A stretch of 64,000 nt of DNA from Curtobacterium sp. S6 (GTDB lineage Bacteria; Actinomycetota; Actinomycetes; Actinomycetales; Micrococcaceae), in NCBI RefSeq assembly GCF_000710345.2, contig NZ_KL537414.1:1-64000 (forward strand). Direction: 5' to 3'. Shown in pieces: positions 1 through 64,000 of the stretch. The number at the start of each line of letters is the position of its first letter. Position 1 is the first letter of the stretch. The notes under the pieces were generated by a model. It did no database searches, had not been told where the DNA came from, and was given only the letters and a program-made list of their open reading frames with translations. A program made the translations under genes and the position numbers.

Positions 1-38
1 ACCCGGTAGGTGTGTGGGAGAGTAGGTCGCCGCCGAAA
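1..38 (+). rRNA. rrf: 5S ribosomal RNA, 3' end (partial)
   Basis: The first ~38 bases match the 3' part of actinobacterial 5S rRNA, with the conserved GGGAGAGTAGGTCGCCGCC block. The rest of the gene, and presumably 23S and 16S, lie upstream of the window. A strong hairpin begins 15 bases further on, as expected at the end of an rRNA operon. Confidence 0.9.
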
Positions 39-52
39 ATATTTTTGTGAGT

Positions 53-86
53 GTGTGGTGTGGGGGTTGTGACCCCCACACCACAC
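53..86 (+). terminator. rRNA operon terminator hairpin
   Basis: A perfect 15-bp stem (53-67 with 72-86) closes on a 4-nt TGTG loop. Only a short T run (89-92) follows. Its place just after the 5S end makes termination of the rRNA transcript the likely role. Confidence 0.85.
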
Positions 87-94
87 CTGTTTAA

Positions 95-127
95 GCACCC
101 CTTCGCGAGGGTGCGCGTTGTTTGCTG
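95..127 (+). terminator. Second hairpin after rRNA operon
   Basis: A 6-bp stem (GCACCC 95-100 with GGGTGC 109-114) followed by a T-rich GTTGTTTG stretch. It is probably a backup terminator for the rRNA operon, as tandem terminators are common there. Confidence 0.5.
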
Positions 128-137
128 ACGTTGTGAG

Positions 138-227
138 GGTGCCGACGGGCCCAGGAACCGGCGAGAAATAGTCACCAGTGAGGTGACCAGTCTCGAGGGA
201 ATTCCTGGGCCGGTCGGCACCTTTTTT
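138..227 (+). terminator. Long hairpin with T6 tail
   Basis: A 20-bp stem with one mismatch (138-157 with 202-221) is followed directly by six T (222-227). The 44-nt apical part can fold again: CGAG 162-165 with CTCG 192-195, and GTCACC 171-176 with GGTGAC 182-187. It is oriented on the + strand, so it does not serve the converging alcohol dehydrogenase gene. It could be a third rRNA terminator or a small structured RNA with its own terminator. Confidence 0.7.
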
Positions 228-261
228 GCGTTAAGGCGCCGCGTCTCTCCGTGGGCCTGAT

Positions 262-1344
262 CTAGAGATCGATCATGACCTTCATGGCCTTGGAATCCGC
301 GGCATTTTTGAACACGTCCCATGCCTTCTCGAGGTCTTCGAAGGCGAAGTGGTGGGTGGCCAGGGAGGAAATGGGCAGACGACTGTTCTGGACAGCTTTC
401 ATGAGCATGCCAGTGGTGTTCGCGGAGACCAGCCCCGTCGTGACGGTAAGGTTTTTAATCCACAGCTTCTGGAGCTCGAACTCGACCGGTTTCCCGTGGA
501 CACCGACCACGGCGATGTGGCCGCCCTCCTTGACGTTGGGCGTACAGAGATTCCAGGTCGCGGGGAGCCCCACCGCTTCGATGGCGGTGTCGACGCCGCG
601 TCCGCCGGTCACCTCGGCGACCACTCCGGCAAGGTCATGAGCCCCCGGGTTGACCGTATGTGTTGCGCCCATTGTCTTGGCCATTTCGAGTCGATTGTCG
701 TCCATGTCGGCGACGATGATGCTGGCTGGTGAATAGAATTGCGCGGTCAGGAGGACCCCCATACCGACCGGGCCGGCGCCCACGATGAGCACGTCGCTCC
801 CCGGGGTGACATTGCCGCTGATAACCCCGACCTCGTGGCCCGTGGGCAAGGCGTCCGAGAGGAAGACGGCGACGTCGGTGTCGAGTGTTGGGGGCAATTT
901 AAAGAGTGAATTGTCGGCGAACGGGGTTCGCACGTATTCCGCCTGCGTCCCGTCGATCATGTATCCCATGATCCAGCCACCACCGCGCTGGCAGTGCGCA
1001 TACAGCTGCCTTTGGCAGTTCTCGCAGGCCCCGCATCGTGAGATGCAGGAGACGAGTACATGATCTCCCGGTTTGACGGAGGTGACGGATTCTCCGATCG
1101 CCTCCACGACACCGATGCCTTCATGACCGAGTATTCTTCCATTCCAGGCGCCCGTTGCCGCGCGGGCGGACGCCTCGATCTCTGGGTTTTTCCCCTTGTA
1201 GATACCAAGGTCTGTACCGCAGATGGTCGTCTTGGTCATGCGGATGATGGCGTCGGTCGGGTCGATCAGACTCGGCTTAGGTCGTTCCTCGAAGCGGATG
1301 TCGTGCTCTCCGTAGTAGGTCATCGCTTTCATGGACTCGGACAT
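262..1344 (-). CDS. Zinc-dependent alcohol dehydrogenase family protein
   Basis: This is a 360-residue medium-chain dehydrogenase, expected to oxidise an alcohol or reduce an aldehyde with NAD(P). The catalytic zinc ligands are visible as Cys42 (ICGTD) and His74-Glu75 (GHEGIG). The structural-zinc cysteines lie at about 104, 107, 110 and 118, and the Rossmann motif GAGPVG at 189-194. I place the start at MSESMKA because AGAGAGG lies 5 nt upstream; an in-frame extension of 26 codons exists but has no good ribosome site. The gene stands alone between the rRNA operon and otsAB. The sequence resembles the zinc-ADH subgroup common in actinobacteria, but the substrate cannot be read from it. Confidence 0.9.
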   Translation of the reverse strand: MSESMKAMTYYGEHDIRFEERPKPSLIDPTDAIIRMTKTTICGTDLGIYKGKNPEIEASARAATGAWNGRILGHEGIGVVEAIGESVTSVKPGDHVLVSCISRCGACENCQRQLYAHCQRGGGWIMGYMIDGTQAEYVRTPFADNSLFKLPPTLDTDVAVFLSDALPTGHEVGVISGNVTPGSDVLIVGAGPVGMGVLLTAQFYSPASIIVADMDDNRLEMAKTMGATHTVNPGAHDLAGVVAEVTGGRGVDTAIEAVGLPATWNLCTPNVKEGGHIAVVGVHGKPVEFELQKLWIKNLTVTTGLVSANTTGMLMKAVQNSRLPISSLATHHFAFEDLEKAWDVFKNAADSKAMKVMIDL

Positions 1345-1428
1345 GATTACCTCTCTGATCGCTTCGTCACGATACTTAAAGTTTACGTTATGTATCCGTC
1401 TGATCCGCTGACGATGCGTCACGACATC

Positions 1429-1470
1429 AAGGGGCCCAGCTCCAACGCATCCGTCGAAGCTGGGCCCCTT
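1429..1470 (-). terminator. Hairpin downstream of otsAB
   Basis: A perfect 13-bp stem (1429-1441 with 1458-1470) with a 16-nt loop lies 21 nt beyond the otsAB stop codon. It has no long T run on either strand. It most likely ends the otsAB transcript and insulates the ADH gene downstream. Confidence 0.65.
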
Positions 1471-1490
1471 GTGTGCTTTCCTTGCGCGGG

Positions 1491-3953
1491 TTAGTCGGTC
1501 GAGGTTGCCGACTCAACCTCCTGGAGCGTCTTGGTGTGCTTCCGGCGCAAATGGGCAAGACGAGCCAAAGCGTGGGACATCGCTTCGGGGCCTGTAACCC
1601 GTACTCTGGCGATGGACTCCGCCCTTCCCACCTTGATCCCCAGATCTTGCGGTCCGAGAGCTTCCAGGGCGTTCTCGTCCGTGAGGTCGTCACCGGCAAA
1701 GATCGTGGTGTCGGCGTGGGTGAACTCTTTGAAGAGACCCATAGCGTCCCCCTTGGTGACCTCGAGAACTGCGCACTCCACCACGTACTGGCCGGGGGAG
1801 AGGCGAACTCCAGGAATGTCCTTGAGAGTGCGTACGGCCTCCGCCTCTGCGGTCTGAGCCGCGTCGTTGTCCGCCATGGTGCGCGTGTGGAACCCCACGC
1901 CCGCCGGCTTATGCTCGATCTCGGAGCCGGGATAACGCTGCACCAGATCCTCGACGGCCTCCGTCGCGCGACGGAGCGCCTCTTGCTGCGCGTCGGTCAG
2001 CTTGAGTTCGGGCGAGCTGTGCCCCATGGCCGAATAGTCGAACTCCCCACCGTGGGAACCTGACAGCAGCATTTTGCCGTGGGGATCGGCCACCTCTTTG
2101 AGGAAGCTGATCGGCCGGCCGGAAATCAAAGCGACGAACGTATCCGGCTGTTCGGCCAGGTCCTCGAGGGAAGACTGCGAGAGCGGCAGTGCCCGCGCCT
2201 CGTCCGGAACGGTCGTGAAGGGCGCGAGGGTTCCGTCGAAATCCATCGCAATCAGGAGCCTCTCGGCGCTTGCGGCACGCTGAAGCTCGTCTTCGACGGC
2301 CGGTGTCGGGAACGGCCCATGGCCCCTGTCGACTTCTCCGACCATCGGGAGCTCATCGGTCTTGGGCTCGGGGCCGAGATCATCGTCACGGGTCCGGGCC
2401 AGGTCGTCGAGGAATCGCATGGACCAGTCTTCGACGTCGTGAGCGAAGATTTGTTCCCGCATCGCCTTCATTCGATATTGGCGCTCCTCGAGCGACATAT
2501 TTTTGGCATAAAGCAGGGCTTCCTTGAAGCCGTCGATGTCGTGGGGGTTGATTTGGAGAGCATCGGGCAACTGCTCGGCCGCGCCGGTGAATTCGGAGAG
2601 AACGAGCGCGCCCGTGTGATCGAGATGGCTCACCACGTATTCCTTGGCCACCAGGTTCATACCGTCCCTGAGTGAAGAGACGACGAGGACGTCCGTGGCC
2701 AGGTACAGGGCGATCATCTCTTCGAAGGGATAACCATGGTGAAGATAGCGGATCGCGGTGTGAGCCATCGTGTCGAACTGCCCGTTGAGGCGACCGACCA
2801 TGCCTTCAATCTGTTCCCTGAGCTCGATGTACGAGGCCACCCGCTCGCGGGAGGGGCTGGCGACCTGAATCATCGTCGAGTTCTCGACGGTGAGGTCACC
2901 GTCGTTCAAGAGCTCACCGTAAGCCTTGAGGCGGTGGCGGATTCCCTTGGTGTAGTCGAGCCGGTCGACGCCGAGGTAGACCGTTTCCGGGTTGCCCAAT
3001 TCCTGCCGGATCTGTTCGGCTCGTCGTTTGGTCGACGGCCGGGAGGCCATTTCTGTCACGGCTTCGACGTCGATCGAGATCGGATAGGAGGTTGCCCTCG
3101 TGATCCACGTGGGCAGGTCTTGGTTGAGACGTTCCTTGCGGGCACGGCGTCGGGAGGTGACGTTGGGCATCGCGTTGGTATACGCGCGACGGTACCTCTC
3201 GTTGCCTTCGTCCTCGTTCTGATCCTGCGGGGTCTGGGTGACTTCCGCTCGTTCGTCGTCGAACTGAACGCCGAGGATCTTGTCGCAACAGCGTCGGAAA
3301 TTGCTGGCGTCTCCGGGGCGCTGGAAGCCAAGGAGGTCGGCGCCGAGCAAGCCGGTCAACACCTGCTTACGCCACGGCAATTGGGCGAAAATCTCCAGGG
3401 GCGGGAAGGGGATATGGTCGAAGAATCCGATCGTCAGGTCCGGCCGCAGATGGCGAAGCATCGCCGGAACCAATTGGAGCTGATAATCCTGAACCCACAC
3501 GGTCGCGTTCTGGGCCGCGCTGCCGGCTGCCGTCTCGGCAAAGCGGCGGTTGACGGCCCGGTAGGTGTCCCACCACGTACGGTGGAATTCCGGCGGAGCG
3601 ATGACGTCGTGGTAGAGCGGCCAGATGGTGGCGTTGGAAAAGCCTTCGTAGTAACGGCGGACCTCATCCTCGGATAACGGCACCGGTACCAGGTGGAAGA
3701 CGTCGTGATCGAAGGGCTCCAAATCTTCGTCGGACGCACCGTGCCAGCCGATCCATGCGCCCGAGTGGGCCGCCATGACGGGGGCCAGGGCGCTGACGAG
3801 GCCGCCCGGCGAACGGCGCCACGTGGAATTTCCGTCCTCATCGATGGATCGATCCACCGGCAGTCGATTGGCCACGACGACGAAGTCGTAACCACCCTCG
3901 CTTGTATCGCGTGCACTCGATTGGTTCTGGTGCGCATTCGCAGTGTGGTGCAT
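1491..3953 (-). CDS. otsAB: Bifunctional trehalose-6-phosphate synthase/phosphatase (OtsA-OtsB fusion)
   Basis: This 820-residue protein joins both steps of trehalose synthesis from UDP-glucose and glucose-6-phosphate. Residues ~22-500 are a GT20 synthase, with NRLPV near the N terminus, a GGL loop at ~50, and the late EGMNLVAKEY-type block as DGMNLVAKEY. Residues ~565-805 are a HAD-type phosphatase with the nucleophile motif DFDGT (571-575) and SGRP further on. A charged linker joins them. The start ATG at 3953 has GGGAG 6-7 nt upstream. The two activities are separate genes in many bacteria. It is divergent from the dsbA-like gene and ends in a strong hairpin. Trehalose would serve as osmo- and stress protectant beside the betaine genes further along. 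Confidence 0.95.
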   Translation of the reverse strand: MHHTANAHQNQSSARDTSEGGYDFVVVANRLPVDRSIDEDGNSTWRRSPGGLVSALAPVMAAHSGAWIGWHGASDEDLEPFDHDVFHLVPVPLSEDEVRRYYEGFSNATIWPLYHDVIAPPEFHRTWWDTYRAVNRRFAETAAGSAAQNATVWVQDYQLQLVPAMLRHLRPDLTIGFFDHIPFPPLEIFAQLPWRKQVLTGLLGADLLGFQRPGDASNFRRCCDKILGVQFDDERAEVTQTPQDQNEDEGNERYRRAYTNAMPNVTSRRRARKERLNQDLPTWITRATSYPISIDVEAVTEMASRPSTKRRAEQIRQELGNPETVYLGVDRLDYTKGIRHRLKAYGELLNDGDLTVENSTMIQVASPSRERVASYIELREQIEGMVGRLNGQFDTMAHTAIRYLHHGYPFEEMIALYLATDVLVVSSLRDGMNLVAKEYVVSHLDHTGALVLSEFTGAAEQLPDALQINPHDIDGFKEALLYAKNMSLEERQYRMKAMREQIFAHDVEDWSMRFLDDLARTRDDDLGPEPKTDELPMVGEVDRGHGPFPTPAVEDELQRAASAERLLIAMDFDGTLAPFTTVPDEARALPLSQSSLEDLAEQPDTFVALISGRPISFLKEVADPHGKMLLSGSHGGEFDYSAMGHSSPELKLTDAQQEALRRATEAVEDLVQRYPGSEIEHKPAGVGFHTRTMADNDAAQTAEAEAVRTLKDIPGVRLSPGQYVVECAVLEVTKGDAMGLFKEFTHADTTIFAGDDLTDENALEALGPQDLGIKVGRAESIARVRVTGPEAMSHALARLAHLRRKHTKTLQEVESATSTD

Positions 3954-4065
3954 ACTGATTCTCCCTTCGACCCAGTCTGACTCTAAGACTATCCGCAGTT
4001 GGGCGTCAGGAGGAGGGCGTGAGAGACTCCGTCAACTCACTCATCGGCCTTTCAGGTGGCTCGGC

Positions 4066-4071
4066 TAGAAT
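4066..4071 (+). promoter_or_regulatory. Candidate -10 box for the dsbA-like gene
   Basis: TAGAAT is a good actinobacterial -10 hexamer 45 nt before the GTG start at 4117. No convincing -35 is seen at the right distance, so this is a weak call. Confidence 0.4.
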
Positions 4072-4116
4072 ATCTGTGGTTTTGTACTGATCATCCAAAC
4101 GAACAGGGAGCATAAC

Positions 4117-5010
4117 GTGGCATCCTCCTCTTCGCCGCGGAGTAGCGAGGCGCGGGAAAAGGCGCGTCAGGTCGCTGCAAAGCAGAGCAAGCACGCGAAG
4201 AACTCATCGCGCTTGTGGTGGCAAATTTCCTCGGTTGTCGTGCTGGTGGTCATCATCGGCATTATTGCGGCCGTATACCAGCACAACAAGAAGGCCGAGA
4301 TCCCCGATTCGGGCCCGGTCGCGGCGAGCTCCAACCAATACGGTGGCATCGTCGTGACCAAGGACGGCATCAAGAAGAACACCTCGGATGTCGACTCTCG
4401 AGACATCAACGATCTCAAGACCTCCAGTGAAACCGGCCCGGCCGACGACCAGTCCAGCGGCAAGCCGGCAACCTTACCGGTGGGCTTGCCGTCCGAGGAC
4501 GACGCCAAGAAGAACGGGCAACCGGTCAAGGTGACCATCTTCCAGGACTACAACTGCATCCACTGCGCCGAGTTTGAAAAGACGAACGGCGAGCAGTTGA
4601 AGAAGCAGGTTCTCAACGGTGACATCCAGCTCGAGATCCGCAACTTGAACTTCCTCGACCAGGAGACCAGCACCGAGTATTCCTCCCGTGCCGCGATGGC
4701 GGCCTATTCCGTCGCGGAGCAGGTCTCGCCGGAGCAGTTCCTGGACTGGCAGGCCGAAATGTTCTCCCACCAGGGCCAGGGAGGCATGAACAACCAGAAG
4801 CTGGCCGACCTCGCCAAGAAGTACGGCGCGGACATCAAGGACGACCTGGACAACAACAAGTACCGTCCGCTGGTCAACGTCACCGTCAAGGAATCCCAAG
4901 AGAACGGGATCACCGGGACGCCGACCACGTACGCCGACAGCAAGAAGTACGGCAACGGTAGCTTCAGCGACTTCCTCAGCGGAGTCATCAAGGATAAGTC
5001 CGGTAAGTAG
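4117..5010 (+). CDS. Membrane-anchored DsbA-family thioredoxin-fold protein
   Basis: This is a 297-residue extracytoplasmic thiol oxidoreductase. A lysine-rich cytoplasmic tail is followed by one membrane helix (about 35-54), a Ser/Thr/Asp-rich linker, then a thioredoxin-fold domain. The redox motif is Cys147-Ile-His-Cys150, and the cis-proline loop TGTPTTY lies near residue 268. This matches Gram-positive proteins that form or shuffle disulfides in exported proteins. The start is GTG at 4117 with AGGGAG 6 nt upstream. A 17-bp terminator follows directly, so it is likely monocistronic. Its exported partners are unknown. Confidence 0.9.
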   Translation: MASSSSPRSSEAREKARQVAAKQSKHAKNSSRLWWQISSVVVLVVIIGIIAAVYQHNKKAEIPDSGPVAASSNQYGGIVVTKDGIKKNTSDVDSRDINDLKTSSETGPADDQSSGKPATLPVGLPSEDDAKKNGQPVKVTIFQDYNCIHCAEFEKTNGEQLKKQVLNGDIQLEIRNLNFLDQETSTEYSSRAAMAAYSVAEQVSPEQFLDWQAEMFSHQGQGGMNNQKLADLAKKYGADIKDDLDNNKYRPLVNVTVKESQENGITGTPTTYADSKKYGNGSFSDFLSGVIKDKSGK

Positions 5011-5023
5011 CCGGGCTGATCGG

Positions 5024-5064
5024 GGGAGGGATGCGACGCCATACGGCGTTGCATCCCTCCCTTT
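5024..5064 (+). terminator. Terminator of dsbA-like gene
   Basis: A 17-bp stem (5024-5040 with 5045-5061, one G-T pair) has an ATAC loop and is followed by TTTCT. It begins 14 nt after the stop codon. Confidence 0.85.
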
Positions 5065-5131
5065 CTGCGACCCGAGGCGCGTTTGGGATCGTCGCGGCGT
5101 TCCAGGTAATGTAATGACCCGCGAGAGCACG

Positions 5132-5205
5132 CCTCCTTAGCTCAGCTGGCCAGAGCATCTGTCTTGTAAACAGAGGGTCGCCGGTTCGAATCCGGCAGGG
5201 GGCTC
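5132..5205 (+). tRNA. tRNA-Thr (anticodon TGT)
   Basis: A 74-nt cloverleaf. The acceptor arm is GCCTCCT with AGGGGGC and discriminator T. The anticodon stem TCTGT/ACAGA frames the loop CTTGTAA, with TGT at 5166-5168, and the T-loop has GGTTCGAATCC. No CCA is encoded. It reads ACA and, by wobble, other Thr codons. Confidence 0.97.
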
Positions 5206-5210
5206 GGCGA

Positions 5211-5254
5211 AATCCCCGGCACACCTCCCTTCGAGCGGTGAGTCGGGGATTTTT
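5211..5254 (+). terminator. Terminator after tRNA-Thr
   Basis: A 9-bp stem AAATCCCCG (5211-5219) with CGGGGATTT (5244-5252) ends in a run of five T. It lies just downstream of the tRNA. Confidence 0.8.
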
Positions 5255-5420
5255 GTGCGTGCCTCCGGCGCGGGCTTGGCGCGTCGGCGAAGGCGGGAGG
5301 ATCGCGCCGTCACGCCCTCGGGTTGGCAAAGCGACAGGCGGGGACGCACACACGAGTCCACACCAAACAACACACCCGGGTAGAATCGAATGCGCAGTAC
5401 CCACGCGCAAGGAGCCACTA

Positions 5421-6014
5421 GTGAACGATCGAGACACGGCAGAGCCAGTGATGAGCGGACGACTCGTCGTGGTGCGTCACGGGCAGACCGACTGGAATAA
5501 GGCCGGGCGGATGCAGGGAAGCTCCGACATCCCGTTGAACGATACCGGCCGGCAGCAGGCCCGCGAGGCCGGCCAAGCGTTGGCCGAGCAGAACGCCTCG
5601 TGGCACTTCTTGGGTTCCTCGCCGCTCTCCCGCGCCCAGGAGACCGCACGCATCATCGGTGAGTACGTCGGAATAGGGCAGATCCACACGATCCCCGGAG
5701 TCATCGAACGCGCGTACGGTACGGCCGAGGGTGAGACTCTCAGCTTTGAAGATTCGCGACACCCGCAGGATCTCTTCGACGGCGTAGAACCCGAGGGCGA
5801 TGTCTACCGACGTGGCGTCGCGACCTTCAAGCAACTCGTGATGGACCATCCGGGAGAGAACCTTCTCGTCGTCAGCCACGGGACCCTGATCCGCCGGACA
5901 CTCATCGCGACCACCCCGGGCGACTGGAGTCAGCACGTCCCCAACGCGACGCCGATCGAGGTGGATATCGAGGGTCTTTTCGCGTGGGATCCACAGAGCC
6001 TCGAGCTCGACTGA
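5421..6014 (+). CDS. Histidine phosphatase family protein (phosphoglycerate mutase-like)
   Basis: A 197-residue branch-1 histidine phosphatase. The phospho-acceptor His20 lies in VVVRHGQTDWN, the conserved SSPLSRAQETA block follows near 73-83, and the second catalytic His is in VVSHGTLIRR. Such proteins range from phosphoglycerate mutases to broad phosphatases; this length and sequence fit the short phosphatase type, so the substrate is open. I chose GTG 5421 because AAGGAG sits 6 nt upstream; an ATG at 5451 has no clear ribosome site. It lies alone between tRNA-Thr and the fru promoter. Confidence 0.88.
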   Translation: MNDRDTAEPVMSGRLVVVRHGQTDWNKAGRMQGSSDIPLNDTGRQQAREAGQALAEQNASWHFLGSSPLSRAQETARIIGEYVGIGQIHTIPGVIERAYGTAEGETLSFEDSRHPQDLFDGVEPEGDVYRRGVATFKQLVMDHPGENLLVVSHGTLIRRTLIATTPGDWSQHVPNATPIEVDIEGLFAWDPQSLELD

Positions 6015-6042
6015 ACCATCGGCGGAGGCCTGTGACCATGAC

Positions 6043-6060
6043 CGTTCCCACACGTTCCCA
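6043..6060 (+). repeat. Tandem CGTTCCCA repeats upstream of fru promoter (putative operator)
   Basis: Two copies of CGTTCCCA (6043-6050 and 6053-6060) are spaced exactly 10 bp apart, one helical turn, and the second touches the -35 box at 6061. This placement suits a regulator site. DeoR-family proteins often bind repeated sites, so FruR, encoded just downstream, is the natural candidate, but this is inference. Confidence 0.5.
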
Positions 6061-6090
6061 TTGACCAGGCCACTTAAAGCCACATAAAAT
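6061..6090 (+). promoter_or_regulatory. Promoter of fruR-fruK-fruA
   Basis: TTGACC (6061-6066) and TAAAAT (6085-6090), 18 bp apart, form a near-consensus housekeeping promoter. It places transcription start near 6097, about 49 nt before the fruR ATG. A small inverted repeat GGGAC-T-GTCCC follows around 6107-6117 and could be a second operator element. Confidence 0.75.
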
Positions 6091-6145
6091 CAAGAATGCA
6101 CAGACGGGACTGTCCCCGTAGTCATCGCTGGGGAGTGTTTGTACC

Positions 6146-6937
6146 ATGTTCGCTGAGGAACGACGGGCGGAGATAGCCAAGCTGGTCAGTAGCGCCCGAC
6201 GCGTTAACGGCGCCGACCTATCGCGTCGGTACGACGTCACCATGGAAACCGTTCGGCGAGATCTCGCCGCCTTAGAGACCGACGGAAAACTGCGTCGCGT
6301 TCACGGTGGAGCGGTCACGGTCGAACAGTCAACCGCCGTCGAATCCAGCATTTCTTCCCGGCAGACAGTCAACACCCCCGAAAAGCAGCGCATCGCCGCG
6401 TGCGCCTATCAGTTGCTTCAAGACTCCGATGCCGGCGCCGTCGTCCTTGACGCTGGGTCCACGACCGAAATCCTGGCCGACATCATCGCCTCCTCGGACT
6501 TCTCGCTCAAATCCGGTGCGGACCGCCTGATTATCACCCACGCCCTGCACATCGCGGTTAAGCTAGCCGAAGCGGACGGAATCGTCCTGGACCTGGTGGG
6601 CGGGCAGCTGCGGAAAATGACCTGGGCCGCCGTCGGGACGCGGGCCGCCGACCATTTCTCCACCATTCGACCCGATATTGCACTCATCGGGGTCAACGGA
6701 CTCGACGAAGAGTTCGGTCTTTCGACCCCAGGCCTCAACGAGGCCATCGTGAAGACGTCCATCGTTCGTTCGGCCCGCCGGGTCGTGCTGCTGTGCGACT
6801 CGGCCAAGTTTGGGCAGGAGTCGCTCGTCCGCTTCGCCGGGCTGCCGGACATCGATGCACTCATCACGGACAAGGCCCCGGAAGGATCCCTGGCCTCCGC
6901 CCTGGAAGAAGCGAACGTAGAGGTTCTCATCGCATGA
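6146..6937 (+). CDS. fruR: DeoR-family transcriptional regulator of the fructose operon
   Basis: A 263-residue DeoR-type repressor. The N-terminal helix-turn-helix with the family motif runs through residues 18-55 (TVRRDLAALE, HGGA). The rest is a sugar-phosphate-sensing DeoRC domain with VLDAGSTTE and GVNGLDEEFGL. It is first in the operon and its stop overlaps the fruK start (ATGA). By analogy with other fru operons it should repress the locus until fructose-1-phosphate or a related ester builds up. Tandem repeats at 6043-6060 are its likely site. The ATG at 6146 follows a GGGGAG stretch about 10 nt away. Confidence 0.9.
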   Translation: MFAEERRAEIAKLVSSARRVNGADLSRRYDVTMETVRRDLAALETDGKLRRVHGGAVTVEQSTAVESSISSRQTVNTPEKQRIAACAYQLLQDSDAGAVVLDAGSTTEILADIIASSDFSLKSGADRLIITHALHIAVKLAEADGIVLDLVGGQLRKMTWAAVGTRAADHFSTIRPDIALIGVNGLDEEFGLSTPGLNEAIVKTSIVRSARRVVLLCDSAKFGQESLVRFAGLPDIDALITDKAPEGSLASALEEANVEVLIA

Positions 6938-7893
6938 TCGTCACCCTGACAGCGAACCCCAGTCTCGACCGCACCGTCGAGATCCCCGCCGATTTGGCCC
7001 GGGGGACCGTTATCCGCGCAACCCGTTCCGTGGCCGATCCCGGAGGCAAAGGTGTCAACATCGCGCGCGCCTTGAGCGTCAGCGGCGTTGAGACGGTCGC
7101 GGTCCTTCCCGGCGACGACGGCGACCCCGTCCTGGCAGGCCTCACCGAGGCCAACGTCCGGTATTCCAACCTCGCGACGGGGTATCCGATCCGCACCAAC
7201 GTGACCATTGCGGAGCCCGACGGGACCACGACCAAGATCAACGCTCCCGGCGAGCCGTTCGACGACGTCGCCCAGCGGGAATTGACACGACTGCTCATCA
7301 ACGATGCCAAGGGGGCGAGCTGGCTGGTGCTGGCCGGTTCACTGCCGCCCGGAGTGCCGAGCGACTACTACGCCGTGGTCTCGCGAGCGGTCCGTGAGGT
7401 CCTCGGGGACGAGGCGCCGCGGATGGCCGTGGATACCTCGGGTGCGTCGTTACGAGACACCCTTAACGGACAGGACGGCCTCCCGGACCTGATCAAGCCC
7501 AATTCCGAAGAGCTTGCGGAACTGGTGGGCCGGCCGGGGGACGGCGGGGCGCTCGAAGACGACCCGCGGGCCACGGCCCGAACCGCCCGGCAGCTCGTGG
7601 ACCGCGGCGTCGGCTCGGTTCTGGCGACGATGGGTTCCAAGGGGGCCGTTCTCGTGACCCCCGAAGGATCGTGGTACGCCCAGCACGCGCCGATCAGGGC
7701 CCGGAGCACCGTCGGTGCGGGGGACTGCTCCCTCGCCGGTTTCCTCCTGGCCGACGAGGCGGGGAAATCCCCGCGGGACTGCCTTGTCCAGGCCGTCGCC
7801 CACGGGTCCGCCGCGGCCTCTCTGCCCGGAACCCAGGTTCCGTCGCTGCAAGAGACCAACCCCGACGCCGTGACCGTCACCTCGTTGGGCTAG
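6934..7893 (+). CDS. fruK: 1-phosphofructokinase
   Basis: A 319-residue PfkB-family kinase that converts fructose-1-phosphate to fructose-1,6-bisphosphate with ATP. It shows the N-terminal GGKGVNIARALS block and the C-terminal signature VGAGDCSLAGF with catalytic Asp264. The start codon overlaps the fruR stop as ATGA, which signals coupled translation. It sits between the regulator and the fructose permease, which makes the substrate assignment firm. Confidence 0.96.
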   Translation: MIVTLTANPSLDRTVEIPADLARGTVIRATRSVADPGGKGVNIARALSVSGVETVAVLPGDDGDPVLAGLTEANVRYSNLATGYPIRTNVTIAEPDGTTTKINAPGEPFDDVAQRELTRLLINDAKGASWLVLAGSLPPGVPSDYYAVVSRAVREVLGDEAPRMAVDTSGASLRDTLNGQDGLPDLIKPNSEELAELVGRPGDGGALEDDPRATARTARQLVDRGVGSVLATMGSKGAVLVTPEGSWYAQHAPIRARSTVGAGDCSLAGFLLADEAGKSPRDCLVQAVAHGSAAASLPGTQVPSLQETNPDAVTVTSLG

Positions 7894-7985
7894 CGACACG
7901 CGAGTTTCCCCCCCGAACAGCAACCGGAGCATGGACGCCTCAGAGAAGGCCTGGGCTCCCCGACTCAAATTCACCAAGGAGATTC

Positions 7986-10130
7986 ATGTCCGCACTGATA
8001 TCAGCGGAGCTCGTGACGCTGGATGAGAACCTGGGCGACGATCGGTTCGACGTCATTCGTCACCTGGCCGATCGTGTGGTCGACGCGGGCCGTGCATCGT
8101 CTCTCGAAGACCTCTTCCGGGACGCCAAGGCGAGAGAGTCGAAAACCGATACCGGGATTCCCGGTGGCATCGCGATTCCGCATTGCCGCTCCGCCGCGGT
8201 GACCGAGCCGACGCTGGCGATGGCCCGCCCGGCTCCCGGCGTGGACTTTGGGGCCAAGGACGGTCCCGCAGACCTGATCTTCTTCATCGCCGCTCCGGAA
8301 GGTGCCGATCAAGAGCACCTGACCCTTCTCTCGAAGCTGGCGCGTTCGCTGGTCAAGAAGGACTTCGTGGCGTCGTTGCGGAGCGCCACGAAGCCGCAGG
8401 ACGTGGTCGATCTGGTGGACGGGGCCCTCGGGCTCGCGCCGACGCCTCAGGCCTCGGGGTCTGACCCGTCGGCCAACCCCGCTCACAACGACTCGACCGG
8501 CGCAGCCACTGGCTCGACCGGGGCAGCCTCGGCATCAGGTGCCGCCGGGGCCTCGGCCGAGGCCGCACAGGGCAGCGACGATGATCGCGAAGCATCGCCC
8601 GCGACGGCCGGTGCCGACTCCGCGATGAAGCGGCTGGTCGCGGTGACCTCGTGCCCCACGGGCATCGCCCACACGTACATGGCCGCGGACTCGCTTGCTC
8701 AGGCGGCCGAAGAGAAGGGCGTGCGTCTCGACGTCGAGACCCAGGGTTCTTCCGGCAACGAGGTCTTGTCGCAGGAGGTCATCGACGCCGCGGATGCGGT
8801 CATCTTTGCCGCCTCGGTGGACGTTCGTGACAGGGAACGTTTCGCCGGAAAGCCCGTCGTGGAGTCTCCGGTTAAACGGGGCATCGATGAGCCGGGCGTC
8901 ATGATCGACGAGGCGATCGAGGCCTCGGAGAACCCCCAAGCCCGTCGGGTCTCGGGATCGCGTTCGGAGGGCTCGTCCGCATCGTCCGAGGACGGCTCCT
9001 GGGGATCTCGGGTTTATCGGTCGTTGATGACCGGTGTCTCGTACATGATTCCGTTTGTCGCCGCGGGCGGTCTGCTCATCGCCATCTCGTTCATCATGGG
9101 TGGCTACGAGATCGCGAATAACGCGAACGACATCCTGGGGATCAAGGATGGCTCGGTGACCGGCGAGGGTGCCTCGCTCTTCCACCCGGGAGATGCGGGT
9201 CTCTGGAACTATCTTGCCGCCGTGGTCAACGTCATCGGTACTCAAGCGATCGGCCTGCTCGTCCCGGCTCTTGCCGGGTTCATCGCTTACGGCATGGCGA
9301 GCCGTCCCGGCATCGCCCCAGGCTTCGCCGCGGGCTTGGTCGCCAATATGGTGGGCGCGGGCTTCCTCGGCGGCATCGTGGGCGGCCTGTTGGCCGGATT
9401 CGTCGCCTTTATGCTGGCAAAACCGAAGCTCCCACGTTGGCTTGCCGGTATGATGCCGGTGGTCATCATCCCGCTCTTGGCCACGTTGATTTCCAGCGGA
9501 TTGATGTTCTTGATCCTGGGGCAGCCGATCGCCTGGATCATGACCGTCCTGAACGACTTCCTCTTGTCGATGTCCGGCGCCTCGGCCGTGGTCCTGGGTC
9601 TGGTTTTGGGCGCCATGATGGGCGCGGACCTCGGCGGACCGATCAACAAGGCCGCGTATCTGTTCGCGACGGCCGGGCTGTCTGCCGGAACGGACGTGTC
9701 GAAGGAAATCATGGCCGCTGTGATCGCCTCGGGCATGGTGGCCCCCTTGGCCATGGCCTTGGCCACGTCGGTTCGCAAGAAGTACTTCACGCAGGCAGAG
9801 GTCTCGAACGGGCGCGCGGCCTGGTTGTTGGGCGCCTCGTTCATCTCGGAGGGCGCCATTCCCTTCGCCGCGGCGGACCCGTTGCGCGTGATTCCCTCCT
9901 CCGTGGTGGGCAGCGCGATCGCCGGCGCGATCTGCATGGGAAGTCACGTCGCTTCGCCGGCACCGCACGGTGGTGTCTGGATCCTCTTCCTGGTGGACAA
10001 TTGGCCCATGTACCTCGTGTCCGTGATCGTCGGTTCCCTCATCACCGCGATCATCTATCTGATTCTCAAGCGGATCGGAAACGCCACGAACGATGAGGCA
10101 CCAGCCGAAGGCGTCTCTTCGGCCGCCTGA
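7986..10130 (+). CDS. fruA: PTS fructose transporter subunit EIIABC
   Basis: A 714-residue three-domain fructose permease that takes up fructose as fructose-1-phosphate. The EIIA domain (about 1-155) has phospho-acceptor His66 in IPHCRS. A low-complexity Ala/Ser/Gly/Thr linker (about 160-210) leads to EIIB, with Cys223 in TSCPTGIAHT. EIIC is a multi-span membrane domain from about residue 345 to the end, including GAMMGADLGGP and SEGAIPFAA. The ATG at 7986 has AAGGAG 5 nt upstream, and 92 nt separate it from fruK. The longer open frame upstream overlaps fruK and is not coding. Confidence 0.96.
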   Translation: MSALISAELVTLDENLGDDRFDVIRHLADRVVDAGRASSLEDLFRDAKARESKTDTGIPGGIAIPHCRSAAVTEPTLAMARPAPGVDFGAKDGPADLIFFIAAPEGADQEHLTLLSKLARSLVKKDFVASLRSATKPQDVVDLVDGALGLAPTPQASGSDPSANPAHNDSTGAATGSTGAASASGAAGASAEAAQGSDDDREASPATAGADSAMKRLVAVTSCPTGIAHTYMAADSLAQAAEEKGVRLDVETQGSSGNEVLSQEVIDAADAVIFAASVDVRDRERFAGKPVVESPVKRGIDEPGVMIDEAIEASENPQARRVSGSRSEGSSASSEDGSWGSRVYRSLMTGVSYMIPFVAAGGLLIAISFIMGGYEIANNANDILGIKDGSVTGEGASLFHPGDAGLWNYLAAVVNVIGTQAIGLLVPALAGFIAYGMASRPGIAPGFAAGLVANMVGAGFLGGIVGGLLAGFVAFMLAKPKLPRWLAGMMPVVIIPLLATLISSGLMFLILGQPIAWIMTVLNDFLLSMSGASAVVLGLVLGAMMGADLGGPINKAAYLFATAGLSAGTDVSKEIMAAVIASGMVAPLAMALATSVRKKYFTQAEVSNGRAAWLLGASFISEGAIPFAAADPLRVIPSSVVGSAIAGAICMGSHVASPAPHGGVWILFLVDNWPMYLVSVIVGSLITAIIYLILKRIGNATNDEAPAEGVSSAA

Positions 10131-10169
10131 ACCACCCGCTCAGAGCATTTCGAGTAAGGACTAATCATC

Positions 10170-11867
10170 ATGAAGAAGCTCACAGGAGTCGGCGTTTCCG
10201 CCGGACGTGTCATTGGACCGGTTCTGCAGATGCCGGAACCCATCCAGGAACCCGCGGTCGGATCGACCCTCTCGGAGGGCGAGAGCCCGGAGGCGGCCAT
10301 CGAGCGCCTCCAGGGGGCCGCAGGCCGGGTCAAAGACAATCTCAAGGAACGCGCCGGGCGGACGTCCGGAAACGCCGCGGCCGTGCTGAAGTCCACCGCC
10401 TTGATGGCGGGGGACAAGGCTCTGCTCAAGAACGCCGGCAAACTCATCACCGGAAAGCAGTACACGCCGGAGAGGGCCATTTGGGAGGCCGCGGGGGCCT
10501 ACGCGTCGCAGATGAAGGAACTCGGCGGTTACATGGCCCAGCGAGTCACGGACATCCTGGACGTGAGGTCGCGTATTGTCGCTGAGCTCACCGACCAGCC
10601 CGCCCCCGGGATCCCGGAATCCGAGGCGCCCTTTGTCCTTATCGCGGAGGACCTGGCCCCTGCCGACACGGCGACCCTCGATCCGGCACAGGTGATCGCT
10701 CTGGTGACGTCCGAAGGCGGACCCCAAGCGCATACCGCGATCCTGGCCCGTGACCTGGGCCTTCCGGCCATCGTCGCGGCCACCGGGGCCACCCAGGTGC
10801 CGAACGGCACGCAGGTGTACGTGGACGCCACCGACGGTACGGTCGTCATCACTCCCGGCGCGACCGAGGAGCGCCTGGCCGAGAAGTACGCCAACCGCAA
10901 GGAAATTCCGGCTTTCGACGGAACGGGTCTGCTCTCCGACGGCACGAGCATCCCGCTGTACTCCAACGTGGGCAACGGCAAAGCGGCGCAGACGGCTGCC
11001 GAGAACGGAGCCGAAGGCGTCGGTCTTTTCCGAACGGAATTCGCATTCCTCAACCGCGAGGAAGAACCCTCCGTGGAGGAACAGACCGTCGAATACAAGG
11101 CCGTCTTTGACGCCTTCCCCGGAAAGCACGTGGTGGTGCGGACCCTCGACGCGGGTGCCGATAAGCCGCTGCCGTTCTTGACCGACTCCAGCGAGCCGAA
11201 CCCCGCCCTGGGCGTCCGCGGATACCGCACCGACTGGACCACCCCGGGAGTGCTCGGGCGCCAGCTCGAGGCCATTTCCTCCGCGGCGAAGGAATCGTCG
11301 GCCGAGGTGTGGGTCATGGCTCCCATGATTTCGACCGCCCCGGAGGCCCGCGACTTTGCCCGCATGCTGCGCGAAGCCGATCTGAACATTCACGGCGTGA
11401 TGGTTGAAACGCCGTCGGCGGCGGTAACGGCCGAGGCCATCCTCGGCGAGGTCGATTTCGTGTCCATGGGGACCAATGACTTGACGCAGTACACCATGGC
11501 GGCCGACAGGCTCTTGGGCGCGCTGGCCGAGCTGAACAATCCGTGGCAGCCCGCCGTTCTGAAGATGATTCAGCTGACGGTTGAAGGCGCGAAGCGGGCC
11601 GAGGCCTCGACGGGCCGCACCAAGACGGTCTCGGTATGCGGCGAGGCCGCAGCCGATCCCGCCCTGGCCGTCGTGCTGGTCGGACTCGGCGTCAACGCCC
11701 TGTCGATGAACACTCGGTCCTTGTCGGCCGTCGCCGCGGTGCTCAAATCCGTTACCCTGGAACAAGCACAGCAGATCGCGGCCAAGGTGATGGACGCGCG
11801 ATCGGCTGAAGAGACTAAGGATGTGGCCCGCGCGGAGCTGCCCATCCTTGATGACCTCGGTCTGTAA
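10170..11867 (+). CDS. ptsI: Phosphoenolpyruvate-protein phosphotransferase (Enzyme I)
   Basis: A 565-residue Enzyme I, the cytosolic protein that passes phosphate from PEP to HPr. The HPr-binding helical domain is N-terminal. The swivelling phosphohistidine domain carries His188 in GGPQAHTAI. The PEP-binding barrel shows GLFRTEF and MGTNDLTQY and the catalytic cysteine in SVCGEAA near 490. It lies 39 nt after fruA and 64 nt before ptsH. Finding both general PTS proteins in the fru operon suggests that sugar uptake by PTS here mainly means fructose. Confidence 0.96.
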   Translation: MKKLTGVGVSAGRVIGPVLQMPEPIQEPAVGSTLSEGESPEAAIERLQGAAGRVKDNLKERAGRTSGNAAAVLKSTALMAGDKALLKNAGKLITGKQYTPERAIWEAAGAYASQMKELGGYMAQRVTDILDVRSRIVAELTDQPAPGIPESEAPFVLIAEDLAPADTATLDPAQVIALVTSEGGPQAHTAILARDLGLPAIVAATGATQVPNGTQVYVDATDGTVVITPGATEERLAEKYANRKEIPAFDGTGLLSDGTSIPLYSNVGNGKAAQTAAENGAEGVGLFRTEFAFLNREEEPSVEEQTVEYKAVFDAFPGKHVVVRTLDAGADKPLPFLTDSSEPNPALGVRGYRTDWTTPGVLGRQLEAISSAAKESSAEVWVMAPMISTAPEARDFARMLREADLNIHGVMVETPSAAVTAEAILGEVDFVSMGTNDLTQYTMAADRLLGALAELNNPWQPAVLKMIQLTVEGAKRAEASTGRTKTVSVCGEAAADPALAVVLVGLGVNALSMNTRSLSAVAAVLKSVTLEQAQQIAAKVMDARSAEETKDVARAELPILDDLGL

Positions 11868-11931
11868 TCAGTCCGGATTTCAGGGTGAGCCCCGGTGAAC
11901 CCGCATGACCCCATAATCAAGGAGAACAATC

Positions 11932-12210
11932 ATGGCAGAACGTATCGCCACCATCGCTAGCCGCGTCGGCCTTCACGCCCGCCCGGCCGCGATTTTCGCC
12001 GAAGCCGCCGGCGACCTCCCCGTTGAGGTCACCATCGCGGGTGAAGGCGAGTCGGCCGACGACGCAATGGATGCCTCGTCGATCCTGTCCCTCATGTCCT
12101 TGGGCGCCAAACACGGCGACAAGGTCGTCCTCCGTGCCGAGGGCGAGGGAGCCGAGGAAGCTCTGGATAGCCTGGTCAAGATCCTCGAGACGGATCACGA
12201 CGCCGAGTAA
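11932..12210 (+). CDS. ptsH: Phosphocarrier protein HPr
   Basis: A 92-residue HPr that carries phosphate from Enzyme I to the EIIA domain. The active His15 is in GLHARPA. The helix-2 serine region (ASSILSLMSLGA, around 48-59) matches the place of regulatory Ser46 in Firmicutes, but whether it is phosphorylated here is unknown. AAGGAG precedes the ATG. It closes the fru-pts operon, with strong hairpins following. Confidence 0.96.
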   Translation: MAERIATIASRVGLHARPAAIFAEAAGDLPVEVTIAGEGESADDAMDASSILSLMSLGAKHGDKVVLRAEGEGAEEALDSLVKILETDHDAE

Positions 12211-12230
12211 TTCCGCTCCACCGGATTCGT

Positions 12231-12313
12231 GCCGGGCCCGAGGGCCCGGCCGCCGGCCACGCACGCAGTTGCCCGGGACCGCCGACCCACGTGGTCGGGG
12301 TCTCGGGCCTTTG
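12231..12313 (+). terminator. Double hairpin terminator after ptsH
   Basis: Two hairpins follow ptsH. The first is GCCGGGCCC (12231-12239) with GGGCCCGGC (12242-12250). The second is a longer imperfect stem (12271-12287 with 12292-12308) ending in CTTTG. Together they mark the end of the fru-pts operon. Confidence 0.75.
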
Positions 12314-12423
12314 CATGTGTTTCTCAATGTGGTCCGCCTAAACTGGGGGACAGAACAGCCCGCCGACCGGGTCAACCAACCACGGCGCGGAGAGCACCTC
12401 CGCGCACGGCAGATGAGGATTCT

Positions 12424-13539
12424 TTGCGACACTTCACCGCTCGATTCGCGACCGATCACGAGATCAATCACTGGGATGACCACGTCACCGCCAACCCCAA
12501 CGGCGGCAACCTGTTGCAATCGGCGTCGTTTGCCTCGGTGAAGGCCCAACACGGCTGGAAGCCCCTGCACCTCGTGTACGAGGGGGTCACCGAGGTCCGG
12601 ACCGAAGACGGCACCATCGAAGATCGCCAAGTTTCCAGCTACAACCTGATCCTCGAAAAATCGATCCCGTTGCTGGGCAAGTTGTGGTACATGATCAAGG
12701 GGCCCGACGTCGCGGATATCCGTGACATTCCGGCCATCATGGACGCCAATCGCGAATTCGTGCGGGACCAAGGGCTCAAAGTCTTCGCGGTGAAGATCGA
12801 ACCGGATATCTATGATTCCGAGGAAAACGCGGCGTTCTTGAATCGCGCCGGGCTGGTCAAGCAGTTCAACATCCAGCCGAATGATTCGACCGCCATTTTG
12901 GCGACCGATTCCGACGAGGAATCCGTGCTGAAATCGTTGCATTCCCGAGGACGCAATGCCGTCCGCCGTGCCAAGCGCGAAGGCGCCGAGGTGGAACGCG
13001 TGGAATTGACGGAAGAGAACATGAAGAAGATGTTTTCCCTCATGGACACGGTCGGCCAAGGGCACGCCAACGTCAACCTGCGGTCCTTTGAGTACTACAA
13101 GGAATTCTGGACGACCTTCGCCGCAGCAGGTCAGGGAAGGCTGTACTTCACCTACGAGGATGGGGAACCGTCCGTCGGCGCCTACGTCATCCGCTATGGC
13201 CGCAAAGGAACGTACAAAGACGGCGGATCCAAGCCGCGTCGCAAGCAATACGGTGACTCACACCTGGTGCAGTGGACCGCGATGACGGATCTGATGCACG
13301 ACTACGGAATCCAGGAATACGACTTCTGCGGCACACCCCCGAAGGCCGAGCTGAAGAACAAGGAGCACAGCTACTACGGTCTCGGCTTGTTCAAAACGAG
13401 CTTCACCAAAACCGTGGTCGACTTTGTGGGCGTCTACGACCAGGTCTTATCCCCGGCCGCTTATAAAGCGTGGGTGACCATCGTGGAACGCGTGATGCGT
13501 CAGATCTGGTGGCGTCGCACTCAGCAGCCGTTCTACTAA
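12424..13539 (+). CDS. FemABX-family peptidoglycan peptidyltransferase
   Basis: A 371-residue FemX/FemAB-type enzyme. These use aminoacyl-tRNA to add residues to the peptidoglycan stem peptide or interpeptide bridge on the cytoplasmic face. The helical RNAVRRAKREG block, the GNAT-like fold pattern and the late AELKNKEHSYYGLGLFKTSF block are visible. I place the start at TTG 12424, with GAGG 5 nt upstream; no ATG or GTG fits nearby. It stands after the fru-pts terminator and is followed by the ThrE-like exporter. The added amino acid cannot be inferred. Confidence 0.88.
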   Translation: MRHFTARFATDHEINHWDDHVTANPNGGNLLQSASFASVKAQHGWKPLHLVYEGVTEVRTEDGTIEDRQVSSYNLILEKSIPLLGKLWYMIKGPDVADIRDIPAIMDANREFVRDQGLKVFAVKIEPDIYDSEENAAFLNRAGLVKQFNIQPNDSTAILATDSDEESVLKSLHSRGRNAVRRAKREGAEVERVELTEENMKKMFSLMDTVGQGHANVNLRSFEYYKEFWTTFAAAGQGRLYFTYEDGEPSVGAYVIRYGRKGTYKDGGSKPRRKQYGDSHLVQWTAMTDLMHDYGIQEYDFCGTPPKAELKNKEHSYYGLGLFKTSFTKTVVDFVGVYDQVLSPAAYKAWVTIVERVMRQIWWRRTQQPFY

Positions 13540-13617
13540 GCCGATGACCCAGTCGGCATCAACCGCGGTCACAGGATCGGGGTTTACCGTGACAGGAACA
13601 GAGTATGAGGAGGGCAG

Positions 13618-15747
13618 ATGAGCCAAGGGACGGAGGGTGAGCCCCTAACGGGTGCCTACCCTTCATCGGGCATCTCCCGAGGGGCCGAGACCCCCTCGGA
13701 TCCTTTCGGGCCTGATACGTCGGAGGACGTGTACTCGGACCCGTTCTCGAGTTCCACGACGGTCCGACCCACCGTCGAACCGTCGGGTGATCCGGTCTCA
13801 ACCCCCACCCATAGGACCGAGACCGACGAACGCCCCGCGAGCTACGAAGATCCCTTTGGCATACCCGCCGAGGGGGAATCCGGCGATCACCAAACATTCG
13901 TCACCTCGATTCCCCGTGTCGATCCGTCCGCGGGATTCGGGCGCGAGGACCGACCCGGTGCCGACCAGAACCGTACCGGGTCGGTCACGTCGGATGCCCC
14001 GCAGGGCGTGAGAAACGGCTCCAGCGCGTACACCCCGGATGTCCCGGAACCGCGGGCTGAACCCAATTCTTTGAGCGCCGCGACTCAGGGTTCCGGGGTG
14101 CACGACGCCGAACGGATCGCCGCGACCCGCACCGCCCCGCAGGACATCTTCCGAAATACCCAGGATCTTTCGGATCCCGCCGCCACGAGGGCTCACGCGA
14201 CGCCGTATGCCGCGGAGGAGAAGCCGGATGCGGGTGTCTCCGTCGCGAGCTATCCTTCCGCGGAGGCCGCACCCCCTGTGCCGCGAGGAGGGCGCCGAGG
14301 CTTCGGCCTGCGCCGCATGATCCAGTCGGAGAACCTCCCCACCGCGCCGATGCGCGTCGTGGAACGGTTGGCGAATTCCCCGTTTGCGAATCCCCGACGG
14401 TTTAAGGAACGCACGGAGGTTCGCAGAACCCTCAACTTCTCGTTGCGACTGGCCGAAACCATGTTCCATTTCGGGGCCGACTCCCGCGATGTCGAAACGG
14501 CGATCGTCGCGACGTGCGCGACCTACGGGGTGGAAGACGTCGATGTCGACATCACCAACCAGTCCGTGATCATCAACTACATTTCGGAGTCGGACGGGAC
14601 CAAAGACAGTCCCGGCGTCGCGGCCAATAGCGACGAGGTCTTCAGCCACACGGTGGTACGCGTGGTTCGTTCCTGGTCCGACAACTACGCCGGCCTGACG
14701 GAGACACATCGGCTGGTCAAAAGGATCACCAACGGCGATTTGTCGAGGGCCGAGGCCGAGCGGCGCTTGGCCCGAATACTCTCCAAGCCCAAGCCGTATC
14801 CGCGGTGGCTCGTGAATCTCTGCAATTCGTCCGCCGCCGGCGTGCTCACGGTGGGTATCGGTGGCACGTGGCTCGGCGCGATCGTCTCGTTTTTGACCTT
14901 TACCGTGGTCCAGTTCATGGCCGGCAAACTCGCGGCCTGGAGAATCCCGTCGTTCTTCACCATGGCGGCTTGTTCCGCGTTGGTGACCCTCATCGCGATG
15001 GTTCTCTATGCCCTCGGTGCCCCGGTTTCGCCTGCGCACATCGTCGGTTCGGGCCTCATCATGCTTCTTCCGACGCTCACGCTGGTCTCGACGATCCAGG
15101 ACGCGATCAATGGGTTTCCCGTCACCTCCGCGGGACGGCTCATCGCCACCGGGCTATCCTTTACCGGGCTCATCGTCGGTATCGCGATCGCGGTGTCGAT
15201 CACCACCAGCTTGGGCTTTCGAGAGATCGAGGTCGACAGCGTGGTGTTCTCCGGGGCGGAGCCCCTGGTCAACATCGTTTTCATGCTGATCGCCACCGCG
15301 CTGATCGCCATCACGGTGCAGGTCAAGCCGCGACATATTCTCCCCGGGGTATTTAGCAGTTTCTGCGGGCTGGCCGTATTCCATCTCTTCGCGCTGGCGG
15401 GAGCCGGTGGGCGCATGACGTCCATGCTCGGAGCGATCGGCGTCGGCTGTGCCTCGGCACTGATCGCTCAGCGGCACCTGATTCCACAGGTGGTTTTGGC
15501 CGTTCCGGGACTGACATTCCTGTTGCCCGGGCTCACCATCTTCCGCGGGATGTATACGTTGACGGTCAACATCGATCCCGTGACGGGCCTGATTCCGATG
15601 CTCAACGCTGGCGCGATCATCATGTCGATGGCCGCATCCGTCGTGTTGGGCAACTATCTGATGAGGCCGTTCATGAGCAAAGACCCCGAGACCCGACGGA
15701 AGCTGGTCCGTCGACGCAAACAAGAGCCGGATCCGCTGGGCAACTGA
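13618..15747 (+). CDS. Threonine/serine exporter family protein (ThrE-like)
   Basis: A 709-residue membrane protein with two ThrE modules. Residues ~270-510 hold the cytoplasmic N-terminal part and first membrane bundle (LRLAETMFHFGADSRDVE onward). Residues ~530-690 hold the second membrane module. ThrE of Corynebacterium (about 489 residues) exports threonine and serine. This protein has an extra ~230-residue N-terminal region rich in Pro, Ser, Thr, Asp and Glu that looks disordered. GAGGAGG precedes the ATG. The extension reads as real coding sequence, since its frame is open and begins behind the ribosome site. Confidence 0.88.
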   Translation: MSQGTEGEPLTGAYPSSGISRGAETPSDPFGPDTSEDVYSDPFSSSTTVRPTVEPSGDPVSTPTHRTETDERPASYEDPFGIPAEGESGDHQTFVTSIPRVDPSAGFGREDRPGADQNRTGSVTSDAPQGVRNGSSAYTPDVPEPRAEPNSLSAATQGSGVHDAERIAATRTAPQDIFRNTQDLSDPAATRAHATPYAAEEKPDAGVSVASYPSAEAAPPVPRGGRRGFGLRRMIQSENLPTAPMRVVERLANSPFANPRRFKERTEVRRTLNFSLRLAETMFHFGADSRDVETAIVATCATYGVEDVDVDITNQSVIINYISESDGTKDSPGVAANSDEVFSHTVVRVVRSWSDNYAGLTETHRLVKRITNGDLSRAEAERRLARILSKPKPYPRWLVNLCNSSAAGVLTVGIGGTWLGAIVSFLTFTVVQFMAGKLAAWRIPSFFTMAACSALVTLIAMVLYALGAPVSPAHIVGSGLIMLLPTLTLVSTIQDAINGFPVTSAGRLIATGLSFTGLIVGIAIAVSITTSLGFREIEVDSVVFSGAEPLVNIVFMLIATALIAITVQVKPRHILPGVFSSFCGLAVFHLFALAGAGGRMTSMLGAIGVGCASALIAQRHLIPQVVLAVPGLTFLLPGLTIFRGMYTLTVNIDPVTGLIPMLNAGAIIMSMAASVVLGNYLMRPFMSKDPETRRKLVRRRKQEPDPLGN

Positions 15748-15796
15748 GGCCGCCCACGAACCGGATGCGCGTCGTCGGCGACCTCGTTTGGTCCGA

Positions 15797-16477
15797 TCAG
15801 CGAAGGGTCCAATCCACGGGTTGCTGGCCCAGCGATTCCAACGCGGCATTCGCCCGGCTGAAGGGGCGCGATCCGAAGAAACCTCGTGATGCCGACAGAG
15901 GCGAGGGGTGCACCGATTCGATCTTGGGGACCTGAGGCCCGAGCCGAGACCCGGCATTCCTGGCGTCGCGGCCCCAAAGGATCGCCACGAGCGGCTGGTC
16001 CCGAGCGCCGAGGGCGTCGAGCGCGGCATCGGTGATGGCTTCCCAACCCTTGTTCCTGTGCGATCCGGCTTCCCCAGCGCGAACGGACAAGCATCGGTTC
16101 ATCAGCATGATGCCTTGATGAGACCAGCTCGACAGGTCACCGTGTTCCGGGGGAGTGATGCCCAGGTCGGATTGGAGCTCCTGATAGATGTTCTTGAGGG
16201 ATCGCGGCAGGGGTCGGACGTCGTCCTTGACGGAAAAGGATAGGCCCATCGCGTGCCCGGGAGTGGGGTAGGGATCCTGGCCGATGATGAGAACCCGCAC
16301 CGATGACATCGGTTCCTGAAATGCGCGAAAGATATTTTCCGAAGCCGGAAGGGTCGCGTGGCCGTTGTCGTGCTCCTCGCGGAGAAACCGGCCCATCTGG
16401 CGGATCGTTGGTTCGACGGGCTGCAGAGATTCCGCCCAATCCGCTGCCATGATCTGGTCCAGGGGTTTGACGGGCAT
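15797..16477 (-). CDS. ung: Uracil-DNA glycosylase
   Basis: A 226-residue family-1 UDG that removes uracil from DNA in base excision repair. The catalytic water-activating Asp68 is in [17 protein letters not shown], and the DNA-intercalating HPSPLSA loop is near residue 195. The ATG at 16477 has AAGGA 6-7 nt upstream. It converges with the ThrE-like gene and is divergent from the DUF3263 gene. Confidence 0.97.
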
Positions 16478-16519
16478 GAGTATTCCTTACGAGGTTTCGT
16501 CGACGGCGTTGATTCTCCC

Positions 16520-16525
16520 TAGACT
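16520..16525 (+). promoter_or_regulatory. -10 box, leaderless start of DUF3263 gene
   Basis: TAGACT lies exactly 6 nt before the GTG start at 16532, with no Shine-Dalgarno between. This is the spacing expected for a leaderless mRNA, frequent in actinobacteria. Confidence 0.6.
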
Positions 16526-16531
16526 AACGGC

Positions 16532-16744
16532 GTGGAATCATTGACCGAAGTCGACCTCGCGATCATCGCGATGGAGAAGAGACCGTGGAAGTACCCCGGG
16601 GCGAAAGAGCGCGCCGTTCGCACCGAATTGGGAATATCGGGCACGGAGTACTACATGCGGCTCAACCGACTGATCGATGACGAACGTGCCATCCGGATGG
16701 AGCCGGCGCTGATGCGGCGTCTCCGGGATCACCGGGATGGCTAA
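16532..16744 (+). CDS. DUF3263 domain-containing protein
   Basis: A 70-residue protein matching the actinobacterial DUF3263 family, with PWKYPGAKERAVR and YYMRLNRLIDDERA as the typical blocks. The pattern suggests a small helix-turn-helix protein, but no function is established to my knowledge. In actinobacteria such genes often lie beside a LytR_C gene, as here. The GTG start has no ribosome site and probably begins a leaderless transcript. Confidence 0.85.
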   Translation: MESLTEVDLAIIAMEKRPWKYPGAKERAVRTELGISGTEYYMRLNRLIDDERAIRMEPALMRRLRDHRDG

Positions 16745-16856
16745 CCATTCCGGGTATCGGAAGGCCGCAAACCATCTCACGGTCAAAAAAAGATACGCTT
16801 AGAATTTGGGCCGCATGCGCACCGTAGGGTGCGCCCATCAGACTTTGAGGACAGGT

Positions 16857-17444
16857 ATGGCCGAGCACGAGCACGATGAATTCGACGACGTCCCCTGGGA
16901 CTCGCCCTACCGCGGCGCCTATCGGGGTGAGCAACCGGAGAAGACCGGCGGGTACAAGCATCTCGCCGCGGTGATCGTCGCGGGTATCTGCGCCCTGGTG
17001 ATCGGCGGGCTGTTCTTTCTGTTGTCCCCCAAAACGGCCGGCCCCGAGGCCGCGGGGCAGTCGGCCTCTTCGTCGAGTTCCTCGTCATCGCCGTCTGGGG
17101 ACGGACAGAGCGAGTCATCGACGCCCTCCTCGAGCGATGCGGGAAGCGCCGAGCCCGACTCGTCGACGAGCGTTGGGGTGTACAACTACGCCTCCAAGGA
17201 AGGGGTCGCGACCAAGGCGGCGTCGACCCTGCGCGAGGCCGGGTGGACGATTTCCGACGTCAGCAACTGGGAAGGCGGGGCGGAGGACGCCTCGGTGGTG
17301 TATTACGCCAGCGGCTCGGAGGCCCAGGCCAAAGCGATCGCGCAGAAGCTCGGCATTCAGAATGTCCAGGAGGCGACCGGATACAACTACGAGGTTGTCG
17401 TCGTTCTCTCGGAGCACGACGGTGCGGGAAACGGCGCCCAGTAG
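16857..17444 (+). CDS. LytR C-terminal domain-containing membrane protein
   Basis: A 195-residue single-pass protein. An acidic N-terminal cytoplasmic stretch (about 1-35) is followed by a membrane helix (about 37-57), then a serine-rich linker, then a LytR_C domain (about 105-185) with the VGVYNYASKEG start typical of the family. This domain also ends some LCP cell-wall ligases, but here there is no LCP catalytic domain. ATG 16857 has GAGGA 5 nt upstream. It follows the DUF3263 gene by about 110 nt. Its role at the cell surface is unknown. Confidence 0.8.
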   Translation: MAEHEHDEFDDVPWDSPYRGAYRGEQPEKTGGYKHLAAVIVAGICALVIGGLFFLLSPKTAGPEAAGQSASSSSSSSSPSGDGQSESSTPSSSDAGSAEPDSSTSVGVYNYASKEGVATKAASTLREAGWTISDVSNWEGGAEDASVVYYASGSEAQAKAIAQKLGIQNVQEATGYNYEVVVVLSEHDGAGNGAQ

Positions 17445-17495
17445 CCCTGCTGATAACCCCTCCAAGGCTGAACGCGGGAGGGTGCTGTGCTCTGA

Positions 17496-19409
<1,914 letters not shown>

Positions 19410-19443
19410 CCTTCGGTCCTTTCGACCGAGACATCTGACGGCC

Positions 19444-19481
19444 AGAACCCCCGCACGAGCTTCGGCTCGTGCGGGGGTTCT
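19444..19481 (+). terminator. Terminator of groEL
   Basis: A perfect 17-bp stem (19444-19460 with 19465-19481) with a stable TTCG tetraloop, 34 nt after the stop codon. A short TGCGTTT stretch follows. Confidence 0.88.
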
Positions 19482-19587
19482 GCGTTTCTCGGGTGGTTCG
19501 GCCGAGCCACTGCGCGTGCTGCGGGGCGTGCGGGCGTAGGGTGAACACGTTCATCACACGACGGCGGGACGAACCGAGGAAGGGCCC

Positions 19588-20868
19588 ATGACGAAGAGGC
19601 AGAGCAAAGCGTGGCTGTGGGCTTTGGTGGGGTTCATGTTCTTGTCTCAGACCGGCCTGAACCTCGTGCGACCGCTGACGAGTTACAAGCTCATCGCGTT
19701 GGACGCCCCGCCGGCCGTGATCGGGCTGGTGACCTCGGCCTACGCGATCGTTCCGGTCTTCGCCGCCATCGCCCTGGGCCGGCTCGCGCAAAGGGTGAGG
19801 CGTCTTCGGATCTTGGTCGCGGGTGGCGGCCTCCTGATTGCTGTGGGCGCGGCCGTTCTGGCCCTTGCCGGCGGAATATGGCCCATCGTCGTGGCCAGCG
19901 TGATGTACGGAATGGGACATCTGGCATCGCAGATCGGCTCCCAATCCGCGGTCGCTCGGTACGCGAAAGACTCGGAACTGGATCAGGGATTCGGATGGAC
20001 CACCGCGGGGCTTTCGGCGGGGCAGTTGGTCGGCCCCTTGATCGGCGGTTGGATCTTGGGACTACACGCCGCGCCATCCCAAGCCCAACGCCTGCACGAT
20101 GTCGCCACGGCCTCGTGGATCGGCGTGGCCTGCGCCGTCGCGTCCATCCCGTTGATGCTCTTGCCGGTCGTTCTTCCCGGCAGGTCCGGGGGCTCTCGTC
20201 CCGTGACATCCGATGGGCCCTCCGGGCAGGGAGCCTCGGCCGGCGTCCGAGGGAACGATCCCGACGCACCTCCGCGGGCCACGACCCTGCGGGTGCTGCG
20301 GCGCCCCGGGGTCGCCTCGCATATTCTCGCCTCTCTCGCGATGCTGTCGATCATGGACATCCTGACCTCATTTCTTCCGCTCGTGGGGGAGAGGGCCGGC
20401 GTGTCCCCGATGTGGATCGGGGTGCTTCTCGCGGTCCGAAGCCTCTCCTCCATCGTTTCCCGCACGATGATCTCGGCGCTGTCTCGCAGGTGGAATCGGA
20501 GTCAACTGGTGATCGTCTCCCTCGTGATGGGTTCGTTGACCGTCGCGGCGGTGCCACCGGTCATCGACGTGATCCCCCTATCTCTCGTGCTTCTGCTGGT
20601 CGGCGGATTCTTCATCGGTCTCGCGCAACCGCTGACCATGACGATGATCATCACCTCGGTTCCCGAGGCGTGGAGGTCCCCGGCATTGGCGGTACGGCTG
20701 ACCGGGAATCGTGTGGGACAGGTCATCATCCCCTTGGTCGCCGGCGCCGTGGTCGCGCCCGTGGGGCCCGCGGGAGCGATCTGGCTGACGTGCGTGCTCC
20801 TCTTGGGGTCGGCGGGAGAAAAGCTCATGCGATACGGCCGATCGGGAGCCGGGCCGGTGGGCCGCTGA
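19588..20868 (+). CDS. MFS transporter
   Basis: A 426-residue major facilitator protein with about 12 membrane helices. The loop 2-3 motif appears as GRLAQRVRRLR, and a polar Pro/Gly/Ser-rich loop near residues 200-225 separates the two halves. The pattern is that of drug or metabolite exporters; the substrate cannot be named. GAGGAAGGG precedes the ATG. It lies 42 nt upstream of rlmC. Confidence 0.82.
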   Translation: MTKRQSKAWLWALVGFMFLSQTGLNLVRPLTSYKLIALDAPPAVIGLVTSAYAIVPVFAAIALGRLAQRVRRLRILVAGGGLLIAVGAAVLALAGGIWPIVVASVMYGMGHLASQIGSQSAVARYAKDSELDQGFGWTTAGLSAGQLVGPLIGGWILGLHAAPSQAQRLHDVATASWIGVACAVASIPLMLLPVVLPGRSGGSRPVTSDGPSGQGASAGVRGNDPDAPPRATTLRVLRRPGVASHILASLAMLSIMDILTSFLPLVGERAGVSPMWIGVLLAVRSLSSIVSRTMISALSRRWNRSQLVIVSLVMGSLTVAAVPPVIDVIPLSLVLLLVGGFFIGLAQPLTMTMIITSVPEAWRSPALAVRLTGNRVGQVIIPLVAGAVVAPVGPAGAIWLTCVLLLGSAGEKLMRYGRSGAGPVGR

Positions 20869-20910
20869 GGAATTTCTCGGGCCCGTCGGCGGCACTAGCA
20901 TGGACGTACG

Positions 20911-22053
20911 ATGCATTGTGATTATTTTTCCGCCGACCTCTGCCGCTCCTGCGTGAGGATGGGCGTCCCCTACGGACGCCAACTCGAGGACAAGCAGATC
21001 AAGGTGCGCGAAATCCTGGGAGACCGCCCGGGATTGCGGTGGGCCTCGCCCATGGCCAGCCGTGAATCTGGCTTCCGCAATAAAGCCAAAATGGTGGTGA
21101 CCGGAAGCGCCGAGGACCCGAACCTGGGCATCGTGGACCGTCGGGGCAGGGGCACCGACCTCAGCGAATGCGGTCTGTACCCAGCAGAAATCACCCGCGT
21201 CATGCCGGTCCTCAAGGAATTCATCCGGGATCATGGCCTCGTTCCCTACGACATCTCCACCCGGAGGGGCGAACTCAAGAACATCATCGTGACGGTGTCC
21301 CCTCGGGGCGAGCTCATGGTCAGATTCGTGGTGCGCAGCAAAAAGTACGTGGTGCCGATCCGTCGGGCCCTTCCCGGGTTGCTCGGTCGGTTGCCTCACC
21401 TGCGGGTGGTCAGCGCGAATATTCTCCGGGAGCACAAAGCCGTGCCCGAGGGCCCCGAGGAGGTGCCCCTCACCGACGAGCAGATCCTTCCCATGCCCCT
21501 CAACGGCATCGATCTTCACCTGCGGCCGCACGGCTTTTTTCAGACCAACTCCGATATCGCGGCCGCGATGTACCGACAGGCCGCCGACTGGGCGGCGCAG
21601 GAGGGCCCGGCGAGCGTCTGGGACCTGTTCTGTGGCGTGGGGGGATTCGCGTTGCACCTCGCCGAACGCCTGGGCGAGGAGGCCGAAGTGCACGGAATCG
21701 AAATCGATCCCGAGGCCATTGAAGCCGCCAAGTCCAGCGCCCGCGCCGCCGGGCTGAATCACGTCCATTTCTCCGCCGCGGATGCCGGGACCTTTGCGAC
21801 GATGGGAGCGTCGTCGCCCCAGTGCGTCGTTGTCAACCCGCCGCGACGGGGCATCGGTTCCGAGACCGCGCGGTGGTTGGAGACCGCGGCCGTCGACACC
21901 GTGATCTACTCGAGCTGTAACGCCGCCTCGCTCGCGACCGATCTGGATGCCCTGCCGTCGTATGAGCCGTGTGAGGCTCGGCTATTCGATATGTTTCCGC
22001 AGACCACCCACTCCGAGACGATGGTTCTTCTGCGGCGGCGCTCCGGAGCATAA
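20911..22053 (+). CDS. rlmC: 23S rRNA (uracil(747)-C5)-methyltransferase RlmC
   Basis: A 380-residue RumB/RlmC-type enzyme that methylates U747 of 23S rRNA using SAM. Iron-sulfur cysteines are visible at Cys3, Cys11 and Cys14, plus one in LSECGLY near 87. The SAM-binding motif is DLFCGVGGFAL, and the catalytic nucleophile is Cys336 in YSSCNAASLA. It lacks the N-terminal TRAM domain of RlmD, as RlmC does. TAGCAT at 20896-20901 lies 9 nt before the ATG and there is no ribosome site, so the transcript may be nearly leaderless. Confidence 0.9.
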   Translation: MHCDYFSADLCRSCVRMGVPYGRQLEDKQIKVREILGDRPGLRWASPMASRESGFRNKAKMVVTGSAEDPNLGIVDRRGRGTDLSECGLYPAEITRVMPVLKEFIRDHGLVPYDISTRRGELKNIIVTVSPRGELMVRFVVRSKKYVVPIRRALPGLLGRLPHLRVVSANILREHKAVPEGPEEVPLTDEQILPMPLNGIDLHLRPHGFFQTNSDIAAAMYRQAADWAAQEGPASVWDLFCGVGGFALHLAERLGEEAEVHGIEIDPEAIEAAKSSARAAGLNHVHFSAADAGTFATMGASSPQCVVVNPPRRGIGSETARWLETAAVDTVIYSSCNAASLATDLDALPSYEPCEARLFDMFPQTTHSETMVLLRRRSGA

Positions 22054-22129
22054 ATCCGCGACCGGCCGCTGGCGGGAACGGGGCTAAAATGGTCCAGGCA
22101 CTATCGATACGAGACCGAGGAACGTGACA

Positions 22130-23308
22130 ATGACCCCGTCGGAGAGCATGAGAGCTCCGCGATCAGAAGCCAGCGGACGGCCGGGCTCCGAGGCGACCTC
22201 TGAACGCCCCGTCGAGCGGTTGCCGGAGTTCACCATGAGATCTCCGCGCGGGACCCTGGAGACCGGCGGCGCGCTCCTTCCGGTGGACGCGGATAACTGT
22301 CTGGCCGTCGCTCGGGAACGCGAGTCCATCGTCGTCGGCCTGTTGCCCTTTGACCCGGACGAAGCGCCTCGGCTCGCGGTTCCGGAAACCTACCGATGGA
22401 TATCGCGCACGGACGATCACGCGGACGTGGCCCCCGTGGCGCGACCCACCGGAAGCCTGGGCGTGGACAGCCAGATCTACCGCGACGCCGTCGCCTCGGC
22501 GGTGCGGCGAATCCACGACGGACAACTCGAAAAGGTCGTGCTCTCCCGGGCATTGGAACTGCACTACGACGACGCACCGTTGGACCCGGCCGCCGTTTAC
22601 GCGAATCTGATGGCGTTGAACCCGACGGCGTACGTGTTCAGCGTCCGTGACGAGTCCACGGGGGAATACCTGATGGGCGCGAGCCCGGAGCTTGTGGTCG
22701 GCGTCGATCAGCAGCAATTTTCCACACGACCCCTCGCCGGCTCGGCCTCCCGCGCCACGTCGACGGGGCCGACCGAAGACGCGCAGGCCGGCGAGGCGCT
22801 CATGAAATCGGCCAAAGACCGTGCCGAACACGCAACGGTGGTCGACGACATCGCCCAGAGGCTGGGGCCCATATCCCGGGAGCTCACGGTGCCTCCGGCG
22901 CCGTCCTTGGTGGGGACGCCGCAATTGTGGCATCTCGGCACACACATTACCGGCATCCTCGGGGAGGGCCTCTCCGCGCTGGACGCGGCCCGGGCGATTC
23001 ACCCGACCCCGGCGATCTGTGGGACACCCCGGAATGCGGCCCTCCACCTGATTCGTGAACTCGAGCCTTACGACCGTGGTTTCTACGGTGGTTTGGTCGG
23101 ATGGACCGATCCTGACGGTAACGGAGAATGGGCCTTGAACCTGCGCAGCGGCCGTGTCGGGCCGCGGACGGCGACACTGTGCGCGGGTGCGGGAATCGTC
23201 AATGGCTCCACCCCCGGGGGCGAGCATCACGAGACGGCGGTCAAGCTCTCGACCTTCCTCGCCGCCCTGGGACTGACGCTCAACGACCTGGCCGAACTTG
23301 GTCAGTAA
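22130..23308 (+). CDS. menF: Isochorismate synthase
   Basis: A chorismate-binding-domain enzyme of 392 residues that converts chorismate to isochorismate. It shows KVVLSRALEL, RPLAGSA, AEHATVVDD, HLGTHITG, HPTPAICGTP and YDRGFYGGLVGW, all hallmarks of the MenF/EntC/DhbC group. No siderophore gene adjoins and actinobacteria rely on menaquinone, so menaquinone synthesis is more likely, though sequence alone does not settle it. The frame also opens at GTG 22124, but only 3 nt from the AGG; ATG 22130 has proper spacing. Confidence 0.87.
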   Translation: MTPSESMRAPRSEASGRPGSEATSERPVERLPEFTMRSPRGTLETGGALLPVDADNCLAVARERESIVVGLLPFDPDEAPRLAVPETYRWISRTDDHADVAPVARPTGSLGVDSQIYRDAVASAVRRIHDGQLEKVVLSRALELHYDDAPLDPAAVYANLMALNPTAYVFSVRDESTGEYLMGASPELVVGVDQQQFSTRPLAGSASRATSTGPTEDAQAGEALMKSAKDRAEHATVVDDIAQRLGPISRELTVPPAPSLVGTPQLWHLGTHITGILGEGLSALDAARAIHPTPAICGTPRNAALHLIRELEPYDRGFYGGLVGWTDPDGNGEWALNLRSGRVGPRTATLCAGAGIVNGSTPGGEHHETAVKLSTFLAALGLTLNDLAELGQ

Positions 23309-23318
23309 GGTAAAACCC

Positions 23319-24275
23319 ATGACAACCTCGGGCAACACCGCGGGCCTCGGACGCTCGTCACCAGGAAACAGTCACGAAGCCACGGAGGGCTCGGACGAAC
23401 CATCGACGATCGTCGCGGCCGCCGACGGGTCCGCCCTCGGAAACCCCGGGCCCGCCGGCTGGGCCTGGTACGTCGACGAGTCCTGCTGGCGCGCCGGTGG
23501 CTGGCCACACGGGACCAACAACATGGGCGAGCTGAAAGCGGTCTTAGACCTCGTGGAAGCAACCGCCTCCGTGCCGGAGCGCCCCCTGAAGATCCTGTGC
23601 GACAGCCAGTACGTCATCAAGTGCATCACCGCCTGGATGCCCGGCTGGAAGGCGAAAGGCTGGAAAAAGAAGGACGGGAAGCCGGTCCTCAACCGGGATC
23701 TCCTCGAACAGCTCGACGCCGCCCTGAACGGCCGGACCTACGAATTCGAGTGGGTCAAGGGCCATGCAGGGCACGAGCTGAACGAACACGCCGACGATAA
23801 GGCCCGGGCCGCCGCCACGGCCTACCAGAAGCATCGCTCGCCCGATCAGGGACCGGGCTTCACCACCGACGAATCGGGGGACTCGACGGACGTCGCGTCC
23901 ACGCCGACGGGGGACCAACCCTCCCGTGCGCAGGAGACGTCCGGCGAGATCGCCCGACGCCACGAACTGGAGCTCAGCGATCCGGCGACCTATCCTGACC
24001 CATCGCGCCTGGAACCACTCCTGGACGACGAGCTGGTCTGGATCACGGTGAGGGGGCGGCGAGCGGGCCGGGATACCGCGCTGCGATACCCGGAGCAGGC
24101 CTTCGGCCTCCGGGGTGCCCCGGACATCGTCAGTTTCCATTCCACGGCCGAAGACGTGGGACTCGTGGTCAGCCGCGTCGAGACGCCCCGGGGCCCGGCA
24201 CTTCGGTCGAGCCTGTGGACCCGTGCGGGGGACCGCTGGAAGCTCTCCGTCCGGCAGGACACCCCCGAGGCCTAG
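23319..24275 (+). CDS. rnhA: Ribonuclease HI with C-terminal SnoaL/DUF4440-like domain
   Basis: A 318-residue two-part protein. Residues ~30-170 are an RNase HI, which cuts RNA in RNA-DNA hybrids. The metal ligands are Asp36, Glu71, Asp95 and Asp159, and His149 sits in the flexible loop. An acidic Ser/Thr-rich linker (175-215) leads to a ~100-residue domain (215-318). This domain has the RLEPLLDDELVWITVRGR and LRSSLWTRAGDRWKLSVRQ pattern of SnoaL/DUF4440 (NTF2-like) proteins. Start ATG 23319 has TAAGG 8 nt upstream. It is 10 nt after the isochorismate synthase gene, so probably co-transcribed. The role of the extra domain is unknown. Confidence 0.85.
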   Translation: MTTSGNTAGLGRSSPGNSHEATEGSDEPSTIVAAADGSALGNPGPAGWAWYVDESCWRAGGWPHGTNNMGELKAVLDLVEATASVPERPLKILCDSQYVIKCITAWMPGWKAKGWKKKDGKPVLNRDLLEQLDAALNGRTYEFEWVKGHAGHELNEHADDKARAAATAYQKHRSPDQGPGFTTDESGDSTDVASTPTGDQPSRAQETSGEIARRHELELSDPATYPDPSRLEPLLDDELVWITVRGRRAGRDTALRYPEQAFGLRGAPDIVSFHSTAEDVGLVVSRVETPRGPALRSSLWTRAGDRWKLSVRQDTPEA

Positions 24276-24279
24276 CCCG

Positions 24280-24570
24280 CTAACCCGCGAACATCGAGGC
24301 GTTGGCCGCCTCGGTTTCCGCATAGTTCATTCCGGCGCTCGCGAGCGCCTGATTGATCTGCCCGAGACTCTCCTCGACCTGAGACTGCGTCCGCCGCCAG
24401 CTGGCCACGACCTCCTGGAATTGGGCGGATGCGGTGCCGGTCCAACTGGATTGAAGGTCCTGGAGAGACGCGGTGAGCGCGTTGACCTCGGATGAGATTC
24501 GTTCCATGAAGCCCCTGGCCTCGGAGGTCTTGGTGGCGATGATTTCGGAATCAACGACGAATTGGGCCAT
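24280..24570 (-). CDS. WXG100-family protein (ESX/type VII secretion substrate type)
   Basis: A 96-residue helical hairpin protein of the WXG100 family. The turn motif appears as SSWTGTAS near residue 43, and the tail YAETEAANASMF resembles the YxxxD/E secretion signal. Such proteins are exported by type VII systems as dimers. No EccC, EccB or other secretion gene is in the window, so this is an orphan substrate. AGGAGG lies 6 nt before the ATG. It lies downstream of and on the same strand as the histidine kinase, with a 131-nt gap, and converges on rnhA. Confidence 0.88.
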   Translation of the reverse strand: MAQFVVDSEIIATKTSEARGFMERISSEVNALTASLQDLQSSWTGTASAQFQEVVASWRRTQSQVEESLGQINQALASAGMNYAETEAANASMFAG

Positions 24571-24701
24571 GACGTCCTCCTACAAAGAGTGGAATTGCTC
24601 CCGCGGACGGGTTCCGCGAGATCCGATATCAGGAGGGTAGGTCGTGACCCGCGTCGTCGTGATCGAAGCGGGCATGCCGCCGGCCGGATGTGGACCGGAG
24701 C

Positions 24702-26201
24702 TTACTGCGCGGTGGTTTTACCCGTCTGTGGACGATGCTCGTCGGCCTCCGGCCGTGCCTGGGGGATCTGCACGACCATCGTGGCGCCACCGCCCTCGGT
24801 TTCTTCGACGCGAACCGTGCCGTGATGCTGGGTGACGATCGCCGCCACGATGGCGAGCCCCAACCCGGTGCCTCCCGTGTCACGGGTGCGAGACGTGTCG
24901 GAGCGGTAAAACCTTTCGAAGACCTTTTCCATGTCGTCCCCGTGAATTCCGGGGCCGTGATCGACGACCTTCACCACGGACAGATACTCTCCGTCGATGC
25001 CAGGCCGGGAGCCCACGGCCAGCTCGAGGGCGCTTCCCTCGGGCGTATACCGGAGGGCGTTGGTGACCAGGTTGGCCAGGACCTGCCGGAGCCGAGATTC
25101 ATCCCCGCGAACCGGAGCCGGCAGCCCGGGCCCTTCCTCGATCCCCACGACCGAGATGTCCCGTTCCGGCGCGGATGCCGCGGCGTCATCCGCGGCATCC
25201 TGCGCGAGGTCCAGCAGGTCCACGGTGGTCACCTCCAGGGTGCGCCTCTCATCGATGCGCGCGAGTACCAAGAGGTCCTCGACCAGCTGACCCATGCGCT
25301 TGGACTCGGCCTCGATGCGGTTCATGGCCTTGGCGACGTCCTCGTCGGTCTGGAGCGCGCCGTGGCGGTAGAGCTCCGAGTAGCCTCGGATCGATACCAA
25401 GGGCGTCCGCAACTCATGTGAGGCGTCTCCGACGAAGCGGCGCATTTTGACCTCCGAGTGCTTCTGGGCGTCGAAAGCCTCCTCGATGCGCGTCAGCATG
25501 ACGTTGAGAGAGAGGGAGAGCTGGCCGATCTCGGTTCGGGGATCGTGACGCTCGATGCGCTGGGAGAGATCACCCGCCGCAATGCGGGCGGCGGTTCGCT
25601 CGACCCGTGCCAGGGGCTCGAACGCGCGTGTCACCAAGACCCAGGCGAGGGCCGCGGCCGCGGCCAGGGTGGCCATACCGAAAGCGAAGGTCAACACGCC
25701 GACCAGGGTGACGACGGCGTTGGTTTGGGTCAGCGGCGTCGCGACGACCACGGTGTATCCGGAGTCCTGCGACGCGATGGGCAGGATCCGCCACTCGGTG
25801 TCCCCGCTATTGCTGGGGACGGTGAGGCCCTGGCCGTTGTACCTCACGCCGTTGTCATGGTTCCAACCATTGAGACGGGGGGAGGAATTGCCGTCGTCGG
25901 CGACGATTGAACTCACGAGATTTCCGTCGGAATCCATCAGATACGCGGAGTACCGGAAGCCGGGGCCGTCGGAGGAGGTCGACTTGTCATTGCCGAGATA
26001 TTTGGTGAGATTCGCCGCCGAGGATTTCATCTCGGAATCGATTTGCTGGATCAATTGACCCCGCAAAGCGGAGATGGCCACCAGGCTCGTCACCGCGATG
26101 GCCAGCGCCAGTAGGAGCGCCGTCAGCATCACCAATTGGGTGCGCAGGGACAGCGCACCCAATTTGGATTGCCGAACTCGGCTGGTGACGGATTGCACCA
26201 C
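24702..26201 (-). CDS. Sensor histidine kinase (HAMP domain)
   Basis: A 499-residue membrane sensor. One helix at ~22-46, an extracellular sensor region (~47-160), a second helix (~165-190), and a HAMP domain (~190-245) lead to the kinase. The phospho-acceptor His262 is in GDASHELRTPL, with N, G1 (DHGPGI) and G2 (GGTGLGLAI) ATP boxes after. It would phosphorylate the response regulator encoded 3 nt upstream in the same operon. The start is GTG; a second GTG follows directly. The signal sensed is unknown. The C-terminal tail is polar and short. Confidence 0.93.
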   Translation of the reverse strand: MVQSVTSRVRQSKLGALSLRTQLVMLTALLLALAIAVTSLVAISALRGQLIQQIDSEMKSSAANLTKYLGNDKSTSSDGPGFRYSAYLMDSDGNLVSSIVADDGNSSPRLNGWNHDNGVRYNGQGLTVPSNSGDTEWRILPIASQDSGYTVVVATPLTQTNAVVTLVGVLTFAFGMATLAAAAALAWVLVTRAFEPLARVERTAARIAAGDLSQRIERHDPRTEIGQLSLSLNVMLTRIEEAFDAQKHSEVKMRRFVGDASHELRTPLVSIRGYSELYRHGALQTDEDVAKAMNRIEAESKRMGQLVEDLLVLARIDERRTLEVTTVDLLDLAQDAADDAAASAPERDISVVGIEEGPGLPAPVRGDESRLRQVLANLVTNALRYTPEGSALELAVGSRPGIDGEYLSVVKVVDHGPGIHGDDMEKVFERFYRSDTSRTRDTGGTGLGLAIVAAIVTQHHGTVRVEETEGGGATMVVQIPQARPEADEHRPQTGKTTAQ

Positions 26202-26204
26202 GAT

Positions 26205-26927
26205 CTAGTGCTTGGACGTCCGCAGCAGGTAGCCGACGCCGCGCTTGGTATGGATCAGCGGCGGAAGCGACTTGTCGTTGTCGATCTTGCGGCGCAGGTA
26301 CGAAATGTAGGACTCCACGATCGACGCATCCCCGTTGAAATCGTACTCCCACACGTGATCCAGGATCTGTGCCTTGGAGAGAACGCGATTGGGGTTGAGC
26401 ATCAGGTAGCGAAGGAGCTTGAACTCGGTCGGGGAGAGGTCGATCTCGCGCTCGCCGCGGTAGACCTCGTGGGCGTCGTCGTCGAGAACCAGGTCCTCGA
26501 CGCGAAGCCGGGAGTCTTCTTCTTCGAGAGCCTGGGTCCGGCGCAGGACCGCTCGGATGCGCGCGACGACCTCGTCCAAGCTGAAGGGCTTGGTCACGTA
26601 GTCGTCTCCGCCCACGGTGAGGCCGGTGACCTTGTCTTCGGTGTCGTCCTTGGCCGTGAGGAAGAGGATCGGGAAGAGCAAACCGGTCGCGCGAATCTTG
26701 CGGGTGACGGTGAATCCGTCCATGTCAGGCAACATGACATCCATGACGGCCAAGTCCGGGGACTCGGCGGTGGCCTTGTCCAGGGCTTCTCGGCCGTTCG
26801 CGGCGGTGATGACCTCGAAGCCGGCGAACCTCAGCGAGGTCGCGAGGAGCTCGAGGATATTGGGCTCGTCATCGACAACGAGCAGTTTGGCTTCAGATTG
26901 ATGTGCTTTCACGGCCCCTAGTCTCAC
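26205..26927 (-). CDS. OmpR/PhoB-family response regulator
   Basis: A 240-residue two-component regulator. The receiver domain has the acidic pair Asp19-Asp20, phospho-acceptor Asp63 (MDVMLP), Thr91 and Lys113 (VTKPFS). A winged-helix DNA-binding domain (~145-238) ends with RGVGYLL. It is the first gene of the pair, followed after 3 nt by the kinase. I keep GTG 26927, with AGGG 6 nt upstream; a later GTG at 26912 has poor spacing. The regulated genes are not known; the WXG100 gene downstream is one candidate. Confidence 0.94.
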   Translation of the reverse strand: MRLGAVKAHQSEAKLLVVDDEPNILELLATSLRFAGFEVITAANGREALDKATAESPDLAVMDVMLPDMDGFTVTRKIRATGLLFPILFLTAKDDTEDKVTGLTVGGDDYVTKPFSLDEVVARIRAVLRRTQALEEEDSRLRVEDLVLDDDAHEVYRGEREIDLSPTEFKLLRYLMLNPNRVLSKAQILDHVWEYDFNGDASIVESYISYLRRKIDNDKSLPPLIHTKRGVGYLLRTSKH

Positions 26928-27011
26928 CCAACACCCTGAGTGGAGCCTGGATATTGCCGAGGCGAAATCTGATTCGGCACTGTGGAAGCCGGAACGGCCG
27001 CTCGGAAAAAG

Positions 27012-27305
27012 CTACTGAGAGCGACGACGCCTCGCGGCCAGGAACAGCGCGATCATCAGCAGGACGAAAGCGACCGGCAGCAAAACCATCGGGAGAATCG
27101 TTAGGCCATTCCACGGGTGCAGCCCGACCCACTTGAGGATGAGCATGACGACGCCGCTGAGCACGCTCAGGGCGGCCAAAACCGCGGCGACCCCGGCGAA
27201 CCAGGTGAACCCCCGAGATTCGGAGCGAGGGGTCGAAGACGTGGTCGTTGCCGGATTCGCGGACGCATTCGAGGCGGGGCGGTCCGCTGAAGAACGAGAA
27301 GTCAT
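27012..27305 (-). CDS. Small two-helix membrane protein
   Basis: A 97-residue hypothetical protein. A polar Ser/Thr/Ala-rich N terminus (1-32) is followed by two membrane helices (about 33-58 and 68-90) and a basic tail RRRRSQ. AGGG lies shortly before the ATG. I do not recognise the family. It is on the same strand as the two-component genes and 84 nt upstream of them, so it could share their transcript. Confidence 0.6.
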   Translation of the reverse strand: MTSRSSADRPASNASANPATTTSSTPRSESRGFTWFAGVAAVLAALSVLSGVVMLILKWVGLHPWNGLTILPMVLLPVAFVLLMIALFLAARRRRSQ

Positions 27306-27364
27306 AGGCCCTACCGTACCGTTCCGCTCGGGGATGAAGCCCCCCGAGTCTCAGGGGGTGCCTG

Positions 27365-27370
27365 TATACT
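27365..27370 (+). promoter_or_regulatory. Candidate -10 box of the cold-shock gene
   Basis: TATACT is the best -10 hexamer in the 263-nt gap before the cold-shock gene. No good -35 accompanies it. It would give a leader of about 190 nt containing AACGTG-N5-CACGTT (27421-27437 region) and a GC-rich hairpin near 27470-27492, in line with the long structured leaders of cold-shock mRNAs. Confidence 0.35.
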
Positions 27371-27568
27371 TGATGCTTCAGACTTTCTGGCGTCAGGGTC
27401 CTCCCCGAGACGAGCCCCAAACGTGGAGATCACGTTCGGGTGAACCACCATCGGGAGGCGGGTAGAGGACCGTCGCGGGCGCCCGCGGCGACAGGGTGCG
27501 TCATGGCCCTGGTCGTGGGTGCTTTAACAACGGGGTGTAACCCCATGAGTGAAGCAAAGGAAAACATC

Positions 27569-27952
27569 ATGCCCACTGGAAAAGTGAAGTGGTACGACGA
27601 TTCGAAGGGCTTTGGCTTCGTGACCGCCGAGGACGGGCAGGAAGTCTTCCTGCCGTCCTCCGCGTTGCCGTCGGGCGTCAAGACCGTCAAGGCCGGTACT
27701 CGCCTGGAATTCGGGATCGCCGAGGGGCGCCGTGGGGCCCAGGCGCTCTCGGCGCGGCTCCTCGACAGGATCCCCTCCTCCGTGAAGAACCACCGCAAGC
27801 CCGCGGACGAAATGGCCGTCATCACCGAGGATCTGATCAAGCTCCTGGACGGGGTGTCCAATTCCCTGCGACGCGGACGCTACCCGGAACGGGCCGTCGG
27901 CAAGAAGGTCGCGACTATTCTTCGGAATGTCGCGGATAACCTCGACGCATAA
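27569..27952 (+). CDS. Cold-shock domain protein with C-terminal extension
   Basis: A 127-residue nucleic-acid-binding protein. Residues 1-67 form a CspA-like OB fold, with RNP1 as KGFGFVT (13-19). The RNP2 region reads VFLPS (26-30) instead of the usual VFVHF, so two aromatic/His positions that bind RNA are changed. A basic helical extension of ~60 residues (70-127) doubles the usual length of about 67. AAAGGA precedes the ATG. This longer form is found in Micrococcales relatives. It probably acts as an RNA chaperone, but the altered RNP2 leaves that open. Confidence 0.88.
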   Translation: MPTGKVKWYDDSKGFGFVTAEDGQEVFLPSSALPSGVKTVKAGTRLEFGIAEGRRGAQALSARLLDRIPSSVKNHRKPADEMAVITEDLIKLLDGVSNSLRRGRYPERAVGKKVATILRNVADNLDA

Positions 27953-27968
27953 TCGGATCGGCACAAGG

Positions 27969-27974
27969 TTAAAT
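27969..27974 (+). promoter_or_regulatory. -10 box, possible leaderless start of DUF3027 gene
   Basis: TTAAAT ends 6 nt before the ATG at 27981. The GGAG between them is only 1-2 nt from the ATG, too close to work as a ribosome site, so a leaderless mRNA is the simpler reading. Confidence 0.45.
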
Positions 27975-27980
27975 AGGAGT

Positions 27981-28541
27981 ATGGCGAAAACAGCGCAGGG
28001 CGAATCGACGATGACGGAGTCTCAAGCGGAGCCGGTGACGGCCCCCGCGGGACCCGTCGACGCCACGGTGGCTCCCACATTAGGTGCCCCACGGAAGGCG
28101 CGGCGTCGAACGACGCGGCTCGACGCGGTGCTCGCCGAGGCGACGGACGTGGCCCGGGCGGGAATCCTGGAGATCACCGACGAATCCACCATCGGGACGG
28201 AACATCAGGTCCGCGGCGAGGAAGACCGGCTGAGCACTCACCTCTTTGAGTGTGCACTGCCCGGATACCGCGGCTGGTACTGGTTTTCCACGGTGGCCCG
28301 GGCCCCCCGATCCAAGAAGGCAACGGTCTGCGAGGTCGGTCTCCTCCCGGGAGACGATGCTCTGCTCGCGCCCGAGTGGGTTCCCTGGGCGGACCGGATC
28401 CGTCCCGAGGACGTAGTCTCGGAGGAGACCGAAGAAGAAACCAGCGCGTCGGAAACCTCCGATGCGAACGACAACCGCGACAACTCGCACGACGCGGACC
28501 ACGATGGGGACTCCACCGAGGAGACCACACCGGGGAAATAA
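27981..28541 (+). CDS. DUF3027 domain-containing protein
   Basis: A 186-residue protein with the actinobacterial DUF3027 core: LDAVLAEATDVARAG, then the strongly conserved LPGYRGWYWFSTVARAP, TVCEVGLLPGDDALLAPEWVPW and RIRPEDV. It ends in an acidic Asp/Glu/Ser/Thr-rich tail (145-186). Many family members are longer, so the C-terminal half of the family is missing here. In actinobacteria this gene commonly sits beside a cold-shock-protein gene, as here. No function is established to my knowledge. Confidence 0.88.
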   Translation: MAKTAQGESTMTESQAEPVTAPAGPVDATVAPTLGAPRKARRRTTRLDAVLAEATDVARAGILEITDESTIGTEHQVRGEEDRLSTHLFECALPGYRGWYWFSTVARAPRSKKATVCEVGLLPGDDALLAPEWVPWADRIRPEDVVSEETEEETSASETSDANDNRDNSHDADHDGDSTEETTPGK

Positions 28542-28642
28542 TCCACCGGGCACGGCCCAGTGCGAGGAGATGACCGGGAACGACACGCGAGATCATCACT
28601 GATGAGAAGAAACAACGGAACGGGACGTTCCGATCTCTGCGA

Positions 28643-29920
28643 GTGCCCAACTACCGCTGGTGGTTTATTGGTGCGCTGATTTCCAACGTGGGGACCTGGA
28701 TGCAGCGCATCGCCCAGGACTGGTTGGTGTTCAACGACCTGTCCCACGAGGACTCGACGGCCATGGGAATCGTCATGGCCCTGCAATTCCTCCCGCAACT
28801 GGTGCTCGCGCCCTACGCGGGGCTGATCGCGGACCGCGCCGACCGCCGCAAGGTGCTGTACGTGACGCAAGGATCCATGGCGGTGCTTGCCGGCCTCCTG
28901 GGTGCGCTGGTTCTCAGCGGTGCGGCGCAACTGTGGCATGTTTACGTTTTTGCCTTGCTTCTGGGCGTGGTGACGGCCATCGACTCACCGGTCCGGCAAA
29001 CCTTCGTGTCCAACCTGGTCTCGGACCGGGACCTGCCGAATGCCGTGGCCCTGAACTCCATGTCCTTTAACTCGGCGCGCATGGTGGGCCCCGCGATCGC
29101 GGGCATCCTCGTGGCGGCGATGGGCTCCGGCCCGGTCTTTCTGATCAACACGGTGACCTTCCTGGCCATGATCGGGGCGATCGCCGTGATCAACACGAGC
29201 CGCCTCCGGCCCATGCCCCGGGTCTCCAAGGCGGGCTCGCGGATGCGCGACGGGTTGACCTACGTCAAGTCCCGCCCCGACATCCTGGTCGTCATGGTGG
29301 GAGCGTTCCTGGTCGGGACGTTCGGCATGAACTCCGCGATTAACATTGCGGCGATGGCGACGAGCGAATTCGGCTACGGTGCCAATCAATTCGGGTTCCT
29401 GAGCTCGACGATGGCCATCGGCTCCGTCGCGGGGACCCTGATGGCGGCCAAGCGTGAGCGGCCACGGCTGCGATTCATTTTTGGCGCGTCCGGGGCCTTC
29501 GGGCTGAGCTGCCTGGCCGCCGCGCTCTCGCCCAATGTTGTGGTCTTTGCGGTGATCCTGGTGCCCATGGGGCTGGCGGCGCTGACGTTTATTACCTCGG
29601 CGAACGCGTACGTGCAGGTCTCGACCGAACCGCAGATGCGTGGCCGGGTCATGAGCATCTATATGGCGGTGTTCATGGGAGGCACCCCGATCGGTGCACC
29701 GATCGTCGGGGTGATCAACGACGTCATGGGCGCACGCTGGGGACTCGGCGTTGCCGTGGTCGCCGGCATCGTGACCGCCGGCCTGGGCCTGGTCTGGTAC
29801 TGGCGCAGCCAAGATCTGCACCTGACCTTCGACCGTTCCCGGCGCGGCTTCGTGCGCCTGGAGAAGGACGCCGACTACTCACCGATCACCGCGGCCCTGG
29901 AAATCCAGGAACCGCGGTGA
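28643..29920 (+). CDS. MFS transporter (EntS/TIGR00900-like), unusual 5' end
   Basis: A 425-residue major facilitator of the MFS_3 type, related to EntS-like exporters. It has about 12 helices, GLIADRADRRKVL in loop 2-3, and a 25-residue polar tail. GTG 28643 is the only usual in-frame start near the N terminus. However, the conserved family motif FRSLRxPNYR begins in frame five codons upstream, and the frame stays open back to 28574 with no ATG, GTG or TTG. An ATG at 28570 in another frame reaches a stop at 28600. Either a rare start such as ATC 28592/28595 is used, or one base was gained or lost near 28585-28592. Confidence 0.8.
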   Translation: MPNYRWWFIGALISNVGTWMQRIAQDWLVFNDLSHEDSTAMGIVMALQFLPQLVLAPYAGLIADRADRRKVLYVTQGSMAVLAGLLGALVLSGAAQLWHVYVFALLLGVVTAIDSPVRQTFVSNLVSDRDLPNAVALNSMSFNSARMVGPAIAGILVAAMGSGPVFLINTVTFLAMIGAIAVINTSRLRPMPRVSKAGSRMRDGLTYVKSRPDILVVMVGAFLVGTFGMNSAINIAAMATSEFGYGANQFGFLSSTMAIGSVAGTLMAAKRERPRLRFIFGASGAFGLSCLAAALSPNVVVFAVILVPMGLAALTFITSANAYVQVSTEPQMRGRVMSIYMAVFMGGTPIGAPIVGVINDVMGARWGLGVAVVAGIVTAGLGLVWYWRSQDLHLTFDRSRRGFVRLEKDADYSPITAALEIQEPR

Positions 29921-29922
29921 TC
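29884..29922. terminator. Bidirectional hairpin between MFS gene and serC
   Basis: A perfect 11-bp stem (29884-29894 with 29912-29922), extended inside by CCTGG/CCAGG, spans the stop codon of the MFS gene and faces the serC stop at 29941. No T run follows on either strand. Confidence 0.55.
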
Positions 29923-29940
29923 GTGGGCATCGCCGCGGCA

Positions 29941-31209
<1,269 letters not shown>

Positions 31210-31234
31210 TTACGAGAAGGGCGTTATACCTCCG

Positions 31235-31930
31235 ATGACGGACCTCGTCGACACAACAGAGATGTACCTCCGAACGATTCTGGATTTGGAGGAAGAAGGC
31301 ATCACCCCGATGCGCGCCCGTATCGCCGAGCGCCTGGACCATTCCGGACCAACCGTCTCGCAGACGATCGCCCGCATGGAAAGACACGGCTTGGTCCACG
31401 TGGAAAGCGACCGCTCGTTGTCGCTGACCCCCGAGGGCCGCGAGCGTGCGGTGTCCGTGATGCGCAAGCACCGCCTGGCCGAGAGGCTCTTGGCCGACGT
31501 CGTCGGGCTGGACATGGCCTATGTCCACGACGAGGCCTGCCGGTGGGAGCACGTCATGAGCGAACGCGTCGAGCGCCGTCTCGTGGAACTGCTCAATTCG
31601 CCCAAATTCTCGCCCTACGGCAACGCGATCCCCGGCCTAGAAAGCCTCGGCATCACGAGCGAACGGGACGATCCCAAGACGGTCACCCTGACCATCGCAG
31701 CCAAGGATTCTTCGCCCGATGATCGGTTCACGCTTGCTCGTTTTCCCGAGGTCCTGCAGGCCGACGTCGACGTGATGAAGGTGCTGGGTCGCGCCGGGCT
31801 GCACCGTGGGAGTGTTATCAGCATCGAGCCCAAGGCCGGCGCCATCCACGTCCAGGTGGAGGGGCAGGACGAAGGCGTCGACCTCGACCTGGAGATCGCC
31901 GACCACATCGTCGTCAAGCGCGGCGCCTGA
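31235..31930 (+). CDS. dtxR: Iron-dependent repressor, DtxR/IdeR type
   Basis: A 231-residue metal-dependent repressor with winged helix (1-70), dimer/metal domain (70-140) and SH3-like C-terminal domain (150-231). The metal ligands fall at the same numbers as in corynebacterial DtxR: Met10, Cys102, Glu105 and His106 in one site, His79, Glu83 and His98 in the other. Glu172 and Gln175 match the ancillary ligands of the SH3-like domain. Cys102, rather than Asp or Glu, points to iron instead of manganese. It heads a two-gene unit with tdk 6 nt after, and is divergent from serC. Targets are probably iron uptake and storage genes. Confidence 0.93.
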   Translation: MTDLVDTTEMYLRTILDLEEEGITPMRARIAERLDHSGPTVSQTIARMERHGLVHVESDRSLSLTPEGRERAVSVMRKHRLAERLLADVVGLDMAYVHDEACRWEHVMSERVERRLVELLNSPKFSPYGNAIPGLESLGITSERDDPKTVTLTIAAKDSSPDDRFTLARFPEVLQADVDVMKVLGRAGLHRGSVISIEPKAGAIHVQVEGQDEGVDLDLEIADHIVVKRGA

Positions 31931-31936
31931 GCGGTC

Positions 31937-32608
31937 GTGGCGAAGCTCTATTTTCGTTACGGAGCCATGAACTCCGGAAAATCCACCGCGCTCCTTCAAG
32001 CCGCGTTCAACTATGAAGAGCGCGGCCAGCGTGTCCTGTTGGCGAAGCCCCGCGTGGATACCAAGGGGGAGTCGCAGATCGTGTCGAGGCTCGGGGTGGC
32101 GAGAGACGTCAATTTCCTCCTCGGCCCCGAGGAATCGGCCCGCGCGACCTTTCTCCATCACGCGGCCGGGGACGAGGGCGGCCTCCAGCTACGCGTGGAG
32201 CTTCCGCCGGTCGCGTGCCTGCTGGTCGACGAGGCGCAGTTTCTGACGCGCTCGCAGGTGGACGACCTCATGCGGATCGCCGTGCTCGACGACGTCCCCG
32301 TGCTGGCTTACGGCATTCGGACCGATTTTCAGACCCGCGCTTTCCCAGGGTCGGGGCGGCTCTTGGAACTCGCCCACACGCTCGAAGAGCTCAAGACGAT
32401 TTGCCGGTGCGGACGCAAGGCCCTCTTTAACGGCCGCCGGGTGGGTGACCGATTCGTCTTCGCGGGAAGCCAGATCGCCATCGATGGTGAGGCCGTCACC
32501 TACGAATCTCTCTGCGCGACCTGTTACCTGCGGGAAACCGGCGGTCGCTTGGGGGACGGGGTCGACCCGGATGGCGCGTCCGAGCACCCAAAGGTCACGA
32601 CTCCTTGA
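31937..32608 (+). CDS. tdk: Thymidine kinase
   Basis: A 223-residue type II thymidine kinase, which makes dTMP from thymidine and ATP for DNA precursor salvage. The P-loop is GAMNSGKST (9-17), the catalytic base Glu99 is in VDEAQF, and the structural zinc is held by Cys156, Cys158, Cys193 and Cys196. The GTG start is 6 nt after the dtxR stop, so the two are co-transcribed. Confidence 0.95.
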   Translation: MAKLYFRYGAMNSGKSTALLQAAFNYEERGQRVLLAKPRVDTKGESQIVSRLGVARDVNFLLGPEESARATFLHHAAGDEGGLQLRVELPPVACLLVDEAQFLTRSQVDDLMRIAVLDDVPVLAYGIRTDFQTRAFPGSGRLLELAHTLEELKTICRCGRKALFNGRRVGDRFVFAGSQIAIDGEAVTYESLCATCYLRETGGRLGDGVDPDGASEHPKVTTP

Positions 32609-32901
32609 CCAAACGGCGGATCACCTTAATCGTTTCGTGATCCAATCCTCCGTGAGAGCCGAGCGCCCCGGGCCGGTTTAAGGTCGATTTTCGAGGACGT
32701 TAACCTTCTGTGCGAGAGGACACGTTAAAATTTTGGGGAGGAATCGGTGTGGTGTATCACTCCGTGCGGGCGCCCTTCGATCCCCATCATGGCGGGGATC
32801 GGGCAGGTCCTTCCGGCTACGGGGGTCGGCGAGATGTGGCGCGCGTCAAGGCCGGAAACCCGTTCCGAATCGTGCTTGTACGGGGTTGCCGTGATCAAAA
32901 C
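32609..32901. other. Non-coding gap upstream of the riboswitch promoter
   Basis: No convincing gene is seen. An inverted repeat GGATCAC (32618-32624) with GTGATCC (32637-32643) lies just after tdk and may help end its transcript. A -10-like TAAAAT lies at 32726-32731, and GGGGAGG at 32735-32741 resembles a ribosome site in front of a short open frame that runs to 32973 and enters the riboswitch. I do not call that frame a gene. Confidence 0.4.
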
Positions 32902-32930
32902 GTGACTTTTGGTGATCGTGTGTGTACGCT
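32902..32930 (+). promoter_or_regulatory. Promoter of the riboswitch-NlpC/P60 transcript
   Basis: GTGACT (32902-32907) and TACGCT (32925-32930) are 17 bp apart. The predicted start near 32937 is about 30 nt before the aptamer. The match to consensus is moderate. Confidence 0.5.
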
Positions 32931-32965
32931 CGTAATCGTGCCAATCACTGGTCGAGACGGCACCA

Positions 32966-33146
32966 CCGAGTAGAACGCCTAGCTCTGCCACTACGCGGTG
33001 AAACCAAAAAAACCAAACACGTCCGATGGCAGAGGCGGGGGACCCAATCATCTGGGTTCTTCCTCGTAAGAGCCCTTGGGGTTAAGTCGCTCAGGCGACC
33101 GGGTGTCTCCCATCCGAACCCGACAGCTCACCTCGCAGGCACAGGG
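32966..33146 (+). ncRNA. c-di-AMP riboswitch (ydaO-yuaA leader)
   Basis: The region has the signature blocks of the ydaO/yuaA aptamer in actinobacterial form. GCGGGGGACCCAA lies near 33035, GGGGTTAAGTCGC followed by a short hairpin (GTCGC TCAG GCGAC) lies at 33079-33099, and the hallmark CCCGACAGCTCACCTCGCAGGC lies at 33119-33140. This class binds cyclic di-AMP and is known in actinobacteria upstream of wall-hydrolase genes. The aptamer ends only 3 nt before the ribosome site GGGAGGA (33144-33150), so control of translation is possible. No clear intrinsic terminator is seen between aptamer and gene. Confidence 0.92.
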
Positions 33147-33162
33147 AGGAAAAACTTTTATC

Positions 33163-33771
33163 ATGGCTAAGCACATCGCGCGTCACCGCGCAGCAACCCA
33201 GTCCCACGTCGTCCGTAACACCGGTATCGCAGTTGCCGCCGCCGGCGTCGTTGCAGGTTCCGTCGCCCCGGCTAACGCTTTCGCCGAGGCCGCTCCGGTC
33301 CAGAACACCGCCGCCACCACTCAGGCGACCAACGTTCAGACCGTTGACTACTCCACCGATTACAGCAACCAGGGTCAGACCGTCGACAACGCCGCTGCCA
33401 GCACCGGCGCTGCCACCGGTAGCCGCGCCAAGATCGTTGAGGACGCCAAGTCCGGCATCGGCGGCTCCTACGTGTGGGGCGGCAAGAGCTTCAAGGCTTG
33501 GGACTGCTCCGGCTTCGTCTCCTACGTTGCCGCTCAGTCCGGCGTTCAGCTGGATTCCTACACCTACTCGATGAAGGATCAGCTGACCCCGACCTCGGCT
33601 CCGCAGCCGGGCGACATCGTCTTCACCAACAACTACGCCCACGTCGGCATCTACCTGGGTAACGGCGAGATGGTCTCCGCTCTCAACCCCAGCCAGGGCA
33701 CCATCATCACCTCGGTCGATGGTGGCGGAATGATGCCGGTTGATGGCTACTACAGCATGCCGGGAATGTAA
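33163..33771 (+). CDS. Secreted NlpC/P60 peptidoglycan hydrolase
   Basis: A 202-residue exported endopeptidase expected to cut stem peptides of peptidoglycan. A signal peptide (about 1-41, ending ANAFA) is followed by an Ala/Thr/Gln-rich linker (42-88) and a compact NlpC/P60 domain (88-202). The catalytic Cys115 is in WDCSGFVSY and His160 in YAHVGIYLG. It is small and lacks the coiled coil seen in RipA-type proteins. GGGAGGA precedes the ATG by 12 nt. Codon use is strongly biased, suggesting high expression. The c-di-AMP riboswitch and the strong terminator make this a single regulated unit. Confidence 0.94.
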   Translation: MAKHIARHRAATQSHVVRNTGIAVAAAGVVAGSVAPANAFAEAAPVQNTAATTQATNVQTVDYSTDYSNQGQTVDNAAASTGAATGSRAKIVEDAKSGIGGSYVWGGKSFKAWDCSGFVSYVAAQSGVQLDSYTYSMKDQLTPTSAPQPGDIVFTNNYAHVGIYLGNGEMVSALNPSQGTIITSVDGGGMMPVDGYYSMPGM

Positions 33772-33806
33772 TTTCCGTAACTCAAGTTTCACTTTGTGAG
33801 GCACGA

Positions 33807-33843
33807 GGGGCGTCCGGGAGGGAAACCCGGACGCCCCTTTTTT
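33807..33843 (+). terminator. Terminator of the NlpC/P60 gene
   Basis: A perfect 12-bp stem (33807-33818 with 33826-33837) followed directly by six T (33838-33843). This is a textbook intrinsic terminator 36 nt after the stop codon. Confidence 0.95.
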
Positions 33844-33867
33844 GCGCCATATCCCAGGTGCGCGTCC

Positions 33868-33873
33868 TATCAT
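33868..33873 (+). promoter_or_regulatory. -10 box, leaderless start of small membrane protein
   Basis: TATCAT ends 6 nt before the ATG at 33880. The GGAG in between is 2 nt from the ATG, too close for a ribosome site. Confidence 0.5.
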
Positions 33874-33879
33874 GGAGTC

Positions 33880-34107
33880 ATGCCCCCACAGTTCGAACCT
33901 CCCCGAAGTAGCAGCGACAAAGAGTTCCAGGCCATGGCCGTCGGCATGGTCGCCGGAGCCATCCCCGGAATCGTGATCGGGCTGATCCTGTCGCTGTCCC
34001 TCGGTAACCCCGCGATGTGGGTCTCCATCGTGGGCGGAATTGGCATCGTGATCGGGCTGATTTCCGCGGTCATCTATTCCAAGCGGCGGTCGCGGAAGAC
34101 CCGCTAG
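33880..34107 (+). CDS. Small two-helix membrane protein
   Basis: A 75-residue hypothetical protein. A short polar N terminus (1-20) is followed by two glycine-rich membrane helices (about 22-43 and 46-66) and a basic tail KRRSRKTR. The frame can be opened earlier at 33796, but that runs through the terminator of the gene before it, so ATG 33880 is chosen. Its stop overlaps that of the converging DUF4031-HD gene by four bases. Family unknown to me. Confidence 0.6.
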   Translation: MPPQFEPPRSSSDKEFQAMAVGMVAGAIPGIVIGLILSLSLGNPAMWVSIVGGIGIVIGLISAVIYSKRRSRKTR

Positions 34108-34997
34108 AACTCCCTGAGGCGACGCACCTCCGCGGCGACGTTCGCTCTGGCCCGGGCTTCCCAGCGGTCACGGGCGCCGCGGGTGAGAAACATCCGGTCC
34201 TGAGCCAGGAAGCCCTCGAGGATCGTGGCCCGCGCGGCGCAAAACTCTCGGTCGGGGACGTGCGCGTATTCCGCGCGCACGTCCGCCGCGTAGCGGTCGT
34301 ACCTGGCCCCCGGAGCGGCAAGGATCCCCAGATCGGCATCGTGGAATAGCGGCCAGAGCGGATCCCTGCACTCCTGCGTGTGATCGGCCGTCGCGTCGAT
34401 GAGGTCGACGGCGCGGCTCAGCTCGTCGGGCACCATGATCCCCTCGAGTTCCCGGCCGCACAGTTGAGCGCTACGCGTTTCGTCCTGCCCGGGAACGCCG
34501 TCGTAGATCGCGTCGTGGTACCAGGCCGCGGCACGGAGAATTCGCGACGAGGACGCCTCCGAGGGGCCGTCCTGGGTGAGGACCGCCAGATGTTCCAGGA
34601 CCTCGCCGAGGTGGACCGACGAATGGTAGCCGCGGTTCGGGGCCTCCCAGCGCCCCAGGAGAACGCGCCCCAGCTCGGGGTGACCCGGCGCCAGGGCCTC
34701 CCAATCCCGGAGCAGACGGGCACGAATCTTCGCGGGCCGTTCCTTGGCCGGAATCCGGAGGGGAGAGGCTATCAGCCGCCGCACGAGCTCATTCGCGGAG
34801 ACCTGCCTCGCGCCGTGGGCCACGGCCACCTCGATGAGATGAGCGGGGACATCGTAGTGATCTTGGTCAAAGGCCCTGGGGCTCAGGCCGGTGCGTCGGG
34901 CCACGTCGTGGAGCTCGTCGAGGCGGAAGTCCGAGACCATGTGGGCGAACATTGTGCCGTGCGCGGGCCATAAAGGCTGATCAATCCATACGGTCAT
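34104..34997 (-). CDS. DUF4031 domain fused to HD-domain protein
   Basis: A 297-residue fusion. Residues 1-80 are a DUF4031 domain (TVWIDQPLWPAHGTMFAHMVSD is its family start). Residues ~88-297 form an HD-type metal-dependent phosphohydrolase-like domain, with His125, His129, His161-Asp162 (WYHDAIYD) and a later HDAD. In many actinobacteria DUF4031 and the HD protein appear as a single polypeptide or as neighbours. The substrate is unknown; HD proteins often act on nucleotides. The start ATG 34997 follows GGAG closely. Its last four bases overlap the converging small membrane gene. Confidence 0.83.
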   Translation of the reverse strand: MTVWIDQPLWPAHGTMFAHMVSDFRLDELHDVARRTGLSPRAFDQDHYDVPAHLIEVAVAHGARQVSANELVRRLIASPLRIPAKERPAKIRARLLRDWEALAPGHPELGRVLLGRWEAPNRGYHSSVHLGEVLEHLAVLTQDGPSEASSSRILRAAAWYHDAIYDGVPGQDETRSAQLCGRELEGIMVPDELSRAVDLIDATADHTQECRDPLWPLFHDADLGILAAPGARYDRYAADVRAEYAHVPDREFCAARATILEGFLAQDRMFLTRGARDRWEARARANVAAEVRRLREF

Positions 34998-35039
34998 GAC
35001 TCCAGCATCGCACGCGAACCCTGTAGAGTAGAGCGGTGC

Positions 35040-35112
35040 GCCCTCGTAGCTCAGGGGATAGAGCACGGCTCTCCTAAAGCCGGTGTCGGTGGTTCGAATC
35101 CACTCGGGGGCA
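35040..35112 (+). tRNA. tRNA-Arg (anticodon CCT)
   Basis: A 73-nt cloverleaf. The acceptor arm is GCCCTCG with CGGGGGC and discriminator A. The anticodon stem CGGCT/AGCCG encloses CTCCTAA, with CCT at 35073-35075, and the T-loop has GGTTCGAATCC. It reads AGG. TAGAGT at 35024-35029 is a possible -10 box. CCA is not encoded. No integrase or attachment repeat adjoins, though tRNA-Arg(CCT) genes are frequent integration sites. Confidence 0.97.
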
Positions 35113-35190
35113 CTCTTTACTGACGCATCTTTTCGTTGCGTATCTGCCGCAATCCCCGCCGAGCCTACTCCCGGGGAAATCTCTTTTCCC

Positions 35191-35218
35191 TTGTCATCTG
35201 CCTAACAACGGCCAGAAT
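35191..35218 (+). promoter_or_regulatory. Promoter of DHA2 transporter gene
   Basis: TTGTCA (35191-35196) and CAGAAT (35213-35218) are 16 bp apart. The predicted start near 35225 is about 75 nt before the chosen ATG. Confidence 0.6.
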
Positions 35219-35301
35219 GGTCACGGGAACGGATCGATCGATGACGCTGTGACGTCGTGGATCTCGGCGTAAACCCACCCGGCCACACGAAAGTAGACGT
35301 C

Positions 35302-36936
35302 ATGAACTCAGATTATTCGCCTCGGCACGCGTCGACTCAGCGTGAAGACCACGAGGAACCCGCGACCCAGGCCCGCGCGACCGGGGCCGAACGCACCGCA
35401 GCGGCGGACCGGCCGGGCGCGGACCGAACCGGCACGGGTCAGCACCACATCACGGACACACGGCCGGCGGTTGAGGACAAGACCGCCTGGGGAGCCCTGT
35501 GGGCCATCGTGATCGGCTTCTTCATGATCCTCGTCGACGGGACCATCGTCTCCACGGCCATGCCGGCGATCATGAAACACCTCGACGCGGATATCAACCA
35601 GACGGTCTGGGTCACGAGCGCCTACCTGCTCGCTTACGCCGTGCCCCTGCTCATCACGGGTCGGCTCGGGGACCGGCTGGGGCCGGGCCGCATGTATCTC
35701 GGCGGGCTCGTGCTGTTCACCGCCGCGTCGCTCTGGTGCGGGCTGTCCGGTTCCATCGAGACGCTGATCGTGGCCCGCGTCTTCCAGGGCCTCGGCGCCG
35801 CGATCATGACACCTCAGACGATGGCGATCATCACCCGCATGTTCCCGGCCGAGCGTCGCGGCGCGGCGATGGGCGTCTGGGGAGCGACCGCCGGCGTGGC
35901 GAGCCTCGTCGGACCGATCCTGGGTGGCGTTCTGGTCGACACCCTGGGCTGGGAATGGATCTTCTTCGTCAACATCCCGGTGGGCATCTTCGCCTTTATC
36001 CGTGCGTGGCAGAAGCTCCCGGCCTTCCCGATCCATACCCACAAGATGGATTATCTCGGCGTGCTCCTGAGCGCGGTGGCGATGTTCCTCATCGTCTTCG
36101 GAATCCAAGAGGGTAAAGGTCACGACTGGGGCCAGATCTGGGGGCCCATCACGGTCCCCGAGCTCATCATCGCCGGCGTGGTGCTCCTGATCCTCTTTGT
36201 CGTCTGGCAGAAGGTCACCCGCGCGGAGCCCCTGATTCCGCTCTCGCTCTTCAAGGACCGCAACTTTTCGCTCGGCAACATGGCGATCAGCATGGTCGGC
36301 CTGATGATCGTGTCCTTCGCCCTGCCGCTGATGCTCTTCTACCAGCTCGTGCGGGGAATGACGCCCACGCAGGCTGCCTTGATGACGGCGCCCATGGCGG
36401 TCGTCTCGGGTGTCCTCGCACCGGTCGTTGGAAAGATGCTCACGGCCGGCCGAGCTCCGTTCATCGCCGTCTTCGGTCTGCTCATGAACGCGATCGGCCT
36501 GGCCGGCTACTGGTGGCTCATGTCTCCCGACACGACCATTTGGTTCCTGCTGTTGCCGTCGCTCGTGATGGGCATCGGGGGCGCCTGCATGTGGGCCCCC
36601 ATCTCGATCACGACGACGCGCGATCTGACGCCGAGCCAATCCGGGGCCGGGTCCGGCATCTTCAACACCACCCGACAGGTCGGCGCGGTGCTCGGCACGT
36701 CGTTGATCTCCATGATGATGGAGAGCCGCCTGGCCGCGAACCTGCCGCAGATGTCGGGATCGGCTCCCTCCGGCGAAGCGGCCGGCGGGGCCACGCAGCT
36801 TCCCGAGATGCTGCGGGACGGTTACGCGACGGCCATGGGGGAGTCCATTCTTCTGCCCGCGGCGGCGATCCTCGTGGCGACCGTGGTCGCGGCCTTCTTC
36901 CGCCGCCGGGGGATGAAGCGGCCGGTCACGTCCTAG
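35302..36936 (+). CDS. DHA2-family MFS multidrug efflux transporter
   Basis: A 544-residue exporter of the 14-helix DHA2 (EmrB/QacA) type. A polar N-terminal tail (1-58) precedes the first helix (GALWAIVIGFFMILVDGTIV). DGTIVSTAMP, WVTSAYLLAYA, GRLGDRLGPGRMY and GATAGVASLVGPILGG are family motifs. It should expel drugs or dyes using the proton gradient. I chose ATG 35302; GTG 35257 is an alternative start and neither has a good ribosome site. No TetR or MarR regulator adjoins, which is unusual for this group. Confidence 0.88.
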   Translation: MNSDYSPRHASTQREDHEEPATQARATGAERTAAADRPGADRTGTGQHHITDTRPAVEDKTAWGALWAIVIGFFMILVDGTIVSTAMPAIMKHLDADINQTVWVTSAYLLAYAVPLLITGRLGDRLGPGRMYLGGLVLFTAASLWCGLSGSIETLIVARVFQGLGAAIMTPQTMAIITRMFPAERRGAAMGVWGATAGVASLVGPILGGVLVDTLGWEWIFFVNIPVGIFAFIRAWQKLPAFPIHTHKMDYLGVLLSAVAMFLIVFGIQEGKGHDWGQIWGPITVPELIIAGVVLLILFVVWQKVTRAEPLIPLSLFKDRNFSLGNMAISMVGLMIVSFALPLMLFYQLVRGMTPTQAALMTAPMAVVSGVLAPVVGKMLTAGRAPFIAVFGLLMNAIGLAGYWWLMSPDTTIWFLLLPSLVMGIGGACMWAPISITTTRDLTPSQSGAGSGIFNTTRQVGAVLGTSLISMMMESRLAANLPQMSGSAPSGEAAGGATQLPEMLRDGYATAMGESILLPAAAILVATVVAAFFRRRGMKRPVTS

Positions 36937-36961
36937 CTCGTTGCGTTTGCTCCCGTCGGGC

Positions 36962-37660
36962 TCAGCGGAGAGGCTGTTGCCCCTCGAGCTCGCCACGGGA
37001 GAAGGCATCGAACTTGCCGCGAACCAACCGGACCGCGAGCCACACGGCCTCGACGATCATGATCGCCAACAGGGCCCAGCGGACGGTCAGGAGAATCGCG
37101 GAAGCCACGGGGGCGGCGCCATCCGGTGCGGCCAGGGCTGCGTCGGTCACGGCGTTGCCCACGATGAAGATCACCAGGTAGGCCAGCGGGGCCGACCACA
37201 GCGCCCAGCGTGCCCTCCCTCGGGGAACGGAACGGCCGATCATCGCGACCCACGCGAGGCTCACGAACAGAGGCGTGAGCAACCCCCAGGACCAGTGGAC
37301 CGCGGAATAGGCGCTCCGGCCACCATCGCCCATGGACTCGGAGATTCCGGCGGCGTCCCGCGGGAAGGTGAACGGCCGGAACTCGGGCAACGCGACGCGG
37401 GTCTGCGAGCCGAGCTGGGGGAGCATCCACGCGTGGAGGGCGGCGAACAGGAGGGCCGCGACCACGAAGAGGACCACGACGATCATTCCGGATGAGGATT
37501 TTTGGGGATTCGGGCGGCCCGCCGGGACCCACTCCCCGGGACCGATGCCGTCGCCGCGCCCCTCCGTGGATGGCGTGGGCCCCCGCCGTGCCCGCTCGGG
37601 GGCCGGTGCCGGATTCGCGGCGGCCTCTCCGTATAGTCGCTGCTTCTGGCCCTTGGACAT
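36962..37660 (-). CDS. Four-helix membrane protein of unknown function
   Basis: A 232-residue hypothetical protein. The N terminus (1-58) is charged and Pro-rich. One membrane helix follows at ~60-82, and a group of three further helices at ~120-215. I chose the second ATG (MSKGQKQRLYG), with GGAG 8 nt upstream; the first ATG at 37666 is too close. It is divergent from pcrA and converges on the DHA2 gene. I do not recognise a family. Confidence 0.65.
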   Translation of the reverse strand: MSKGQKQRLYGEAAANPAPAPERARRGPTPSTEGRGDGIGPGEWVPAGRPNPQKSSSGMIVVVLFVVAALLFAALHAWMLPQLGSQTRVALPEFRPFTFPRDAAGISESMGDGGRSAYSAVHWSWGLLTPLFVSLAWVAMIGRSVPRGRARWALWSAPLAYLVIFIVGNAVTDAALAAPDGAAPVASAILLTVRWALLAIMIVEAVWLAVRLVRGKFDAFSRGELEGQQPLR

Positions 37661-37752
37661 ACCCATAGCTCCATTATGAACCCCGCGGCTTGATGCACTG
37701 AACCGGCGGGGGACTCCGAATCGAAACTATGTTCGCCTAGACTGGGGGAAGT

Positions 37753-40302
37753 ATGGATTTTCTGCGCGACTCTTCGTTCCTGACACCGCCCAGCTCCTTG
37801 TCCGACCGGCAAGGGGCCGACCAGCGCGATCCCGCGTCGTTGGTTGAAGGGCTTAACGAGCACCAGGCCGCGGCGGTGACGCACTCCGGCAGCCCGTTGC
37901 TGATCGTGGCCGGCGCGGGATCGGGCAAGACCAGGGTCCTGACCCATCGCATCGCGTACCTGCTGGCCACCGGGCGGGCGCACCAGGGCGAAATCCTCGC
38001 GATTACCTTCACCAACAAGGCCGCGGCCGAGATGCGGGAGCGCGTGGCGGAACTGGTGGGGCCGCGTGCCGAGAAAATGTGGATTTCCACGTTCCACAGT
38101 TTTTGCGTGCGTGTCCTGCGGCGCGAAGCGAAGACCATCGGCCTCAAGTCGTCGTTCTCGATCTACGACTCGGCGGACTCGCTGCGTCTGATCACGCTGA
38201 TCTCCAAGGAATTCGAGCTGGATTCCAAGCGGTTCGCGCCCAAGGCCGTTCTGAACGCCATCTCCGCGTTGAAGAACGAACTGATCGATGCGGAGGAGAA
38301 CGCGACGTCGGCGTCGAGCACGGACCCGTGGGAATCCACCGTGGCCCGCGTGTACAGCGAATATACGCGGCGGCTCAGGGCGGCCAACGCCCTCGACTTC
38401 GATGACCTCATTTCCCAGACCGTCTTCATGCTGCGTGCCTTCCCGCAGGTGGCCGAGTACTACCGGCGCCGGTTCCGGCATATTCTCGTCGACGAATATC
38501 AGGACACCAACCACGCGCAGTATGCCCTGGTGCGCGAGCTGACCGGGCACGACGCCGTCGCCCCGGGCACGGATAACCCGTACCCGTCGGCCTCGGAACC
38601 GGCGGAGCTCACCGTCGTCGGCGACTCCGATCAGTCCATTTATGCTTTCCGCGGGGCGGACATCCGCAACATCACCGATTTCGAGCGAGACTACCCCCAG
38701 GCCAGGACCATTCTTCTGGAGCAGAACTATCGCTCGACCCAGACGATCCTGACGGCCGCGAATGCCGTGATCGAACGCAATCCGAACCGGCGGGACAAGA
38801 AGCTGTGGACGGCCTCCGGCGACGGCGTCCCGATCGTCGGCTATGTCGCCGAGAATGAGCACGCCGAAGCCCGCTTCATCGCCGAGGAGATTGACCGGCT
38901 GCGGGACGAGGAAGGCGTGGCCCCGGGCGATATCGCGGTCTTCTACCGGACCAACGCCCAATCGCGTTCCCTCGAAGAGATCTTGATGCGGGTCGGGTTG
39001 CCGTACCGGGTCGTCGGTGGGACGAGGTTCTACGAGCGCAAAGAGATCAAGGACGCGCTGTCCTACCTCAGGGCCCTCATGAACCCGGACGATGACATCA
39101 GCGTGCGTCGGATCCTTAACGAACCCAAGCGGGGCATCGGGGCCCGGTCGGAAGGCGCGATCGCCAACCTCGCGTCCCGGAACAGGTCGTCGTTCATGGC
39201 GGCGGCACGCCAGGCCGAGGAAGCCCCCGGCCTGGCTGCGGCCGGAGCGAAAAAGATCTCGGCTTTCGTGACCCTCATGGATGATCTGGGGCAGATCGCA
39301 GCGACCGAGACCGCAGCGACGTCGCTCGAAGCGGTGCTGGAGCAGTCCGGGTACCTCGAAGCCCTCCGGACCTCGGATGATCCGCAGGACGAGTCGCGCG
39401 TGGAGAACCTCGCCGAACTGGTCGCGGTGGTTCGCGAATTCGAGCGCGACCAGCCCGAGGCCGGCCTTGGCGCGTTCTTGGAGCACGTGTCCTTGGTCGC
39501 GGACGCCGATCAAATCCCCAACCGGCCCAAACACGATGACGAGGAAGAGGGCGGGGTCTCCGCCGCCCAGGTCGCGCGGGAGGTCGCCGAGGCGCGTGCC
39601 GAAGGCGTGGTCACGCTGATGACCCTGCACACCGCCAAGGGTTTGGAATTTCCGGTGGTCTTCCTGACGGGCATGGAACACGGTATTTTCCCCCACCAGC
39701 GAGCCCTGACCAACGACGACGAGATGAGCGAAGAACGACGCATCGCCTACGTGGGGCTGACCCGCGCGATGCAACGCCTCTACCTGACGCGGGCCGAATC
39801 GCGTTCCATGTGGGGGCAGGGGCAGTTTAATCCGCCGTCGCCCTTCCTGGAAGAGATCCCCGAGCACCTCATCGAGTGGAAGCGGCTCGGCTCCGCCGGC
39901 TTCGGGTCCGGGTTCGGTTCGGCCGTTTACGGGTCGGGCGGATTCTCCGGGGGAAGCCCCCGAGGCGGCCGGACCTCGTGGGCGGACTCCTCCTCGTGGG
40001 GCGGCAGAGGGTCCGGATCGGCAAACCGGCCGGCCGCGGCGAGCCAGGACGCCGGATACGGCCGCGGGATCGAGGGCTCGCCGAACCTCGGATCGCGGGC
40101 GACCAAGGCCTCCCGGGTTCAGCAGTCCAAGGAGATCCCGTCCCTGGCCATCGGCGACACCGTGGAGCATAAGACGTTCGGGCGCGGACGCGTCGTCGCG
40201 CTGGAAGGCGGCGGGGACAAGACCGTTGCCAAGGTGAAATTCTCGAGCGAAGAAAAGCGGTTGCTCCTCCGGTACGCGCCGTTGACCAAGGTGGAATCCT
40301 AG
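37753..40302 (+). CDS. pcrA: ATP-dependent DNA helicase PcrA/UvrD
   Basis: An 849-residue superfamily 1A helicase that unwinds DNA 3' to 5' in nucleotide excision repair, plasmid replication and removal of RecA. The Walker A motif is GAGSGKT near 54-60. TFTNKAAAEM (Ia), VDEYQDTN (II), GDSDQSIYAFRGAD (III), EQNYRS (IV), TLHTAKGLEFPVVF (V) and ERRIAYVGLTRA (VI) are all visible. A Gly/Ser-rich linker (~690-775) leads to a C-terminal Tudor-like domain typical of PcrA. TAGACT at 37738-37743 and GGGGGAAG sit just before the ATG. Confidence 0.96.
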   Translation: MDFLRDSSFLTPPSSLSDRQGADQRDPASLVEGLNEHQAAAVTHSGSPLLIVAGAGSGKTRVLTHRIAYLLATGRAHQGEILAITFTNKAAAEMRERVAELVGPRAEKMWISTFHSFCVRVLRREAKTIGLKSSFSIYDSADSLRLITLISKEFELDSKRFAPKAVLNAISALKNELIDAEENATSASSTDPWESTVARVYSEYTRRLRAANALDFDDLISQTVFMLRAFPQVAEYYRRRFRHILVDEYQDTNHAQYALVRELTGHDAVAPGTDNPYPSASEPAELTVVGDSDQSIYAFRGADIRNITDFERDYPQARTILLEQNYRSTQTILTAANAVIERNPNRRDKKLWTASGDGVPIVGYVAENEHAEARFIAEEIDRLRDEEGVAPGDIAVFYRTNAQSRSLEEILMRVGLPYRVVGGTRFYERKEIKDALSYLRALMNPDDDISVRRILNEPKRGIGARSEGAIANLASRNRSSFMAAARQAEEAPGLAAAGAKKISAFVTLMDDLGQIAATETAATSLEAVLEQSGYLEALRTSDDPQDESRVENLAELVAVVREFERDQPEAGLGAFLEHVSLVADADQIPNRPKHDDEEEGGVSAAQVAREVAEARAEGVVTLMTLHTAKGLEFPVVFLTGMEHGIFPHQRALTNDDEMSEERRIAYVGLTRAMQRLYLTRAESRSMWGQGQFNPPSPFLEEIPEHLIEWKRLGSAGFGSGFGSAVYGSGGFSGGSPRGGRTSWADSSSWGGRGSGSANRPAAASQDAGYGRGIEGSPNLGSRATKASRVQQSKEIPSLAIGDTVEHKTFGRGRVVALEGGGDKTVAKVKFSSEEKRLLLRYAPLTKVES

Positions 40303-40404
40303 GCGCCGCGGGCCGAAAATCGGCCTACGGTCCCCGTAAACCGGCTGTGACAAGTGGAAATACTCGGTAAGGTGTTGTAGCGACCACACCACCGAAGGAT
40401 TTTC

Positions 40405-41829
40405 ATGACCTCGCATTCGGGCACCGCCGGTACCGTCGACCCCTCCGGAGACCATGCTGGCGCGGGGGAGGCCCCCGCAGAGCAGAGGCGCAAGGCGGTG
40501 GTCTCCAGCTTTCTCGGAAACTTCGTCGAGTGGTTCGACTACGGCGCCTACAGTTACCTCGCCGTCACGATCGCCGCGGCCTTTTTCCCCGGGGATACCG
40601 AAAATTCCCTCTTCATGACCTTCGCGCTTTTCGCCGTGAGTTTTTTGATTCGCCCGTTCGGCGCGTTCTTTTGGGGGCACTGGGGCGACAAATTTGGCCG
40701 CACCAAAACGCTCGCTTGGTCTATTCTCCTGATGACGGGAGCGACGTTCCTGATCGGTTGCTTGCCTGGTGCGTCGACGATCGGCATGGCGGCCCCCATC
40801 CTGTTGCTGGTCTTCCGGCTGATCCAAGGGTTTTCGGCCGCGGGCGAGTACGCGGGTGCCTCGGCGTTACTCTCGGAATTCGCGCCCCGGGGTAAGCGGG
40901 GTCGATTCGCGGCGATCGTCCCGGCCTCTACCGCCTCCGGATTGCTCCTCGGTTCGCTCTCGGCGACGCTCCTGTACGGGTTGCTCGACGAGTCGTCGAT
41001 GGAATCCTGGGGATGGCGGCTTCCCTTCCTGGTGGCGGGCCCGTTGGGGCTGGTCGGGTTGTATATCCGGCGCAAGATCGACGACACCCCGGCGTTCCAG
41101 GCCCACACGACCCGGCAGATGGCGATCGTGGAGCGGGGCCAGAAGCCGCCGTCGCCGACGCTCCAGCTGGTCACCAAGAACCTGCCCGAGCTGATCCAGG
41201 GGTTCGGGATCGTCCTTCTCAACGCCGTCGGCTTCTACGTGGTGTTGACCTTCATGCCGACCTATCTTTCGGAGAATCTCGGCTACGACGCCACGGCCTC
41301 GCAATTGGCGACCACGATCTCGCTCGTCACGTACATCTCGTTCATCTTCCTCACGGGGAGGATCGCGGATCGTATCGGCCGCCGAAGCACCCTGATCCTG
41401 GCCTCGGCGACATTCCTGGTGCTGAGCGTCCCCGCGTTCCTGGTCATGGGGACGGGGCACTACTGGCTCGCGGTCCTGGTCCTCGTGGTGATGGGTGCCT
41501 TCCTGTCCCTCAACGACGGCGCGCTTCCGTCCGCGGTCTCGGAGCTGTACCCCACCGCGGTCCGCTTCAGCGGCTTCGCGCTGGTGTTCAACATCGGCAA
41601 CGCGCTCTTTGGAGGACCGATGAGCGCCCTCAATACGTGGCTGATTTCGGCGACCGGGAACACCCTGTGGCCCGCCTATATCTTGATGGCGGCGGCCCTC
41701 CTGGCCCTGATCGCCGTGTTGTGGTCCAAGGATCGTTCGAGGACGGAGATCGACGACGTCGCACCGACCGCAGGCGACGCGGAGGGCCGGCCTGGGCCGG
41801 CCGAGGAATCCGCTCCGAGCGGCCGGTGA
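40405..41829 (+). CDS. MHS-family MFS transporter (ProP-like)
   Basis: A 474-residue metabolite-proton symporter. The early GNFVEWFDYGAYSYLAV, then GHWGDKFGRTKTL, RLIQGFSAAGEYAGA and the YPTAVRFSGFAL motif mark the MHS family. This family holds ProP (proline, betaine), KgtP and citrate carriers. A role in osmolyte or carboxylate uptake is likely. The position before sucCD could hint at a dicarboxylate, but the promoter and the 257-nt gap argue against an operon. AAGGA precedes the ATG. Confidence 0.87.
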   Translation: MTSHSGTAGTVDPSGDHAGAGEAPAEQRRKAVVSSFLGNFVEWFDYGAYSYLAVTIAAAFFPGDTENSLFMTFALFAVSFLIRPFGAFFWGHWGDKFGRTKTLAWSILLMTGATFLIGCLPGASTIGMAAPILLLVFRLIQGFSAAGEYAGASALLSEFAPRGKRGRFAAIVPASTASGLLLGSLSATLLYGLLDESSMESWGWRLPFLVAGPLGLVGLYIRRKIDDTPAFQAHTTRQMAIVERGQKPPSPTLQLVTKNLPELIQGFGIVLLNAVGFYVVLTFMPTYLSENLGYDATASQLATTISLVTYISFIFLTGRIADRIGRRSTLILASATFLVLSVPAFLVMGTGHYWLAVLVLVVMGAFLSLNDGALPSAVSELYPTAVRFSGFALVFNIGNALFGGPMSALNTWLISATGNTLWPAYILMAAALLALIAVLWSKDRSRTEIDDVAPTAGDAEGRPGPAEESAPSGR

Positions 41830-42086
41830 GGGATGGGCTCGGGCCGTCGACTATCTGCACTCGTGGCGAACGGCGCGTGAATTGTGACTCACCCGCGGGA
41901 TCTCGGGGCGAAACTCGCCGCCATGGTTAGGGTGCCTGTGACCATCTGAGTTAGAGTCACACCAGGGGAGCGCTGTCTCCCGCGATGATCCATGGGTCAC
42001 GGCGGAGGCTGGCGTTCCACGATAATCAGGCCGGATGGGCTGGACGGTTCACCCGGCACGACTTCGACGAAGAAGGACACATATCC

Positions 42087-43256
42087 GTGGACCTGTTTGA
42101 ATTCCAGGCACGCGATCTCTTCGAGAAGCACGGTGTACCCGTACTTCAAGGGATCGTCGCCGAAACTCCTGAAGAAGCTAAAGCTGCCGCCGAGAAGATC
42201 GGCGGCGTGACCGTCGTCAAGGCGCAGGTTAAGGTTGGCGGCCGCGGCAAGGCCGGCGGCGTCAAGGTCGCCAAGACCGCCGATGAAGCTTACGAGTATG
42301 CCTCCCAGATCCTGGGCATGGATATCAAGGGCCACACCGTTCACCGTGTGATGATCGCCCAGGGCGCCGATATTGCCGAGGAATACTACTTCTCGGTTCT
42401 GCTGGATCGCGCCAACCGTTCGTACCTGGCCATGTGCTCGGTCGAGGGTGGCATGGAGATCGAGCAGCTCGCGGTCGAGCGCCCCGATGCGCTCGCTCGC
42501 GTCGAGGTCGACCCGGCCAAGGGCTTGGACGCCGAGAAGGCGGCCGAAATCGTCGCCGCCGCCGGCTTCCCCGAGGAGCTTCGCGGCAAGGTCGCCGATG
42601 TCCTCGTCAAGCTCGGCGTGGTCTTCGATAAGGAAGACGCGACCCTGGTCGAGGTCAACCCCTTGGTCAAGACCGGCGAGGGCGAGATCCTGGCGCTCGA
42701 CGGCAAGGTCTCCCTCGACGACAACGCCGAATTCCGCCACGAGGACCACGCGGGACTCGAGGACAAGTCGGCCACCGATCCGCTCGAGGCCAAGGCCAAG
42801 GAAAACGACCTCAACTACGTCAAGCTGGACGGCGAGGTTGGAATCATCGGTAACGGTGCCGGCCTCGTGATGTCCACGCTCGACGTCGTGGCCTACGCGG
42901 GCGAGAAGCACGGCAACGTCAAGCCGGCGAACTTCCTCGATATCGGTGGCGGAGCCTCGGCCGAGGTCATGGCCAACGGGCTCGACGTGATCCTCGGTGA
43001 CGAGCAGGTCAAGTCCGTGTTCGTCAACGTCTTCGGCGGCATCACCGCGTGCGATGCCGTGGCCAACGGGATCGTCAAGGCCCTCGAGATCCTCGGCGAC
43101 CAGGCGACCAAGCCGCTCGTCGTCCGTCTCGACGGCAATAACGTTGAAGAGGGACGTCGCATCCTGGACGAGGCCAACCACCCGTTGGTTACCCAGGCGA
43201 AGACCATGGACTCGGGCGCCGATAAGGCCGCCGAGCTGGCCCACCAGGCTTCCTAA
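42087..43256 (+). CDS. sucC: Succinate-CoA ligase, ADP-forming, beta subunit
   Basis: A 389-residue subunit of succinyl-CoA synthetase, which makes ATP from succinyl-CoA in the TCA cycle. The ATP-grasp domain (1-~230) starts with the family sequence [18 protein letters not shown] and contains [16 protein letters not shown]. The C-terminal ligase domain follows, with [12 protein letters not shown] and [12 protein letters not shown]. The start is GTG 42087 with AAGGA 9 nt upstream; the longer upstream frame is not conserved. It is followed by sucD after 36 nt. Confidence 0.97.
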
Positions 43257-43292
43257 GCACCCGCCGATACATCTCAAGATTCAGAGGAAAAT

Positions 43293-44210
43293 ATGTCTAT
43301 CTTTTTGAACAAGGACTCCAAGGTCATCGTTCAGGGCATCACCGGCGGCGAGGGCACCAAGCACACTGCGCGCATGCTGGCCGCCGGAACCCAGGTTGTC
43401 GGCGGCGTGAACGCACGCAAGGCCGGCACCACGGTGTCGCACAAGGCTCAGGACGGCTCCGACGTTGACCTGCCCGTCTTCGGCAAGGTTGCCGAAGCCG
43501 TGCAGGAGACCGGCGCCAATGTGTCGATCGTCTTCGTTCCGCCGGCCTTCACCAAGGACGCGGTCATCGAGGCCATTGACGCCGAGGTCCCGCTCGTCGT
43601 CGTGATCACCGAGGGCATCCCGGTTCAGGACTCGGCCGAGTTCTGGGCCCACGCCAAGGCGAAGACCGGTGCGGACGGCAAGCCGAAGACCCGCATCATC
43701 GGCCCGAACTGCCCCGGCATCATCACCCCGGGTGAATCCCTGGTCGGCATCACGCCGGCCAACATCACCGGATCGGGCAAGATCGGACTCGTCTCGAAGT
43801 CGGGCACCCTGACCTACCAGATGATGTTCGAACTGCGCGACATCGGCTTCACGACCGCGATCGGAATCGGCGGTGACCCCGTGATCGGCACGACCCACAT
43901 CGACGCCCTGGAGGCGTTCGAGGCGGATCCCGAGACCGAGGCCATCGTGATGATCGGCGAGATCGGTGGCGACGCCGAGGAGCGGGCCGCGGATTACATC
44001 AAGGCCAACGTGTCGAAGCCGGTCGTCGGCTACGTCGCGGGCTTCACCGCACCCGAGGGCAAGACCATGGGCCACGCCGGCGCCATCGTCTCCGGCTCCT
44101 CGGGCACGGCCGAAGCCAAGAAGGAGGCCCTCGAGGCCGCCGGCGTGAAGGTCGGCAAGACTCCTTCCGAGGCCGCGCAGCTCATGCGCGACATCTTCGC
44201 GGCCAAGTAG
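43293..44210 (+). CDS. sucD: Succinate-CoA ligase subunit alpha
   Basis: The 305-residue partner of SucC. It binds CoA (N-terminal Rossmann domain with [15 protein letters not shown]) and carries the phosphohistidine His261 in [18 protein letters not shown] and SKSGTLTYQ are conserved. It forms an operon with sucC and ends at a strong terminator. Confidence 0.97.
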
Positions 44211-44230
44211 GTCAGCGAAGCATCACCGCG

Positions 44231-44263
44231 AAGTCGCCCGGGCCGTTACGGCCCGGGCGACTT
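44231..44263 (+). terminator. Terminator of sucCD
   Basis: A perfect 15-bp stem (44231-44245 with 44249-44263) on a 3-nt TTA loop, 20 nt after the sucD stop. It lacks a long T run. Confidence 0.82.
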
Positions 44264-44359
44264 GTGCGTGAGGGGCGTTGACCGGGGGATTCGATTCAAA
44301 ATTGAAATAGCGGCGCAACGGCGGTATTCTCTGGGAAAACCGTTCGGAGGGATCGAACG

Positions 44360-45019
44360 ATGATGCTGGAGAGTGAAATGCCAAACGCCGTGAAGCCCGC
44401 CCCCGTTCTTTCTGGCACCGTAACCCGGCGCAAGTTCGCGGCAGGTATAGCGTGGGCAGTGCCGGTGGCGGCCGTCGTCACTCCGGTTCCCGCCTACGCG
44501 GCCTCCGCGTGCCTCGAAGTGACGGTTCCGAAATTTACCGACCAGAACTGGACGTTCGTCAACCCCAACCCCGCGACCCACGTGCGGCACGAGCTCGGCA
44601 CCAAATTCCTGGGCGTGGGGCGGGAACAGCGCTTCTATTCCAGGGACAATGTGTTGAGGCGCCAGCCGACGGCCACGCAGTCGCTCTCGACGATCGTCAT
44701 ACTCACCGCCGGGTGTCGGTACGCGATCTCGTACGAGGCGATCAAAGTCCAGAACAACGGCGAAAACCAGCCGGATCACACGGACCAGTGGGCCGACCTC
44801 TATATCGGCGGAACGCGGCTGTCCGGCGTCACGACGGGTGCCGCGACGCCGGAGCGGGAAGCCCTTTCCTCCAGGTCGTCCACCACCATGGTCTCCCATT
44901 TCACGCCCGCGACAACGGGTCCCGTCGAGCTCCGATTCGAGTTCACCCTGTTGGGCCCCACGGCCCCGAACTTCGGCAACGACGACATCGGGTTGTGGCA
45001 ACCGACGATCACGGTCTAG
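44360..45019 (+). CDS. Tat-exported protein of unknown function
   Basis: A 219-residue exported protein. The N-terminal region has a twin-arginine motif TRRKF (22-26), a hydrophobic core and a likely cleavage at AYA-AS near 48. The mature part of ~170 residues is rich in beta-prone stretches and has two Cys (51 and about 118) that could form a disulfide. I recognise no family. GGAGGG lies 9 nt before ATG 44360; a second ATG at 44378 also has a ribosome site. It stands alone after the sucCD terminator and converges on the VIT1-type gene. Confidence 0.75.
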   Translation: MMLESEMPNAVKPAPVLSGTVTRRKFAAGIAWAVPVAAVVTPVPAYAASACLEVTVPKFTDQNWTFVNPNPATHVRHELGTKFLGVGREQRFYSRDNVLRRQPTATQSLSTIVILTAGCRYAISYEAIKVQNNGENQPDHTDQWADLYIGGTRLSGVTTGAATPEREALSSRSSTTMVSHFTPATTGPVELRFEFTLLGPTAPNFGNDDIGLWQPTITV

Positions 45020-45031
45020 AACCGCGGCCGA

Positions 45032-46222
45032 TTACGCGGCCGACGTGCCGAAGAGGAGACCGAGCAGATAGGTGGCCGCCGCGGCCCCGTATCCGATGAA
45101 CAGCTGCCGCAATCCGCGCTTGAACGGGGATGCGCCCGAGAGCAGGCCCACCACGGCGCCCGTGCCCAGCAAGGCGATACCCACGAGCAAGAGCGACAAG
45201 ATCATGCCCGGATAGCCCGACATCCCGAAGATATAGGGCAGGATCGGGATGATCGCGCCCGAGGCGAAGAAGCAGAAGCTCGACGCCGCGGCGCCGAGAT
45301 CGGTTCCCAGGGCCACGTTTTCGGCCCCATCCTCGGACGCGTCCTCGTCGTCCCGGTGCGAGAGCGACGGGTCGCAGTCGCAGTCGAAGTAGCCGAAGCG
45401 CTCCAGGGCGCGGTGATGGGCCGCCTCTTCGCTCATGCCACGGGCCCGGTAAATCAGCTCGACCTCATTACGGTCGATATCGAGGCTCGGGGCGACGTCC
45501 AGGGTCACCTGGGTGGGGCGCGAGGCGTCCAAAAGTTCGCGCTGGGAACGGACCGAGACGAACTCACCCGCGCCCATGCTGAGCGCGCCGGCCAGCAGGC
45601 CCGCGACGCCGCTGAGGAGCACCATGTGCGGGCTCGCACCGGCCGCCCCGATGCCCATGATCAGAGCGACGTTGGAGACCAAGCCGTCGTTCGCGCCGAA
45701 CACGGCGGCCCGGAAGTTGCCGGAGAGCTTTTCGCGGCCGTTAGTGGCCAGCGCCCGGACCACCTCTTCGTGCACGGCCTCGTCGGCGGCCATGGAGTCG
45801 GTCGCATCGGGGTCTTCGTCATAGGGTGAACGGCCCTCGGATCGCTGCGCGAGGGCTAAGACGAACACGTGTCCGAAATGCTTGGCCATGAACTGCAGGG
45901 TCAGCGACGAGGCCGAGGGCCGGGGATCCTTGCTGGCGTCCGGACCCAGCAGGTCCCGCCAGTGCTGTTGGTGGCGTTTCTCGGCGTCGGCCATCTCGGC
46001 GAGGATCTGGGCGTCGCGGCCTTCGGAGCGATCCGCGAGGTAGCGGTAGACGGTCTCTTCGGAGATTTCGTCCGCCAGGTAGCGGCGCCAGCGGCGTCGT
46101 TGAGCATTGGTCGGTTCGCGGCGGGGGATCTCCGCGGAATCCCGCGGGGCCTCGAATCCGGGTTCAGAAGGGGTGGGGCTGCCGTCCTCGGCGGGGAGGG
46201 GGGTTATCGGCTTACGGCTCAT
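45032..46222 (-). CDS. Ferritin-like/VIT1-CCC1 family iron or manganese transporter
   Basis: A 396-residue fusion. Residues ~42-130 form a rubrerythrin-like four-helix domain with metal ligands such as Glu55/56, Glu76 and the Glu81-x-x-His84 pair. Residues ~155-396 form a VIT1/CCC1 membrane domain with five helices and the typical GANDGLVSNVALIMG and GAGEFVSVRSQRE. Such fusions (MbfA-like) sense or gate iron and export it. Iron handling is the likely job. The start ATG 46222 follows GGAGGAG. The DtxR-type regulator elsewhere in the window could control it, but I see no clear DtxR box. Confidence 0.86.
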   Translation of the reverse strand: MSRKPITPLPAEDGSPTPSEPGFEAPRDSAEIPRREPTNAQRRRWRRYLADEISEETVYRYLADRSEGRDAQILAEMADAEKRHQQHWRDLLGPDASKDPRPSASSLTLQFMAKHFGHVFVLALAQRSEGRSPYDEDPDATDSMAADEAVHEEVVRALATNGREKLSGNFRAAVFGANDGLVSNVALIMGIGAAGASPHMVLLSGVAGLLAGALSMGAGEFVSVRSQRELLDASRPTQVTLDVAPSLDIDRNEVELIYRARGMSEEAAHHRALERFGYFDCDCDPSLSHRDDEDASEDGAENVALGTDLGAAASSFCFFASGAIIPILPYIFGMSGYPGMILSLLLVGIALLGTGAVVGLLSGASPFKRGLRQLFIGYGAAAATYLLGLLFGTSAA

Positions 46223-46427
46223 GGGGTATCTCCTCCGGGCCGAGCGACGCGATGCCATCATCGCGGAGTCTTCGGCCCTTGAATGTTGTCCCTTAATGGG
46301 TCTTCAGGCCGAAGGTCTCGCTCGCCCGCGGGGACGCGCCGTGTGCCGCGTCGGTAACGGGTGGAATGCCGGGAGAAATCTCCAGTGTGTCGACATCCCG
46401 CTGCGACGCTCAAGGCGCCGGTGGGAA

Positions 46428-47687
46428 CTACTCCCCTTCGTTCCGGACAACTCTAGCGGAATCCTGCCGGCCAAGCATCGTCCCCGCAATAATTGCGCCG
46501 AACGCCACAATGGCGATGCAGAACCACCCGGTCATGAGCCATCCGCCGGAGATGTAGAAGTAGCCGCCGATCCACCCGATGAAGGCCGAGCCGGCGTAGT
46601 AGAACAGGTTGTACATCGCCGTTCCCTGGGCCTTGCCTTCCCCGGCCAGGAGCCCTGTCCACGCGGAGGCAGTCGAGTGGGCCGCGAAGAAGCCCATGGT
46701 GAGCAGGACGAGCCCGACGATCACGACCACGAGCGGCCGCGCGGTGGTCAACCCGATGCCCAAGATCATGACCCCCATCGAGACCACGACGGTCAGGAGA
46801 CGACCGAAGCGGGCGGAAAGACGCCCCGCGATACCCGAGGTAAAGGTTCCGGAGAGATACGCCAGGAACAACAGGGAGATGGCGACCTCGGAGAGCGAGT
46901 ACGGCGGAACCTCGAGTTTGAACCCCACGTAGTTATAGACCGTCACGAACGCGCCCATCAGGGTGAAGGCCAACAGGAAGAGGCTGATCATGCCGGAGTG
47001 GCTCAGATGGCGGCGGATCCTCCGGGCGGTCGTGCGGAGGGCGCCCCGCGAGGGGACCGGGACGAATCGTCTGGCCCGGGGGAGGAGGACCAGGAAAGCG
47101 ATCGCGGCCGCGACCGCGAGCAGGGCGACGCACGTGATGGCCATGCGCCAGTTTCCGGTGAACTGGGCGACCGGCCCGGAGATCAGGCGTCCGGCGAGCC
47201 CACCGATCGTCGTTCCCGCGACGTAGAGGCCCGTTGCCGCACCGGCGTGCAGGGCGAGGGTCTCTTCGGTGATGTAGGCGACCGCAACGCCCGCGAGCCC
47301 CGCGAGGGCCGCGCCTTGAACGAAACGCAGGACCAGCAAGAGGGAGAAGTCGGGCGTCCACGGGATGATCAACCCGAGGATGCTCGCGGTTGAGATCGCA
47401 ATGGCCATGGCCCGGGTCTTCCCCCACCGGTCCGCGACGTAGGTCCATGGAAGGGCGAAGATGGCGAGGCCGAAGGTCGCGGAGGAGACCGTGAGGGCCA
47501 CCGACGCGACGTCGCGGTCCAGATCCGCGGCGATGGACGGTAGGACCGCCTGCGGCGAATAGAGCGGGGCGAAGGTCGCCACGCCGGCGCAGAACATGGC
47601 GACCAGCATCCGCGTGAACTCCGGGGTGCCACGACGGTATCCGTGCCATGACGCGCTGTTACTGCCTGTGTCCGGGGGTGTGGACAC
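46428..47687 (-). CDS. MFS transporter (YnfM-like)
   Basis: A 419-residue major facilitator with 12 predicted helices. APLYSPQAVLPSIAADL, PWTYVADRWGKTRAM and GATGLYVAGTTIGGLAGRL resemble the YnfM/arabinose-efflux group. The substrate is unknown. The start is GTG 47687 with AGGAGA about 9 nt upstream. The TY-Chap gene ends 41 nt upstream on the same strand, so they may be co-transcribed. Confidence 0.82.
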   Translation of the reverse strand: MSTPPDTGSNSASWHGYRRGTPEFTRMLVAMFCAGVATFAPLYSPQAVLPSIAADLDRDVASVALTVSSATFGLAIFALPWTYVADRWGKTRAMAIAISTASILGLIIPWTPDFSLLLVLRFVQGAALAGLAGVAVAYITEETLALHAGAATGLYVAGTTIGGLAGRLISGPVAQFTGNWRMAITCVALLAVAAAIAFLVLLPRARRFVPVPSRGALRTTARRIRRHLSHSGMISLFLLAFTLMGAFVTVYNYVGFKLEVPPYSLSEVAISLLFLAYLSGTFTSGIAGRLSARFGRLLTVVVSMGVMILGIGLTTARPLVVVIVGLVLLTMGFFAAHSTASAWTGLLAGEGKAQGTAMYNLFYYAGSAFIGWIGGYFYISGGWLMTGWFCIAIVAFGAIIAGTMLGRQDSARVVRNEGE

Positions 47688-47728
47688 CAGGGATCATCTC
47701 CTGAACAAAGCGATGTTGGGTGAGTATG

Positions 47729-49138
47729 TCAGAGGGTCGGGGCCGTGGCCGGGACGTCCCGGTCGTACATGGCCCCCGATCCCCAACGGAATCGGTAGGG
47801 GTCGGAGCAGTCGCGCCCGTAACGCAGCGCGTCGACCATCACGTGGGCGGCCTCCGCGAGGCCCAGGTGGGTGCGCTCCCAATGGAGCTGATCCGGGCTG
47901 GGCGGCCGCCACCCCGCCTCGGCGAGGTATTCCTCGTCGAGGGGCCACATCACGGCCGGGAGGAACTGCTCCGAGACGAGCGTCGCGGTGACGCCGGCGG
48001 GCCCCGTGAACGCCTGGGCGTAGGGGGAGTCTCCGCCGGTGTTTCCCGTCTCGTAGTCCACGGTCAAAAAGTGGTTCCACGGAAGGGTGCGCACGGCCTC
48101 GGAGATCTCCTCGATGAGGTCGCGCCATGAGTCTTCGTCGCCGCTGGCCTCCTGGCCCACGGTTTCCACGACGCCTATGCCGCGATCGATCCAATTCTGC
48201 GGCGACCACGACCCGGGCTCGTCGATACCGCCACCGGCAGGCGACCCCCAGGGCCCGACCCAGTGCTCTTCATAGCGTGGGTCGCACGTTTCGGGAGCCT
48301 GATCGTTGATGAGGCGTCGGCCGTGGGCGAGCGCCTCGTGCCACGAGCCGTAGAGGTGCCGGATGGTCGCCAAATTGGGGCGCGGCGTGGTGTGGCGTGC
48401 GGTATCGGCGGACCAACGGCCATAGAGCAGGGCCAGCGGCTTGCGGTTATTGCGGATGCAATACGTGAGGAAATCGGCAATGGCGCTGCGGAATCGCTCT
48501 TCCGTGAAGTCCGGGATGCGGTCGGTTCCGTCGGGGGCGAAGCGCTTTGCCGGAGCGAGACCCATGGAAACGAGGGCCCGGGACCAGGACCCGTCGCCGA
48601 ACTGCGAGCTGAGATATCGGGGGCTCGCGGGCCAGGCCTGATGGATCAGGGAAAAGACCTCGCGCAGATCCTCGGGGGGATCTTCGCGGAAGGACTGGTA
48701 TTCCGGGCTCGAGAGGGTCGTGTGGGGGTATTTCGTCAGAAATGCGTGCGTGGCGCCCAGACGGCCCAGGACCGAGGCGGTCTGCTCATCGGTCGCGCCG
48801 GCCGACTCCAAGACTCGGGAGACATCCTGCACCACGGCGGGGTCTCCCGAGACGGCGATGAATCGTCGGTCCTCGCCCAGGTCCAACAGGTGATTGATCG
48901 CCAACCACACGCCCGCGGCCAAGAGGGTCCCGTTGAGCGTCTGATCCGTGGAGTGCAGGAAACGTTCGGGATTCTCGGCCAGGGCCTGGTCGAGAAGATC
49001 GCGCGGAATCGTGGGGAAGAGGGTGACCAGCCGGTATCGCGTCTCGGACCGGGTCCATCCCGCCTCGGCGAGTTCCTCGACGAGGGGCTGGTAGGCGTCG
49101 CGGAAGGCCCGGTAGGCCTCGCTGTCTATACCGTCCAT
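47729..49138 (-). CDS. TY-Chap-domain protein with HNR-like repeats
   Basis: A 469-residue cytoplasmic protein with an unusual make-up. Residues ~1-110 are helical and unassigned. Two segments (SSQFGDGSWSRALVSMGL near 180 and a later RPNLATIRHLYGSWHEALAHG) look like homing-endonuclease-associated (HNR) repeats, which bind DNA in other proteins. The C-terminal ~130 residues (from about 335) resemble the TY-Chap family: WNHFLTVDYE, TATLVSEQFLPA, LAEAGWRPPSP and a final helix. TY-Chap proteins are thought to chaperone or partner other factors. Start ATG 49138 has AAGGGG just upstream. Function unknown. Confidence 0.62.
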   Translation of the reverse strand: MDGIDSEAYRAFRDAYQPLVEELAEAGWTRSETRYRLVTLFPTIPRDLLDQALAENPERFLHSTDQTLNGTLLAAGVWLAINHLLDLGEDRRFIAVSGDPAVVQDVSRVLESAGATDEQTASVLGRLGATHAFLTKYPHTTLSSPEYQSFREDPPEDLREVFSLIHQAWPASPRYLSSQFGDGSWSRALVSMGLAPAKRFAPDGTDRIPDFTEERFRSAIADFLTYCIRNNRKPLALLYGRWSADTARHTTPRPNLATIRHLYGSWHEALAHGRRLINDQAPETCDPRYEEHWVGPWGSPAGGGIDEPGSWSPQNWIDRGIGVVETVGQEASGDEDSWRDLIEEISEAVRTLPWNHFLTVDYETGNTGGDSPYAQAFTGPAGVTATLVSEQFLPAVMWPLDEEYLAEAGWRPPSPDQLHWERTHLGLAEAAHVMVDALRYGRDCSDPYRFRWGSGAMYDRDVPATAPTL

Positions 49139-49311
49139 GTCCCCTTGCTTTCGCCGCGGAGCCGCGCAATCGCGGCGCCCGCGCTGTCGATCCGCACGCG
49201 CATTTCGTGTCGTACCTAATGAGCGTAGGCACGCCCGCATAGCCGTGCCAACACCGGAGGTGGATATTACCTGATACGGCGTTCGGAGGTGGCGCACGGC
49301 CGCCCACGCGG

Positions 49312-49348
49312 CGACGGCGCCCGTCCCCCAGGGGGAAGAGCGCCGTCG
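49312..49348 (-). terminator. Hairpin downstream of aldo/keto reductase gene
   Basis: A 9-bp stem CGACGGCGC (49312-49320) with GCGCCGTCG (49340-49348), with a smaller TCCCC/GGGGA inside. It lies 17 nt beyond the AKR stop. There is no T run. Confidence 0.5.
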
Positions 49349-49365
49349 TCGACGTTGGTCGTGGT

Positions 49366-50202
49366 CTACTTCATGGTCTCCACGGGGTCGTTGCCGATGC
49401 GACCGTCCGACTTGGTCAGGCCGTTGATGGCCTCGACCTCGTCGGCGGACAACGAAACGTCGAGGGCCTTGAAATTCTCGACGATGCGTTCCGGGGTGAC
49501 CGACTTCGGGATCACGACGTTGCCGATGGCCAGGTGCCATGCGATGACGACCTGCCCGGCGGAAGCGCCGTGTCGTTCGGCGATCTCGGTGACCGTGCTC
49601 TCCTTGAGAACGTCACCGCCCTGGCCGAGCGGGGACCACGCCTCGGTCTTGATGCCGAGCTCCTCGTTGACCTGGCGCATCCGTGCCTGGTTGAAGTACG
49701 GGTGCAATTCGATCTGGTGGATCGCCGGGGTCACGCCGGTTTCCCGGATGATCTCCCGCAGCTGCTCCTCGGGGAAGTTGGAGACGCCGATCGAGACGAC
49801 CTTGCCCTGTCGCTGGAGCTCGATCATGGCCTTCCACGTGTCCAGGTACAGGTGGTTCTCCGGCTGCGCCCAGTGGATCAGGTACAGATCCACCGGCTTG
49901 GACAGCCCCAGGCGTTCCGCGGAACGATCGAAGGCTTCGAGGGTCGACTCGTAGCCCTGGTCGTCGTTCCAGAGCTTGGTCGTGACAAAAATGTCCTTCT
50001 CGTCGACGTCGGAGGCGGCGATGCCTCGTCCGACGCCCGCCTCGTTGCCGTAGATCTTCGCCGTGTCGATGTGGCGGAAACCGGCGTCGAGGGCCTGGCC
50101 CACGACCTTCTCCGCGACGTCGTCCTCGACCTGCCATACACCGTAGCCCAGCTGCGGAATCTGCTGACCGTCGTTGAACGTGATGTTCGGAGACGTGTTC
50201 AT
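49366..50202 (-). CDS. Aldo/keto reductase
   Basis: A 278-residue NADPH-dependent aldehyde/ketone reductase of the 2,5-diketo-gluconate reductase type. The catalytic tetrad is visible as Asp46, Tyr51 (DTAKIYGNE), Lys76 (TTKLW) and the His of LIHWAQP near 109. IPKSVTPERIVEN near the end binds the cofactor. ATG 50202 has AAAGGA 7 nt upstream. It follows the betA gene on the same strand, but a hairpin between them and a TATTAG -10 box point to a separate transcript. The physiological substrate is unknown. Confidence 0.92.
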   Translation of the reverse strand: MNTSPNITFNDGQQIPQLGYGVWQVEDDVAEKVVGQALDAGFRHIDTAKIYGNEAGVGRGIAASDVDEKDIFVTTKLWNDDQGYESTLEAFDRSAERLGLSKPVDLYLIHWAQPENHLYLDTWKAMIELQRQGKVVSIGVSNFPEEQLREIIRETGVTPAIHQIELHPYFNQARMRQVNEELGIKTEAWSPLGQGGDVLKESTVTEIAERHGASAGQVVIAWHLAIGNVVIPKSVTPERIVENFKALDVSLSADEVEAINGLTKSDGRIGNDPVETMK

Positions 50203-50249
50203 GGATGAGTCCTTTCCCAAGCTAATACTGTGTCCGGCTATGTAACGAG

Positions 50250-50280
50250 GGGGCGGGAGGGAGTATTCCCCGCCCGCCCC
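50250..50280 (-). terminator. Hairpin downstream of betA
   Basis: A stem GGGGCGGG (50250-50257) with CCCGCCCC (50273-50280), continued inside by GGGA/TCCC. It lies 14 nt beyond the betA stop and likely ends the bet operon before the AKR gene. Confidence 0.65.
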
Positions 50281-50293
50281 ATCGATTCGGCGA

Positions 50294-51892
50294 CTAGCTC
50301 GCGTTGTCCTCGGTGATCAATTCGGCGGCGCGCTCGCCGATCATGAAGCAGGTGATGTTCGGATTGACCGAGACGATCTCCGGCATTACCGAGGCGTCAG
50401 CGACCCGGAGGCCCTGGATGCCCTTGACCTGAAGCCGAGCGTTGAGCGGGGACATCGCGTCGTCGTCGGCGCCCATGCGCACGGTGCCCACGGGGTGGTA
50501 CACGGTGTTGTGGGTGTCCCGGATGTAATCCGCGAGCTCTTCGTCGGTCGTGAGGTCCTCGCCCGGGAAAAGCTCCCGGCCGCGCCACTCATCGAGGGCG
50601 GGCTGCTGGGCGATCTTCCGCGCGGTGCGGATGCCCTCGATCATCACGGCCATGTCGTAACCCTCGTCGTCCGTGAAGTACTTCGGATCGACCATGGGCT
50701 TGTCGCGGAAGTCCAGGGAACGCAACCGCACGGTGCCGCGGGAGCGGGCGTGCGGCACGTTGGGGGTCAGGCAGAAGGCGTTCTCCGCCGTGGGGAACCC
50801 GCGACGCAGGGTGTGCATGTCGAAGTTGACCGAGCCGTAGTGCATCATGAGGTTCGGCCGACCGGGCAGCTCGTCGTCGAACCCGGCATCGACCTGGGTG
50901 AACACGCCGATTTCCCACCACTGCGTGGACACGGAAACCATGGGCTTCTTGGCCTCCCACTGGATCACGCCTTCGGGGTGGTCCTGGAGGTGCGCGCCCA
51001 CGCCGGGGGAGTCGACCACGGGGTCGATGCCGACGTCGGCCAGGTGACCGGCCGGGCCGATCCCGGAGAGCATGAGCAGCTTCGGGGTATCGACCGCGCC
51101 CGCGGAGAGCACGATTTCCCGACGTGCCGTGATGACACGGGGCGTGCCAAACGCGTTGTCGACCACCTCGAGACCCGTCGCACGCTGGTTCTCGTCGAGG
51201 ATCACGCGCTTGACCTGGGTGCCGGTGAGCAGGTGGAAGTTTTCCCGCTCCCGGATCGGGTGGATGTACGAGACCGACGAGGACGAACGGGTTCCGTCCG
51301 GGCGGCGGTTGATCTGGAAGAAATTGGCGCCGTTGGTCACGGTCGTGCCCGAGTTGAACCGGGTCCTGGGGATCCCAGCCTGTTCGGCTGCGTCCAGCAG
51401 GGCCACTCCGCAGGGGTCCTTCGGCGGAACGTTCATCAGCGTGACCGGGCCCGAATCGCCGTGGTGCTCGCCGCCGTCGGTTCCGGCGTCCTCATTGGTC
51501 TCGAGCTGCTGGTAGAGCCGGTAGCCGTTCTCCGAGTTCCAACCTTGGGCTCCGTGCACGGACTCCCACTCGTCGAGGTCCTCGCGCGGGGCCCAGAAGG
51601 CGATGCACGAGTTGTGCGACGAGCAGCCTCCCATGACCTTCGCGCGGGCCATCCGCATGAAGGAGTTGCCGTTTTCTTGGGGCTCGATCTGGTAGTCCCA
51701 GTCGTAGCCGGATTCGAGGAGCTCCATCCAGCGATTCAGGCTGAGCACCTCGTCGATGTCGGCGTCGTCCGGGCCGGCTTCGATGAGCGCGACCTGCGCC
51801 TGCGGGTTCTTCTCGCTCAGACGCGCGGCGGTTGCGGCCCCGGAGGAGCCACCGCCGACGATGATGTAGTCGAATTCTTGGGATTCGGTCAT
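50294..51892 (-). CDS. betA: GMC-family choline dehydrogenase
   Basis: A 532-residue FAD enzyme of the GMC family. It is expected to oxidise choline to betaine aldehyde. The FAD-binding motif IIVGGGSSGAATAARL is at ~10-25, and the catalytic His regions are VYHPVGTVRMG and SVNPNITCFMIGERAAE. It lies 22 nt after betB and in the same operon as betT, which supports the choline assignment more than sequence alone would. The ATG follows AAAGGA. Some GMC oxidases use oxygen rather than a quinone; which applies here is not clear. Confidence 0.88.
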   Translation of the reverse strand: MTESQEFDYIIVGGGSSGAATAARLSEKNPQAQVALIEAGPDDADIDEVLSLNRWMELLESGYDWDYQIEPQENGNSFMRMARAKVMGGCSSHNSCIAFWAPREDLDEWESVHGAQGWNSENGYRLYQQLETNEDAGTDGGEHHGDSGPVTLMNVPPKDPCGVALLDAAEQAGIPRTRFNSGTTVTNGANFFQINRRPDGTRSSSSVSYIHPIRERENFHLLTGTQVKRVILDENQRATGLEVVDNAFGTPRVITARREIVLSAGAVDTPKLLMLSGIGPAGHLADVGIDPVVDSPGVGAHLQDHPEGVIQWEAKKPMVSVSTQWWEIGVFTQVDAGFDDELPGRPNLMMHYGSVNFDMHTLRRGFPTAENAFCLTPNVPHARSRGTVRLRSLDFRDKPMVDPKYFTDDEGYDMAVMIEGIRTARKIAQQPALDEWRGRELFPGEDLTTDEELADYIRDTHNTVYHPVGTVRMGADDDAMSPLNARLQVKGIQGLRVADASVMPEIVSVNPNITCFMIGERAAELITEDNAS

Positions 51893-51914
51893 AGCGTGGT
51901 GTCCTTTCGCGTGC

Positions 51915-53390
51915 TTAGCGGTCGTCGCTGAACCAGCCGGTCACGGCCGGGGCGGTGTTGTGGTAGATGTGCTTGGTCTCCTGGTATTCGCCCAGGCCCT
52001 CGAGGCCGAGCTCCCGGCCCACACCCGACTGCTTCATGCCGCCCCACTCGGCTTGGGGGAGGTACGGGTGGAAGTCGTTGATCCAGATGGTTCCGTGGCG
52101 GAGGCGCCCCGCGACCCGTTCCGCCTTGCCCGCGTCGTTGGTCCAGACGGCGCCGGCGAGACCGTAGAACGTATCGTTGGCGGTGGCCACGGCCTCGTCC
52201 TCGGTCGTGAAGGTCTCGACGGTCACGACCGGCCCGAAGGCCTCGTCGCGGACGACCGACATCCCACGCTTGACGTTGTCGATCACGGTCGGCTTGTAGA
52301 ACCAGCCCTTGGCCAGCTCACCGTCCGTGGCCCACTCGCCGCCGCAACGGACCCGGGCGCCTTCGGCGACGCCCTCCGCGACGTACGCCGTGACCTTTTC
52401 GCGGTGCTGTTCGGAGATCAACGCGCCGGTCTCGGCATTCTCGTCGAAGGGGCCGCCGATGCGGATATTCTCCGCGCGACGGACCAGCTCGGCGGTGAAC
52501 TTCTCGGCGATGGATTCCTCCACGACGATGCGCGCACCGGCCGAGCAGACCTGGCCGGAGTGGACGAACGCGCCGTTGAGGGCGTTGTCCACGGCCGCGT
52601 CGAAGTCGGCATCCGCGAAGATGACGTTGGGGTTCTTGCCACCCAGCTCGAGGGCCACCTTCTTGACCGTGTCCGCGGCGCTCCGGGCGACCGTGCGGCC
52701 CGTGACGAGACCGCCGGTGAAGGACACGAGGTCCACGTCCGGGTGCGAGGACAGCGGCGCGCCGGCCTGAGCCCCGGCGCCGAGCACGAGGTTTCCGACG
52801 CCGGCCGGAAGGCCCAGCCCGTCCAGGATGTCCAGGAGCAGGATCGCCGTGTGGGGCGTCAACTCCGCGGGCTTGAGCACAAAGGTGTTGCCCGCCGCGA
52901 GCGCCGGGGCGACCTTCCAGGCCACCTGAAGGAGGGGGTAGTTCCAGGGGGTGATCATGCCGCAGACGCCGACCGGTTCGGTGACGACCCGCGAAGAGAC
53001 CGCGGGATCCCCGGAATCGACCACGCGGCCGGCTTCCTGGGCGGCCGCCTTGCCGTAGTACTGGAAGCAGGCCGCGATGTCGTCCATGTCCAGCTCGGAT
53101 TCGACCAGGCGCTTACCGGTATCCAGGGACTCCGCGCGGGCGAATTCGTCCTTGCGGTCGCGCAGCTTCTGGGCCACGGCGAGCAGGAAGTCTCCGCGCT
53201 CGGGCGCGGAGGCCGACCAGGCTCCGCTGTCGAAAGCGCGTCGCGCGGCGGCGATGGCCTTCTCGGTGTCGGCGGAGGTCGCCTCGGCGACGACGCCGAC
53301 CTCGCGTCCGTCCGCAGGGCAGGTGATCGTTCGGGTGCCGCCTTCTTGGGCCGGAACCCACTGTCCGTCGATGTACAGCGTGTTGCTCAC
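51915..53390 (-). CDS. betB: Betaine-aldehyde dehydrogenase
   Basis: A 491-residue NAD(P)-dependent aldehyde dehydrogenase that makes glycine betaine from betaine aldehyde. The catalytic Glu248 (LELGGKNP) and nucleophile Cys282 (SGQVCSAGAR) are present. ITPWNYP and the FTGG cofactor motifs are intact. Its GTG start overlaps the betT stop as GTGA (53387-53390), showing translational coupling. It is followed by betA. Confidence 0.94.
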   Translation of the reverse strand: MSNTLYIDGQWVPAQEGGTRTITCPADGREVGVVAEATSADTEKAIAAARRAFDSGAWSASAPERGDFLLAVAQKLRDRKDEFARAESLDTGKRLVESELDMDDIAACFQYYGKAAAQEAGRVVDSGDPAVSSRVVTEPVGVCGMITPWNYPLLQVAWKVAPALAAGNTFVLKPAELTPHTAILLLDILDGLGLPAGVGNLVLGAGAQAGAPLSSHPDVDLVSFTGGLVTGRTVARSAADTVKKVALELGGKNPNVIFADADFDAAVDNALNGAFVHSGQVCSAGARIVVEESIAEKFTAELVRRAENIRIGGPFDENAETGALISEQHREKVTAYVAEGVAEGARVRCGGEWATDGELAKGWFYKPTVIDNVKRGMSVVRDEAFGPVVTVETFTTEDEAVATANDTFYGLAGAVWTNDAGKAERVAGRLRHGTIWINDFHPYLPQAEWGGMKQSGVGRELGLEGLGEYQETKHIYHNTAPAVTGWFSDDR

Positions 53391-55645
53391 TGAGTGCCTT
53401 CCTTCGCGGTTGCTGTGCCCGAGGTTTTCTCGGACTCGATGTGTTCATCGGTGGACGGGAAGTCCATCGACCAGTCCGTGATCGCCACCGAGGAGCCGAT
53501 GATCTCCGTGGATCCGGTGTCCTCGACGTTCGGCCCGCTCAAGCGGATGAACTCTTGGTGGCGTTCGTGGTTGTCCAGGACGTCGTGAATCAGCTGTTCC
53601 TTGGTGTAGCCGTAGACGTCGTAGCCGCGCGAACCCGTCAGGGAGAAGGGCTCGAAGCGGTAGTAGGTGTCCTCCGTGGTGGAGGGGCTGAGGAGGTAGC
53701 GCGGGGTCGGCCGGGCGACCGGGTAAATCTGATAGATGAAGTCGCGCTCGCCGTCCATGTGTTCGGTGAGGGTCACATACGGAATGTCGCTGGACGGGTC
53801 CAGGCCGTGTTCGACCTCGGCGGTGACCCCTTCGGTCCGCAGGGCCTCGCCGACCTCTTCCAACGCGGGGGACGCGACCGACTGGACGTACCGCGTCGCG
53901 GCGCGGCGCGTGGGGTAGGACAGCGAGCGGGTCAGGCGCTGACGCCAATTGCGGGTCTGCCCGGCCGGCTCGATGCTCGACGAGCGGTTCGCCGCGCGGA
54001 CACCGGCGTAGGCCGCGACGCGAGAATCCATGTCCGCCCGTTCGACCCTCAAGGCCCGCCACAGCCCGAACATCACCAGGTAGAGGACGATCGCGAAGGG
54101 CAGGCCGAACACGATGGTCGCCGATTGGAGGGTCGTGATGCCGCCGATCATGAGCATCGCCAGGGTCAGCAGGCCGGTGGCCGCCGCCCAGAAGATGCGC
54201 ATCCAGCGCGGGCCGTCCTGGTTGGGATCCTCGATCGTCGAGGCGAAGTTCGACATCACCAGGGCGCCCGAGTCGGCGCTGGTCACGTAGAACAGCAGCC
54301 CCGTGAAGGTCGCGACGGCCGCCGCGGCGGTGGCCCCCGGGTACTGGGCCAGCAGCGTGTAGAAGGCTTCCTCGGAGTTGCCCATGATGGCCTGTCCGAA
54401 TCCGGAATCCTTCTGCTCGTAGATCCTGTGCAGCGCCGAGTTTCCGAAGATCGAGATCCAGATCAGAATGAAGACGAACGGGATCGTCAACGTGCCGACC
54501 ACGAACTGGCGAATCGTGCGGCCGCGGGAGATCCTGGCGAGGAACAGCCCGACGAACGGGGACCACGCGACCCACCAGGCCCAGAAGAAGATGGTCCAGG
54601 TGTTCATCCAGTCGTCCGGGTGATCGAAGGCCATGGCGTCCATGGTCATTCCGGGGAAGCGGCTGACGTAGTCGCCGAGGTTGGTGACCAGCCCATTGAA
54701 CAGGAATGCGGTGTCGCCGAAGACGAGGATGTACAGCAACAGGGCTAGGGCGAGGTAGATGTTCAGCTCTGAGAGGCGGCGGATGCCCTTGTCGACGCCC
54801 GAGACGGCCGATGCGGTGGCGAGGACCACCGAGACGACGATGAGACCCGCCTGCACGGCGACGCCTTGAGGCAGATTGAAGAGGAAGTGCAGACCGTAGT
54901 TGATCTGCACGACCCCGATGCCGAGGGACGTGGCCACGCCAAAGATCGTGCCGAGCAGGGCGGCGATGTCGACGGCGTCGCCCGCCGCTCCCTTGATGCG
55001 CTTGCCGATGATCGGGTAGAGGGCCGAGCGGATCGATAGTGGCAGGTTGAACCGATAGGCGAAGTAGCCGAAGGCGAGCCCCATGAGGGCGTACATTCCC
55101 CAGCCGGTGAGCCCGTAATGGAAGAGGGTCCACACGACGGCCTGGCGGGCGGCATCGGCCGATTCGCCGGAGCCCTGCGGGGGCGAGTAATACTGCGTGA
55201 CCGGTTCCAGGACCGAGTAGAACATCAGGTCCACGCCGATCCCGGCCGCGAAGAGCATGGCGGCCCAGGAGAACATGGGAAATTGCGGCCGGGAATGATC
55301 GGGCCCGAGGCGGATATTGCCGGTCTTGCCGAGCGCCACCAGGATCACGAAGACCAAAACCACGGTCCCGGTCAGCACGTAGAACCAGCCGAAGTTCTTC
55401 GATACCCAGGTCACCACGGCGCCGAGCACGGTGCTGGCGGAGTCCGGGGAAATCAGCGCCCAGACCGAGATCAGCAGGATCCCCAGTGCAGCGCCTCCGA
55501 AGACCTTCCAATTGGTCTTGCTCGGTGCGTACTTATTCATTCCGGTGGGAGGATGTGGATCCGTTCCCGGGTCGGGTGATTCCTTCGAGGGGAAGATCTG
55601 AGAAGTACGAGCGGGCGTGGAGGATGAGCTACCGGGATCTGTCAT
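53387..55645 (-). CDS. betT: BCCT-family choline/betaine transporter
   Basis: A 752-residue membrane carrier of the betaine/choline/carnitine family with 12 helices. The signature WWVAWSPFVGLFLARISRGRTIR lies in the eighth helix region, and GLTGWGMYALMG is typical. A ~70-residue polar N terminus and a ~190-residue hydrophilic C-terminal extension after the last helix resemble osmosensing extensions of BetT-type carriers. It imports choline to feed BetB and BetA. The start ATG 55645 follows AAAGGA. It leads the betT-betB-betA operon. No BetI-type regulator adjoins. Confidence 0.92.
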   Translation of the reverse strand: MTDPGSSSSTPARTSQIFPSKESPDPGTDPHPPTGMNKYAPSKTNWKVFGGAALGILLISVWALISPDSASTVLGAVVTWVSKNFGWFYVLTGTVVLVFVILVALGKTGNIRLGPDHSRPQFPMFSWAAMLFAAGIGVDLMFYSVLEPVTQYYSPPQGSGESADAARQAVVWTLFHYGLTGWGMYALMGLAFGYFAYRFNLPLSIRSALYPIIGKRIKGAAGDAVDIAALLGTIFGVATSLGIGVVQINYGLHFLFNLPQGVAVQAGLIVVSVVLATASAVSGVDKGIRRLSELNIYLALALLLYILVFGDTAFLFNGLVTNLGDYVSRFPGMTMDAMAFDHPDDWMNTWTIFFWAWWVAWSPFVGLFLARISRGRTIRQFVVGTLTIPFVFILIWISIFGNSALHRIYEQKDSGFGQAIMGNSEEAFYTLLAQYPGATAAAAVATFTGLLFYVTSADSGALVMSNFASTIEDPNQDGPRWMRIFWAAATGLLTLAMLMIGGITTLQSATIVFGLPFAIVLYLVMFGLWRALRVERADMDSRVAAYAGVRAANRSSSIEPAGQTRNWRQRLTRSLSYPTRRAATRYVQSVASPALEEVGEALRTEGVTAEVEHGLDPSSDIPYVTLTEHMDGERDFIYQIYPVARPTPRYLLSPSTTEDTYYRFEPFSLTGSRGYDVYGYTKEQLIHDVLDNHERHQEFIRLSGPNVEDTGSTEIIGSSVAITDWSMDFPSTDEHIESEKTSGTATAKEGTQ

Positions 55646-55708
55646 GGGTCCTTTCTGAGCGTTGATAGAAATATTTGGAATGCTAAGAATCGGCCGCAAA
55701 ACACGTTA

Positions 55709-55722
55709 TAACACGGTTGACC
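55709..55722. promoter_or_regulatory. Imperfect palindrome upstream of betT (approximate position)
   Basis: CACGTTATAACACG has the perfectly palindromic core GTTATAAC. It lies about 65 nt upstream of the betT start and could be an operator or contain the -10 TATAAC on the minus strand. The role is inferred from place only. Confidence 0.35.
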
Positions 55723-55768
55723 AGGCATTTTTGGGGTCTGCGCCCGTCACCTTGACCAAGCCAACGAG

Positions 55769-55793
55769 GTGTGAACCGGTTAAAAATTCACAC
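55769..55793. promoter_or_regulatory. Inverted repeat GTGTGAA-N11-TTCACAC upstream of betT
   Basis: Perfect 7-bp arms (55769-55775 and 55787-55793) flank an AT-rich 11-bp spacer. The site lies in the 201-bp gap upstream of betT and just past the end of the ydcF-like gene. It looks like an operator for a dimeric regulator. Which regulator is unknown, as none is encoded nearby. Confidence 0.5.
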
Positions 55794-55846
55794 GGTCGTC
55801 GGGATGAACCGCCGGCTGCTTCCTTGTACTCGTCTGGGTCTTGAGG

Positions 55847-56890
55847 TCAGCGTTTCTGAAGGGCCTCCCAGAGAAGGAAACCGACGAGTGCCACGAAAGG
55901 CAGGCACGCGAGGGCGTTGAAGGCCTTGTACTGCGTGATGATGGCCACGTATTCACGGATGAATGCGCTCGGCAGGAAGTAACGTGCCGTAGGAGAGCCG
56001 ACGGCGCGAGCGGGCAACCCGACCTGACGGGTTAGGCTCGCCGCACGGAGCACGTGGTAGTTGTTCGTGACCACCAGGTACTCGCCTTCGACGCCCAGGG
56101 AACTCAGGATTTTCTGAGACAGAGCCAGATTCTCGCGGGTCGTGCGCGACTCGGTCTCAGGGTGAACGTCCTCGGCGTCGGCGCCATGACTCAGCAGGTA
56201 CTCGGCCATCGCGGTCGCCTCGGGGCGAGGCTCGTCGGCACCCTGCCCGCCGGACGGAACAAGAATCGGGCGGTGACCGGTGAGTTTTTCGCGATGGTAC
56301 AGGGCGAGGGCCTTGTCGAGACGGCTCCGGAGCAAAGGTGGAACCTCGCCGTTGATCAGGCCGGACCCCAGCACGATGATCGCGGTGGGCCGGCTCGTCG
56401 CGGGGGTGATGCCGTAGACCACGGAGTACACGGCGAAAGAAATAAATGCCACCCCGAAGTAGATGGTCACCAGCACCAGCAGAGACGCGACCGCCCGGAT
56501 CGTCACCGTGAGGCCGGGAAGGTGCTGGAGATCGAGGCCGAAGAGGAAGGCCACGAGGACCGGAAGCGCGATGATCCCGATCCCCGCCAGGAGCGACAGA
56601 ACATTGCTGAGGCGTTTTCCTTCGAGCCGAATCATCGTGATGCCGTTGGCGATCAGGGCGATGGCCAGCGTCACCGTGGCCACCAGGATCGCCAACACCA
56701 TGAGGGCGAGAACCACTTCTCCGCCGGGGACCACGAGTGCCGCCCAGTAGATTCCGGTCAGTCCCGCCAGGCCGAGGGACATGGTTAAAAAGACGCCGTT
56801 GCGGAGCATTCGGGGGTCGCGGCGGTGCCCCGCGATGTAGAGGGCCGCGAACAGGGCCGCGATGACCAGCAACAACCACACGAGAATCAT
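55847..56890 (-). CDS. YdcF/DUF218-family membrane protein
   Basis: A 347-residue protein. Five or so membrane helices occupy residues 1-~155. A DUF218 (YdcF/SanA-like) domain (~165-325) follows, with IIVLGSGLINGEVPPLLRSRLDKAL, VPSGGQGADEPRPEATAMAEYLL, ESRTTRENL and TNNYHVLRAA. A last helix is near the C terminus. SanA-type proteins are linked to envelope integrity; the catalytic activity is not known. Start ATG 56890 has no ribosome site, but CAGACT lies 7 nt upstream, so it may be leaderless. It is divergent from the DUF418 gene. Confidence 0.85.
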   Translation of the reverse strand: MILVWLLLVIAALFAALYIAGHRRDPRMLRNGVFLTMSLGLAGLTGIYWAALVVPGGEVVLALMVLAILVATVTLAIALIANGITMIRLEGKRLSNVLSLLAGIGIIALPVLVAFLFGLDLQHLPGLTVTIRAVASLLVLVTIYFGVAFISFAVYSVVYGITPATSRPTAIIVLGSGLINGEVPPLLRSRLDKALALYHREKLTGHRPILVPSGGQGADEPRPEATAMAEYLLSHGADAEDVHPETESRTTRENLALSQKILSSLGVEGEYLVVTNNYHVLRAASLTRQVGLPARAVGSPTARYFLPSAFIREYVAIITQYKAFNALACLPFVALVGFLLWEALQKR

Positions 56891-57037
56891 TCTTATGAGT
56901 CTGCCACATGAGCTTGTGCCCCTCGGTAGAGCCACCTCTACCCCGTGCGTAGACCTGGGAATCCACTCTGGTCACCCAGCACTGAATCTGTCTCACAGCG
57001 GTAGTTCAAAAATTGTAGGGATGCTAATTTCACGATC

Positions 57038-58081
57038 ATGACCAGCGAAATTATTGATCACCAACGGGCCGCCGACGCGGCCGTCCGCGCTCCCGCACCG
57101 GGCCGAATCCAGGAGCTCGACGTCCTGCGGGGCCTGGCGCTCTCCGGCATCCTTCTCGTCAACGCACCGGCGATCCTCGGTCTCGGCGGCGTCTCGAACG
57201 AGACCAGGATGTGGCTGGACGATTTTGTCCAGCAAAGGTTCTTCCCCATCTTCTCTTTGCTCTTCGGCATCGGCTTCGGCCTGATGTGGACGGCCGCCCG
57301 CGCCAAGGGCGAGTCTCCGCGGTGGGCGATGATCCGCCGTTTCTCGATGCTCGCGGTGCTGGGCGCCGTGCACCAGGTGCTTCAGCCGGGGGAGGCCTTG
57401 CTGGGATACGGTCTCGCGGGTCTCCTGCTCCTCGTGCCCAGCACCTGGATTCCCGACCGCGCGCGGGTCTGGGTGACTCTCGCCGGTGGCCTGGTGCTGA
57501 CCGCCCTGAGCGTCACCATGGCCAGCGGCGGCCTAGCCATGGTCCCGGGGCTGTTCCTCCTCGGATGTGCCCTCGGATCATCGACGTGGGTCCGCAGGAT
57601 GACCACCTATCCGGTGTTGACGTGCTCCATCGCGGTGGTGCTCGTGGTCGCCGATGCGGCCGTGTACCTCACGACCACCCGAATGGACCGTCTGATCGAC
57701 ATGTCCTTTACCGCGCAGATCGGGCTCTTGGGCGCACTCACGTACGCGTTCGTCGCCCTGGCGCTCATGACGACGCCGCTGCGGCGGGTCATGGTCGCCG
57801 TCTTCTCCCCGCTCGGGAAGATGGCCCTGACGAACTACATTGGCGCGACCCTGGTCGTCACGGTCGCCGGGATCCTCGTGCCCGACCTGCGCGGGTCGGA
57901 GGATTCCTCCTCGTGGACGTGGTGCATGATCGGCTGCGTCGCCCTCCTGGTGCTCCAGTGGGCGTGCTCGACCGCCTGGTTGCGCACCTTCACCCAGGGG
58001 CCCTTGGAACGGATCTGGCGTCGGGTGACCTGGTGGGGAACGCGGAGAATGCGTCCGCTCAGGACCAACTCCGCGGTCTGA
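57038..58081 (+). CDS. DUF418-family membrane protein
   Basis: A 347-residue protein with about nine to ten helices. RIQELDVLRGLALSGILLVNAP is the family start, and SPLGKMALTNYIGATLV is the C-terminal DUF418 core. The family (YeiB-like) has no established function, though it is related to membrane acyltransferases in overall look. ATG 57038 has no ribosome site; TAATTT lies 7 nt upstream, the spacing of a leaderless start. Confidence 0.83.
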   Translation: MTSEIIDHQRAADAAVRAPAPGRIQELDVLRGLALSGILLVNAPAILGLGGVSNETRMWLDDFVQQRFFPIFSLLFGIGFGLMWTAARAKGESPRWAMIRRFSMLAVLGAVHQVLQPGEALLGYGLAGLLLLVPSTWIPDRARVWVTLAGGLVLTALSVTMASGGLAMVPGLFLLGCALGSSTWVRRMTTYPVLTCSIAVVLVVADAAVYLTTTRMDRLIDMSFTAQIGLLGALTYAFVALALMTTPLRRVMVAVFSPLGKMALTNYIGATLVVTVAGILVPDLRGSEDSSSWTWCMIGCVALLVLQWACSTAWLRTFTQGPLERIWRRVTWWGTRRMRPLRTNSAV

Positions 58082-58124
58082 GGAGGCCCTCGTCGCCGGG
58101 TCCGAGCGCCGCGAAGGCGGCGGC

Positions 58125-61100
58125 TCACCCCTCCAACAGGCGGTGGATGTCGTCCGCGCCGATGGCCGAGGAAAAGACCTGCCCCTCGTCCATGACCGCG
58201 GTGAACAGGGCGGCCTTGGACTTCTTGAGGTCCATGACCTTCTCCTCGATGGTTCCGGCCGAGACCAGACGATAGACCATCACGTTGCGCTTCTGGCCGA
58301 TGCGGTGGGTCCGGTCCACGGCCTGTGCCTCGGCGGCGGGATTCCACCACGGGTCCATGATGAAGCAGTAGTCCGCGGCGGTGAGGTTGAGGCCGAAGCC
58401 GCCCGCCTTGAGGCTGATGAGGAAGATCGGTGCCTCGCCGTTATTGAAGGCATCCAGGACGGCCCCGCGGTTTCGCGTGGTGCCGTCGAGATAGAGGTAA
58501 GGGATGCCCGCCTCGTCCAAGACCTGCGCGATCATCTTCAGGAACGAGGTGAACTGGCTGAACACCAGGGCCCGGTGGCCGTCCTGGATGATCTCGGGCA
58601 GATTCTCCCGGAGATACGTGAGCTTGGCGGATTCGGCCCCGGCGTGCTCCTCGTCGACCAGTCCGGCCGCGAGGGAGAGCCTCCGGAGCATGGTGAGGGA
58701 CTGGAAGATCGTGAACCGATTTTTGTCCATGTCCTGGAGCAGGCCGAGGATCTTCTGACGCTCCCTCTGCAGACGGGTGTCGTAGACCTTCTGATGCGCC
58801 TCGGACAGGGGCAGGTCGATGCGGTGCTCCTGCTTCTCGGGGAGCTCGGCCGCCACGAGCTCCTTGGTGCGGCGCATCATGAGGGGTCGGACGCGTTGGC
58901 GGAGCCGCGGCAGGGCCTCGTCGCTCTCTCCGCTGGAGATCGGCTTGGCGTAGGAGTCACGGAATTTCCGCGCCGACGGGAACAGGCCGGGGGCGGCGAT
59001 CGAAAACATGGACCAGAGCTCCATGAGGTCGTTCTCCATCGGGGTGCCGGTGACCACGAGCTTGAACGAAGCCGGCAGGTCCCGAGCGATTCGATGGGCC
59101 TTCGTCTTGGCGTTCTTGATGAACTGCGCTTCGTCGAGAATCAGACCGGTCAGCCCGAGATCGCGGTACTCTCCCTCGTCGAGCCGGAGAAGGGCGTAGG
59201 AGGTGATGATCACGTCGGCGCCGTCCGCCCGGTCCACCACGGAGCTACCCGACTTGGCCGACGTGCTGCTGATCAATTCGGTCGTCAGGGACGGGGCAAA
59301 CCGTTGAATCTCCCGGGCCCAGTTGGGGGCCACGGAGGTGGGGGCGACCACGAGGAACCGGGGCCGGCGGGCGGCGTCTGAGCGTTCTGTCCGGTAGACC
59401 TCGAAGGCGTGCAGGAACATGGCGATGGTTTGTACCGTCTTGCCCAGGCCCATGTCGTCGGCGAGGACGCCGCCCAGCCGGTGGTCATACAGGAACGACA
59501 GCCAGCGGTAGCCTTCGAGCTGATACGGACGCAGCGTGGCCGTCAGATCGCCGGGGAGGTGCACCTCGGGGATCTCGTCCAGCTCGAGGAGGGCCTGGAC
59601 CGATTCTTTCCACTCGTCGGCGACGTGCACGTTGGTGGCGAGTTCTTCGAGGTCTTCCCACAGACCGGCCTGATGGCGATTGATCTGGAGCGGGGCGGAC
59701 TCGTCCTGAAGCTGCCGAGCCTCGGAGATCAGCTCCCGCAATTTCATGAATTCGGGGCGGTCCAGGCGGAAGTAGGAGCCGTCGCCGAGGAGCAGGTGCT
59801 TCTGGCCGGAATCGAGGGCGCGGAAGATGTCCACGAAGGGGACGTACCAGGCCCCGGCGCGCACCGTGACGCCGAGATCGAACCAGTCCCGGTCACCGGT
59901 GGATTCGACCGAGACGGTCACGTCCGCGTCGGAGTCCAACGACGTAAATTCCGGGACGTCGCCCCTGACGATCACGCGGGTTCCCGGGATCTTTTCGACC
60001 GTGGGGATGACGCGCTCGACGAGGTCGTGGCTTTCCCAGCCGGAATGCTCGGTCGAGTGAAGGGCGGTGTCGGGAAGGGCCCGCCGGACGTCGGAAATCA
60101 CGCCGAGCTCGAGCTCGGCGTCGCGGATCTCACGGTACGGGTCCGGGTGCCCGACCCCGACCGGAACCCGGATGCGTTCTTCCTCGGATCCCGGGTCTTC
60201 CTCGGCGTCGTGCGGCCAGCTGACCGGCGACGACGGATACAGCCAGTACCAGTCGGCCGCGGCGGGGAACAACCGGGCGTCGTCGCGGCCGGGCTTGAAG
60301 AATTCCACGTCGAAGATCAGCTCGGGCGCGAGGACCTCGGGCAGGGACGCTGCGGCGTCTTCGTCGGTGACCACCGGAACCCGGCGGGCCACCTGGGGGT
60401 AGAAGTCTTCCGCAAAATCGCGGACGTCGGCCTCGGGAATGGCTAACGTGCCGTCTTCGGCGATCGAACGAGCCAGTTGGCTGGGCCTTTCGGCCAGGGG
60501 GATGAATAAGAGCTCGGTTTCCTCCGAGATCCACGGTTCCTCGGGGGCGTCGCGGGCCAGGGCGGGAAGGGGCGACGGGCGGACCGAGCCCCACGACCCG
60601 GAGCTCTCGGCGTCGCGGCTGTACTGCGCGTGCAGTTGGCCTCCCAGTGCGAAATAGGCCTGCGGATCGTTGTTCCTGCCGAGGGGGAAGGTCTCGGAGG
60701 CCGGAACCCACGGCGCCTCGGAACCTTGCGATCCCTCAGGCTCATCCGTGGCGCCGGAATCGAAGCGGAAGCCGGGGGAGAGGGTGAGGCCGCCGTCCTC
60801 CGCACGCTCGATCCTCAGCTGAAGTCTGGTGTCGGGGGCGAGCCCGATCACGACCGGCCGCTCCCGCACCAAGATCGCTATGCCCAGGGACGAGGCGCGT
60901 TCCAAGAGGTCCCACAGCAACGAGGACGCGACGTGGTCGAGCCTCACGTAATCGTGGGTCGAGGCGTACATGCCCTGATCCGGGTGGACGACCGAGTAGA
61001 ACTCGCGGAACCAGTCGGCGTGCTCGTCCGGGATGGTTCCGTCGTGGCTCCTGTCTCCGGAAAACACGTTCCAATTCAGCCCTCCCTTAATCCAACGGCC

Positions 61101-61817
61101 GCGAGTGCCCAGGCGCATGGGGCGGGCCGTCAGCCGGACGGGCGCGGGCGAGCCATCCGGCTGACGGCCGTACCACCGGTGATGGGGGACCTCGACGTCG
61201 AGGTCCAAAGCGGCGGGAACACGATGGTCGTGAGCGGACCCATAGGCGCGTTGCGATTGGAGGGCGCGGGTCATTTGCCGACGCCAGGACGTGTGCATCT
61301 GCCCCAGCGCACGGTTGGAGGGTTCCTCCTGCTTCCGGGACAAGGAGGTGAAGGTCTGCAGGGCAGACTCCGGCAGCGTCACGCCGCTCTCCTCCGACCA
61401 GCGACGCACGGCGTCGGGGACCTCCGGGTTCGCCTCTGAGCCGGGCTCGGTGCTTCCCGCGGGCGAGGCCGAACGCAACGGGCGATCCGAGGTGGCCTCG
61501 CCCCACCCGCCTTCGTGGAACCACCCGAGCAACGCGGCGACGACGTGTTTGCAGTTCGTGCCGACGGGGCACGAGCAGAAGGAATGGAACGGCGCCGAAT
61601 GAAGGGTCTGCTCGGCCGGAAAAATGACGGTCTGTGAATAGGAGGTGCGATCGCTGCCGGAGACCTTGGAGGAGAACGTCAGGCTGTCGGCGTCGTAGGC
61701 CGCGGAGAGCACCTTGCCCGCGCGATAGTACCGCTCACCTCGGCCGAAGGCGTTGTGGCCAACGGCTTTGATGATCTGCGCGACGGAGATCGGCATCTGC
61801 TGAGCGGGAAATGGCAT
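58125..61817 (-). CDS. SWIM zinc-finger SNF2/DEAD helicase-like ATPase
   Basis: A 1230-residue Swi2/Snf2 ATPase. A SWIM zinc finger lies near the N terminus (Cys81, Cys83, Cys89, His91). A large middle region (~150-740) includes a bacterial SNF2-associated domain. The motor has Walker A DDMGLGKT (787-794), the DEAQ box in LDEAQFIKN, TGTPMEN, VFSQFTSFL and DRTHRIGQKRNV. It probably translocates on double-stranded DNA to remodel protein-DNA complexes. Start at ATG 61817 is preferred; TATAGATT lies just upstream, suggesting a near-leaderless mRNA. Such proteins occur both as housekeeping and in defence loci; no defence partner is recognised here except the PIN gene next door. Confidence 0.9.
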   Translation of the reverse strand: MPFPAQQMPISVAQIIKAVGHNAFGRGERYYRAGKVLSAAYDADSLTFSSKVSGSDRTSYSQTVIFPAEQTLHSAPFHSFCSCPVGTNCKHVVAALLGWFHEGGWGEATSDRPLRSASPAGSTEPGSEANPEVPDAVRRWSEESGVTLPESALQTFTSLSRKQEEPSNRALGQMHTSWRRQMTRALQSQRAYGSAHDHRVPAALDLDVEVPHHRWYGRQPDGSPAPVRLTARPMRLGTRGRWIKGGLNWNVFSGDRSHDGTIPDEHADWFREFYSVVHPDQGMYASTHDYVRLDHVASSLLWDLLERASSLGIAILVRERPVVIGLAPDTRLQLRIERAEDGGLTLSPGFRFDSGATDEPEGSQGSEAPWVPASETFPLGRNNDPQAYFALGGQLHAQYSRDAESSGSWGSVRPSPLPALARDAPEEPWISEETELLFIPLAERPSQLARSIAEDGTLAIPEADVRDFAEDFYPQVARRVPVVTDEDAAASLPEVLAPELIFDVEFFKPGRDDARLFPAAADWYWLYPSSPVSWPHDAEEDPGSEEERIRVPVGVGHPDPYREIRDAELELGVISDVRRALPDTALHSTEHSGWESHDLVERVIPTVEKIPGTRVIVRGDVPEFTSLDSDADVTVSVESTGDRDWFDLGVTVRAGAWYVPFVDIFRALDSGQKHLLLGDGSYFRLDRPEFMKLRELISEARQLQDESAPLQINRHQAGLWEDLEELATNVHVADEWKESVQALLELDEIPEVHLPGDLTATLRPYQLEGYRWLSFLYDHRLGGVLADDMGLGKTVQTIAMFLHAFEVYRTERSDAARRPRFLVVAPTSVAPNWAREIQRFAPSLTTELISSTSAKSGSSVVDRADGADVIITSYALLRLDEGEYRDLGLTGLILDEAQFIKNAKTKAHRIARDLPASFKLVVTGTPMENDLMELWSMFSIAAPGLFPSARKFRDSYAKPISSGESDEALPRLRQRVRPLMMRRTKELVAAELPEKQEHRIDLPLSEAHQKVYDTRLQRERQKILGLLQDMDKNRFTIFQSLTMLRRLSLAAGLVDEEHAGAESAKLTYLRENLPEIIQDGHRALVFSQFTSFLKMIAQVLDEAGIPYLYLDGTTRNRGAVLDAFNNGEAPIFLISLKAGGFGLNLTAADYCFIMDPWWNPAAEAQAVDRTHRIGQKRNVMVYRLVSAGTIEEKVMDLKKSKAALFTAVMDEGQVFSSAIGADDIHRLLEG

Positions 61818-62053
61818 AACTTCCAATCTATACCCCGTCGAAAAACTTCGGAGGAAGGACTTTTCAACCGGGGAAGTTCTTGGGTACGCTGGTGAACAGC
61901 TTCAAGAGACCCAACTGCCAAGCTCCGACTTGGTTGGGCACCAACCCCATGTTCACGGGTGGTTCGGATGACGAAGCGGTCTATATTCGCCGCGCCTGCG
62001 GCACTGATGTTTGGTATAGGCAAGAGCATCGAAAGGATTGCGCAATCGCGCTG

Positions 62054-62245
62054 ATGGCCATGTCCACCTCCACTCCCCGCCCCGATTTCTCCGCGGCGGT
62101 CCCCGTTTCCCATGGGTACCGTGCCATGAGCATCCAGGACTACGCGCGGGTCGACTCCGCGCGGACGGAATTCCTCAACTTTTTGCTGGCGCCGGCGGGC
62201 ACCGGTGAGCCCATCGTCTCTCTGGCGGTGGACAACGCCGCATGA
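62054..62245 (+). CDS. Small protein overlapping the PIN gene, candidate antitoxin
   Basis: A 63-residue frame whose stop overlaps the PIN gene start by ATGA (62242-62245), the usual layout of antitoxin then toxin. The second half (DYARVDSARTEFLNFLLAPAGTGEPIVSL) faintly recalls Phd/YefM antitoxins, but I cannot confirm that. The true start is unsure: ATG 62054, ATG 62060 and ATG 62126 are in frame, and the frame is open back to 61880. AAAGGA at 62032-62037 is 16 nt from the first of these. It may be shortened or decayed. Confidence 0.45.
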   Translation: MAMSTSTPRPDFSAAVPVSHGYRAMSIQDYARVDSARTEFLNFLLAPAGTGEPIVSLAVDNAA

Positions 62246-62682
62246 GTTCTGGCTTGCGCGGCCTCCTGCTGGATTCCGATGTTCTCGCCGAGATTCGTCG
62301 GTCACGGCCGAATCCCACGATCGTGGCGTTCCTTCGCCGCAGGTCGCACCGAACCCTGTTCGTCTCGGCGCTGTCCGTGGGAGAGCTGAAAGGCCTGTAC
62401 CCGCACGGTGAGACCGATCGCTGGCTGGACGAGCTCGGCGAACGCTTCCAGGATCACGTGCTGAACGTCGACCCCCAGGTGGCCCGCGCCTGGGCGGGGC
62501 GTTCGACCCCTGATTCCATACTTCGCATGGGCAAGCACGCCTCGACCTCGTGGACGGGCGCGGCCGTGGAAGGCCTGGTCGCCGCGACGGCCGAGGTGCA
62601 CGACCTCACGGTGGTGTCCTCCAAAGCCGACGTCTACCGGGCATGGGGCGTCGAGGCGCAGGACCCCTGGCGAGAGAGCTAA
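62242..62682 (+). CDS. PIN-domain protein, VapC-like toxin candidate
   Basis: A 146-residue PIN-fold nuclease of the type found in VapBC toxin-antitoxin pairs, which cut tRNA or other RNA. The acidic residues are Asp11 (LLLDSDVL), Glu48 (SVGELKG), then Glu110 (AAVEGLVAATA) and Asp130 (SSKADV). The third position is normally Asp (as in DALIAATA), and the usual TRN motif near the fourth is SSK, so the active site is altered but may still bind metal. The overlap with the small upstream frame supports a pair. It is divergent from the SNF2 gene and converges on a glycosyltransferase. Confidence 0.78.
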   Translation: MSSGLRGLLLDSDVLAEIRRSRPNPTIVAFLRRRSHRTLFVSALSVGELKGLYPHGETDRWLDELGERFQDHVLNVDPQVARAWAGRSTPDSILRMGKHASTSWTGAAVEGLVAATAEVHDLTVVSSKADVYRAWGVEAQDPWRES

Positions 62683-62705
62683 ACGGCCGAGGCCGTGGGC
62701 TCCCG

Positions 62706-64000
62706 TCACACCCGGTGGCGAGACGCCGCGCTCGCCGCGCCCCGACGCGGGGCCCCTCGCCATCGCCGGAGCTGCCGGCTCCGGTGGAATTCCGTGGCGC
62801 GATCGTAGTAGCCCTCGAGCTTGAGCGAGGCGGCGCCCCAAGACCGCGCTTCCATCGCCCGGCGGCCCTTCTCGCCGAGCTCACCGCGCACCTCGTGGTC
62901 CCTGAGGGATGCCACGATCGCACGAAGCATGCCCAATTGCCCCGGCTCGTACAGGCGGCCGGTCACGCCGTCGTCGATGATGTCCAGGGGCCCGCCCTTG
63001 CCGACGGCGACCGTCGCGACCCCTGATGCCATGGCCTCCTGGAGGGTCTGGCCGAAAGTCTCGAATTCGCCGGGATGAACGAACACGTCAAGGCTCGCGA
63101 CGTGCTCGGCCAGGTCGGTTCCGGTGAGTTGACCGGTGAATACGGCCTGGTGAAGCGTGGCGCCCAAGCGGGCGCGTTCGGGACCCGCGCCGATGATCAC
63201 GAGCCTCACCCCGGGCAATGACTGCACGACCCGCAGGTCCTCGACCTGCTTTTCCGACGCGAGGCGGCCGACGAAACCCACCGCGAGCTGTCCCTCGGCC
63301 ACACCGAGGCTTTGCCGAACGCGCTCCGACCGCCGTCCGGGGTGGAACAGTTCCGTGTCGACGCCGCGGCCCCACTTGAAGACGCGGGGGATCGCGAGCG
63401 AATCGAGATAGTCCATCGACGAGTGCGACGGCGCCAGCGTCATCGTGGCGGTCGTGTGGATCGAGGCGATGCGCTTATTCGCGTAGGCCTTGAGCCACGG
63501 CATGCCGTATCGGTGCGTGTACGCCGCGACGTCGGTCTGGTAGACCGCGACGGACGGAATCCCCAGCGCGTGGGCCGCCGTGACGGCCCGGGCACCCAAC
63601 ACGAAGGGGGAAGCGATGTGCACGACATCGGGGCGGTACTCGGCCATGATGCGGCGCACCGCGGTCACGGTCCCCATCGAGAATCGCAACGTGGGGTACC
63701 CGGCGAGGGGCAGGGAAGGCATCCTGATGGTCGGGGTGCCCTCTACCTCTTCGTACGTCTGGCCGGGGGCCAGCGTCACGGGGCAGGTGGCGGGCGCCGG
63801 GCGGGAGGCCTGGACGTCTTCCGCCGGTCCTACCCGGGGGAGGGACGGCAGGATGGTCGGGGACCAGTCCGACGGGGTGAATCCCCGCCCGGAGGGGGCG
63901 AGGAACATGACCTCGTGTCCACGGCGCCGCAGGTTCTCGGCGCTTCGCAGCAGCGAGGTCGTCACACCGCTGAGGTGGGGAACAAACGATTCGGCAACCA
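62706..64000 (-). CDS. GT4-family glycosyltransferase (mannosyltransferase-like), N terminus outside window
   Basis: At least 431 residues of a GT-B glycosyltransferase. In-frame VAESFVPHLSGVTTSLLRS at the window end is the usual N-terminal block, so about ten or fewer residues are missing. The GT4 domain has VGFVGRLASEKQVEDL, GAGPERARL, HPGEFETFGQTLQEAMASGVATVA and GRLYEPG. It resembles GDP-mannose-dependent mannosyltransferases that build phosphatidylinositol mannosides and lipoglycans in actinobacteria. An insert of ~35 residues after PSGRGFTPSDWSP is Pro-rich. The C terminus is basic. Confidence 0.88.
   Translation of the reverse strand, partial: VAESFVPHLSGVTTSLLRSAENLRRRGHEVMFLAPSGRGFTPSDWSPTILPSLPRVGPAEDVQASRPAPATCPVTLAPGQTYEEVEGTPTIRMPSLPLAGYPTLRFSMGTVTAVRRIMAEYRPDVVHIASPFVLGARAVTAAHALGIPSVAVYQTDVAAYTHRYGMPWLKAYANKRIASIHTTATMTLAPSHSSMDYLDSLAIPRVFKWGRGVDTELFHPGRRSERVRQSLGVAEGQLAVGFVGRLASEKQVEDLRVVQSLPGVRLVIIGAGPERARLGATLHQAVFTGQLTGTDLAEHVASLDVFVHPGEFETFGQTLQEAMASGVATVAVGKGGPLDIIDDGVTGRLYEPGQLGMLRAIVASLRDHEVRGELGEKGRRAMEARSWGAASLKLEGYYDRATEFHRSRQLRRWRGAPRRGAASAASRHRV

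Follow-up and report, generated by a model that had tools for sequence, protein, structure and literature searches.

A putative translational c-di-AMP riboswitch ahead of an nlpC-like gene, with the Shine-Dalgarno sequence probably held in the aptamer pseudoknot

The window, a 64,000-nucleotide stretch of the Curtobacterium sp. S6 genome, carries an nlpC-like gene (33163-33771, + strand) with a c-di-AMP riboswitch in its leader and an intrinsic terminator behind it. The gene encodes a 202-residue protein whose NlpC/P60 domain occupies residues 101-190 (NLPC_P60, PF00877; 73 bits, cut-off 23), in agreement with the NlpC/P60 hydrolase that a preliminary description had placed after the riboswitch. 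Sequences of 25 solved structures match the protein, the best at 63.3 bits, and inspection by eye finds a signal-like N-terminus and the motifs DCSGF and HVG; eight NCBIfam hits all score far under their cut-offs. The nearest named relatives belong to Kocuria sp. 36, K. massiliensis and Rothia species (six loci, 51-78% identical). Kocuria sp. 36 (L034) has another NlpC relative as well, with 66% identity across residues 41-202, and no aptamer anchor was found in its locus.

Transcription is expected to start at about 32934-32938, downstream of an inferred promoter (32902-32930, + strand) made up of a -35 element GTGACT (32902-32907), 17 nt and a -10 element TACGCT (32925-32930). A consensus promoter scan of the leader found none. 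GTGAC-N(16-18)-TANNNT is present in 32 of the 33 leaders from the genus and in 0.6% of shuffles; the one miss, L013, has the motif by eye. The terminator (33806-33843, + strand) consists of a perfect 13-nt inverted repeat (33806-33818/33826-33838) followed by T to 33843, and its folding is strong (-35.8 kcal/mol, z -6.28). A promoter and a terminator of the gene's own, as first described, are supported.

The riboswitch matches the c-di-AMP (ydaO) family RF00379 at 33001-33153 (+ strand) over model positions 1-134 of 134, with 68.3 bits against a gathering score of 38 and an E value of 9.9e-14. This Rfam model search bears out the ydaO-type assignment originally made from the letters. By contrast, minimum-energy folding of 32930-33200 misses the aptamer; the fold it gives has z -1.47 and is matched in stability by 19 of 200 shuffles. 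The match is the only one in the 2.75-Mb genome, and 33 of 35 genomes of the genus, this one included, have exactly one; the two without are 65% and 87% complete. Genomes of the family differ in this respect from those same-genus genomes, with up to nine c-di-AMP riboswitches each (e.g. G067, G040, G129), some neighbours lying about 1.1-1.4 kb apart. An NlpC-like coding stretch lies at most 1.3 kb downstream of all 34 genus anchor hits (33 loci). Elsewhere such a target follows 4/31 hits in the family, 20/24 in the order, 15/29 in the class, 3/20 in a further order and 2/19 in a further class, counts in which 11 hits lacking an NlpC-like match had less than 400 nt of sequence available. A riboswitch of this class with an nlpC-type target is already a known kind, exemplified by C. 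glutamicum nlpC (PMC9960051).

In the RF00379 alignment the aptamer core occupies 33035-33136 (+ strand), opening with the P2 5' strand GCGGGG and closing with the P2 3' strand CCTCGC. The same alignment misplaces the 5' half of the aptamer, assigning P1 and P0 to poorly pairing nucleotides. A P1 that closes the aptamer, with the P0 hairpin between P1 and P2, emerges once P1 is moved to 32977 and P0 to 32983, and not as Rfam aligns them. The P1 5' strand GCCT (32977-32980, + strand) then pairs with AGGC (33137-33140, + strand), and P1 has 3-4 of 4 pairs in all 90 long-P0 aptamers when the best of seven offsets is taken. Both P1 strands are almost invariant, and the change is clearly compensatory in one row only (GCTT/AAGC). 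The P0 5' arm CTCTGCCA (32983-32990, + strand) pairs with the 3' arm TGGCAGAG (33027-33034, + strand) across a loop of 36 nt. Across 24 genus sequences 96.9% of P0 cells are paired; three of the eight pairs show compensatory change and five never vary. The 5' end of the aptamer thus lies at about 32977, or 32964 with the helix described below, and not at 33001.

The comparative set combines the top-scoring matches from every search with 40 loci chosen from the lists, and is a sample of the matches, not the whole. P0, defined by motif, was found in 124 of 157 anchor hits, a total that counts L013 two times and takes in a spurious anchor in L154; 105 of the 124 were nonredundant, and 90 had a loop of at least 18 nt and are called long-P0. 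Five named loci were omitted because they repeat genus rows. The 40 chosen loci yielded 38 anchored loci (39 hits), 29 with a motif P0, 26 nonredundant and 22 with a long loop.

A further helix, X, joins ten bases upstream of P1 and separated from it by 3 nt (32964-32973, + strand) to the first ten bases of the P0 loop, directly after the P0 5' arm (32991-33000, + strand). Nine of its ten positions pair, with one A-G mismatch. X crosses P0, the strands following one another as X arm, P1 strand, P0 arm, X arm and P0 arm. At a threshold score of 15, X is called in 80 of the 90 nonredundant long-P0 aptamers and the other 10 fall below; when loops were permuted among sequences, the mean was 13.2 and the maximum 25 in 2000 permutations. 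Among the 22 long-P0 loci fetched after X was first noticed, 19 carry it. Before the loop-length cut, X is found in 19/21 aptamers of the genus, 21/24 of the family, 21/23 of the order, 12/14 of a further order and 7/12 of a further class, and in none of the 11 of a first class set, where no loop reaches 18 nt.

The pairs of X covary. Within 24 genus sequences, seven of the eight pairs counted have changed on both sides in a compensatory manner, and 86.5% of X cells are paired. All nine pairs vary on both sides across 88 distinct sequences, where 64.8% of X cells are paired against 48.1% in shuffles and 35-53% when slid; this alignment keeps to a single rigid register, without fitting to X, and so counts rows with other spacings as unpaired. 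Further pair types in it barely exceed the shuffles (41 against 37.5; 27 of 500 shuffles). In a search unrestricted in spacing, the best helix lies 7-11 nt ahead of the P0 arm and 0-2 nt past it in 71 of 90 aptamers, against 12% after swapping. Directly abutting X, at the expected mRNA 5' end, is hairpin U (32938-32942 with 32959-32963, + strand), paired in 95% of cells in the 24 genus sequences and with compensatory change in one of five pairs only; folded alone it is unremarkable (z -0.86). The structure of U, X and P0 together is 92.5% paired in those sequences and 29-48% when slid. The loop of U reads CACTGGTCG in many same-genus leaders.

On this comparative evidence, an H-type pseudoknot is the probable fold of the aptamer's 5' half, with X stacked on P0 and the 5' strand of P1 placed in a crossing loop; the close abutment of X and P0 fits stems stacked in this way. 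We infer that X and P0 form together in one molecule. A less probable reading is that X competes with the aptamer, an early 5' hairpin trapping the P1 and P0 5' strands in its loop so that the aptamer stays unfolded until ligand binding or refolding wins. X is indeed a stable local hairpin on its own (-13.3 kcal/mol, z -2.57 in the window), it is transcribed ahead of the P0 3' arm, and its loop contains both the P1 and the P0 5' strands. A competitor would have no need to abut P0, however, yet in the unrestricted search the best helix begins 0-1 nt after P0 in 76 of 90 aptamers. That X and P0 share no nucleotides does not bear on the choice, because neither P0 nor the six bases ahead of it were open to the search.

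If X and P0 do form together, the RF00379 family model lacks a helix conserved in most of the sampled long-P0 members (80/90), and helix X would be lost from any annotation or RNA construct trimmed to the Rfam boundaries. The preliminary description had recognized the aptamer and missed both its true 5' half and helix X. It had also ended the aptamer 3 nt before the ribosome site GGGAGGA, which does not hold: the Rfam match itself covers the Shine-Dalgarno sequence GGGAGG (33144-33149, + strand), and the latter is complementary to a loop of the aptamer.

The loop strand in question is CTCCC (33107-33111, + strand). Its complementarity to GGGAG (33144-33148), CUCCC with GGGAG in the RNA, sits at the position of the ydaO pseudoknot, and the first five bases of the Shine-Dalgarno sequence would double as the pseudoknot 3' strand. 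The mean fit of a loop to its own tail exceeds that to permuted tails among long-P0 aptamers (13.76 against 12.08, n=91), within the genus (13.04 against 11.40, n=23) and among the other aptamers (14.55 against 12.26, n=42), with none of 2000 permutations reaching the observed mean in any group. The signal is modest: after swapping, the threshold of 11 is still reached by 81% of pairs in the long-P0 group and 84% in the other group, because loops are pyrimidine-rich and tails purine-rich. The pairing shifts register between species, as in CUUCAU with AUGGAG or UCCAU with AUGGA.

By script-assigned Shine-Dalgarno sites and start codons, the pseudoknot strand overlaps the Shine-Dalgarno sequence by at least 3 nt in 80 of 91 long-P0 aptamers and in 12 of the 42 others. 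The Fisher p of 1.5e-11 overstates this difference, because lineage confounds the comparison, start codons were script-assigned and some of the 42 have an undetected P0. The 42 others, or short-P0 aptamers, include P0s missed by the motif (e.g. the second aptamers of L043, L044 and L045, and L115 and L160), and several motif-missed aptamers are among the 12 with a fused Shine-Dalgarno sequence.

A close parallel comes from C. glutamicum nlpC (cg2402), which has the same RNA family, the same type of target and no canonical terminator (Reich et al., 2023; PMC9960051). There, raised c-di-AMP lowers reporter fluorescence while the transcript and the second cistron are unchanged, and the element is described as an OFF switch that is most likely translational (PMC9960051). 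Its authors suggest that CTCC of the riboswitch might pair with GGAG of the ribosome site (PMC9960051). The present comparison supports that suggestion and would equate the proposed pairing with the aptamer's own pseudoknot. The systems differ in that C. glutamicum nlpC heads a seven-gene operon (PMC9960051), whereas a terminator follows the gene here. Helix X goes unmentioned in the available text on C. glutamicum nlpC (PMC9960051).

Taken with comparative support for family membership, P1, P0, X and loop-tail complementarity, these observations make it likely that the element is a c-di-AMP OFF riboswitch acting on translation, with its Shine-Dalgarno sequence locked in the aptamer pseudoknot and its 5' half probably folded as the P0-X pseudoknot. 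We infer that this aptamer binds c-di-AMP. Binding would lock the aptamer together with the pseudoknot between the hairpin loop (CUCCC) and the 3' tail; the locked tail strand would be the gene's Shine-Dalgarno sequence, ribosomes would be excluded, and high c-di-AMP would mean that less NlpC wall hydrolase is made. The OFF switch in C. glutamicum and a DisA domain encoded in this genome (94.3 bits, cut-off 27) both lead to the same expectation, that high c-di-AMP should lower NlpC synthesis. No DHH phosphodiesterase was found in the one genome searched, this one, although DisA is present; one PF01663 phosphodiesterase is encoded. On that result, c-di-AMP turnover here may differ from that of C. 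glutamicum.

Control at the level of transcription, by early termination or Rho-independent attenuation, has precedents, and is nevertheless improbable here. The c-di-AMP riboswitches of Streptomyces rpfA (PMC10117811) and B. thuringiensis kdp (PMC6488665) are reported to act on transcription, and in C. glutamicum the riboswitch sequence lowered the transcript irrespective of c-di-AMP (PMC9960051). Against these stand a C. glutamicum transcript that did not respond to c-di-AMP, a Shine-Dalgarno sequence that lies within the aptamer fold, and a leader that shows no T-rich terminator from the aptamer to the start codon. The last point rests on reading the sequence, which shows no T run after the aptamer; a terminator scan also listed none on the + strand of the leader, weak evidence given that it left the gene's real terminator unlisted as well. 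The absence of a clear terminator before the ribosome site, and with it the leaning toward translational control, had been part of the preliminary description, and both are supported, the former on reading of the sequence, the latter by the loop complementary to the Shine-Dalgarno sequence and by the related nlpC riboswitch (PMC9960051).

Other members of the family share parts of this arrangement. The available reports on Streptomyces rpfA and cell-wall hydrolase riboswitches (PMC10117811; PMC8079986) describe the same family with wall hydrolase targets in actinomycetes, and an action by transcription termination unlike the one read here. The sampled class-level short-P0 aptamers, none identified as Streptomyces, are without X, and their Shine-Dalgarno sequences are mostly separate. 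Bacillus ydaO/kimA-type riboswitches have the conserved core and the loop-tail pseudoknot in common with this one (crystallised ydaO RNA; PMC5393176). That paper names a 5-6-bp pseudoknot, following Nelson et al. (2013), and the crystallised 108-nt ydaO RNA printed there has, on our own reading of its letters, a loop complementary to the 3' tail. The Bacillus-type expression platform is an intrinsic terminator (B. thuringiensis kdp; PMC6488665), absent here as far as the sequence can be read.

There is an even chance, in our estimation, that actinomycete c-di-AMP riboswitches come in two architectures, one with a short P0 and a separate Shine-Dalgarno sequence, the other with a P0-X pseudoknot bracing the core and the Shine-Dalgarno sequence serving as a pseudoknot strand. 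The ribosome site is likewise part of a ligand-stabilised pseudoknot in the preQ1, SAM-II and SAM/SAH riboswitches, whose folds and ligands are unrelated to the c-di-AMP class. If the two architectures are real, the second would amount to a subclass with translational control built in, within a riboswitch class known otherwise chiefly for terminating transcription. For C. glutamicum nlpC a translational mechanism had been no more than a suggestion; the present comparison supports it and makes it testable by small loop changes in a reporter. Neither helix X nor the split between long-P0, fused and short-P0, separate forms was found described before in a literature search that stopped short of the key primary ydaO structure papers.

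Regulation at this locus may involve a second input. A direct repeat GTGATCAA-N3-GTGACTTT with a period of 11 (32891-32909, + strand) overlaps the -35 element and loosely resembles an MtrA box; GTRAYC-N5-GTGAC recurs in 24 of 33 same-genus leaders. The published MtrA consensus is RTAACAATttnRTAACAAT, an 8-bp direct repeat with a 3-bp linker, and sites are reported near -10 where MtrA is a repressor and upstream of -35 where it is an activator (PMC3353115). By hand count the repeat agrees with that consensus at 9 of 16 positions; its period of 11 and its conservation fit, and its position over the -35 element falls between the two reported positions and fits neither clearly. The genome encodes MtrA (363 bits, cut-off 300). 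A second regulatory input through this putative MtrA-like repeat is plausible, and because the repeat is conserved and MtrA is encoded, c-di-AMP is probably not the only input. The gene had been called a self-contained link from c-di-AMP to wall cutting, a view that stands as regards its own promoter and terminator and is doubtful as regards c-di-AMP as the sole input. It is very improbable that the inverted repeats U and X act at the DNA level, as sites bound by a regulator, and not as helices in the RNA: they do lie just downstream of the inferred promoter, but the covariation of all nine X pairs across the 88 sequences (with pairing above the shuffled and slid controls) and the tie of X's position to P0 and P1 argue against it, as a sequence-specific DNA site should vary less.

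A second riboswitch lies elsewhere in the window, within 61900-62682 (+ strand). It belongs to the SAM-IV class and, at 57.9 bits, scores lowest among the genome's four. It precedes a short ORF and a 146-residue ORF whose match to a PIN domain stays below threshold (17.3 bits, cut-off 23.6). The ORF pair looks like a toxin-antitoxin pair, which would be an unusual setting for such a riboswitch.
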